The notes beneath the pieces were generated by a model. The model searched no databases. It saw only the letters and a program-made list of their open reading frames with translations, and was not told where the DNA came from. Both the position numbers and the translations under genes were made by a program. Below are positions 1 through 41,539 of a stretch of DNA of 41,539 nucleotides, piece by piece; position 1 is the stretch's first letter, and the number at the start of each line of letters is the position of its first letter. This DNA is from Sedimenticola sp. (GTDB taxonomy: Bacteria > Pseudomonadota > Gammaproteobacteria > Chromatiales > Chromatiaceae). The stretch is from positions 1-41,539 of the forward strand of contig JALVEW010000041.1 of the NCBI GenBank assembly GCA_027030425.1. The letters run 5' to 3'.

Positions 1-2
1 GG

Positions 3-209
3 CCAGGAAAATGGCATGTGCGCCTGCGCGTGTACATGCAGGGAATACTGTTGCCGGACAGTGACCGGGTGATGGTGCGCATTGGCGATGGTGCCTACGG
101 ACGGGCTGCAGAGCCGGAGAGCGAAGCGGCCGCCCTGGGTCCCTCCGGTCTGCCCGGTGGCCTGGTGCATGGTTGTGTTTTTCCGGGAGCCGGCCTGGTT
201 CATTTCTGA
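3..209 (+). CDS. 3' end of an unidentified protein (partial)
   Basis: An open frame enters from the left edge and ends in TGA at 207-209. It reads through residues such as GKWHVRLRVYMQGILLP and then a glycine- and alanine-rich tail. I do not recognise the family. In many gammaproteobacteria the gene just before parA is rsmG, but this tail does not resemble an RsmG C-terminus. The frame could be a genuine gene end or chance open sequence in GC-rich DNA. No signal peptide, membrane segment or motif can be judged from the fragment. Confidence 0.25.
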   Translation, partial: PGKWHVRLRVYMQGILLPDSDRVMVRIGDGAYGRAAEPESEAAALGPSGLPGGLVHGCVFPGAGLVHF

Positions 210-314
210 ACGTTGGCGGTCGCGCCGGCGTACAAATCTCCGCCACCGGTGAAACATCCGGCCCAGGCTGGTAAACTCGGGCCTTGTCTCTATATCAGCT
301 TCGAAGATCAGTCC

Positions 315-1091
315 ATGGTGCGCATCATCAGTATCGCCAACCAGAAGGGGGGCGTTGGCAAGACCACCACAGCGGTCAATCTTGCCTCGGCCCTGGCAGG
401 CGTGGGCAAGCGGGTGTTGCTGGTGGACCTGGATCCCCAGGGAAACGCCACCATGGGTTGCGGGGTGGACAAGCATGAGCTTGAGCAGAGCACCTGCGAC
501 GTGCTGCTGGAGAACGTGCCGCCGCGCAGAGTCCTGCAACGCAGTGCCGGAGACCAGTTCGACGTGCTGCCCTCCAACACTGACCTGACCGCGGCGGAAG
601 TGGGACTGATGAACCACAGTATGCGCGAAAAGCGCCTGGCCCTGGCCCTCAAGCCCCTGCAGGATGAGTATGATTACATTCTCATCGACTGTCCGCCTTC
701 CCTGAGCATGCTCACCATCAATGCCCTGGTGGCCAGCGACGGCGTGCTGGTGCCCTTGCAGACCGAGTATTACGCCCTGGAAGGCCTGACCGGCCTGCTC
801 AACACCATCGAACAAATCCGGGAGTTCTACAATCCCCGCCTCAAGCTGGAAGGCATACTGCGCACCATGCACGACATGCGCAACCGTCTGTCGGCGGAAG
901 TCTCCCGGCAGCTCATCGATCATTTCGGCGACACCGTGTTCCGCACCATCATTCCGCGCAACGTGCGCGTGGCCGAAGCTCCGAGTCATGGTCAGTCGGT
1001 TCTGCTGTATGATAGGTATTCCCGCGGGGCGGTCAGCTACATGGCGCTGGCCAGCGAGATGGTGCGGCGGCATGAATCACAATCCGGGTAA
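315..1091 (+). CDS. parA: ParA/Soj chromosome-partitioning ATPase
   Basis: ParA uses ATP-dependent, nonspecific DNA binding to position ParB-parS complexes during chromosome segregation. The 258-aa product begins MVRIISIANQ and carries the deviant Walker A motif KGGVGKTT at residues 11-18, the Walker A' segment VLLVDLDPQGN, and the Walker B region YILIDCPPSL. The length matches chromosomal Soj proteins. The same frame is open back to 213, but the ATG at 315 is chosen because homologs begin just before the KGGVGKTT strand. parB follows 9 bases downstream, so the two are co-transcribed. The ribosome binding site is weak and no clear promoter is visible. Confidence 0.96.
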   Translation: MVRIISIANQKGGVGKTTTAVNLASALAGVGKRVLLVDLDPQGNATMGCGVDKHELEQSTCDVLLENVPPRRVLQRSAGDQFDVLPSNTDLTAAEVGLMNHSMREKRLALALKPLQDEYDYILIDCPPSLSMLTINALVASDGVLVPLQTEYYALEGLTGLLNTIEQIREFYNPRLKLEGILRTMHDMRNRLSAEVSRQLIDHFGDTVFRTIIPRNVRVAEAPSHGQSVLLYDRYSRGAVSYMALASEMVRRHESQSG

Positions 1092-1100
1092 CAGAGTGTT

Positions 1101-1982
1101 ATGGCAAAACGTGGATTAGGCAGGGGACTGGATGCGCTGCTGGGCGGCGGCCAGGGAGGAGCTCGCGGCTCAGGGGATGAACAGCCGGCAGCAGCCGGCG
1201 CGCCCATGATGCTGGCGGTGGATCTGTTGCAGCGTGGCCGTTTCCAGCCCCGGCGGCATTTCGACGAGGACAAGCTGCGCGAACTGGCGGATTCCATTGC
1301 CGCCCAGGGCGTGGTGCAGCCCGTGGTGGTGCGTGAAGTGGGCGAGGGCAAGTACGAGCTCATTGCCGGGGAACGCCGCTGGCGGGCAGCCCAGCTGGCC
1401 GGCCTGGCGGAGATTCCCGTCGTGTTGCGCAACGTGGATGACCAGGCCGCCATGGCCATGGGGCTCATCGAGAACATCCAGCGCGACGACCTCAACCCGT
1501 TGGAGGAGGCCCAGGCCCTGCACCGCCTGCTGGAGGAATTCGAACTCACCCACCAGCAGATTGCCCAGGCTGTGGGTAAGTCGCGTACCACGGTCACCAA
1601 CCTCATGCGTCTGCTGGAGCTCAATCCCGATGTCAAGCAGCTTGTGGAAGCCGGCAGCCTGGAGATGGGTCATGCACGGGCCCTGCTTCCCCTGGAAGGC
1701 GAACTCCAGAGTGAAGCGGCCAGAATCGTGACCAAGAAGGGGCTGTCGGTTCGGGAGACGGAGGCCCTGGTGCGGCGTTTCAAGGAACATGGCGGCGAGC
1801 CGAAGCGAAGCGCGGCGCCCAAGGTGGAAGAGGACCCGGACGTGCGTCGGCTCGTCCAGTCTCTCACCGATCGCCTGGGGGCGCCGGTGCAGCTCAAGCA
1901 GGGAAGCGGCGGCAAGGGCAAGCTCATCATCAGCTACAACAGCCTGGACGAGCTCGAAGGCATCATGGAGCATATCCAGTAG
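1101..1982 (+). CDS. parB: ParB/Spo0J chromosome-partitioning protein
   Basis: ParB is the CTP-dependent DNA clamp that loads at parS sites and partners with ParA. The 293-aa protein starts with the typical MAKRGLGRGLDALLGG segment, which contacts ParA. The ParB/Srx nucleotide-binding domain follows, with GERRWRA at residues 90-96 and ENIQRDDLNPLEEA at 124-137. A helix-turn-helix lies near 148-172 (HQQIAQAVGKSRTTVTNLMR) and a C-terminal dimerisation region follows. It lies immediately after parA. Its stop codon lies inside a strong hairpin (1981-2004), so the parAB transcript probably ends or is processed there. Confidence 0.96.
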   Translation: MAKRGLGRGLDALLGGGQGGARGSGDEQPAAAGAPMMLAVDLLQRGRFQPRRHFDEDKLRELADSIAAQGVVQPVVVREVGEGKYELIAGERRWRAAQLAGLAEIPVVLRNVDDQAAMAMGLIENIQRDDLNPLEEAQALHRLLEEFELTHQQIAQAVGKSRTTVTNLMRLLELNPDVKQLVEAGSLEMGHARALLPLEGELQSEAARIVTKKGLSVRETEALVRRFKEHGGEPKRSAAPKVEEDPDVRRLVQSLTDRLGAPVQLKQGSGGKGKLIISYNSLDELEGIMEHIQ

Positions 1983-2004
1983 TCCATGCGATTTCGCATG
2001 GACT
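1981..2004 (+). terminator. Hairpin at the parB stop codon
   Basis: A perfect 10-bp stem AGTCCATGCG / CGCATGGACT encloses the loop ATTT and starts within the parB TAG stop. It is followed by GTTTCC, a poor U-tract. It may be a weak intrinsic terminator or an mRNA 3' stabiliser separating parAB from the atp promoters just downstream. Confidence 0.5.
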
Positions 2005-2016
2005 GTTTCCAGATTG

Positions 2017-2025
2017 TGGTATAAT
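2017..2025 (+). promoter_or_regulatory. Extended -10 promoter candidate, atp operon P1
   Basis: The sequence TGG-TATAAT is a consensus -10 hexamer preceded by the extended TG-N element. No convincing -35 box lies 16-18 bases upstream, as expected when an extended -10 compensates. It would start transcription near 2032, upstream of atpI. Confidence 0.5.
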
Positions 2026-2041
2026 TTAATCCCTGCATCGG

Positions 2042-2070
2042 TTGACCTTATATGAGTAAATGCTTATACT
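2042..2070 (+). promoter_or_regulatory. Sigma-70 promoter, atp operon P2
   Basis: TTGACC (2042-2047) and TATACT (2065-2070) are separated by exactly 17 bases. Each hexamer matches the sigma-70 consensus at five of six positions. The predicted start is near 2077, just ahead of the GGGAGG ribosome binding site of atpI (2085-2090). With P1 this gives two tandem promoters for the operon. Confidence 0.65.
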
Positions 2071-2102
2071 TGTCAGGCTTTGCAGGGAGGCAATGCTGAT
2101 CT

Positions 2103-3375
<1,273 letters not shown>

Positions 3376-3413
3376 CAACCGATTCGTTTAACTTTTATCT
3401 TTATCTATATTGA

Positions 3414-3662
<249 letters not shown>

Positions 3663-3708
3663 GACCTCGGGTGAACTTTCCAACCTCTCGTCTTAACGGG
3701 GTAACGGG

Positions 3709-4179
3709 ATGAATATCAATCTGACACTTATTGCTCAGCTGATATCTTTTGCGGTGTTCGTCTGGTTCACCATGAAATATGTCTGGCCGCCCATGGTCAA
3801 GGCCATGGAGGATCGCAAGGCGAAGATCGCCGATGGTCTGGCCGCGGCCGAAAGGGGCGTTCATGAGCAGGAGCTGGCCAAGAAGGCAGCTCTGGAAAAG
3901 CTGCATGAAGCCAAGCAGCAGTCGGCGGAAATCGTTTCCCGGGCGGAAAAGCGCGCGGCGGAAATCGTCGATGAGGCCAAGGAGCAGGCACGGGCCGAGG
4001 GCGAGCGTCTGCTCGCGGCGGCCCAGGCTGAAATCGAACAGGAAGCCAACAAGGCCCGGGAAGCCCTGCGCACCAAGGTGGCAGAGCTGGCAGTGCTCGG
4101 CGCGGAGAAGATCCTGCGCAAGGAGATCAACGCCGATGCCCACAAGGACATTGTTGACTCCCTGGCCAAGCAGATCTAG
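3709..4179 (+). CDS. atpF: F1Fo ATP synthase subunit b
   Basis: Subunit b is the peripheral stalk that holds F1 static relative to subunit a. The 156-aa protein has one N-terminal membrane helix ([20 protein letters not shown]) followed by a long charged, alanine-rich coiled coil. The length equals the Escherichia coli protein, and there is no fused or duplicated b' subunit. It lies between atpE and atpH, with 8 bases before atpH. Confidence 0.97.
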
Positions 4180-4187
4180 GTCGCGTC

Positions 4188-4727
4188 ATGTCCCAGGATT
4201 TGACAACCATCGCCAGACCATATGCTGAAGCGGTTTTCGCCCGGGCCCGGGAAACCGGCAAGCTGGACGAGTGGGCCGGAACCCTTGCCTTCCTGGCTGC
4301 CGTGGTGGCTGACGAAGCCGTGGCGGATATCATTGCCAATCCGGCGGTGGATCACGACCGCAAGGCCGGGCTGCTGCTGGATATCGGTGAGGGAAAACTC
4401 TCTGATGAAGCACAGAACCTGGTGCGCCTGCTGGTGGAAAACGACCGCCTCCGGGTGCTGCCGGAAATCGCCTCCCTGTTCCAGCAGATGAAGAGCGAGC
4501 ACGACGGCGCCATCGATGTGGAAGTGGTGTCCGCCTATGCCCTAGATCCCGAGCTGGAGAAGGAACTGGCGGGTTCCCTGAAGCAGAAGCTGGGACGGGA
4601 CGTGCACATCAGCAGCAGCGAGGATCCGGCGCTCATCGGCGGCGTGAAGATTCGCGCGGGCGATATGGTCATAGACGGTTCAGTGGCTGGGGCCTTGTCC
4701 CAGCTGGCCAACGAATTAGGAATTTAA
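4188..4727 (+). CDS. atpH: F1Fo ATP synthase subunit delta
   Basis: Subunit delta (OSCP) caps F1 and joins it to the b dimer. The 179-aa protein begins with [15 protein letters not shown], the conserved N-terminal helical bundle segment. It ends with the typical C-terminal sheet region containing [20 protein letters not shown]. Its length is standard. It starts 8 bases after atpF and stops 13 bases before atpA, within the operon. Confidence 0.97.
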
Positions 4728-4740
4728 GCGGGTAAGCGAC

Positions 4741-6282
4741 ATGCAACTCAATCCCTCCGAAATCAGCGAGCTGATCAAGAGCAGAATCGAAAAGTTCGAT
4801 CTGAAATCCGAAGCTCACAACGAAGGCACGGTTACCGCGGTCACCGACGGTATCGTGCAGATCCATGGACTGGCCGATGTCATGTCCTACGAAATGCTGG
4901 AATTTCCCGGCAACACCTACGGCCTGGCGCTTAACCTGGAGCGCGACACCGTGGGCGCCGTGGTTCTGGGTGACTACAAGCACATCACCGAAGGCGATTC
5001 CGTGAAGTGTACCGGCAAGGTGCTGGAAGTGCCCATCGGCCCAGAGCTGCTGGGCCGGGTGGTGGACACCCTGGGCAATCCCCTGGACGGCAAGGGTCCC
5101 ATCGAAACCAAGCTCACCGCGCCCATGGAGCAGATTGCTCCCGGCGTCATCGCGCGGAAATCCGTGGATCAGCCCGTGCAGACCGGCATCAAGGCCATCG
5201 ACTCCATGGTGCCCATCGGCCGCGGCCAGCGGGAGCTGATCATCGGCGACCGCCAGACCGGCAAGTCCGCCATTGCCATCGACGCCATCATCAACCAGAA
5301 GGGTACCGGCATCAAATGTATCTACGTGGCGGTGGGTCAGAAGAACTCCACCATCGCCCAGCTGGTGCGCAAGCTGGAAGAGCACGGCGCCATGGAGCAT
5401 ACCATCATCGTGGCCGCGCCTGCGGCCGATTCCGCCGCCATGCAGTTCCTGGCGCCCTACGCCGGCTGCACCATGGGTGAGTACTTCCGTGACCGCGGCG
5501 AAGACGCCCTGATCATCTATGACGACCTGACCAAGCAGGCTTGGGCCTATCGCCAGGTATCTCTGCTGCTGCGCCGTCCGCCGGGCCGTGAAGCCTATCC
5601 CGGTGACGTGTTCTACCTGCATTCCCGTCTGCTGGAGCGCGCGGCGCGCATCAATGAAGCAGAAGTGGAGAAGCGCACCAATGGCGAAGTGAAGGGCAAG
5701 ACCGGCTCCCTTACCGCCCTGCCCATCATCGAGACCCAGGCGGGTGACGTGTCTGCCTTCGTGCCGACCAACGTGATTTCCATCACCGACGGTCAGATCT
5801 TCCTGGAGTCCGACCTGTTCAACGCTGGCGTGCGTCCTGCCATCAATGCCGGCCTGTCCGTATCCCGGGTGGGTGGCTCGGCCCAGACCAAGATCATCAA
5901 GAAGCTGGGCGGTGGCGTACGTCTGGCCCTGGCCCAGTACCGGGAATTGGCGGCCTTCTCCCAGTTCGCCTCTGACCTGGACGAGGCCACCCGCAAGCAG
6001 CTGGACCGCGGTCAGCGCGTTACCGAGCTGATGAAGCAGGGACAGTACTCGCCCATGTCCATCGCGGAAATGGCCATTTCCCTGTTTGCCGCCAACGAAG
6101 GCTACCTGGACGACGTGGATGCGGACAAGGTGGTGGATTTCGAAGCCGCCCTGCTGTCCTACATGAACAGCAGCCAAGGCGAGCTCATGGCCAAGGTCAA
6201 CGAGAGCGGCGACTGGAATGACGAGATCGAAAACGCCTTCCACGACGCCCTGAAGGACTTCAAGGCCAACCACAGCTGGTAA
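4741..6282 (+). CDS. atpA: F1Fo ATP synthase subunit alpha
   Basis: Alpha carries the non-catalytic nucleotide sites of the F1 hexamer. The 513-aa length equals the E. coli subunit. The P-loop GDRQTGKS is at residues 169-176. The family signature around [17 protein letters not shown] lies near residue 365, and the C-terminal helical domain is intact. No frameshift or insertion is seen. A very long minus-strand frame overlaps it (see rejected items) and is a codon-bias shadow. Confidence 0.98.
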
Positions 6283-6320
6283 GGCGAGACTCGAGATACA
6301 ACCGGAATCAGGACTGAAAC

Positions 6321-7196
6321 ATGGCAGGCGCTAAAGAGATACGCACCCAGATCGCTTCCATCAAGAGCACGCAGAAGATCACGCGCGCCATGGAAATGGT
6401 TGCCGCAGCCAAGATGCGCAAGGCCCAGGACCGCATGCATGCGTCCCGTCCTTACGCGGAGAAGATGCGCACCGTCATCGGCCATCTGGCCATGGCCCAT
6501 CCTCAGGTGAAGCATCCCTTCATGGAAAAGCGGGAAGTGAAGGCCGTGGGCTATATCATCGTGTCTTCCGACCGCGGCCTGTGCGGTGGCCTGAACAACA
6601 ACCTGTTCCGCCGCTTGGTCAAGGATGTGCAGAAGCTGCACGAAGCCAACATTGACGTGCGCTACTGCCTGGTGGGCAACAAGGCCGTGGCTTTTTTCAG
6701 CCGCGTGGGGGGCGAAGTGCTGGCCCAGGTGACCCAGATCGGCGAATCCGCCCACATGGAAGACCTGGTGGGTACGGTAAAGGTCATGCTGGACGCCTAT
6801 ATGGACGGCAAGGTGGATGAGATTCGCGTGGCCTACAACCGCTTCGTCAACACCATGACTCAGGAACCCGTGGTGGACCGGCTTGCGCCCCTGCCCGAGT
6901 CCGAGGAGGACGAGGAGGAAGTGGCCAAGCTGCGCACCCATTGGGACTATATCTATGAGCCCGACGCGGAAGTGGTGCTGAACGATTTGCTGGCCCGCTA
7001 CGTCGAATCCCTGGCCTATCAGGCCGTGGTGGAGAACGGGGCCTGTGAGCAGTCTGCCCGAATGGTGGCCATGAAAGCGGCCTCGGACAACGCCGGCAGC
7101 CTCATCGACGAACTGGAACTGGTTTACAACAAGGCGCGCCAGGCGGCGATCACTCAGGAGATCTCCGAGATCGTCAGCGGCGCGGCTGCGGTATAA
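6321..7196 (+). CDS. atpG: F1Fo ATP synthase subunit gamma
   Basis: Gamma is the rotating central shaft linking the c-ring to catalysis. The 291-aa protein has the conserved N-terminal coiled-coil segment [20 protein letters not shown]. The internal [15 protein letters not shown] motif and the C-terminal helix [22 protein letters not shown] are also present. Length and position are standard. A GGAATCAGGA ribosome binding region precedes the start. Confidence 0.97.
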
Positions 7197-7217
7197 CGAA
7201 TTTAACTTTTGTATTTT

Positions 7218-7232
7218 GCCGCTTCCCGCGGC
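7218..7232 (+). other. Small hairpin between atpG and atpD
   Basis: GCCGC-TTCCC-GCGGC forms a 5-bp stem with a 5-base loop in the 65-base atpG-atpD gap, the largest gap inside the operon. It has no U-tract and so is not a terminator. It may affect mRNA processing or translation of atpD. Confidence 0.3.
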
Positions 7233-7243
7233 GTGAACATTGA

Positions 7244-8641
<1,398 letters not shown>

Positions 8642-8662
8642 GGCCGGACGGGAGAATAAATC

Positions 8663-9085
8663 ATGGCCATGACAGTGCATGTGGATATCGTCAGCGCGGA
8701 AGGCAGCCTGTTTTCCGGCCAGGGCGAGATGATCTATGCACCCGCGATAATGGGCGAGATCGGTATCGCGCCGCGCCATGCGCCGCTGGTTACCCGTCTC
8801 AAGCCCGGTGACGTGCGTGTCGATCCGGGCCAGGGCAAGCCCATGGAGCATTTCTATGTCTCCGGCGGCATCATTGAGGTGCAGCCCTTCAAGGTGACCA
8901 TTATGGCCGATACCGGCATAAGGGCTGCGGATCTGGACGAGGCCGCCGCCGCCGAGGCCAAGCGCCGGGCCGAGGAAGCCCTTGCCAACAAGACCGGCAA
9001 GATGGAGCTGGCCAAGGCCCAGGCCGAATTGGCGGAGGCCATGGCCCAGCTGCGCGCCATCGAGAAACTGCGCAAAATGAAGTGA
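8663..9085 (+). CDS. atpC: F1Fo ATP synthase subunit epsilon
   Basis: Epsilon is the rotor subunit that binds gamma and can inhibit ATP hydrolysis through its C-terminal helices. The 140-aa protein has the N-terminal beta sandwich (TVHVDIVSAEGSLFSG, GEIGIAPRHAPLVTRLKPGDV). An alanine- and lysine-rich two-helix tail ends in IEKLRKMK. An in-frame ATG at 8669 would remove only two residues. It is the last gene of the operon and is followed by a strong intrinsic terminator. Confidence 0.96.
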   Translation: MAMTVHVDIVSAEGSLFSGQGEMIYAPAIMGEIGIAPRHAPLVTRLKPGDVRVDPGQGKPMEHFYVSGGIIEVQPFKVTIMADTGIRAADLDEAAAAEAKRRAEEALANKTGKMELAKAQAELAEAMAQLRAIEKLRKMK

Positions 9086-9140
9086 CCGCGCCGGCTGGAG
9101 CCCCCTCGTGGTGCTCTGCCGGCACATTCGAATTCCTGAG

Positions 9141-9180
9141 AGCCCTGGCAGTTAAGCACTGTCAGGGCTGTTCGTTTTTT
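9141..9180 (+). terminator. Intrinsic terminator of the atp operon
   Basis: An 11-bp stem AGCCCTGGCAG / CTGTCAGGGCT (one G-U pair) with a 7-base loop ends at 9169 and is followed by GTTCGTTTTTT. This is a textbook Rho-independent terminator 55 bases after atpC. Confidence 0.9.
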
Positions 9181-9194
9181 GTAGAATTGAATCC

Positions 9195-9695
9195 ATGAGC
9201 AAAGAAATCGTAAAACCCGGAAAATACGTTTCCATCAGTTACACTATCCGTGACGGGGACGGGAATGTCGTGGAGCAGCATGATCTGCCCATCGGCTTTG
9301 TCTACGGCTCAGACACCGAACTCATCGGCGGCATGGACCAGGCCATTGCCGGCAAATCCGCCGGGGAGGAGGTCGAAGTCAGCCTCCCGCCCCAGGACAC
9401 CTTTGGTGAGCATGACCCGGATCTGACCTTCACCGACGACCTGGAGAATGTGCCGCCCCAGTTCCGCCATGTGGGTGCGGAAGTGCAGATGCAGAACGAG
9501 GCGGGCGACACCAAGACCTTCTACATCTCCCGCATCGAAGATGGGAAGGTCACCATCGACGGCAACCATCCCCTGGCGGGCAAGACTCTGAAGGTTCACG
9601 TCAAGATTCTGGAAGTGCGGGATGCCCAGCCCGGTGAGGAACGCACCAGCGGTATTCATGCGGTACAGGCGCCGGGATCCATGTCCATCAATTGA
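9195..9695 (+). CDS. SlyD-like FKBP-type peptidyl-prolyl isomerase
   Basis: This 166-aa cytoplasmic protein is an FKBP of the SlyD group, a prolyl cis-trans isomerase and chaperone. It shows the FKBP start KPGKYVSISYTIRDGDGNVV and the GFVYGSDTELIGGMDQAIAG segment. The inserted chaperone flap covers roughly residues 65-130, with the conserved GNHPLAGKTLKVHVKILEV near the end. It lacks the long histidine- and cysteine-rich metal-binding tail of E. coli SlyD, so nickel handling is not indicated. No good ribosome binding site lies between the terminator T-tract and the ATG at 9195, so translation may be leaderless or weakly initiated. It stands alone between the atp terminator and a repeat element. 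Confidence 0.88.
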   Translation: MSKEIVKPGKYVSISYTIRDGDGNVVEQHDLPIGFVYGSDTELIGGMDQAIAGKSAGEEVEVSLPPQDTFGEHDPDLTFTDDLENVPPQFRHVGAEVQMQNEAGDTKTFYISRIEDGKVTIDGNHPLAGKTLKVHVKILEVRDAQPGEERTSGIHAVQAPGSMSIN

Positions 9696-9736
9696 TTTGC
9701 TGGACATGATGTTTTGACCTGCCCATGCTAGTGGTC

Positions 9737-9838
9737 GGGGTCGGAGTCAAATAGAGAGGATGTTGGAAAGAGCCGATGGGATGAAACCGTTTGATCCCGT
9801 TCCTTATATATAGTTGGGTGGAATTTGACTCCGACCCC
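9737..9838. repeat. Palindromic repeat element, copy 1 (102 bp)
   Basis: GGGGTCGGAGTCAAAT (9737-9752) and its exact reverse complement ATTTGACTCCGACCCC (9823-9838) bound the element. Inside is a second dyad, GGGATGAAAC / GTTTGATCCC (9778-9798), with one mismatch. A second element with nearly the same ends but different interior is at 19449-19515. No transposase gene is present, so these resemble REP-type or miniature non-autonomous elements. It lies between the prolyl isomerase gene and glmU. Confidence 0.75.
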
Positions 9839-9952
9839 TTTGGATATTCAATAATTCTCCATGAAATACAATAAGCTAGAATATTGCTTCAGCGACCGGG
9901 TGAAATGTTCGGGCTAGGCGGTCCACTCAACAATTATCAGGGAGGAGAGGGA

Positions 9953-11314
9953 ATGAAACTTGGTATCGTCATTCTGGCGGCAGGACAGGGAACAAGGATG
10001 AAGTCCCGGCTGCCCAAGGTGCTGCACCCGCTGGCGGGCAAGCCCCTGCTGGCCCATGTCATTGAAACTGCCCGTTCTCTTGAGCCTGACGCCATGGTCG
10101 TGGTGTACGGTCATGGTGGCGAGCGGGTACGCGAAGCACTGGACGGACCCGGGCTGCAATGGGTGGAACAGGCGGAGCAGCTGGGCACCGGGCACGCCGT
10201 GCAACAGGCGCTTCCCGCCCTCAAAGACCTGGACCGGGTGCTGGTTCTGTATGGCGATGTGCCCCTCATGCGCCGGGAAAGCCTGCAGTCCCTGGTCGCC
10301 GCGGCCCCTTCCGGCTTTGGCCTCATGACCATGAACCTGGATGATCCCACGGGTTACGGGCGCATTCTGCGCAATGAGCAAGGTCAGGTGCAGGGCATCG
10401 TGGAGCAGAAAGATGCCAGTCCCGAACAGTTGCGGATATGCGAGGTCAATACCGGCATCATGCTGGTGGACGCAGCTTCCCTGGCTCGCTGGCTGGAGCA
10501 GCTCACCCCCCAGAACGCCCAGGGTGAATACTATCTCACCGACATCGTGGCCCTGGCCGTGGCGGAAGGCGTGGAGATACGGATCGCCCAGCCGGAGGAT
10601 CCCGTGGAGGCCGAAGGCGTCAATGACCGCCTGCAGCTTGCTGCCCTGGAGCGGATATATCAGCGCTGGCAGGCGGAAGTCCTGATGCGGGATGGCGTTA
10701 CCCTCAAGGACCCTGCGCGTTTCGACCTGCGTGGCAGCCTGCGCACCGGCATGGACGTGAGCCTGGATGTGAACGTCATCATCGAAGGCGAGGTGGTGCT
10801 GGGCGACAACGTCAGCGTGGGCGCCAACACGGTGCTGCGCAACGTGCGCGTGGCGGACAATGTACTGATCCGCGAGAATTGCGTCATCGAGGATGCGGTC
10901 ATAGGCCCGGACAGCGCCATTGGTCCTTTCTCCCGTATCCGTCCCGGTACCGAGCTTACCGGTGGCGCCCACGTGGGCAACTTTGTGGAAATCAAGAATT
11001 CCACCATTGGCCTGGGTTCCAAGGTCAATCATCTGACATATATTGGCGACACCCTCATGGGCGCCGGGGTGAATATCGGCGCGGGCACCATCACTTGCAA
11101 TTATGATGGCGCCTACAAGCATCGCACTACCATCGAAGACAAGGCCTTCATCGGCTCCAACACCGCTCTGGTGGCGCCTGTGACCGTGGGTGAAGATGCC
11201 ACCATAGGGGCGGGGTCGGTAATCGCGAAGGATGCGCCCGCCGGTGAACTCACCCTGGCCAGGGGCAAACAGGTAACCATCAAGGGCTGGAAACGGCCGA
11301 AAAAGGGGGCATGA
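9953..11314 (+). CDS. glmU: GlmU: GlcN-1-P acetyltransferase / GlcNAc-1-P uridyltransferase
   Basis: GlmU makes UDP-GlcNAc for peptidoglycan and lipopolysaccharide by acetylating glucosamine-1-phosphate and then transferring UMP. The 453-aa protein has the N-terminal nucleotidyltransferase motif [21 protein letters not shown] linker leads into a left-handed beta-helix with hexapeptide repeats from about residue 250, containing the acetyltransferase signature [11 protein letters not shown] and the [11 protein letters not shown] loop. The frame is open upstream to 9884, but the ATG at 9953 is chosen because GGGAGGAGAG lies just before it and the conserved start is [11 protein letters not shown]. 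glmS starts one base after its stop. Confidence 0.97.
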
Positions 11315-11315
11315 C

Positions 11316-13142
11316 ATGTGTGGAATCGTAGGCGCCATCGCCAGCCGTAATATCACGCCCATTCTCATGGAGGGACTGCGGCGACTGGAGTACCGGGGCT
11401 ATGATTCAGCCGGTATCGCCATTCGTGATGACAGGGGACATTTGCAGCGCATCCGCTCCGTGGGCAAGGTGGCCTCCTTGCAGGAACGGCTGGATGCATC
11501 GCCCATCAGCGGCGAGCTGGGCATTGCCCATACCCGCTGGGCCACCCATGGCATGCCCGCCGAGCGCAACGCTCATCCCCACATGAGCGGGGAGCGGGTG
11601 GCCATCGTGCACAACGGCATCATCGAGAATCATGCGGAGCTGAGGGCTGAGCTGGAGGCTGAGGGCTACCGCTTCGTCTCCGAGACCGATACCGAGGTCA
11701 TCGCTCATCTCCTTGCCCGGGAACTGGACAAGAACGCCGATCTGCCCGAGGCTTTCCGCAAGGTTATATCCCGCCTGGTGGGCGCCTATGCCTTGGCGGC
11801 GTCCAGTCCGGACGACCCGGATCGCATCGTGGTGGCCCGCGCCGGCAGCCCCCTGGTCATAGGCGTGGGGGATGGTGAGCATTTCATTGCCTCGGACGTA
11901 TTCGCCCTGCTGCCCCAGACCCATGATTTCATTTTCCTGGAGGAGGGTGACCTGGCGGAGATCTACCGTGACCAAGTGAAGATTTTCGACCAGGATGGCA
12001 ATGCCGTGGAGCGGCCGGTTAAGTCCTCCCGGCTCAACGCGGCGGCTGCAGACAAGGGGCCGTACCAGCATTACATGCTCAAGGAAATCTTTGAGCAGCC
12101 CGGCGTGGTGGCCGAGACTCTGGAAGGGCGTATCTACAAGGGGCGGCTGCTGGAGGAAAGCTTCGGCTATGAAACCCGTGAGCTGCTGAACCGCACCCGG
12201 CAGATTCACATCATCGCCTGCGGCACCAGCTATCACGCGGGCCTGGTGGCCCGTTACTGGTTCGAGGACATAGGCATTCCCTGCATGGTGGAAGTGGCCA
12301 GCGAGTACCGCTACCGCCACGCCGTGGTGCCCGAAGGCACTCTGTTCGTCACCATTTCCCAGTCTGGCGAAACTGCCGATACCCTGGCCGCCCTGCGCGG
12401 CGCGAAAGACAAGGGATATCTGGGCAGTCTGGTGGTGTGCAATGTTCCGGAAAGCTCCCTGGTGCGCGAATCAGACGTGGCCCTCATGACCCGCGCCGGC
12501 ACCGAAATCGGCGTGGCCTCCACCAAGGCCTTTACCACCCAGCTGGTGGCCCTGCGCCTGCTGGTGCTGGCCATGGCCAAGCGCATGGGGCACAGCGAGG
12601 AAGCCCTGCGTGGCTACATTGACGAACTCCATTCCCTGCCCCGGCAGATGGAGGTGGCCCTGAAGCTGAATGAATCCATACAGCAGATGGCCCGGTCCTT
12701 TGCGGACAAGGAGCACGCCCTGTTCCTGGGTCGCGGTCCCTTCTATCCCATTGCCCTGGAAGGGGCGCTCAAGCTCAAGGAGATCTCCTACGTCCATGCC
12801 GAGGCCTATCCCGCGGGCGAACTCAAGCACGGTCCTCTGGCCCTGGTGGATGACAAGATGCCCGTGGTCTGCGCCCTGCCCAATGACCCCCTTCTGGACA
12901 AGGTGCTTTCCAACCTCCAGGAAGTCCGCGCCCGGGGCGGCGAGCTGTTCCTGTTCAGCGACCAGGAAGTGAAGATCGAGCTGGACAAATACCAGAGCCT
13001 GACCCTGTCCGACATCCACCCCAGCACCTCGCCCATCGTCTATACAGTGCCCCTGCAGCTGCTGGCCTACCACGTGGCCCTCATCAAGGGGACGGACGTG
13101 GATCAGCCGAGGAACCTGGCGAAATCCGTTACGGTGGAATAG
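11316..13142 (+). CDS. glmS: GlmS: glutamine-fructose-6-phosphate aminotransferase
   Basis: GlmS converts fructose-6-phosphate and glutamine to glucosamine-6-phosphate, the first committed step toward UDP-GlcNAc. The 608-aa protein begins MCGIVGAIA, exposing the catalytic Cys2 of the Ntn-type glutaminase. Two SIS sugar-isomerase domains follow (SGETADTLAALRGAKDKG; LGRGPFYPIALEGALKLKE). It ends in the conserved KSVTVE. The ribosome binding site lies in the glmU tail (GGGGG, 6 bases before the ATG), so the pair is translationally close. I saw no glmS ribozyme-like sequence, as expected for a gammaproteobacterium. Confidence 0.97.
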   Translation: MCGIVGAIASRNITPILMEGLRRLEYRGYDSAGIAIRDDRGHLQRIRSVGKVASLQERLDASPISGELGIAHTRWATHGMPAERNAHPHMSGERVAIVHNGIIENHAELRAELEAEGYRFVSETDTEVIAHLLARELDKNADLPEAFRKVISRLVGAYALAASSPDDPDRIVVARAGSPLVIGVGDGEHFIASDVFALLPQTHDFIFLEEGDLAEIYRDQVKIFDQDGNAVERPVKSSRLNAAAADKGPYQHYMLKEIFEQPGVVAETLEGRIYKGRLLEESFGYETRELLNRTRQIHIIACGTSYHAGLVARYWFEDIGIPCMVEVASEYRYRHAVVPEGTLFVTISQSGETADTLAALRGAKDKGYLGSLVVCNVPESSLVRESDVALMTRAGTEIGVASTKAFTTQLVALRLLVLAMAKRMGHSEEALRGYIDELHSLPRQMEVALKLNESIQQMARSFADKEHALFLGRGPFYPIALEGALKLKEISYVHAEAYPAGELKHGPLALVDDKMPVVCALPNDPLLDKVLSNLQEVRARGGELFLFSDQEVKIELDKYQSLTLSDIHPSTSPIVYTVPLQLLAYHVALIKGTDVDQPRNLAKSVTVE

Positions 13143-13198
13143 GGGTGCTGTTTCTACAGCTGATGTGCCCTATTGCTTAGCCGCCCGCGGGGCTGAAC

Positions 13199-13216
13199 CG
13201 GAAAAAGGCTTTTCCG
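13199..13216 (+). terminator. Weak hairpin downstream of glmS
   Basis: CGGAAAA-AGGC-TTTTCCG forms a 7-bp stem 57 bases after the glmS stop and is followed by a pyrimidine-rich tract (CTTCCTTCCTTTT). It is low in GC and only suggestive. It lies between glmS and the convergent minus-strand gene ending at 13288. Confidence 0.35.
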
Positions 13217-13265
13217 CTTCCTTCCTTTTCAGGCATGGAAAGTTGAGGCGCCTCTCTGTGCCGCG

Positions 13266-13298
13266 CGGGGTGTCGATGAACAGCGTTCTAACACCCCG
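13266..13298. other. Inverted repeat overlapping the end of the HPF-sigma gene
   Basis: CGGGGTGT (13266-13273) and ACACCCCG (13291-13298) are exact inverted repeats separated by 17 bases that contain the TAG stop of the minus-strand gene. No U-tract follows on the minus strand. It could mark the 3' end of that transcript. Confidence 0.3.
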
Positions 13299-14412
13299 TC
13301 GTGGGCATGATCTTTTCCAGAATCTCGGCCTCAAGCTCCTCCGGCAGGGGTTCCCGCAAGGGTGATCCCAACAATTCTCCGGTGCTTGCCTGATCCAGCT
13401 CACCCCTTGTCAGACGCTGACCCAGCCAGTCGCGCATGAAAGCCTCGGCGCAGGCTCGGGTTTGCTGCAGACGTTCGGGCGTCTGATGGAGGATGTCCGC
13501 CAGCTCGGATTCTTTCATGCCATGCACGTCCGCCAGCACCAGGGCATGTCTCCATGCGGGAGGCAGGAGGGCCAGCGTTCGATGAACCAGAATGGCGCGT
13601 TCCCGAATGGCCTCCGCCTGTTCCGGGTTGCTGCTTTCCGGGTCAGGGATGATGTCTTCCATGCGGATGACCTCATCCGGCTGGTAGAACTCATACATGC
13701 GGGTATCTTCGTCGTCGCTGATGTCCATGGCGTCTGCCGGTGCGAAATCTTCCGTGGACACCCGGCGGTCGCGAACCTGGCGGGCGTCCATTTCTTCCTG
13801 AATGACCTGCAAAGCCATTCCTGCCAGCCAGGGCAGGATTTCCAGGTGTTGGGGCCTCTCACCAAAGGCTTCCAGCCCGCGGACAACGGCTGCATCCAGC
13901 ACTTCGTCTGCGCGAATGTCCGAGGGCGACAGATCTCCCAGGGCCTGGTGGTAGGCGAGTTCCCGTCGGATGAAATGATAGAGTTCGGGCAGGTGAGGCT
14001 TCACCAGGTCGGCGTAGTCCTTTTGCTGCTCCCTGTCACTGCCGGTGCTCCCGCTGAGCTGATTGCGCAGTTGTGCGCGGCGTCTTGGGCGTTTCCACAA
14101 ATGGTCGTTTCTTGCCAGGTGCTTGAAGCGCTCGACCTGGCGGCGCAGCTCCGCGAAAGCTTGCCGAACCACGGCATTGCCGTCGTCGGCCTCTTCCAGG
14201 GCCACCAGGGTTTTTCCCGGCAGATGCAGTTTCAGCCGTGCCCTGTACAGGGATTTGTTTCCATGTCGTTCCACCGCGCCTTCCAGGCGTACGGCGTCGC
14301 CGTCAAAACTGCCCAATACTTCTCTAAGGCTATCGCTGCTCTCCTTGACGGTGTTTTTGAGCAGTTTCTTCTCGTTGTTGTCGATTCTTCTGTATGAAAA
14401 CCGGATATTCAT
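13288..14412 (-). CDS. HPF/RaiA-like domain fused to a sigma-70-like module
   Basis: The 374-aa protein joins two normally separate functions. Residues 1-105 resemble ribosome hibernation factors of the HPF/RaiA family: MNIRFSYRRI start, YRARLKLHLPGKTLVALEE, then FAELRRQVERFKHL. A basic linker (WKRPRRRAQLR) follows. Residues 137-212 look like sigma-70 region 2 (ELYHFIRRELAYHQALGDL, EILPWLAGMALQVIQEEM), an acidic stretch spans 220-260, and residues 276-330 look like region 4 with a helix-turn-helix (LALLPPAWRHALVLADVHG, ESELADILHQTPERL). The ATG at 14412 has GGAG 6 bases upstream; the frame is open to 14469. The gene stands alone, divergent from an HDOD regulator. The domain calls are by eye. 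A stress regulator linking ribosome state to transcription is inference, and a degenerate sigma module is possible. Confidence 0.8.
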   Translation of the reverse strand: MNIRFSYRRIDNNEKKLLKNTVKESSDSLREVLGSFDGDAVRLEGAVERHGNKSLYRARLKLHLPGKTLVALEEADDGNAVVRQAFAELRRQVERFKHLARNDHLWKRPRRRAQLRNQLSGSTGSDREQQKDYADLVKPHLPELYHFIRRELAYHQALGDLSPSDIRADEVLDAAVVRGLEAFGERPQHLEILPWLAGMALQVIQEEMDARQVRDRRVSTEDFAPADAMDISDDEDTRMYEFYQPDEVIRMEDIIPDPESSNPEQAEAIRERAILVHRTLALLPPAWRHALVLADVHGMKESELADILHQTPERLQQTRACAEAFMRDWLGQRLTRGELDQASTGELLGSPLREPLPEELEAEILEKIMPTTGC

Positions 14413-14468
14413 TTTGTGCTCCAAAATCGTGGATGCAATGGATATGAGGTTTCCAGCCGCCCAATTCA

Positions 14469-14484
14469 AGCACCGGGCAGGCCA
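14469..14484 (-). promoter_or_regulatory. Possible sigma-54 (-24/-12) promoter for the HPF-sigma gene
   Basis: On the minus strand TGGCCTGCCCGGTGCT matches 9 of the 12 defined positions of the sigma-54 consensus (TGGCACG-N4-TTGCW). The invariant GG and GC are correctly spaced. It would start transcription about 45 bases before the ATG at 14412. A chance match cannot be excluded. Confidence 0.3.
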
Positions 14485-14594
14485 GGGAAGCTGCTCCTGG
14501 TTGAAAAGATGCGGGGTTGCGAGCTGTTAAGGATTTCCTCCTGCTGCCGATGAGACTTGCAGAAACCGATAATCTTTCACCTGCGGGGGCTCCT

Positions 14595-15464
14595 ATGCTG
14601 CAGAATATGAATACGCCTACGGGCAATGTTGCGCTGGATTTTCTGAAGGACCTGGCCGCTCAGTTGAGCAGCCGGGATATCGAGCTGCCGCCGTTTCCGG
14701 ACGTGTATACACGAATACTGGGCGCGCTGAATGACCCGGACCTGTCCATGGACCGGCTGGCCAGAATGGTAACGGCGGCGCCGGATCTGTGCGTACGCAT
14801 CCTGTTGCTGGCGAATTCGGCCCTGTACAACCGTGCCGGGGTGGAGGTGGTAGACATTGGCGTGGCCGTGTCTCGCTTGGGTGTCAGTGCTGTCCGCAAT
14901 GCCACAGTATCCGTTGCCACCCGGGAAATGTTCGATTGTCCGCGTAGTTCCCCCATCTGGGAGAAACTGGAGCAGCTGCGCTCGGCCTCCGTGCACACCG
15001 CGGCTTATACCTGTGCTCTTGCCGATTATGCCGGTATGCCGGATGCCCGGGATGATGCCATGCTCACCGGCCTGCTGCACAATGTGGGGCATTTTTACAT
15101 TCTTACCAAGTCACGTCAGTTTCCGGAGTTCGTTGAGGAAATGTCCATAGAACAATGGATGCCTGGCGTGGGCTGCGCACTCATTGAGAACTGGGGCTTC
15201 CCGGAACAGATTGCCAGGGCCGTGGAGCTGCAGAACGACCCGGATGTGTCGCATTTTGGCCCGGCGAACCTTGCGGATATCCTCAAGGCCGCAAAACTGA
15301 TGGTTCGCATGGCCGACTCCGGGGATCCCGAAGCCGTCGTAAGTGAAATTGACTGGCAGCATTCCCCGGATCTCAAGAAGCTGGATATCCGTCAGGACAA
15401 TGTTCTGGACGTCTATAACGGCTTCTCGGATGAAGTACAGTTGTTTACGTCAGTGCTGAAGTAG
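14595..15464 (+). CDS. HDOD-domain signalling protein
   Basis: HDOD proteins are regulatory relatives of HD phosphohydrolases and commonly act in c-di-GMP, motility or stress circuits. The 289-aa product is almost entirely one HDOD domain: an N-terminal segment LPPFPDVYTRILGALNDPDLSMDRL, then APDLCVRILLLANSALYN, then the degenerate HD region MLTGLLHNVGHFYILTKS. No GGDEF, EAL or receiver domain is fused to it. The ATG at 14595 is preferred because GGGGG lies 5 bases upstream. The frame also offers an ATG at 14550 and a TTG at 14517. It is divergent from the HPF-sigma gene and convergent with mscL. Confidence 0.85.
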   Translation: MLQNMNTPTGNVALDFLKDLAAQLSSRDIELPPFPDVYTRILGALNDPDLSMDRLARMVTAAPDLCVRILLLANSALYNRAGVEVVDIGVAVSRLGVSAVRNATVSVATREMFDCPRSSPIWEKLEQLRSASVHTAAYTCALADYAGMPDARDDAMLTGLLHNVGHFYILTKSRQFPEFVEEMSIEQWMPGVGCALIENWGFPEQIARAVELQNDPDVSHFGPANLADILKAAKLMVRMADSGDPEAVVSEIDWQHSPDLKKLDIRQDNVLDVYNGFSDEVQLFTSVLK

Positions 15465-15551
15465 TCAGGCGCCAGAGATTGGTGGCCTGGTCGAAGCCGG
15501 CCGAAAGGGCGGACTCCCTGCTGTCTTTAGCGTGGAACCATGCATTTCATT

Positions 15552-15580
15552 GGAGGTGACGGATAGTGTCCGTCACCTCC
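15552..15580. terminator. Strong bidirectional hairpin between convergent genes
   Basis: A perfect 12-bp stem GGAGGTGACGGA / TCCGTCACCTCC encloses TAGTG. It lies between the HDOD gene stop (15464) and the mscL stop (15610), where both transcripts should end. Neither strand has a clear U-tract, so it may act as a 3'-end stabiliser or a Rho-assisted end rather than a classical terminator. Confidence 0.5.
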
Positions 15581-15609
15581 CGGTCCGCATTCAACACCCG
15601 GATTGGAAA

Positions 15610-16020
15610 TCAGGCTTTTTCCTTGAGCAGATCGCGTATCTCTTCGAGAAGTACTTCCTGCTTGGGCGGTGGCGTGGCTTCTTCTTCCTCTTTTTTCTCA
15701 GTTTCCATGGCTTCCTTGGCGCGATTGATGCCTTTGATAATCAGAAAGAGCACAAAGGCAACGATCAGGAAGGCGATAACCGCGTTGAGAAAGGCACCGT
15801 ATTTGATTAGCACCTCTTTGCCATCCATTCCCTTGCCCAGGGAAATCGCAAGGTCGGAGAAGTCCAGCCCGCCAGCCAGATAGCCAATGGGTGGCATGAT
15901 GACGTCGGAAACCAGTGATTTGACAATGGTGCCGAAGGCACCGCCAATAATGATGCCCACGGCCATGTCGACCATGTTGCCCTTGACAGCGAACTCCTTG
16001 AACTCTGAAAGCATTCCCAT
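15610..16020 (-). CDS. mscL: Large-conductance mechanosensitive channel MscL
   Basis: MscL is an inner-membrane pentameric channel that opens at high membrane tension to release solutes during hypo-osmotic shock. The 136-aa protein begins [20 protein letters not shown], the conserved amphipathic start leading into pore helix TM1 ([16 protein letters not shown]). TM2 ([18 protein letters not shown]) and a charged C-terminal bundle ([24 protein letters not shown]) follow. The frame is open to 16218, but the ATG at 16020 matches the family start and has AAGGAAA upstream. Confidence 0.96.
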
Positions 16021-16497
16021 GATATTTTTCCTTTGAGTGGTCAATAAGGATTGCCCCGAGGAAAATGGGACAGGCATGGCGCGGGCTTGCCGGCGAGGAA
16101 CCGGTATTACGCATCCAATGCTTGTCACCATGTCCTGCTGGGCGGTTCTCAGATAGGGTATGAAAAAACGGTTTTCCATTACCCTGCATACGGCAAAAAG
16201 ATGTACCGCTTTTTTCAATGGCGGTAAGCCATCGAAAACACCAGGAAGCGGGAGACCGCGTTTTCCACTTCCGTAATTGAAATAATCCAGGGTTAGTATC
16301 CTGCCTGGGGGCCTGATGACAGGCCTCTGTGTAGGACGTTAGTCTCTGGCTTGTTCCTGGTCAACTTTGGGGTTGGTGAAAAAATGGGTAGGCCGAGGGA
16401 GAGGGGGCTTTATTGGGCTCCCTGCCAGGATATTGGGCTGAAAAATATCCAGGCGAGAGGCCTTTGGTGCCCATGCCTGGGCCTTGCCCCTGAATTG
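16021..16497. other. Structured intergenic region between mscL and modE
   Basis: This is the largest gene-free stretch in the window (535 bases up to 16555). I see no tRNA or convincing protein-coding frame. It contains several short dyads: ATGGC-GGTAA-GCCAT near 16220; GGCCTG-ATGA-CAGGCC at 16310-16325; GGGAG / CTCCC in the 16398-16423 region; and GGATATT / AATATCC at 16428-16450. The last three lie within 200 bases of the modE operator and may form a folded mod leader. None matches a riboswitch I can identify with confidence. Confidence 0.4.
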
Positions 16498-16521
16498 CGT
16501 TATGTTTGTCGATATATTACG
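16498..16521. promoter_or_regulatory. ModE-type operator upstream of modEABC
   Basis: CGTTATGT (16498-16505) and ATATTACG (16514-16521) form an imperfect dyad with 8 bases between, containing TTGTCGAT. Total length, half-site sequence and central GTCG resemble the E. coli modA operator as I remember it. It lies 34 bases before the modE start, so molybdate-dependent autorepression is expected. Confidence 0.6.
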
Positions 16522-16555
16522 CTTGGTGCCAAGGCGTTTTCCGGGGAAGATTCCA

Positions 16556-16897
16556 ATGGAACAAGGCTATCGGTTACGGGGAAGGGTTTGGATAGAGGGG
16601 CCGGACGGCACTTTTCTTGGGTACGGTCGGGTGGTGTTGCTGGAACGTATCCGGGAGCATGGCTCCATCAGCGCCGCGGCCCGCTCCATGGAAATGTCCT
16701 ACCGGCATGCATGGCAGCTAGTGGATTCCATGAACCGCCAGAGCCGCCGTGCGGTGGTGGAGAAGAGCACGGGCGGCAGAGGGGGTGGCGGGGCCATACT
16801 TACCGAGGCTGGGGAGAAGGCCGTGGCCGCCTTTTGGTCTGCCTATGGTGATTTCAGGGATTTTCTGGCCCGGCGGGGCCGGCAGCTGGATCTGTAA
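16556..16897 (+). CDS. modE: ModE-type molybdate-responsive regulator (DNA-binding domain only)
   Basis: This 113-aa winged-helix protein corresponds to the N-terminal DNA-binding domain of ModE. The recognisable segments are GRVVLLERIREHGSISAAARSMEMSYRHAWQLVDSMN and GGRGGGGAILTEAGEKAVAAF. It lacks the C-terminal molybdate-binding MOP domains of E. coli ModE, so molybdate sensing would need another component or a different mode. Standalone short ModE-like regulators are known. The ATG at 16556 has GGGGAAG about 6 bases upstream. modA starts one base after the stop, and a ModE-type operator lies just before the gene. Confidence 0.85.
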   Translation: MEQGYRLRGRVWIEGPDGTFLGYGRVVLLERIREHGSISAAARSMEMSYRHAWQLVDSMNRQSRRAVVEKSTGGRGGGGAILTEAGEKAVAAFWSAYGDFRDFLARRGRQLDL

Positions 16898-16898
16898 C

Positions 16899-17642
16899 AT
16901 GAGAACGCTGTTAGTGGTTGTGCTGCTCCTCCTGGTTGGTTGGATACAGGCCTCCTTGGCGGATGAGATTCGTGTCGCCGTGGCCAGCAACTTTGCCGGG
17001 GCCGCGCGGCAGCTTGCCAGCCGCTTTGAGTCACGTACCGGGCATGAGGTGAAACTTTCCTTCGGCTCTACCGGCAAGCAGTATGCCCAGATCCGAAATG
17101 GCGCGCCCTTCCATGCCTGGTTTGCGGCGGACAGCCGTCGCCCGGCCCTGCTGGAGGCCGGGGGTCTTGTTCAGCCTGGCAGCCGGTTCACTTATGCCCT
17201 GGGCAGGCTGGTGTTGTGGAGCCCCGATCCGGGGCTGGTGGATGAGAATGGCGATATTCTGGGCAAAGGCGGTTTTCGCCACCTGGCCGTGGCCAATCCA
17301 CGGCTTGCGCCCTATGGCCTGGCGGCGCAGCAACTGTTGCGGAAGCTGGGCCTGTGGGATGCGTTAGGCAGCCGTATGGTACGCGGCGAGAACATAGGCC
17401 AGGCCTTCCAGTTCGTGCGCAGCGGCACTGCCGAGCTGGGCTTGGTGGCGGCTTCCCAGGTGCTGGGCGAGGGCAGGCCCCTGCGCGGCTCCTTGTGGAT
17501 GCCGCCGGCGCACCTCTACAGACCCATAGAACAGCAGGCGGTGCTGCTAAGGGAACATGTCGTGGCGCGGGATTTCCTGCGCTTCGCCGCCAGTGACGAA
17601 GGCCGGGCCATCATTCGCGCCAACGGCTACGAGGTGCCCTGA
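16899..17642 (+). CDS. modA: Molybdate ABC transporter, periplasmic binding protein
   Basis: ModA captures molybdate (or tungstate) in the periplasm and delivers it to ModBC. The 247-aa precursor has a clear signal peptide (MRTLLVVVLLLLVGWIQASL, cleaved near ADE). The mature start EIRVAVASNFAGAARQLASRF and the ligand-loop segment FGSTGKQYAQIRNGAPFHAWFAAD (in part) are typical of ModA. The frame is open upstream through modE, but the ATG at 16899 is chosen because it begins the signal peptide. Its TGA overlaps the modB ATG by one base. Confidence 0.93.
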   Translation: MRTLLVVVLLLLVGWIQASLADEIRVAVASNFAGAARQLASRFESRTGHEVKLSFGSTGKQYAQIRNGAPFHAWFAADSRRPALLEAGGLVQPGSRFTYALGRLVLWSPDPGLVDENGDILGKGGFRHLAVANPRLAPYGLAAQQLLRKLGLWDALGSRMVRGENIGQAFQFVRSGTAELGLVAASQVLGEGRPLRGSLWMPPAHLYRPIEQQAVLLREHVVARDFLRFAASDEGRAIIRANGYEVP

Positions 17643-18322
17643 TGTTTGCCGAACAGGACATGCAGGCCCTGTGGCTGTCTCTCAAGCTGGCCGGCCTGAC
17701 CACCATCATCCTGCTGTTTCTGGGCACGCCCCTGGCCTGGTGGCTGGCTCGCAGCCGCTGGCGCTACAAGTTCCTGCTGGAGGCCCTGGTGGCCCTGCCC
17801 CTGGTGCTGCCGCCCACGGTGCTGGGTTTCTACCTGCTGGTGGCTCTAGGTGCCAACGGCCCCATCGGCAGGCTGATGGAGGCCCTGGGCGGACGCCCCC
17901 TGGCGTTCACCTTCGCCGGGCTGGTCGTCGGCTCTGTGTTCTATTCCCTGCCTTTCGTGGTGCAGCCTCTGCAGAACGCCTTCCAGGCCGTGGGGCGGCG
18001 TCCCCTGGAAGTGGCCGCCACCCTGGGGGCCTCGCCCCTGGACCGGTTCTTCAGCGTGGCCCTGCCCCTGGCCCGGCCGGGCTTTCTCACTGCGGCGGTG
18101 CTGGGTTTTGCCCATACTCTGGGGGAGTTCGGTGTGGTCCTCATGATCGGCGGCAACATTCCCGGCAGCACCCAGGTGATCTCCATTGCCATTTACGATC
18201 ACGTGGAGGCCATGGAATACGGCAGGGCCTACTGGATATCCGCCGGGCTGCTGCTGTTCTCCTTCCTGTTGCTGCTGGCCGTGTATGGACTGAACCGGCG
18301 CTTTTCCGTGGCGCGGCCATGA
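17642..18322 (+). CDS. modB: Molybdate ABC transporter, permease
   Basis: ModB is the inner-membrane channel of the molybdate importer. The 226-aa protein has five to six hydrophobic helices. The cytoplasmic EAA loop, EVAATLGASPLDRFFSVALP, couples to the ATPase. The GEFGVVLMIGGNIPG segment is characteristic of molybdate and sulfate permeases. Its start overlaps the modA stop (TGATG) and its stop overlaps the modC start (ATGA), indicating translational coupling. Confidence 0.95.
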   Translation: MFAEQDMQALWLSLKLAGLTTIILLFLGTPLAWWLARSRWRYKFLLEALVALPLVLPPTVLGFYLLVALGANGPIGRLMEALGGRPLAFTFAGLVVGSVFYSLPFVVQPLQNAFQAVGRRPLEVAATLGASPLDRFFSVALPLARPGFLTAAVLGFAHTLGEFGVVLMIGGNIPGSTQVISIAIYDHVEAMEYGRAYWISAGLLLFSFLLLLAVYGLNRRFSVARP

Positions 18323-19386
18323 CGGTTGAAGGGCGCTTCTTCCTGCAGCGCGGGGGCTTTACCCTGGATGTGGATTTCCGCCTGCCGGCGCGGGGCATCA
18401 CCGCCCTGTTCGGCCCTTCGGGCTGTGGCAAGACCACTTTGCTGCGGGCCATTGCCGGCCTGGAGCCGCGGGCCCGGGGGCGTCTGAAGGTAGGCCGTGC
18501 CCTTTGGCAGGATGAGCAGGTCTTTCTGCCAACCCATCGCCGCTCCCTGGGCTACGTGTTTCAGGAACCCAGCCTGTTTGCCCACCTGGACGTGCGGGGC
18601 AATATCGAATACGGCCTGCGCCGCCTGCCCAGGAGTGCCCGCCGGCCTTCCCTGGACAGGGCCGTGGAACTGCTGGGCCTGGAAAGTTTGCTGGGCAGGA
18701 AGCCTCACCAGCTGTCCGGCGGCGAGAGCCAGCGGGTGGCCATTGCCCGGGCCCTGGCGGTGAATCCCGCCCTGTTGCTGCTGGATGAGCCCCTGGCGGC
18801 CCTGGACGAGGCGCGCAAGGCGGAGATCCTGCCCTGGCTGGAATCCCTGCACCGGGAGCTGGCCATTCCCGTGGTCTATGTGAGCCATGCCCGCGACGAG
18901 GTGGCGCGGCTGGCGGATCATCTGCTGCTGCTGGAGGCGGGGCAGCTGCGGGCCGCGGGCGCGGTGGATGAGCTGTTCGCCCGCCTGGATCTGCCCCTGG
19001 CCCATCGTCCGGATGCCGAGACCATCATCGAGACCCGGGTGGCGGGACATGATGCCGAATATGAACTGAGCTGGCTGGATTTTTCCGGGGGACGGTTCAT
19101 CCTCGCCCGCAATCATTTGCCCAAAGGGAGCAGGGTGCGCCTGCAGGTGAAGGCCAACGATGTGAGCATCACCCTGGCCCGCCAGCAGGGCACCAGTATC
19201 CTGAATATCTTTCCCGCTGTCGTGGATGCCCTGGCCGAGGATGACAGGGCCAAGGTCATGGTGCGCCTGATGCTGGGGGAACAGCCCCTGCTGTGCCGCA
19301 TCACCCGCAAATCGGCGGCGGATCTGGCCCTGGCGCCCGGCAAGGCCGTGTTTGCCCAGGTCAAGAGCGTGGCACTGTTGCTGTGA
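18319..19386 (+). CDS. modC: Molybdate ABC transporter, ATP-binding protein
   Basis: ModC energises molybdate uptake. The 355-aa protein has Walker A GPSGCGKT (residues 32-39), the ABC signature LSGGE (132-136) and Walker B LLLLDEP (152-158), followed by a C-terminal MOP/TOBE domain (about 285-352, GTSILNIFPAVVDALAEDD). That domain binds oxyanion and can trans-inhibit transport. The frame is open back to 17557 through modB, but the ATG at 18319 begins the ABC domain and overlaps the modB stop. It ends the mod operon, followed by a palindromic element. Confidence 0.95.
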   Translation: MTVEGRFFLQRGGFTLDVDFRLPARGITALFGPSGCGKTTLLRAIAGLEPRARGRLKVGRALWQDEQVFLPTHRRSLGYVFQEPSLFAHLDVRGNIEYGLRRLPRSARRPSLDRAVELLGLESLLGRKPHQLSGGESQRVAIARALAVNPALLLLDEPLAALDEARKAEILPWLESLHRELAIPVVYVSHARDEVARLADHLLLLEAGQLRAAGAVDELFARLDLPLAHRPDAETIIETRVAGHDAEYELSWLDFSGGRFILARNHLPKGSRVRLQVKANDVSITLARQQGTSILNIFPAVVDALAEDDRAKVMVRLMLGEQPLLCRITRKSAADLALAPGKAVFAQVKSVALLL

Positions 19387-19448
19387 AGGACATTCCCTCT
19401 CCCCCCGGGGGTGTACAGTCCGGACACATGGTTGACGCTTGGTTACAA

Positions 19449-19515
19449 GGGGTCGGAGTCAAAACATCTCTGGTGGTTGAAATTTGGGATGTTCTCCTGA
19501 TTTGACTCCGGTCCC
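19449..19515. repeat. Palindromic repeat element, copy 2 (67 bp)
   Basis: GGGGTCGGAGTCAAAA (19449-19464) and ATTTGACTCCGGTCCC (19500-19515) match the ends of the element at 9737-9838. The interior differs and is shorter. It contains its own dyad, AACATCTC / GGGATGTT, with one wobble pair (19463-19493). It lies between the convergent modC and SulP genes and could serve as a bidirectional transcript end. Confidence 0.7.
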
Positions 19516-19554
19516 TGGGGTTCCAACCTTTCCCCGTGGGTGGGCAAGGGAGTA

Positions 19555-21126
19555 TTAACCACTGGCTTGAAAGTCCTCCTTGTCCACGGCCAGGTGATAA
19601 TTGGGGTCTTCCACCACGTTCACTTCCACCAGGTCCCGGGCTTTCTTCAGCAGTTGTCGGCATTCCGGTGCCAGGTGTTTCAGGTGCAGCCGCTTGTGCT
19701 CCCTGAGATAGCGCTCCGCCAGCTTGTCGATGGCCTCGATGGCCGAGTGATCCGCCACCCGGGAATTCTTGAAGTCCACCACCACGTCGTCGGGATCGTT
19801 CTTGGGATCGAAGATCTCCTGAAAATGGTGCACGGAGGCAAAGAACAGGGGGCCGTTGAGTTCATATACCTTGCCGCCCATGCGGTTGCTGCGGGTGGTG
19901 GCGTTGATGTGCTTGGCGTGCTGCCAGGCGAATACCAGGGCGGAAAGAATCACTCCGATGATGACGGCGATGGCCAGATCCTGGAATACGGTGATCACCG
20001 CCACGGAGACTCCGATGAGGGTGTCCGCCGGGGGGATTTTGCCGATGAGACGGAAGCTGCACCATTCGAAGGTGCCGATGACCACCATGAACATGACCCC
20101 CACCAGCACGGCAATGGGAATCTGCTCGATGAGTGACGAGCCTACCAGGATGAAGGACAGCAGGAACAGGGCGGCGCTGATGCCGGACAGGCGGCCCCGG
20201 CCCCCGGACTTGATGTTGATGATGCTCTGGCCCACCATGGCACAGCCGCCCATGCCGCCGAACAGTCCTGTGGTGATGTTGGCCGCGCCTTGGCCGATGC
20301 ACTCCCGGTTGGGCTGGCCGCGGGTCTCGGTGAGTTCGTCCACGAGGTTCAGGGTGAGCAGGCTTTCAATGAGGCCCACCAGGGCCATGATAAGAGCATA
20401 GGGAAAGACGATCTTCAGAGTTTCCAGGTCGAAGGGAATATCCGGGATATGGAATTCGGGAAGGCTGCCCTTGATAGAGGCCATGTCCCCCACGGTAGGG
20501 GTGTCCAGGCCCAGTCCCAGGGCCAGCAGGCTTCCGGTGACAATGGCCACCAGGGTGGAGGGCACGGCCTTGGTCAGACGGGGAAAAAACTCGATGATGG
20601 CCATGGTCAGGGCGATGAGGGCCAGCATAATCACCAGAGGCTGGCCGCTGATCCACTGGGGATTGCCGGCGGCATCGCTAAGAATGGCGCCGCTGGCATC
20701 ACGGACCTTGAAGTGATCCAGTTGGGCGAGGAAGATCACCAGGGCCAGGCCGTTGACGAAGCCCAGGAATACCGGGTGGGGCACCAGGCGGATGAACTTG
20801 CCCAGTTTCAGCACGCCGAAGCTGATCTGTATCAGCCCCATGAGCACCACGGCGGCGAACAGGTATTCCACCCCGTGTTCCAGAACCAGGGAAACCACCA
20901 CCACGGCAATGGCCCCGGTGGCGCCGGAGATCATGCCTGGCCGTCCGCCAACGATGGCCGCCACCAGCCCCATGATGAAGGCGGCGTAAAGGCCCACCAG
21001 AGGCGCCACATGGGCAACGAAGGCAAAAGCCACGGCTTCCGGCACCAGGGCCAGGGCCACGGTGAGGCCGGAAAGGATGTCGATGCGCGCATTGTGGGGC
21101 GCATGGCGGGAAATGATGTCAAACAT
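19555..21126 (-). CDS. SulP-family anion transporter with STAS domain
   Basis: SulP proteins move sulfate, bicarbonate or other anions across the inner membrane. The 523-aa protein has about a dozen hydrophobic helices beginning [21 protein letters not shown]. The core segment [18 protein letters not shown] is conserved, and a C-terminal STAS domain (about 420-510) includes [20 protein letters not shown]. The frame is open to 21444, but the ATG at 21126 fits the family start and has AGGAAAA upstream. Substrate cannot be read from sequence. Bicarbonate would suit an autotroph, and sulfate or molybdate are alternatives given the mod neighbours. No carbonic anhydrase gene is adjacent. Confidence 0.9.
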
Positions 21127-21202
21127 GAAAGGTTTTCCTGAAGAGGGGCGGGGTTTCTCCAAGGGTGGAGAATGCAGAAAAACATGATATTCTAATATGT
21201 TT

Positions 21203-21227
21203 CCCGGAGACTGTCGCTCCGGGTTTT
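21203..21227 (+). other. Terminator-like hairpin in the yaaA leader
   Basis: CCCGGAG-ACTGTCG-CTCCGGG (21203-21223) is followed immediately by TTTT. It lies 33 bases before the yaaA start and on its sense strand. It could stop upstream antisense transcription from the SulP promoter region, or attenuate yaaA. Confidence 0.4.
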
Positions 21228-21259
21228 GCCTGTCACTGAATTCAGGAGAGCTGCGAGCC

Positions 21260-22039
21260 ATGATCATCACCCTTTCACCCTCCAAGGGCCAGGATTTCGA
21301 AACCCCGGTGGTGCTGGACGATGCCAAGGTGACGGTGCCGGCCATGCTGGATGATTCCATGATGCTCATCGAGGAACTGCGCAAATACAGCACAGACCAG
21401 GTGAGGGATCTCATGGAGGTGAGTGAGAACATTGCGCGGCTCAATGTGGACCGTTACAAGGCCTTTTCCCTGCCTTTCACCCCGCAGAATGCCAGGCCCG
21501 CCCTCTTTGCCTTCAAGGGCGACGTGTACCGGGGGATTCCCGTGGAGGAATATGGCCCGCAAGACCTGGACTTTGCCCAGCGGCACCTGCGCATCCTGTC
21601 GGGTCTTTATGGCTGCCTGCGGCCTCTGGATCTCATCCAGCCCTACCGTCTGGAGATGAAGACCAGGCTGACGAATCCCCGGGGCGACAACCTGTACCAG
21701 TTCTGGGGTGACCGCCTGACCCTGTGCCTCAACGAAGCCCTGAAGCAGCAGCAGGAGCCGACCCTGGTGAACCTGGCCTCCAATGAATATTTCAAGGCGG
21801 TGAAGCCCAGGCTGCTGGAAGGCCGCCTCCTGAACATCGCCTTCAAGGAAGAGAAGAACGGCAAGGCGCGGGTCATCGCCGTGTTCGCCAAGCGGGCCCG
21901 GGGCATGATGGCGGATTACATCATCCGCAACCGTATAGAAGCCGCCGAGGATATCAAGGGATTCGACATGGAGGGCTATCGCTATTCCGAAGCGGATTCG
22001 GACGACAGGCAATGGGTGTTCCGGCGGCCCCAGCCGTGA
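21260..22039 (+). CDS. yaaA: YaaA-family peroxide-stress protein
   Basis: In E. coli, YaaA limits free intracellular iron and DNA damage during hydrogen peroxide stress and has DNA-binding features. The 259-aa protein begins [16 protein letters not shown] and has the family segments [52 protein letters not shown] and a basic C-terminal region with [13 protein letters not shown]. Length is standard. The ATG at 21260 is chosen by family start and AGGAGAG 9 bases upstream; the frame is open to 21197. It lies directly before the Fur-controlled feo operon, consistent with an iron-linked role. Confidence 0.93.
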
Positions 22040-22068
22040 AACATGGATGCAATAGCCGGAGTTTTGTG

Positions 22069-22092
22069 CAATAATGAGAATTGTTCGCATTA
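22069..22092 (+). promoter_or_regulatory. Fur box upstream of feoABC
   Basis: TGAGAAT-T-GTTCGCA (22075-22089) within CAATAATGAGAATTGTTC fits the 7-1-7 Fur consensus (TGATAAT-N-ATTATCA) at 10 of 14 positions. It lies 17 bases before feoA, so Fe(II)-Fur repression of the operon is likely. Confidence 0.6.
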
Positions 22093-22105
22093 ATAGCCAT
22101 ACGCC

Positions 22106-22336
22106 ATGACCCAACAGACACTGTCACAGGTTTCCCCCGGCCACCGGGTGCGCCTGGTTTCCATAGAAGGAGACCGGCTGCTTACACGCCGCCTGCTTGC
22201 CCTGGGACTGAGTGTGGGGAATGAAATGGAAGTGCTGCACCGCCGCAAGGGTGATGTGGTGGTGGGCCGCGGCGGCAACCGCCTGGCCCTGGGGCATGAC
22301 ATTGCCGACCGCCTGGTGATCCAGGAGCTTTCCTGA
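22106..22336 (+). CDS. feoA: Ferrous iron transport protein A
   Basis: FeoA is a small cytoplasmic SH3-like protein needed for Feo-mediated Fe(II) uptake, probably by interacting with FeoB. The 76-aa product shows the FeoA pattern LSQVSPGHRVRLVSIEGD, then RLLALGLSVGNEMEVLHRRKGDVVV, then GRGGNRLALGHDIADRLVI. Its TGA overlaps the feoB ATG by one base. A Fur box lies immediately upstream. Confidence 0.93.
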   Translation: MTQQTLSQVSPGHRVRLVSIEGDRLLTRRLLALGLSVGNEMEVLHRRKGDVVVGRGGNRLALGHDIADRLVIQELS

Positions 22337-24693
22337 TGGGGGGCGCCTGCTGTGACAAGGCCGTGCCCTTGCGCGGCGATTTCTCCCTGACCATCGCCAT
22401 TGCCGGCAATCCCAATTGCGGCAAGTCCGCCCTGTTCAATGCCTTCACCGGCATCCGCCAAACCACGGGCAACTGGCCCGGGGTCACGGTGGACCGCAAG
22501 GAAGGCCAGTTCGACCTGGAGCAGTACAAGGTAAGGCTCATCGACCTGCCGGGTATCTACAGCCTTGATGCCTCCTCTATCGACGAGGAGATCACCAGGG
22601 ATTACCTCCTGTCCCGGGAGGCGGACCTCATCATCAACGTGGTGGATGCCTCCAACCTGGAGCGCAACCTGTACTTCACCGTGCAGCTGCTGGAAATGGG
22701 CGTGCCCATGGTCATTGCCCTCAACATGATGGACGTGGCGCGCAAGCGGGGCATAGAGATCGACGTGGACAAGCTGGCCGAGGAGCTGGGCTGCCCGGTG
22801 GTGCCTGTGGTGGCCACCACGGGTGAAGGCACCGCTGAACTCAAGGCACGCATGCTGGCCGTGGCCACGGGGGCCGAATGCGGGGGCTTCGCCCTGGCCA
22901 ATGACGAGGTGGTGGAGCAGGCTGTGGCCGATCTGGAAACCCATCTTGGCAATGAGAATCCCGCCAACCGCCACTGGCTGGCCCTGAAAATGCTCGAATC
23001 CGACGAGCACATTCCCCCCCAGGCCAGCGAGGCCCTGCGCCAGGCGGTGAACCACTGGCGCAAGGCCATCGAGGATCGCAGCGGCGAGGAAGCGGACATC
23101 CATATCAGCGACAGCCGCTTCAGCCACGCCCATGCCCTGGCGCAGACCGTGGTGAAGGAGCGGGGCCGCCTGGGGCGCACCGTATCCGACCGCATCGATT
23201 CCGTGGTGCTGAGCCGCTGGCTGGGGGTGCCGATATTCCTGTTCATGATGTATCTCATGTTCATGTTCACCATCAATATCGGCGGCGCTTTCGTGGATTT
23301 CTTCGATGGCGTGGCGGGCGCTTTCTTCGTGGATGGACTGGGCGAGCTGTTGAGCGCTGTTGGTGCGCCGGACTGGTTGCGGGTGCTGCTCGCGGACGGT
23401 ATCGGCGGCGGCCTGCAGGTGGTGGCCACCTTCATTCCCATCATCTCCGGCCTGTACCTGTTCCTGTCCGCCCTGGAAGATTCGGGCTACATGGCTCGGG
23501 CGGCTTTCGTCATGGATCGCTTCATGCGCAGCATCGGCCTTCCGGGCAAGGCTTTCGTGCCTCTCATCGTGGGCTTCGGCTGCAATGTGCCGGCCATCAT
23601 GGCCACCCGCACCCTGGAGAACGTGCGGGAGCGCAAGCTCACCATACTCATGAATCCCTTCATGTCCTGTGGGGCGCGCCTTCCGGTGTATGTGCTCTTT
23701 GCCGCGGCCTTTTTCCCCGACAACGGCCAGAACCTGGTGTTCAGCCTGTACCTCATCGGCATCCTGGTGGCGGTGCTCACAGGGCTGGTGATGAAAAAAA
23801 CCCTGCTGCGGGGCGAAAGCGCGGGCTTCATGATGGAGCTGCCGCCCTATCACCTGCCCACTCTCAAGGGCGTGCTGCTGCGCACCTGGGACCGGGTGAA
23901 GCTGTTCATCCGCGAGGCGGGCAAGATCATCGTGGTCATGGTGCTGGCCCTGAATGTGCTCAATTCCATCGGCACTGACGGCTCCTTCGGCAACGAGGAT
24001 TCTGACAAGTCCGTGCTCAGCGTGACGGCCCAGGCCTTGACCCCGGCCTTCGCCCCCATGGGGGTGCATCAGGACAACTGGCCCGCCGTGGTGGGCATCA
24101 TATCCGGCGTGCTGGCCAAGGAAGTGGTGGTGGGCACCCTGGATACCCTGTACACCCGCCTGGCGGAGGAAGCGTCTGGCGCCCCGTCTGAAGAGCAGGC
24201 CTTTGATCTTTGGCAGGCGCTCAAGGAGGCCGCGGCCACGGTGCCGGAAAACCTTTCGGGCCTGGGCGAGTTACTCACGGACCCCCTGGGCCTGGGGGCG
24301 GCGGACGTGCGGGATATCAGCCAGGTGGCGGCGGAGCAGGAAGTGAGCATGGATGTCTTTGGCGCCATGGCGGCGCGCTTCGACGGCCAGGTTGGCGCCT
24401 TTGCCTACCTGCTGTTCGTGCTCCTCTATTTCCCCTGCGTGGCCACCATCGGCGCCATCAAGCGCGAGGCGGGTGGTCCCTGGGCGGCTTTCGTGGCTTT
24501 CTGGACCACCAGCGTCGCCTATGTAACGGCAAGCGTCTGGTACCAGTCCGCCACCTGGAGTCAGCATCCTGGCAGTTCCGCCCTGTGGATCAGCCTGCTG
24601 CTGGGCTACATCCTGCTCATCATCCTGGGCCTCAAGCGCTGGGTGAACCGTGAGAAGCCGGCGCTGGTGACGCCGGCCGTGGAGCGCGGCTGA
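22336..24693 (+). CDS. feoB: Ferrous iron transporter FeoB
   Basis: FeoB is the inner-membrane GTP-dependent Fe(II) importer. The 785-aa protein has an N-terminal G domain with GNPNCGKS (residues 24-31), the TTGNWPGVTVD switch I segment and DLPG (70-73), followed by a helical regulatory domain. The membrane core has two Gate repeats containing GFGCNVPAIMATRTLENVRE and SGVLAKEVVVGTLDTLY. An N-terminal MGGACCDK adds a vicinal cysteine pair ahead of the G domain, slightly unusual. It overlaps feoA and feoC by one base on each side. Confidence 0.97.
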   Translation: MGGACCDKAVPLRGDFSLTIAIAGNPNCGKSALFNAFTGIRQTTGNWPGVTVDRKEGQFDLEQYKVRLIDLPGIYSLDASSIDEEITRDYLLSREADLIINVVDASNLERNLYFTVQLLEMGVPMVIALNMMDVARKRGIEIDVDKLAEELGCPVVPVVATTGEGTAELKARMLAVATGAECGGFALANDEVVEQAVADLETHLGNENPANRHWLALKMLESDEHIPPQASEALRQAVNHWRKAIEDRSGEEADIHISDSRFSHAHALAQTVVKERGRLGRTVSDRIDSVVLSRWLGVPIFLFMMYLMFMFTINIGGAFVDFFDGVAGAFFVDGLGELLSAVGAPDWLRVLLADGIGGGLQVVATFIPIISGLYLFLSALEDSGYMARAAFVMDRFMRSIGLPGKAFVPLIVGFGCNVPAIMATRTLENVRERKLTILMNPFMSCGARLPVYVLFAAAFFPDNGQNLVFSLYLIGILVAVLTGLVMKKTLLRGESAGFMMELPPYHLPTLKGVLLRTWDRVKLFIREAGKIIVVMVLALNVLNSIGTDGSFGNEDSDKSVLSVTAQALTPAFAPMGVHQDNWPAVVGIISGVLAKEVVVGTLDTLYTRLAEEASGAPSEEQAFDLWQALKEAAATVPENLSGLGELLTDPLGLGAADVRDISQVAAEQEVSMDVFGAMAARFDGQVGAFAYLLFVLLYFPCVATIGAIKREAGGPWAAFVAFWTTSVAYVTASVWYQSATWSQHPGSSALWISLLLGYILLIILGLKRWVNREKPALVTPAVERG

Positions 24694-24956
24694 TGCTTGG
24701 CGACATCAGGGCCTACCTGGAGGAGCGGGGGCAGGCGCCCCTTTCCGATATTGCCCGGCACCTGGACGTGACGCCGGAGGTGGCCCGGGACATGCTGGAA
24801 CTCTGGATCAGGAAGGGCAAGGTGCACCGGATGGCCGCTACTCCATCTTGCGGAACCAGCTGCTCTCAGTGCGATCCCGCCACGACAGAGATTTACGCTT
24901 GGGGAAAGGCTTCACCGCAGGATGTTTTCTTGCAGCAGAAGTGTAGCCTTTCCTGA
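24693..24956 (+). CDS. feoC: FeoC-like [Fe-S]-dependent regulator
   Basis: FeoC is a small winged-helix protein that stabilises FeoB in some enterobacteria and can carry an oxygen-sensitive Fe-S cluster. The 87-aa product has the helical start MLGDIRAYLEERGQAPLSDI, a helix-turn-helix segment, and a cysteine motif CGTSCSQC at residues 53-60, plus Cys84 near the end. It begins at the feoB stop (one-base overlap) and completes feoABC. A strong hairpin follows. Confidence 0.88.
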   Translation: MLGDIRAYLEERGQAPLSDIARHLDVTPEVARDMLELWIRKGKVHRMAATPSCGTSCSQCDPATTEIYAWGKASPQDVFLQQKCSLS

Positions 24957-24982
24957 GTCCGGGAAAACTTCCAGGCAAAAGA

Positions 24983-25008
24983 AAAGCGGCCTTGCGGCCG
25001 CTTTCTTG
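24983..25008. terminator. Bidirectional intrinsic terminator after feoC
   Basis: AAAGCGGCC-TTGC-GGCCGCTTT is a perfect 9-bp stem with a 4-base loop (24983-25004). The plus strand continues CTTG. The minus strand continues T-rich (TCTTTTGCC), so it can end both feoABC and the convergent minus-strand gene ending at 25023. Confidence 0.8.
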
Positions 25009-25022
25009 TACTGCCCTGAGGC

Positions 25023-26471
25023 TCAGTTTCCGTGGTTGGACATTTTCGTGCTCATGAGCAGGACATCGTAAGGACCGACCAGGTCGACGACCTGCGGATC
25101 TCCGGTATCTGAAATGATGCCTGTCTTCTCCGCGGTGAAGGTAAAGAAGTATTCCCCGGGAAGCGAAGCGCCCAGGTCGATGACCTGACCCGGCTCGATG
25201 GGGCTCTCCATGAGAACGACCCCGGTGTCACCCCGGTTGATCTTAAGGTGAACCTTCTCAAATTCACATTCCGTGCGCGTGCAGATCTGGATGCGCAACT
25301 GCTCGTTGCCGTCCGACGTATAGGTGTACACGTCGGTGTCGTAGTTGAAAATGCCCACCCACTCGGTCTTGGCCGGGGTGATGTATTCCTGGGCATAGCA
25401 GGCGAAGTCGGGATTGTCTTCTTCGCCCACAGGGATGGGGTTGCCTCCGGGGGGGTCAACATCCATGCGATTGGGCTGAGAAGGAACCAGAGGATCACCG
25501 GAGGCGGGGTCCTTGGTGACATCGCAGTCGCAGCTACCGCCGTTGAAATCAAACCAGTCGGTGTTTGTGGGATCGTTGATCTCCTGGACTGTGCAACCCT
25601 TGTAAAAATAGCGATACTCCACCTGTTCCGGCGTCGTGATCTTCTTTTTCTTTTGCAGGGTGCGGCCGAATGTCCCCACCATGGCCACGTTGGAGCGCAG
25701 GGGATCGGCGTGATCCGGATCGTTGTTGGGCTCGGTTTCCGTATCGAAACGGTTTTCGTCCGGGTTGGCCGTTACCTGCCCCGTGTTTTCCAGGCGGGCG
25801 GCAATGTTGTAGCCGCGGAAATCGCCGCCGTTGTTCTTGGAGGCGACGGAGATATAGTAGGTGCCGGTCTTGCCCAGGGTGACTTCGACGACTTTTGCCA
25901 AATCCACGGGAGAGGTGGAACCAGCGGGGGTGTCATCCGGGGGAGGTGTCGTGGTTTCCTCGCCGCCTCCACCATCATCGCCTCCGCCCAGTCCATTGTT
26001 GCTGTCGAAGGAAGCAATGATGTTGCCGTTGAGATCTCTTACCTTGACTACCCAGCCAATGGTGTTTTCAAAGTAGCCGGGATCGGCCAGGAAATACAGG
26101 GTCAGCTTTTGGCTGGGCTTGTCGGTGGTAATGTAGAACCAGTCCTCATCGAACGCGTCCAGGGTGTTGCCATGGTAAAACTGGCCGAGGAGTAATCCGT
26201 CCGCGTTCAGGATGTGGTCATTGGGTTCAGTTTCCCCGTAGCCCTGCTCCTTGATCATGGGATAGATCTTTACGCCACAGGCAATGGGCGCGTCCCGGCA
26301 GTCCTGGGTTCCGGCGTCATAGCCATCCTGGTAGTCGGTGTCTGCATTGGTGTTTCCCGTGCCTCCCGGCCAGAATATGGCGGCCTGTGCCTGGAACGCG
26401 GCGATGCTCATGGTTCCCATGGCCATTGCCAAGGTGGACCAGCGAACCGTTTTGTTGAGTGAGTTCTTCAC
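25023..26471 (-). CDS. Secreted PPC-like repeat protein (downstream paralog)
   Basis: This 482-aa exported protein is of unknown function. A signal peptide (NKTVRWSTLAMAMGTMSIAA, cleaved after AFQAQA) leads to a mature start AIFWPGG. Two ETEPND/ETEPNN segments mark modules resembling bacterial pre-peptidase C-terminal (PPC) beta-sandwich domains, with DEDWFYITTDKPSQKLTLYF and YYISVASKNN as core strands. Cysteine pairs suggest disulfides. The GTG at 26471 is preferred: GGAG lies 7 bases upstream, the ATG at 26477 is only one base from it, and the paralog also starts at the matching GTG. It follows its paralog by 59 bases. A low-complexity GGGDDGGGGEETTTPPPDD insert sits between modules. Confidence 0.8.
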   Translation of the reverse strand: MKNSLNKTVRWSTLAMAMGTMSIAAFQAQAAIFWPGGTGNTNADTDYQDGYDAGTQDCRDAPIACGVKIYPMIKEQGYGETEPNDHILNADGLLLGQFYHGNTLDAFDEDWFYITTDKPSQKLTLYFLADPGYFENTIGWVVKVRDLNGNIIASFDSNNGLGGGDDGGGGEETTTPPPDDTPAGSTSPVDLAKVVEVTLGKTGTYYISVASKNNGGDFRGYNIAARLENTGQVTANPDENRFDTETEPNNDPDHADPLRSNVAMVGTFGRTLQKKKKITTPEQVEYRYFYKGCTVQEINDPTNTDWFDFNGGSCDCDVTKDPASGDPLVPSQPNRMDVDPPGGNPIPVGEEDNPDFACYAQEYITPAKTEWVGIFNYDTDVYTYTSDGNEQLRIQICTRTECEFEKVHLKINRGDTGVVLMESPIEPGQVIDLGASLPGEYFFTFTAEKTGIISDTGDPQVVDLVGPYDVLLMSTKMSNHGN

Positions 26472-26530
26472 TTTCATTCTCCGTAACAATGCTGTGGGCT
26501 GCTCTGCCTTCTCACGCCTTGTATTCATGC

Positions 26531-27868
26531 TCAACTCCCGTCCGCCGGAAGCTTGGTGCTGCGCAGCAGGAAGTTGTAGGGGCCGGTAAGATCGTCGACG
26601 GTATGAACACCGGTTTCAGGATCGACCTGGGGGCCGTCCACGGGTTCCGGGGAAAGTTCGAAGAAATAGACCCCAGGGCTGGCCGCGCCAATGTCGAAAC
26701 TTCGGCCGGGCTGAATAGGACCATCGAGCAGAACCACGGCATCGGTTACATAGATGATGCGAACATGTACCCGGGCAAAGTCACAGTTGCCCTTGGTGCA
26801 GAGTTCGAAATGGAGCTGTTCGTTGCCGTCGGAACGGTAGTAGAACCAGTCATTGTCGTAGTCGTAGGCATACTCCCATGTGCCCTGGCCGCCATTCAGC
26901 GGCTGAGCAATGCAGGTGTTGCCGGGCGCCGTGTTGTCGCAGCTGCAGTCAGCCTGCCCCAGGGGCAGGGAACTGATGTCGGCGGGATCGCAGTTGGGCC
27001 AGACCCATTCCACGTTGTCTTCGGGTGGAACATACCAGCTCACCCAGCGGCGACCGAAGGTGCCGAACATATGAACGTTGGAACGCAGGGGATCGGCGTC
27101 TTCCTGCAGGTCGTTGGGCTCGGTTTCCGCGTCATGGAAATTGGTGTCGGGATTGGGGGACATCTGATCCGAGGAGGAGATCATGGCCGCGATGTGGTAG
27201 GCCCGTTCCGCGCCTTCCTCGTCCTTGGATTCCACGGAGATATAATACCGCCCGGGCAGCCCCAGGGTGGCCAGCATGATGTGCGCATTGCTGAGAGGGG
27301 TCTTTGCCAGGATGGGTTCCTGGGGATCGACCACGTCCTCGGGGTCGTCACCGTTGCGGTACACGTTGCCGGTGCCCGTGGTGGTGCTGTCGAAAGCGGC
27401 AATCACGTTACCGTAGCGGTCGTGAACCTTTACCAGCCAGCCGGCGGTGTCCGTATAGTTGGCCTTGTCGCCCAGGAAGTTGATAACCAGGTTCTGGTTG
27501 GGCTTGGTAGAGGCCAGGTAGAACCAGTCCTTGTCAAACTTGTCCAGGCTGTTGGCCTGGTAGAAACGGTTGAGGTAAATCCTGTCCGCCGCTTCCATGA
27601 AATCATTGGGCTCGGTTTCGCCCCAGCCGGGCATGGCCACCACGTCTTCCAGCAGCACTTTGCAGTCCTTGGGGGCAGCAACACAGTCTGCCTGGCCATC
27701 CTTGTAGCCTTTTTTGTACTCCTTGGACTTCTTGTTGGGGTCGCCGCTGTCGCCTTCACCGCCCGGCCAGTTGATGGCCGCATGGACTTGCGCGCTGACA
27801 GTGCTCATGATCCCCATTGCCAGGGCAAGGGCAGACCAGCGGGCGGTCTTGTATAGTGAATTCTTCAC
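26531..27868 (-). CDS. Secreted PPC-like repeat protein (upstream paralog)
   Basis: This 445-aa exported protein is a paralog of the next gene. Both have a KNSLxKTxRWS signal-peptide start, a mature AIxWPGG start, an acidic cysteine-containing segment, WGETEPND, a FDxDWFY strand, and the DPLRSNVxMxGTFGR and SDGNEQL blocks. The C-terminal part contains a cysteine-rich stretch (CDPADISSLPLGQADCSCD). The GTG at 27868 is preferred because GGAGGAA lies 6 bases upstream and no ATG precedes the signal peptide in frame. The frame is open to 28369, but that extension has no support. Function unknown; surface or periplasmic binding is inferred from PPC-like modules. Confidence 0.8.
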   Translation of the reverse strand: MKNSLYKTARWSALALAMGIMSTVSAQVHAAINWPGGEGDSGDPNKKSKEYKKGYKDGQADCVAAPKDCKVLLEDVVAMPGWGETEPNDFMEAADRIYLNRFYQANSLDKFDKDWFYLASTKPNQNLVINFLGDKANYTDTAGWLVKVHDRYGNVIAAFDSTTTGTGNVYRNGDDPEDVVDPQEPILAKTPLSNAHIMLATLGLPGRYYISVESKDEEGAERAYHIAAMISSSDQMSPNPDTNFHDAETEPNDLQEDADPLRSNVHMFGTFGRRWVSWYVPPEDNVEWVWPNCDPADISSLPLGQADCSCDNTAPGNTCIAQPLNGGQGTWEYAYDYDNDWFYYRSDGNEQLHFELCTKGNCDFARVHVRIIYVTDAVVLLDGPIQPGRSFDIGAASPGVYFFELSPEPVDGPQVDPETGVHTVDDLTGPYNFLLRSTKLPADGS

Positions 27869-27972
27869 CTTATTCCTCCATAATGATGCTGATAGCGGCG
27901 CTCGGCTGCCCTCGTTTGTTCGGGGCACGGAGCTGCCAGGCAATGCTCGCCACAATGCAGACAAGCCCAAGC

Positions 27973-27999
27973 ATAGTAGAAAAAACAAGCTTTTTCCAA
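27973..27999 (-). promoter_or_regulatory. Possible promoter for the secreted-protein pair
   Basis: On the minus strand TTGGAA (27994-27999) and TACTAT (27973-27978) are 15 bases apart, short of the ideal 17. They lie about 105 bases before the GTG start. Nearby CTAGCTGA occurs twice with a 16-base period (28002-28009 and 28018-28025), possibly a regulator site. Confidence 0.3.
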
Positions 28000-28142
28000 C
28001 ACTAGCTGATAATAGTTCTAGCTGAATCGATGATTTTGTGAGCTCGAACAAGATTAGCAGGCATTCGTTGCCAAAGCTGTGATGCAGTGGTCTTGTTGCG
28101 CGATTGCCCTTCGCCCGAACCTGCTGGATATGGAGACCGTTC

Positions 28143-29246
28143 ATGCCTGAAATCAGGGATTTTCTGAAGTTGATGATCAAGCACCAGGCGTCCGACCTGT
28201 TCTTCTCCCCGGGCACCCCCCTGCACATGAAGGTCGATGGGGTGTTGTCCCCGGTGAAGGAAGCGCCCCTCAGCGGCAAGGGCGTGGCGGCCCTGGCCCA
28301 CAGCATCATGAGCGACAAGCAGCGCCTGGCTTTTGCTGAACGCCCTGAAATGAATCTTGGCCTGTCCATGGAAGGCTATGGGCGTTTCCGGGTGAATATC
28401 TTTCGCCAGCGCGGCGAGGTAGCCATGGTGATACGCTACCTGCAGGACAGGATTCCCACTGTTGCCGAGCTGCACCTGCCGCCGGTTCTCGAGGAGCTGG
28501 TGATGAAGCCCCGGGGGCTGATTCTGGCTGTGGGCGCCACGGGGGCAGGCAAGTCCACCACCCTTGCCTCCATGCTGGATTACCGCAACCGCAACAGCCA
28601 CAGCCATATTCTGACCATAGAGGACCCCATCGAGTACATTCACCGCTACCACAAGTCCGTGGTCAACCAGCGGGAAGTGGGCATAGACACGGACAGCTAT
28701 GATGATGCCCTGATGAACGCCATGCGCGAGGCCCCGGATGTGATTCTCATTGGTGAAATCCGCGAACGCTCCACTATGCAACATGCCATTGCCTATGCCG
28801 AAACCGGCCATTTGTGTTTGTCCACCCTGCATGGCAGCAATGCTTCCCACGTGCTGCAGCGCATCGTGACCTTTTTCCCCAAGGATATGCATGCCCAGCT
28901 GTTCATGGATTTGGCCCATAACCTGGTGGCCATTATTTCCCAGCGCCTGGTGCGCAATCACGAGGGCAAGCGCATGCCGGCGGTGGAGGTATTGCTCATC
29001 ACTCCCCTGATTCGCGACCTCATATCCAAGGGCAAGCTGGACGAGGTGCGCGAAGCCATGGAAAAGAGCAGCGAACCTGGCATGCAGACTTTCGACCAGT
29101 CCCTTTTCGAGTTGTACAAGAACGGCCATATCACCGAAGAGAAGGCCATGGAGAATGCCGAATCCCAGTCCAACCTGGGCGTGCGCATCCGTTTGGACAA
29201 GGGAGAGGGTGAGGCCGAGTTGCAGGCCGGGCTGGACGCCAGCTGA
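28143..29246 (+). CDS. pilU: Type IV pilus retraction ATPase PilU
   Basis: PilU is a hexameric AAA-like ATPase that works with PilT to depolymerise type IV pili. The 367-aa protein has Walker A GATGAGKST (residues 131-139), Asp and His boxes (LTIEDPIEYIH, GHLCLSTLHGSNASHV), and the PilU-like tail AMEKSSEPGMQTFDQSLFEL. The tail and the MPEIRDFLKLMIKHQASDL start favour PilU over PilT. The ATG at 28143 is chosen because GGAG lies 7 bases upstream; the frame is open to 28104. No pilT is adjacent, and uvrD follows by 12 bases, so the pair may be co-transcribed. Confidence 0.9.
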   Translation: MPEIRDFLKLMIKHQASDLFFSPGTPLHMKVDGVLSPVKEAPLSGKGVAALAHSIMSDKQRLAFAERPEMNLGLSMEGYGRFRVNIFRQRGEVAMVIRYLQDRIPTVAELHLPPVLEELVMKPRGLILAVGATGAGKSTTLASMLDYRNRNSHSHILTIEDPIEYIHRYHKSVVNQREVGIDTDSYDDALMNAMREAPDVILIGEIRERSTMQHAIAYAETGHLCLSTLHGSNASHVLQRIVTFFPKDMHAQLFMDLAHNLVAIISQRLVRNHEGKRMPAVEVLLITPLIRDLISKGKLDEVREAMEKSSEPGMQTFDQSLFELYKNGHITEEKAMENAESQSNLGVRIRLDKGEGEAELQAGLDAS

Positions 29247-29258
29247 TACAATCGCCCC

Positions 29259-31424
29259 ATGGATGTTTCCTCGATACTCGACGGCCTGAACGCCGCCCAG
29301 CGCGACGCTGTTTCCGCCCCTCCCTGTTCCACCCTGGTCCTGGCCGGGGCCGGCTCGGGCAAGACCCGGGTGCTGGTGCACCGCATCGCCTGGCTGATTC
29401 AGGTGGAGGGGGTTTCTCCCTGGGGCATACTGGCGGTGACCTTCACCAACAAGGCGGCCAGGGAAATGCGCCAGCGCATCGAGGAGCTGCTGGGGCATCC
29501 CGTGGGCGGCATGTGGGTGGGCACCTTCCACGGCCTGGCCCACCGCCTGCTGCGCGCCCACTGGCAGGAGGCCAATTTGCCCAAGGGTTTCCAGATTCTC
29601 GACAGCGACGACCAGTTCCGCCTGGTCAAGCGGGTCATTCGTGACCTCAACCTGGACGACAGCAAATGGCCGCCCCGCCAGGCCCAGTGGTTCATCAACG
29701 AGCAGAAGGATGAAGGCCGCCGGCCCCAGCATCTGGAGGATGGCGGCGATCACTGGCGGCGCAACATGATCCGTATCTACACTGCTTACCAGGCGGCCTG
29801 CGAGCGGGCCGGGGCGGTGGATTTTGCCGAGCTGTTGTTGCGCGCCCATGAGCTGTGGCGCGACCGGCCGGATGTGCTGCAGCATTACCAGCAGCGGTTC
29901 CAGCACGTGCTGGTGGACGAGTTTCAGGACACCAACGCCATCCAGTACGCCTGGCTGCGCCTCTTGGCCGGGGACAGGGACAACCTGTTCGTGGTGGGGG
30001 ACGACGACCAGTCCATCTACGGCTGGCGCGGCGCCCGGGTGGAGAACATCCAGGACTTTCCCCGCCATTTTCCCAATACCCAGCTGGTGAAGCTGGAGCA
30101 GAACTACCGCTCCACGGGCAATATCCTGCGCGGCGCCAACGCCGTCATCGCCAACAACCCGGAACGCCTGGGCAAGGAGCTGTGGACGGAAGACGGCGAT
30201 GGCGAGCCCATCCGCATCTACGCCGCTTTCAACGAAACCGACGAGGCGCGGTTTGTGGTGGACCGCATCCGCGCCTTCATCGATGAGGGCCATTTGCGCG
30301 CCGAGGCGGCCATCCTCTACCGCACCACGGCCCAGTCCCGGGTGTTCGAGGAGGCCATGTTGCAGGCCGGCATTCCCTACCGGGTCTATGGCGGCCTGCG
30401 CTTCTTCGAGCGGGCGGAAATCAAGGACGCCCTGGCCTATCTGCGCCAGCTCTCCAATCCCCATGACGATGCCGCCTTCGAGCGCGCCGTGAACCAGCCG
30501 CCCCGGGGCATTGGGGCCAAAACCCTGGATGCCGTGCGCGCCCATGCCCGGGATTTCAACTGTTCCCTGTGGCAGGCCAGCGAGGATCTGCTGCGTGGTG
30601 GTGGCATGACGCCGAGAGCGGCGAAAGCGCTGCAGGGCTACCTGGATATCATTCATGAGATGCGCGCGGCCACCGAAGACCTGCCCCTGTGGGAAACCGC
30701 CGGGCATGTCATCCATCACAGCGGCCTGCCGGAGCACTTCAAGAAGTCCCGGGACGGCAAGGGCCAGGACCGCATCGAGAACCTGGAGGAACTGGTGAAC
30801 GCCACCCGCCAGTTCGTCCATGAGCCGGAAGAAGATGAGGTCATGTCCGAGCTGGACGCCTTTCTTTCCCATGCCGCCCTGGAGGCCGGGGACAATCAGG
30901 CTCAGGAATACGAGGACAGCGTGCAGCTCATGACCCTGCATTCCGCCAAGGGCCTGGAGTTTCCCCTGGTGTTCATGGTGGGCGTGGAGGAAGGTCTGTT
31001 CCCCCACAGCATGTCCGCCGAGGACCCCGCCCGCCTGGAGGAAGAACGCCGTCTCTGCTACGTGGGCATGACCCGGGCCATGCGGCAGCTTTATGTCAGC
31101 TATGCGGAAAACCGGCGTCTGCATGGCCAGGAATCCTATCCCCTGCCATCCCGTTTTCTGCGCGAGATTCCCGCGGAAGTCACCGAAGAAGTCCGCGCCC
31201 GCCCGGCCATCGCCCGGCCCTTCAGTGCCCGGGGCGGTTCCCTGGACGAAGCTGTGGAAAGCACCGGCTTTGCCCTGGGCCAGCGGGTGAGCCATGCCAA
31301 GTTTGGTGAAGGCGTGGTCCTCAATGCCGAAGGCCAGGGCAGCAGCGCCCGGGTGCAGGTGAATTTCGAGAGCGTGGGGAACAAGTGGCTGGTGGTGGCT
31401 TATGCGAATCTGCAGCCGCTGTGA
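29259..31424 (+). CDS. uvrD: DNA helicase II (UvrD)
   Basis: UvrD is the superfamily 1 3'-5' helicase of nucleotide-excision and mismatch repair. The 721-aa length matches E. coli. The protein starts MDVSSILDGLNAAQRDAV and has Walker A GAGSGKT (residues 30-36), VTFTNKAAREM, motif II VDEFQDTNAIQY, motif III GDDDQSIYGWRGA, and motif V/VI LMTLHSAKGLEFPLVF and RRLCYVGMTRA. A C-terminal tail of about 60 residues resembles the RNA-polymerase-binding Tudor-like region (LGQRVSHAKFGEGVVLNAEG). Confidence 0.96.
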   Translation: MDVSSILDGLNAAQRDAVSAPPCSTLVLAGAGSGKTRVLVHRIAWLIQVEGVSPWGILAVTFTNKAAREMRQRIEELLGHPVGGMWVGTFHGLAHRLLRAHWQEANLPKGFQILDSDDQFRLVKRVIRDLNLDDSKWPPRQAQWFINEQKDEGRRPQHLEDGGDHWRRNMIRIYTAYQAACERAGAVDFAELLLRAHELWRDRPDVLQHYQQRFQHVLVDEFQDTNAIQYAWLRLLAGDRDNLFVVGDDDQSIYGWRGARVENIQDFPRHFPNTQLVKLEQNYRSTGNILRGANAVIANNPERLGKELWTEDGDGEPIRIYAAFNETDEARFVVDRIRAFIDEGHLRAEAAILYRTTAQSRVFEEAMLQAGIPYRVYGGLRFFERAEIKDALAYLRQLSNPHDDAAFERAVNQPPRGIGAKTLDAVRAHARDFNCSLWQASEDLLRGGGMTPRAAKALQGYLDIIHEMRAATEDLPLWETAGHVIHHSGLPEHFKKSRDGKGQDRIENLEELVNATRQFVHEPEEDEVMSELDAFLSHAALEAGDNQAQEYEDSVQLMTLHSAKGLEFPLVFMVGVEEGLFPHSMSAEDPARLEEERRLCYVGMTRAMRQLYVSYAENRRLHGQESYPLPSRFLREIPAEVTEEVRARPAIARPFSARGGSLDEAVESTGFALGQRVSHAKFGEGVVLNAEGQGSSARVQVNFESVGNKWLVVAYANLQPL

Positions 31425-31460
31425 CAGGGCTTGGGCTCCAGTGGTGTATTTGTTCCGGTG

Positions 31461-31490
31461 TTGACCGGAAAATGTTAAATCCTATATAAG
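31461..31490 (+). promoter_or_regulatory. Sigma-70 promoter before the Kelch/SLH gene
   Basis: TTGACC (31461-31466) is followed after 16 bases by TATATA (31483-31488), or after 18 by TATAAG (31485-31490). It lies in the 146-base gap after uvrD, about 80 bases before the ATG at 31571. Confidence 0.6.
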
Positions 31491-31570
31491 TATTGGCGTT
31501 GTCACCTTGGTTCTTCCTGGAAGGACTGACGGACACATGGAATAGAATCACAATATCAAGGAGCCCGGTA

Positions 31571-34500
31571 ATGCCAGTCCTTTCTTTGTCAGATCCCAAA
31601 CGTTTTCTGTTGCTTGTTCTGCTGCTGACGGCTTCGGCGGTCATGCCGGCTTTGCTCAAAGCCGCTGATGCGCCTGCTCGGGGGAATTCCCTGGAAGCGC
31701 GCGTGGCCTGTCAAATCCTGATCGAGGATCTCCGCTGGTCCCATCAGATCTGGCCCGACGAGAATCCCACTCCCAAGCCCGCCCGGTCCGAGGTGCTGTC
31801 CGATGCGCAGATACGCGCTGCGGTGGAAGAGAACTTGCGCATGGAAGCCGCACTGAAAGAGCGGTATGGCATCAGCATAGATGCCGCCATGCTGCAGGCG
31901 GAAATGGATCGCATGGCCAGGGGTACGCGAGCGCCTGATCGTTTGAAAGAGCTGTTTGCCGCCCTGAACAACGATCCCCGGCGCATTGCGGATTGTGTGG
32001 CGCGTCCCCAGCTGGTGAAGCGGATGCTGCGGAAACGCTATCAATGGGACAAGCGCATCCACGACAGCCTGCTGCATCAGGCGCAATCCGCCATCGAGGC
32101 GGGGGCGGCCACGGGTTTGAACGCCAGCCTGCCTGAAGGGGCCGTGGAGAACCGGCTGGTATTCCTGCGCAGGAGCGCTTCTGAAGGCGGCAGGGAGGCG
32201 GAAGATGCGATATTGCTCGATGATGACGAGTTTGACCGCGAGCTTGCACAGCGGACTTCCCGCCCCCAAAACGGGAGTGATGCCGCCCGTCAATCCCCCC
32301 GTCTTCAGGAAAACCGGGCGGCTTTCTTTCTTGAGCAAGTGGTCAGCAGTACAAAAGACCGTCTGGAGCTGCGGCGTTTGATCTGGAAAAAAACGCCTTT
32401 CGATGAATGGTGGAGCACCGTAAGGAATACGATGCCCATTCCTGTTGCCTTGTCCACTGCGCAGTCATTGCGCTTGCCTGAGGTCGCCAATGTTCTCCCT
32501 GGGCAGCAGATGGGGTTGTCTGGAAACATCCCCGCCGACAGCTGGAAACAGGGCGCGCCATTGTTGATGTCGAGAACGGGCCATACCATGGTGTGGACGG
32601 GGAGTGAAATGATCGTCTGGGGCGGGGAGCACGACTATGAGTTCCTGGACACAGGCGCCCGTTACAATCCTGTGACAGATGCCTGGACCCCCGTCAGCCT
32701 TGCTGGCGCGCCGGAAAAAAGAACAGATCATACAGCGGTATGGACCGGTAGCGAGATGATCGTCTGGGGAGGACGGGGCGAGTCTGGCGCGCTTTCCACC
32801 GGGGGGCGCTATAACCCGGCCACGGACAGTTGGGAAGCCACTTCCACCACAAACGCCCCTGATGCAAGGTACTCCCACAGTGCAGTCTGGGCCGGTAACC
32901 TGATGATCGTCTGGGGTGGCAGGGACGGTTCGTATGGCTATTTTGCCACTGGCAGCCGATATGATCCGGGACGGGATGAATGGACCGGGATGAGCACTGT
33001 TGGAGCGCCCAGCGCCCGGTTCGGGCATTCGGCCGTGTGGACGGGGTCGCAGATGATCATATGGGGAGGCTTGGACAACTACGAAACCAATACGGGTGGG
33101 CGATATGATCCTGTCGCGGATACCTGGCAGCCAACGAATCCCATGGCGCCCAGCGCCAGAACTGAGCATACCGCGGTCTGGACAGGAACTGAAATGATCG
33201 TATGGGGTGGCAGAAGCTCTACTTATTCCACCAATTCCGGAGGCAGATATGATCCCGTTACGGACAGCTGGACGGAAACCAGCCTGGTGGCCCCTGCAGC
33301 AAGGTATGGCCATACAGCTGTATGGACGGGCAAGGAGATGATCGTATGGGGGGGCTTTGATCAGGACGTGATGTATACAGGTGGAAGATATGATCCGACT
33401 ACCGATGTCTGGTCGGACACCAATACCATTGGCACCATTGCGGGAAGGTACAAGCATACTGCCGTATGGACGGGCGAGGTGATGCTTGTATGGGGCGGTT
33501 CAGCATCAAGCTGGTCAGGTGCGTTGGGAGACGGCGGTCAATACGATCCTGATACAGATGGATGGATGCCCATGGAAATGGCATCGCCCGCACCAAGGGT
33601 TGGCCATACAGCTGTCTGGACGGGGTCTGAAATGATCGTTTGGGGCGGCTACCCTGTTGCCGCCGGAGACGATGTAGGCGCGCGCTATGACCCCTCGACC
33701 AATAGTTGGTCTGCGCTCACCACATGGAATTCGCCTCAGGCGCGCCGGGGGCATACAGCTGTATGGACAGGCCAGGAAATGATCGTCTGGGGGGGTGGTG
33801 CGGCCAGCTATTCCGGTTCGAACACTTACAATACCGGTGGGCGCTACAACCCAATCACTGACAGTTGGGTGCCAACCAATGCCATCGCGCCCCAGCAGCG
33901 GAAAAACCATACGGCGGTCTGGACGGGTAGTGAGATGATAATCTGGGGTGGAAGTTATGATGGTTATTCCCTGTCCACAGGGGGAAGATACCGGCCGGAT
34001 ACCGATACTTGGACCAACGTCAGTGCCATTGGAGCCCCCGATCGCAGAGCAAAGCACACAGCGGTCTGGACAGGCTCCGGGATGATCGTCTGGGGAGGCG
34101 CCAGGGACTGGAGTGACTATGTCAACACGGGAGGTATCTACGATCCTGTGAGTGACACATGGCGTTCCATGAGTACCGTGGCGCCATCGGCCAGAAGTGG
34201 GCATACGGCTGTCTGGACAGGATCGGAAATGATCGTCTGGGGGGGTGATCAGAATAATTCTTCCTATGTCAATACGGGAGGACGATATGATCCTGATGCC
34301 GACATCTGGCGGGATACCAATACGGTGGGCGCACCCATGGGACGCAGTGCTCATACCGCGGTCTGGACAGGATCGGAAATGATCATCTGGGGTGGGGAGA
34401 ATAACAACCCCCTGGGCAATGAAGCCTGGCGCTACAAGCCGGATGATGACTCCTGGATGCAGAGCAGTGCCATTGATGCACCTGCCCTTACTTCTCGACA

Positions 34501-35134
34501 TACAGCTGTATGGACAGGTAGAGAGATGATTGTATGGGGTGGGCTGAACAGTACAGGCATCCCCGGCATGTATTATCCTTATGCCCTGACTTTCAACGAT
34601 GTTGCTCCAGGGTACTGGGCCTATGAAGCCATAGAGGCTCTGGCGGCCAGCGGTATCAGCGGGGGATGTGGGGATGGCAACTTCTGCCCGGACCAGGAAA
34701 TCTCCCGGGCGCAAATCGCTGTATTTCTGGAACGCGCGATGCACGGCTCGGCTTTCGTGCCTCCCGCGGCTTCCGGGACGGTATTTGCAGACGTTTCTCA
34801 AACCTATTGGGCCGCGGACTGGATCGAGCAGCTGGCCGCGGATGGCATAACGGGCGGTTGTGGGGGAGGAAACTACTGTCCAGATGCATCTGTGGATCGG
34901 GCTTCCATGGCGGCACTTTTGTTGCGAGCTGTCCACGGTGCTGCTTACACGCCGCCGCCCGCCACTGGCAGCCTGTTTGGCGATGTGCCGGCAGATCACT
35001 GGGCAGCCGCCTGGATCGAGCAACTGGTGGCTGAAGGCATCACATCCGGTTGTGGTGGCGGCGACTATTGCCCCAGCGTGCCCGTCACCCGGGCGCAAAT
35101 GGCCTCGTTCCTGGTGAAGAGCTTTGGCCTGTAA
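31571..35134 (+). CDS. Giant exported Kelch-repeat protein with C-terminal SLH domains
   Basis: This 1187-aa exported protein is of unknown function. A basic and hydrophobic signal (PKRFLLLVLLLTASAVMPAL) is followed at about 45-190 by a helical region resembling the SurA/parvulin chaperone N-terminus (AEMDRMARGTRAPDRLKELF). From about 334 to 1000 come fourteen Kelch-like repeats of about 47 residues, each with a core near HTAVWTGSEMIVWGG. Fourteen would suit two seven-bladed propellers. The last 180 residues hold three SLH-like domains with a paired-cysteine loop (GCGxGxxCP). The ATG at 31571 has AAGGAG 7 bases upstream; the frame is open to 31493. A good promoter precedes it and no partner gene is adjacent. 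A surface or cell-wall role is inference. Confidence 0.88.
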   Translation: MPVLSLSDPKRFLLLVLLLTASAVMPALLKAADAPARGNSLEARVACQILIEDLRWSHQIWPDENPTPKPARSEVLSDAQIRAAVEENLRMEAALKERYGISIDAAMLQAEMDRMARGTRAPDRLKELFAALNNDPRRIADCVARPQLVKRMLRKRYQWDKRIHDSLLHQAQSAIEAGAATGLNASLPEGAVENRLVFLRRSASEGGREAEDAILLDDDEFDRELAQRTSRPQNGSDAARQSPRLQENRAAFFLEQVVSSTKDRLELRRLIWKKTPFDEWWSTVRNTMPIPVALSTAQSLRLPEVANVLPGQQMGLSGNIPADSWKQGAPLLMSRTGHTMVWTGSEMIVWGGEHDYEFLDTGARYNPVTDAWTPVSLAGAPEKRTDHTAVWTGSEMIVWGGRGESGALSTGGRYNPATDSWEATSTTNAPDARYSHSAVWAGNLMIVWGGRDGSYGYFATGSRYDPGRDEWTGMSTVGAPSARFGHSAVWTGSQMIIWGGLDNYETNTGGRYDPVADTWQPTNPMAPSARTEHTAVWTGTEMIVWGGRSSTYSTNSGGRYDPVTDSWTETSLVAPAARYGHTAVWTGKEMIVWGGFDQDVMYTGGRYDPTTDVWSDTNTIGTIAGRYKHTAVWTGEVMLVWGGSASSWSGALGDGGQYDPDTDGWMPMEMASPAPRVGHTAVWTGSEMIVWGGYPVAAGDDVGARYDPSTNSWSALTTWNSPQARRGHTAVWTGQEMIVWGGGAASYSGSNTYNTGGRYNPITDSWVPTNAIAPQQRKNHTAVWTGSEMIIWGGSYDGYSLSTGGRYRPDTDTWTNVSAIGAPDRRAKHTAVWTGSGMIVWGGARDWSDYVNTGGIYDPVSDTWRSMSTVAPSARSGHTAVWTGSEMIVWGGDQNNSSYVNTGGRYDPDADIWRDTNTVGAPMGRSAHTAVWTGSEMIIWGGENNNPLGNEAWRYKPDDDSWMQSSAIDAPALTSRHTAVWTGREMIVWGGLNSTGIPGMYYPYALTFNDVAPGYWAYEAIEALAASGISGGCGDGNFCPDQEISRAQIAVFLERAMHGSAFVPPAASGTVFADVSQTYWAADWIEQLAADGITGGCGGGNYCPDASVDRASMAALLLRAVHGAAYTPPPATGSLFGDVPADHWAAAWIEQLVAEGITSGCGGGDYCPSVPVTRAQMASFLVKSFGL

Positions 35135-35152
35135 TAACTGCTTGGTTGATGT

Positions 35153-35204
35153 GGGAGCGCTGATCTGATTCTGAAGTTGCCTTCAGAATAAATCGGCGCT
35201 TCCC
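35153..35204. repeat. REP-like imperfect palindrome
   Basis: GGGAGCGC (35153-35160) and GCGCTTCCC (35196-35204) flank an inner perfect 9-bp stem ATTCTGAAG-TTGC-CTTCAGAAT (35168-35189). The two stems are separated by small bulges and share TGAT/ATCG pairing. The whole 52-base unit resembles repetitive extragenic palindromes. It lies between the convergent Kelch/SLH and hemE genes. Confidence 0.6.
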
Positions 35205-35218
35205 AGTATGGCACTGCC

Positions 35219-36283
35219 CTACTGGTGGTAGGCCTTGCTTAGTTCATGCACCGCTTCGATCATGGCGGCGGCATGTTCGGGGTCGATGCCGGGATGGATG
35301 CCATGGCCCAGGTTGAATACATGGCCGCTGCCGTGGCCATAGCTTTCCAGGATGTTGGCCACGGATTTGCGGATGACCTCCGGTGAGGCATAGAGGGTGC
35401 TGGGGTCCATGTTGCCCTGCAGGGCCACCCGGCCTCCCACCCGCTGCCGGGCTTCACCAATGTCGGTGGTCCAGTCCAGACCCAGGGCGTCACAGCCCGT
35501 GTCTGCCATGGCTTCCAGCCACTGGCCGCCGCCCTTGGTGAACAACACCACGGGCACCCTGCGGCCTTCGGCTGCCCGGGTCAGGCCCTCCACGATCCGC
35601 TGCATGTAGGCCAGGGAGAATTCCCGGTAGTCCGCGGGGGTGAGGGTGCCGCCCCAGGTGTCGAAGATCATCACCGCCTGGGCGCCGGCGGCGATCTGGG
35701 CGTTGAGATAAGAAGTGACAGACTGGGCCAGCTTGTCCAGCAGGGCGTGCATGAGATCCGGGCGGTCGAACATCATGCCCTTGGACAGGGCGAAGTTCTT
35801 GGTGCTGCCGCCTTCCACCATGTAGGTGGCCAGGGTCCAGGGGCTGCCGGAGAAGCCGATGAGGGGCACCCGGCCATCCAGCTCCCGGCGGATGGTGCGC
35901 ACGGCGTCCATCACGTAGCGCAGTTCTTCCTCGGGATCGGGCACCGGCAGAGCGTCGATGGCGGCCTTGTCCTGCACCGGGCGCTCGAAGCGCGGCCCCT
36001 CGCCTTCCTCGAAATACAGGCCCAGGCCCATGGCGTCGGGGATGGTGAGAATGTCGGAGAACAGGATGGCGGCATCCAGGGGAAAACGATCCAGAGGCTG
36101 GATGGTGACTTCGCAGGCCAGCTCCGGGTTCTGGCACAGGCTGAGGAAATCACCCGCCTTTTCCCGGGTGGCGCGGTATTCCGGCAGATAGCGCCCGGCC
36201 TGGCGCATCATCCACACGGGGGTCATGTCAACGGGTTCGCGCAGCAGGGCGCGCAGGAGTCGGTCGTTTTTCAGTGTGCTCAT
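35219..36283 (-). CDS. hemE: Uroporphyrinogen decarboxylase
   Basis: HemE decarboxylates uroporphyrinogen III to coproporphyrinogen III, the branch from the common tetrapyrrole stem toward heme. The 354-aa length is standard. The N-terminal signature [20 protein letters not shown] includes the substrate-binding arginines. [42 protein letters not shown] and the C-terminal [20 protein letters not shown] are conserved. It lies just downstream of the heme d1 cluster on the same strand, separated by a 96-bp inverted-repeat element. Siroheme for heme d1 branches before this step. Confidence 0.97.
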
Positions 36284-36393
36284 GGGTGTCCCGGAATAGC
36301 TGTTTGTGGCGGAGGATTTTACAGGGGTTGGCGGGGAAATGCTTCAAGAAGCGCTGAAACCCACGGGGCTCCTTCATCTGGCAGGCTTTAGCT

Positions 36394-36489
36394 GGGGTGG
36401 TGTCTGCTCGGAAAACCTCGGAGGCATGGATGCCGACGCGGAGCGTACATGGATGTATTTACAGCGTTTTTTCGAGCAGACACCACCCC
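36394..36489. repeat. 96-bp inverted-repeat element with twin CATGGATG hairpins
   Basis: GGGGTGGTGTCTGCTCG (36394-36410) and its exact reverse complement (36473-36489) bound the element. Inside lie two small dyads that expose the same apex: GGCAT-GG-ATGCC (36423-36434) and TACAT-GG-ATGTA (36446-36457). The element begins nine bases after the nuclease stop and lies 110 bases before hemE. No transposase is present. It looks like a dispersed palindromic repeat; whether it moves or is transcribed is unknown. On the plus strand the second hairpin nearly matches the published CsrA binding consensus. Confidence 0.7.
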
Positions 36490-36498
36490 TGCCGGTGC

Positions 36499-37032
36499 TT
36501 ACCGCTGCGCCTTCAGCCAGGTTTCAAAATCCTGCTTGTGAGAGGCGAACAGGCCGGACTGTTTTTCCGTGGCTTCGCCCCAGGCTTTTTCCAGACGCTG
36601 ACGCAGAGGCTTGTCCAGGGCCTGAGGTTTCAGAGGGTGGGCATAGCCGTCCCTTATCATGGCTTCGTTCAGGGAAGTCTCCGAGCTGTTGTACACCACG
36701 GCGGTGAAGCGGCCGTAGCGGTCGCGGCTTTCCAGATCCATGGGGGTGGAAATCTGCTGGCCGGGTCTGACCAGGGTCTTCAGATGCGCGGTGGCGGCCT
36801 TGCCCATGTCCAGCAGGGCGTCCTTCGACAGGCCGGTGCGTTCCCTGTCGAAATCCAGCTTGGGGTTGTCCGTGTCCTCGGGGGCGTCTATGCCCTTGAG
36901 CTGCAATTGTACGGGCTTGCCGCCCACGGAAACTCGCAGGGTGTCGCCGTCGATAACTTCCAGCACTTCCAGGTAGGACTGGGCCTGCAGGGAGGCGCTG
37001 AAAAGGATGAGCAACAGGGCAATGGTCTTCAT
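36499..37032 (-). CDS. Exported thermonuclease-like (SNase) protein
   Basis: This 177-aa protein is a staphylococcal-nuclease-fold member with a signal peptide (MKTIALLLILFSASLQAQ). It retains the calcium-site acids in VIDGDTL (residues 26-32) and GIDAPE (47-52), and the second arginine in DRYGR (104-108). The position of the first catalytic arginine, five residues before Asp49, is Gln44 instead (VQLQLKGIDAPE), so nuclease activity is uncertain. The ATG at 37032 is preferred; a TTG at 37047 is possible. It starts 11 bases after the nirN stop and is the last gene of the nir operon. Its role there is unknown. Confidence 0.82.
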   Translation of the reverse strand: MKTIALLLILFSASLQAQSYLEVLEVIDGDTLRVSVGGKPVQLQLKGIDAPEDTDNPKLDFDRERTGLSKDALLDMGKAATAHLKTLVRPGQQISTPMDLESRDRYGRFTAVVYNSSETSLNEAMIRDGYAHPLKPQALDKPLRQRLEKAWGEATEKQSGLFASHKQDFETWLKAQR

Positions 37033-37043
37033 CTTGGTATTCC

Positions 37044-38588
37044 TCAATGACTGGTGCCTTCGGAACGGCCCAGCTTGTTGTGCACATTGTACTTCCCGGA
37101 GGGTTTCTTCATGGGAAGGCGTTTCACTTCTTTCAGGCTGTTGGCGTCATAGATGACGATGGCGCCATCCATGTCCCAGATGCTCACCAGGGCGTATTTA
37201 CCGTCCTTGGTGAATTCCACGTGGGCGGAGGTCTTGCCGGGGGCGGGCTTGAGGGTCTTGACGATCTTCAGGGTCTGCTTGTCGATGACGTGCATGAGAT
37301 CCCGGTTGGGCCCGAAGAACACGTCTGTCCAGGCATAGGGGCTGTTTTCGTGGCTGCGCATGAAAAAGCCCGGGCCCTGGGTGGGGATGCGCCCGATGAC
37401 TTTCCAGGTGTTGGTGTCCACCACCGTGACTTCCGGCTTGCGGATGTTGGGGGTGGCCAGCACCCGTGTGCCATTTCTTTCCCAGGTGATAGCGGAGCTG
37501 AGATGGGGCATGCCGGGGAGGTCGATTTCCGCCACCTTGCGCTTGAGGTCCAGGTCATAGACATCGGTGCCGCCAGCCCGTGAGCTGCCCACCACTTTTT
37601 CATAGTCCTGGGTCAGGAAAAAGTCGTCCAGAATGCGCGCCAGGCGGATGCGCTGGATGGGAAAGCGCCCGCCCTTTTCCAGTTCACCGGAGTCCGGGCG
37701 GTAGTCGTGCACCCACTGGCCAAAGCCTGCGGGCGGTGTTTCATCGTAATTGATCTCCCACAGTTCCGGGGCGTCCTTGAGGGCGGCCACGAAGCTGTGG
37801 CGGGGATCGGCGGTATAAACGGCGCTCACCCGCGAGCTGGTGCCGTCTTCGGCCACGGCAGAGATGATCTTCAGGGGGTCCAGGTTCTCGGCGTCCAGCA
37901 GCACCAAGGTATGGGGCAGGTAGTTGGCCACGATGACGGTCTTGCCATCGTGGGACACGGCCAGGTTGCGGGCGTTGATGCCAGCGCGGATTTCCGCCGT
38001 CCATACCCGGTTGTACACGTCGAATTTGCTCACCCAGCCGTCCCGGGACAGGAAATAGACATAGCGCCCTCCCTTGGCCCACTTGGGGCCGCCGTGGACG
38101 GCGAAGCGGGTGGGAAAACGGCCCAGGGGTTCGAAGCGATCGCCGTCCAGCAGGGTGAAATGATGATCGCCCAGTTCCACCACCACGAACAGATTGTCCA
38201 TGTCGGCCTGGTAGCCGGGCTTGTCGGGCAGGCTGCCGGCCTTGTGGTGAATGATATGGCTGGCCTTGATAGCGGCCAAGTCCCACACCGGCATTTTCTC
38301 CAGGGGTGTGTAGATGTAGTCCGCCAGGGCCTGAATCTGTTTTGGACTCAGCTTGTCGCCGAAGGCCGGCATCTGGGTGGCGGGCCGCCCCTGGCTGATG
38401 ACCTGTATGGCCTTTTTCTTCTTCAGGTGCTTCAGGTTCTGGGGCAGCAGGGCGGGGCCCTGGGCGCCCAGACGGTCGGGGTTGTGGCACTGGGCGCAGT
38501 GCTGCTGATAAAGGGCTGGGGCGTCTTCTGCTGCGGCGGCCCCGGTGACGAATATCAGCAGAAACAGACAGGCGATGGGGTTTTTCAT
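37044..38588 (-). CDS. nirN: NirN-like cytochrome c-d1 protein (heme d1 maturation)
   Basis: The 514-aa protein has a signal peptide (cleaved near AAAAE), an N-terminal cytochrome c domain with CAQCH (residues 31-35), and an eight-bladed d1-type propeller. In Pseudomonas aeruginosa, NirN is the periplasmic dehydrogenase that completes heme d1 by forming the acrylate side chain. The segments LGAQGPALLPQNL and QGRPATQMPAFGDKLS fit NirN better than NirS, which has a different and longer N-terminal region. It overlaps the upstream methyltransferase (ATGA). A cd1 nitrite reductase cannot be fully excluded without alignment of the distal histidines. Confidence 0.78.
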   Translation of the reverse strand: MKNPIACLFLLIFVTGAAAAEDAPALYQQHCAQCHNPDRLGAQGPALLPQNLKHLKKKKAIQVISQGRPATQMPAFGDKLSPKQIQALADYIYTPLEKMPVWDLAAIKASHIIHHKAGSLPDKPGYQADMDNLFVVVELGDHHFTLLDGDRFEPLGRFPTRFAVHGGPKWAKGGRYVYFLSRDGWVSKFDVYNRVWTAEIRAGINARNLAVSHDGKTVIVANYLPHTLVLLDAENLDPLKIISAVAEDGTSSRVSAVYTADPRHSFVAALKDAPELWEINYDETPPAGFGQWVHDYRPDSGELEKGGRFPIQRIRLARILDDFFLTQDYEKVVGSSRAGGTDVYDLDLKRKVAEIDLPGMPHLSSAITWERNGTRVLATPNIRKPEVTVVDTNTWKVIGRIPTQGPGFFMRSHENSPYAWTDVFFGPNRDLMHVIDKQTLKIVKTLKPAPGKTSAHVEFTKDGKYALVSIWDMDGAIVIYDANSLKEVKRLPMKKPSGKYNVHNKLGRSEGTSH

Positions 38589-39208
38589 GGTGTCTTGTAG
38601 GTAAAACGGCAGTAAACGAAAGACTGGGTTTTTCCTGCGGGTGTATGGTGATCTTCCCGGATGCTGTCCTGGAGGTGGAAATCGCTTCCCAAGGTCTGCT
38701 TTAGTTGTTCAGATGAGTATCTCTGCACGGGCAGGCCGCTGCAGGCTTCCGGGCCTTCCGGGGAAAAGGTGGCAATGATGAGGTGGCCCCCGGGTTCCAG
38801 GTGCTTTCTCAGCTGTTCGATGTAACGCGCCCGGTCGGCGGCCTGGGTGAGAAAATGAAACACCGCCCGGTCGTGCCAGACGCGCCAGCTGCCCGGCAGC
38901 TCGGCTTCCAGCAAGTCCTCTTCCAGCCAGTTCACCCTATCGGCCCTGTGGCCCAGACGGGCCCGGCTGGTTGCCAGGGCGCTGGGGGAGATGTCCAGCA
39001 CGCTCAGGTTTGCCCAGCCCTGGTCCAGCAGATGATCCACCAGGCGTGAGGCGCCACCGCCCACGTCAATGAAAGGGGCGTCCGCGGGTTCGCCGGTGGC
39101 CTGGATGAGGGCCAGGGAGGTTTCCGGCTTTGGCTGGAACCAGCTGGTTTCGTCCTCGTCCTTGTTCTGGTACACCTTTTCCCAGTGGTCTTTTCGGTCA
39201 GAAGTCAT
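38585..39208 (-). CDS. Class I SAM-dependent methyltransferase in the nir operon
   Basis: This 207-aa cytoplasmic protein has the class I methyltransferase fold. Motif I is FIDVGGGASRLVDHLLDQG (about residues 46-64), followed by an acidic strand end (LSVLDISPSAL) and a typical mid-domain WHDRAVFHFL and GGHLIIATFSPEGPE. It resembles TehB/UbiE-type small-molecule methyltransferases. It is not NirE or CobA, which have the class III tetrapyrrole-methylase fold. It overlaps nirJ upstream and nirN downstream by four bases each, so it is tightly co-translated with heme d1 genes. The substrate is unknown. Confidence 0.85.
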   Translation of the reverse strand: MTSDRKDHWEKVYQNKDEDETSWFQPKPETSLALIQATGEPADAPFIDVGGGASRLVDHLLDQGWANLSVLDISPSALATSRARLGHRADRVNWLEEDLLEAELPGSWRVWHDRAVFHFLTQAADRARYIEQLRKHLEPGGHLIIATFSPEGPEACSGLPVQRYSSEQLKQTLGSDFHLQDSIREDHHTPAGKTQSFVYCRFTYKTP

Positions 39209-40344
39209 AAACCGATTTCCTCGTCACTCAGATAGCAGGCCGGGTCTTCCGCCCAGGGGTCATCCGTGAGCTGTAGGGCGCGCACCCGGGTATTGCCGTT
39301 GCAGATGTTCAGGTAGGCGCATTTTCCGCAGCGGCCCTTCACCGGGCGGGGATGCTGCTTGAGACCCGCCATGATGGGGTCGGAGGTGTCCTGCCAGATT
39401 TCCGAAAAGGGCCTTTCCTTGACGCTGCCCAGGTCGTAGTGCCACCACATGGTGTCTGGATGCACCCGGCCCTGGTTGTCGATGTTGGAGATATTCACCC
39501 CGGAGCTGTTGCCGCCCCATTGTTCCAGCTTGGCCTGGATATGCGCGGCCTGTTCAGGATAGTGTTTCTCCACCCAGTGCAGCAAATACACGCCATCGGC
39601 ATCGTTGTTGCCGGTGACGAACTCGGTATTGTGCCCGGCCTTGACGTCGGCCATGGCGCGCTCAAAAAGCAGATCCATGGCCCAGCGGGTGGTCCTGAAA
39701 TGGGTGTCGTCCTTGCGGTTCTTGTTGCCCCGGCCGGCATAGTTGAGGTGGGAGAAGTAGAACTTGTCGATGCCTTCATCGTCCATGAGCTGGAGCAGTT
39801 GGGGCAGCTCGGCGGCGTTGTCCTGGGTCATGGTGAAGCGCAGGCCGACCTTGATGCCGAGGTCGTGACAGCGGCGCAGGGCGGCCATGGAGGCGTCGAA
39901 GGCGCCTTCCTTGCGGCGGAACTTGTCGTGGGTTTCCCTGATGCCGTCGATGGAGATGCCCAGGTAGTCGAAGCCTACCCCGGCGATTTTTTCGATATTG
40001 CTGTCGTCGATGAGGGTGCCATTGGTGGACAGGGCGGTGTAAAAGCCCATGTCCTTGGCCCGGTGGGCGATATCGAAGATGTCCGGGCGCAGCAGGGGCT
40101 CGCCGCCGGAAAGAATGAGCACGGGCACGCCAAACCGCTTCAGGTCGTCCATCACCCCGAATACCTGCTCCGTGGACAGTTCGTTGGGAAAGTCCGTGTC
40201 CGCGGAAATGGAATAGCAGTGCTTGCAGGTGAGGTTGCAGCGGCGGATGAGGTTCCAGATGACCACGGGACCGGGGGGATTGCGCTTTGGCCCCAGGGGT
40301 TTGGGGTCCAGGACTTCTTTCATGAATTGCGAGATGCGGAACAT
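39205..40344 (-). CDS. nirJ: Heme d1 biosynthesis radical SAM protein NirJ
   Basis: NirJ is a radical SAM enzyme that removes the propionate side chains of 12,18-didecarboxysiroheme on the way to heme d1. The 379-aa protein has the cluster motif C-xxx-C-xx-C in RRCNLTCKHCYSIS (Cys36, 40, 43). The segments LSGGEPLLRPDIFDIAHRAKD and FDYLGISIDGIRETHDKFRR are conserved. A C-terminal SPASM-like cysteine cluster spans CGKCAYLNICNGN to CYLSDEE. It lies one base after the nirH stop, with GGAGG about 11 bases before its ATG. Confidence 0.93.
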   Translation of the reverse strand: MFRISQFMKEVLDPKPLGPKRNPPGPVVIWNLIRRCNLTCKHCYSISADTDFPNELSTEQVFGVMDDLKRFGVPVLILSGGEPLLRPDIFDIAHRAKDMGFYTALSTNGTLIDDSNIEKIAGVGFDYLGISIDGIRETHDKFRRKEGAFDASMAALRRCHDLGIKVGLRFTMTQDNAAELPQLLQLMDDEGIDKFYFSHLNYAGRGNKNRKDDTHFRTTRWAMDLLFERAMADVKAGHNTEFVTGNNDADGVYLLHWVEKHYPEQAAHIQAKLEQWGGNSSGVNISNIDNQGRVHPDTMWWHYDLGSVKERPFSEIWQDTSDPIMAGLKQHPRPVKGRCGKCAYLNICNGNTRVRALQLTDDPWAEDPACYLSDEEIGL

Positions 40345-40345
40345 G

Positions 40346-40828
40346 TTATGAGTTTCCTCCCGGCAGGCGCAGGCCGGTTTTTTTCAGAATGCGGCTGCTG
40401 AACAGGACGTCATGCCCCAGGTCGTCGTCTCCAAGCAGGGCCGCGATCTGCTCCACCTTTTGCATCACTTCTTCCCTGTTTCGGCCGTGGACCATGGCGA
40501 ACAGGTTGTAGTTCCACAAGGGCGGGTGTTTGGGGCGATGGTATGCGTGACTGACGAAATCCAGGGCGCCGACCATTTCCCCGCAGGCCTGAATGCGGTC
40601 TTCGGGTACTTCCCAGACGCTCATGCCATTGCCGCGAAAGCCCAGCACGTAATGGTTGGGTACGGCGCCGATACGGCGGATGACGCCGCTTTCCTGCATG
40701 GCCCGCATGCGCGCCATGACCGTGGCCTCGTCGCTGCCCACCTGCTCCGCCACGGCGACGTAGGGCCGGGGCGTCAGGGGCAGGCCGGCCTGAGTGGCTT
40801 CGATGATGGCGCGGTCGAGGGCGTCCAT
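40346..40828 (-). CDS. nirH: Siroheme decarboxylase subunit NirH
   Basis: The 160-aa protein is one of the Lrp/AsnC-related subunits that decarboxylate siroheme to 12,18-didecarboxysiroheme. It has an N-terminal winged helix (MDALDRAIIEATQAGLPLTP, then GSDEATVMARMRAMQESGVIRRIG). The regulatory-like half contains AYHRPKHPPLWNYNLFAMVHG, with the conserved histidines of the family. The inner ATG at 40828 is preferred because GAGG lies 7 bases upstream. The ATG at 40834 is one base from it and overlaps the nirG stop. Assignment to NirH rather than NirD rests on the NirG-NirH-NirJ order. Confidence 0.8.
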   Translation of the reverse strand: MDALDRAIIEATQAGLPLTPRPYVAVAEQVGSDEATVMARMRAMQESGVIRRIGAVPNHYVLGFRGNGMSVWEVPEDRIQACGEMVGALDFVSHAYHRPKHPPLWNYNLFAMVHGRNREEVMQKVEQIAALLGDDDLGHDVLFSSRILKKTGLRLPGGNS

Positions 40829-40830
40829 GC

Positions 40831-41274
40831 TCATACCTCGAAATGCAAGCCCACGAAAAACTCCTGCTTTTTGGGCATGTTGTACACGGGATAGCCCGTC
40901 TGTGCCTCGATTTCCTCCAGCACTTCGCCGATGCGCTGCGGGGTTTCCGTGGCCAGGACGAACCACATGTTCAGCTCGTGATCCCGGGCGTAGTTGTGGG
41001 CCACCTCGGGGTAGGCGTTCACCTGTTCCGCCACTCTTTCGAAGTCTTTTTCCGGCACGGCCATGGCGCACAGGCTCAGGCCGCCGCCCATGCGTTCGGC
41101 ATTGAACAGGGGGCCGAAGCGGGACAGGCGCTTGTCCGCCAGCATGGCTTCCAGTCGCTGTATCAGCTCGCTTTCACTGATGCCGAATTCCGCCGCGGCC
41201 TGTTCGTAGGGGCGCGGGCAGATGGGAAAACCTTTCTGCAGTCGGTTGATGATGGCGCGGTCTATGGCGTCCAA
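40831..41274 (-). CDS. nirG: Siroheme decarboxylase subunit NirG
   Basis: This 147-aa Lrp-like protein works with its paralogs to decarboxylate siroheme. It has the winged helix MDAIDRAIINRLQKGFPICP and the NirG-type segments LSRFGPLFNAERMGGGLSLC and AYPEVAHNYARDHELNMWFV. It initiates with TTG at 41274 (no ATG is present at the family start), with a weak GGA about 8 bases upstream. Its stop overlaps the possible first ATG of nirH. It starts 20 bases after the nirL stop. Confidence 0.86.
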   Translation of the reverse strand: MDAIDRAIINRLQKGFPICPRPYEQAAAEFGISESELIQRLEAMLADKRLSRFGPLFNAERMGGGLSLCAMAVPEKDFERVAEQVNAYPEVAHNYARDHELNMWFVLATETPQRIGEVLEEIEAQTGYPVYNMPKKQEFFVGLHFEV

Positions 41275-41294
41275 GGGAATTGTCCAGTGAGTTG

Positions 41295-41539
41295 TCAGAG
41301 ATACTTTGCGCCGCGCTGCTTGAAGCGCTCGCCACTGAACAATACCTCATGGGGAATGTCCTGCAAACCCTCGGCTTCCACCAGTTCTTCTATGATGTCC
41401 AGCACCCGCTCCCTGTCCTTGCCGTGAATCATGCAGAACAGGTTGTAGGGCCACTGGGGCAGGCGGCGGGGGCGCTGGTAGCACAGGGTCACACAGTCGT
41501 GGCGGCCCAGGGCCTCGCCCACGGCCCGTACCCGGTCGT
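41295..41539 (-). CDS. nirL: Siroheme decarboxylase subunit NirL, C-terminal part (runs off the window)
   Basis: The last 81 or so residues of an Lrp-like siroheme decarboxylase subunit are present. They include CVTLCYQRPRRLPQWPYNLF, then CMIHGKDRERVLDIIEELVE, ending RFKQRGAKYL. The PRRLPQWPYNLF block is typical of the NirD/NirL group. NirL is favoured because nirG follows. The N-terminal winged helix lies beyond the window. Whether it is fused to NirD, as in some organisms, cannot be seen. Confidence 0.72.
   Translation of the reverse strand, partial: DRVRAVGEALGRHDCVTLCYQRPRRLPQWPYNLFCMIHGKDRERVLDIIEELVEAEGLQDIPHEVLFSGERFKQRGAKYL

Follow-up and report, generated by a model that had tools for sequence, protein, structure and literature searches.

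A single gene of Sedimenticola sp. encodes, in one chain, a ribosome-hibernation domain of the HPF/RaiA type and a module with the fold of the sigma2-sigma4 part of ECF sigma factors, and this fusion is firmly established as real. The gene lies in a window of 41,539 nucleotides, the whole stretch of DNA that was analysed, and belongs to a family in which the sigma-like half keeps its fold but seems, judging from its residues, unable to read promoters as ECF sigma factors do. The copy in the window falls in a mostly stand-alone clade, while the other members of known context, orf11 of the tLST islands included, stand beside heat- or oxidative-stress genes. It is tentatively proposed, with confidence a little short of even, that the protein is a stress-associated, ribosome-docked sigma mimic that may restrain or park core RNA polymerase, or else a sigma regulator; the sigma half itself likely works by protein contact.

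The first-pass annotation had placed one 374-aa protein at 13288-14412, which is correct, the gene lying on the minus strand: its frame opens with an ATG at 14412 and closes with a stop at 13290-13288, and stops interrupt the same frame on the plus strand (Table 1). An in-frame TTG upstream, at 14469, is a possible alternative start, less likely than the ATG. The gene is flanked on one side by glmS (plus strand, 11316-13142) and on the other by a divergent HDOD-domain gene (14595-15461); no operon partner was found among the genes nearby, which are those for GlmS, the HDOD protein, MscL and a solute-binding protein, and no stress gene was found within 10 kb of this chromosomal copy. Searches of the locus for a promoter, for a heat-shock promoter pattern and against Rfam found nothing, the fusion had no match among phages or viral contigs, and none of the defence-system models matched the window. 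The host genome (2.84 Mb, 99.5% complete) is one of nine among 15 same-genus genomes that carry the full fusion, which rules out a chimeric assembly or other assembly artefact, and public Sedimenticola sp. records hold three copies at 72-87% identity. Since dN lies below dS in all 27 segment-by-pair comparisons for which dS could be estimated (30 in total, three saturated), the frame is under purifying selection, ruling out a chance ORF.

Table 1. Features of the fusion gene, by position in the window.
Feature	Position	Strand	Evidence
Whole gene, 374 aa, S30AE/HPF domain fused to ECF-like sigma2-sigma4 module	13288..14412	minus	Pfam, NCBIfam, hhalign, genus survey
GGAG, ribosome-binding-site-like, 6 nt before ATG	14419..14422	minus	sequence
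HPF/RaiA (S30AE) domain, residues 1-105; predicted beta-alpha-beta-beta-beta-alpha (low confidence)	14098..14412	minus	profiles, model
Basic end of last HPF helix and linker, residues 95-118 (includes WKRPRRRAQLR); median net charge +8 (29 proteins)	14059..14130	minus	family alignment
Sigma2-like module, residues 130-216; Asp173 replaces region 2.2 Gln, region 2.4 Asn absent (202)	13765..14025	minus	profiles, model
Acidic sigma2-sigma4 linker, residues 217-260; median net charge -13	13633..13764	minus	family alignment, dN
Signature motif EFYQPDEVIRMEDII, residues 241-255; motif core also in HPF-less relatives	13648..13692	minus	family alignment
Sigma4-like helix-turn-helix module, residues 261-333	13414..13632	minus	profiles, model
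Former recognition helix, residues 311-333; Thr318, Cys321, Glu323 at three ECF arginine positions	13414..13482	minus	profile-profile alignment
C-terminal tail, residues 334-374; conservation limited to close relatives	13291..13413	minus	alignment

Residues 1-105 had been read by eye as an HPF/RaiA-like domain, and profile searches bear this out at family level, the window protein alone being borderline. With the Pfam S30AE model it narrowly misses the cut-off (22.8 bits versus 23.7), and in a six-frame search of the genome the gene reaches 25.6 bits, just above it; six of the eight fused relatives scanned pass the cut-off, and tLST orf11 has no match. An hhalign comparison of the 29-protein family with eight S30AE proteins (L015, L042 and L046 were dropped from this reference set) gave E 1.8e-13 over residues 1-113, a value biased upwards because every reference protein except the host HPF came from searches with family queries; the Pfam results are independent of that set. 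In the hhalign controls, the reversed alignment and 20 column-shuffled alignments never rose above a probability of 0.5 of 100, and each half of the family scored 98.4 and 98.9 against its own reference versus 1.0 and 0.2 against the reference of the other half.

Modelled alone, the HPF half adopts the beta-alpha-beta-beta-beta-alpha topology of HPF at low confidence (mean pLDDT 55). The best Foldseek rows for this model include protein Y/HPF at E 0.04-0.2, no row reaching E 0.001, and in VIA the match to RaiA scores Z 6.8, a value that proteins other than HPF approach as well. In the full-length AlphaFold model, built with four sequences (mean pLDDT 55.9), the HPF part is all-helical at pLDDT below 50, for which reason that model was used for the sigma half alone. 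The likeness to HPF/RaiA/YfiA (PF02482) comprises homology by profile, a low-confidence prediction of the same topology and a basic last helix, while the window protein differs in adding a sigma-like half of 250 residues and in losing, at several sites (residues 31, 40, 73, 105), basic positions common to the eight reference proteins. The host, moreover, encodes a separate canonical short HPF. No dimerisation domain of the kind found at the C terminus of long HPFs is among the Pfam matches listed for the window protein, where filtering removes most matches above E 0.1; its C-terminal half is sigma-like instead.

The region 2-like and region 4 segments proposed by the first-pass annotation are likewise confirmed. 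Alone, the window protein scores below the Pfam cut-offs for Sigma70_r4_2 (19.8 bits versus 25.7) and PhyR_sigma-like (18.7 versus 27), and Sigma70_r2 appears neither among the matches listed for it nor, at this locus, among the six Sigma70_r2 matches of the host genome. The NCBIfam sigma70-ECF model matches residues 133-324 at E 7e-11, with 42.0 bits versus a cut-off of 42.9, and the gene just passes in the six-frame search (43.1 bits); two of the eight fused relatives scanned (L073 and L074) pass the Sigma70_r4_2 cut-off. Comparison by hhalign of the family with 20 ECF sigma factors, encoded by the host and by related genomes, gave E 3e-16 over residues 130-333. This reference set was drawn from Pfam and NCBIfam searches and holds 20 of the 21 loci tried, L131 being left out; the 29-row family set omits L087, which is cut by a contig end, and the later finds L136-L139 and L142-L148, and alignment A2 has 23 rows.

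In the AlphaFold model the sigma half reaches pLDDT 70-80 over residues 131-210 and 67-78 over 261-340. It superposes on the Bartonella sigma factor bound to NepR (5uxx), presumably of the EcfG type, with Z 14.6 and rmsd 2.9 over 160 of 163 residues, and on PhyR-NepR (2lfw) with Z 10.0, a level that unrelated helical proteins can reach; the sigma2-sigma4 arrangement matches that of anti-sigma-bound ECFs. It had been allowed at the outset that a fold unlike sigma, or the absence of contact residues from all homologs, would leave an HPF with an unrelated helical tail. No such tail was found, the fold being sigma-like, whereas the promoter-reading residues are indeed absent or nearly so in the 29 proteins.

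These residues were counted on a profile-profile alignment of the 29 family proteins with the 20 ECFs, at positions which are taken, from general knowledge of sigma factors, to be promoter or core contacts. The Gln of region 2.2, a core-binding position in sigma factors, is present in 18 of 20 ECFs and in none of the family, where Asp stands in 29 of 29; the acidic position of the same region is retained in 28. The Asn of region 2.4 is found in 14 of 20 ECFs versus 0 of 29 family proteins. Arg or Lys occupies three recognition-helix positions in 17, 18 and 18 of the ECFs versus 1, 3 and 2 of the family, 19 of whose 29 members carry an acid at the last of these arginine positions. The window protein itself has Asp173, Gln202, Thr318, Cys321 and Glu323 at these sites. 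The net charge of the recognition helix has a median of -1 in the family and +4 in the ECFs, the window protein standing at +1, with -1 for its sigma4; across the family, median net charges are +5 for the HPF domain, +8 for linker 95-118, -6 for sigma2, -13 for the sigma2-sigma4 linker and -5 for sigma4. Other sigma positions are kept, namely the Pro (28/29) and Arg (29/29) of region 4.1 and a Trp of sigma2 (20/29).

Because the promoter-reading residues are lost across the family, a working sigma factor was set aside as first choice, and the NCBI annotation of several plasmid relatives as sigma-70 factors or FliA is probably misleading. Core binding may be lost too, since the region 2.2 Gln is replaced in all 29 proteins. 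The first-pass annotation had suggested that the chain could relay ribosome idling to transcription, or titrate polymerase in stationary phase. Given these losses, redirection at the promoter level is not favoured; a relay by a sigma mimic acting through protein contact may still occur, and titration of polymerase is compatible with such a mimic.

The sigma2-sigma4 linker of the family is an insertion with no aligned counterpart in ECFs, and it carries a strongly conserved motif, E-[FY]-[YW]-Q-P-D-E followed by four residues and E-D (EFYQPDExxxxED). In five same-genus pairs its dN was 0.043-0.049, the lowest of six segments in four of the five; in the closest pair the dN of the HPF domain was below that of the linker. 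An HPF-less protein of 212 aa in genome G487 retains the motif. Since HPF-less relatives keep it, the main partner of the linker is probably not the HPF half, and the existence of such relatives implies that docking on ribosomes is not required for the sigma-like half to function. The equivalent linker of sigma factors lies in the RNA polymerase channel, on which ground core RNA polymerase is provisionally placed first among the candidate partners.

HPF-less relatives with the QPDE linker occur at L140 5971-6642 (an Azospirillum plasmid), at L141 ~5962-6600 (a Phenylobacterium plasmid, with an internal stop in the frame) and at L139 1462-2097. The Azospirillum and Phenylobacterium genes directly follow a DUF5335 gene, amid Hsp20, Lon, DnaJ or DegQ genes, and the HPF-less QPDE module is possibly a second module of stress islands. 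In a further copy, L138 (G677) 1477-2226, both the HPF part and the first portion of sigma2 are missing, and the frame opens within unrelated sequence near a contig end.

These relatives bear on the alternative that survives best, although it is unlikely: the sigma-like half would serve the ribosome alone, as an acidic helical module controlling the HPF domain through autoinhibition, dimerisation or shielding of a site, with no link to transcription. The loss of promoter-reading chemistry, including the changed Gln of region 2.2, agrees with it, long HPFs do use an added C-terminal domain, and the fused form may have a specialised role, given that the host encodes a short HPF as well. Against this, the HPF-less relatives have retained precisely the sigma-like half together with the QPDE linker, and the modelled sigma2 and sigma4 are arranged as in anti-sigma-bound ECFs.

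The first-pass annotation had also proposed a phylogenetic survey of the architecture, and it was recovered beyond the genus. The genome surveys were made in Pseudomonadota with at most five candidates scored per genome, so that the counts are lower bounds. Among 369 genomes of the class, at least 36 match at E 1e-6, at least 16 of which hold the fusion at E < 1e-50 (in 17 places, one of them truncated at the edge of its contig), the remainder matching one half only. In a phylum sample of 398 genomes, at least four besides the host match at E 1e-15, comprising two full fusions, one HPF-lacking copy near a contig end and one HPF-less protein. A search of plasmids matched 300 of 72,556 records, 268 of them over at least 80% of the query, and the family is found on plasmids of alpha-, beta- and gammaproteobacteria.

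Stress genes (Hsp20, FtsH, YfdX, PsiE, Trx, KefB or DnaK) adjoin 8 of the 17 class loci versus 1 of 78 background loci, the latter being shorter and centred on sigma or S30AE genes; two of the eight rest on one gene each (Trx at L078, FtsH at L079). Among the other class loci, five, the window included, have room on the contig and no stress gene, and four lie on contigs shorter than 5 kb. The island stretches examined in Alphaproteobacteria carry, in order, Hsp20 genes, FtsH, an AAA ATPase and the fusion, with HdeD nearby, and those examined in Burkholderiales carry Hsp20 genes, the fusion, GroES, GroEL and DnaK. In a midpoint-rooted tree of the 29 members, those marked as stand-alone cluster in a single group of 13 rows (support 98/95), 12 of which have no stress gene near them, while all 13 members of known context outside it lie beside stress genes, three more being without context data. 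The exception in the stand-alone group is the same-genus copy of G010, where an FtsH-type protease gene (L152 1958-3856), 52% identical to the FtsH of a Shinella island, lies 167 bp downstream of the fusion.

A transporter-like gene comes after this FtsH-type gene in G010. In genome G097 a CRISPR-like array (L073 6-2015; 28 repeats at a spacing of ~73 bp) lies ~2.7 kb from the fusion gene. At L074 11313-11966 a gene that looks thioredoxin-like by eye directly follows a stand-alone fusion, echoing the trx that follows tLST orf11; a comparison with the island Trx gave no match for it at E 1e-6.

By sequence, tLST orf11 is a full-length member of the family, a link that goes beyond the single-sequence reading of the first pass. 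A model built without any orf11 found six orf11 proteins by hmmsearch, with E-values from 4e-83 to 5e-79 and matches covering residues 1-350. Alone, orf11 has no Pfam or NCBIfam match, and an orf11-only alignment matches the HPF and ECF profiles weakly (hhalign probability 4.7 and 17.7), so that its two domains are assigned through the family. It differs from the window copy, which is chromosomal and lies between glmS and the HDOD gene, in being island-borne, in its identity of ~27-30% and in its place, mostly between hdeD-GI and trx-GI. In Aeromonas, E. coli, Klebsiella and Acinetobacter the records label it 'hypothetical protein' and place it behind hdeD-GI, and trx-GI comes next in five of the six, the sixth (Acinetobacter) not listing trx there; the available text of PMC7685784 calls the same gene, in Pseudomonas aeruginosa numbering, 'ORF10, hypothetical protein'. 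A near search matched orf11 in 152 of 5,426 complete E. coli genomes, 144 of them over at least 80% of the gene.

Published experiments touch on orf11 at several points. In E. coli MG1655 lacZ::LHR, according to the accessible part of PMC8407380, deletion of 7 of 13 genes reduced resistance to heat or chlorine; orf11 is not one of the seven, and its deletion left lipid oxidation unchanged. The proteomic study PMC7010813, in its available text, detected eleven LHR proteins, 'a hypothetical protein' among them, and orf15 is given as not detected in that of PMC8290217; by elimination alone, the hypothetical protein may be orf11. The deletion result weighs against a major contribution of orf11 in those assays. 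It may not speak for the family, since orf11 is somewhat less constrained than the neighbouring island genes: in the one record pair in which neighbours were compared, its pN/pS was 0.50 versus 0.05, 0.10, 0.19, 0.35 and 0.44 for five of them. Five of the six orf11 records entered this analysis, and the other pairs gave 0.53 to 2.1 with few changes, the high ratios resting on 1 to 3 synonymous changes. In L144, L145 and L147 (orf11 of E. coli and Klebsiella tLST), changes fall inside the otherwise near-invariant linker motif. The family nevertheless provides a domain-level lead for orf11, to which the available text of the tLST papers assigns no function.

The sigma half resembles the sigma mimic of PhyR, the alphaproteobacterial anti-anti-sigma factor, more than it does a working sigma factor, both having an ECF-like sigma2-sigma4 part that keeps the fold and not the promoter-reading residues; the accessible text of PMC8103513 describes PhyR as correct in its ECF structure, its promoter and core regions having degenerated. 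This likeness suggests a PhyR-type partner switch, in which the mimic would sequester an anti-sigma factor and so free a real stress sigma factor when ribosomes idle, and the sub-threshold matches to PhyR_sigma-like (the window protein and three of nine relatives scanned) and PhyR_sigma2 (one relative), together with the fold matches to 5uxx and, less tellingly, 2lfw, point the same way. Such a switch is nonetheless decidedly unlikely. NepR is absent from all 19 genomes searched, with a positive Caulobacter control, on which ground a NepR decoy was rejected; the window protein has an HPF domain in place of the receiver domain; no anti-sigma gene is annotated in the island stretches examined, where the plasmid gene tables are incomplete; and the family occurs in three classes, which makes a partner restricted to one lineage less plausible. 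A further difference from PhyR is the conserved acidic QPDE linker of the family.

ECFs with extra domains act at promoters, unlike the fusion family as it is read here. That the protein is an active ECF sigma factor which recognises unusual promoters and whose activity the ribosome gates by way of the N-terminal domain is very unlikely, because the recognition-helix and -10 residues are lost in practically all members, the last arginine site is mostly acidic and sigma4 and the linker are net negative in the family median, even though the sigma70-ECF match spans both sigma regions, the L073 and L074 relatives pass the region 4 cut-off, several plasmid relatives are publicly annotated as sigma factors and ECFs with N-terminal extensions are known (PMC8103513, in its available text). 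The combination of sigma2-sigma4 with an additional domain in one chain is likewise described in the accessible parts of PMC8999054 and PMC8103513, in which the words ribosome and hibernation do not occur. Among the titles and abstract openings listed for open-licence PMC papers, none describes an HPF-sigma fusion or gives tLST orf11 a function, which is not proof of absence.

The preferred reading, a ribosome-docked sigma mimic, may be set out as follows. The N-terminal HPF domain and the basic linker would anchor the protein to the 30S subunit of idle ribosomes; the C-terminal half, with its ECF-type sigma2-sigma4 fold and its acidic, highly constrained linker, would serve as a sigma mimic that does not read promoters. 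Tethered to hibernating ribosomes, this mimic would most likely act through protein contacts, with core RNA polymerase or a sigma regulator as the partner it occupies, so that transcription could be lowered or kept poised when translation ceases. A partner common to all hosts, such as the ribosome or core RNA polymerase, is favoured over a lineage-specific anti-sigma factor because the family spans plasmids of three proteobacterial classes and NepR is absent. In its boldest form, which is somewhat unlikely, a single chain on hibernating ribosomes would hold core RNA polymerase inactive beside them through the acidic-linker mimic, and translation arrest would directly impose transcription arrest in heat or oxidative shock, by a device carried partly on mobile islands.

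The relatives of the Sedimenticola protein include a gene of the mobile heat-resistance island found in certain E. coli and Klebsiella. Should the mimic engage core RNA polymerase with the HPF domain seated on the ribosome, the family would provide a direct, stress-triggered link between hibernation and transcription; even otherwise, it is, like PhyR, a natural example of a sigma fold put to a use other than reading promoters.
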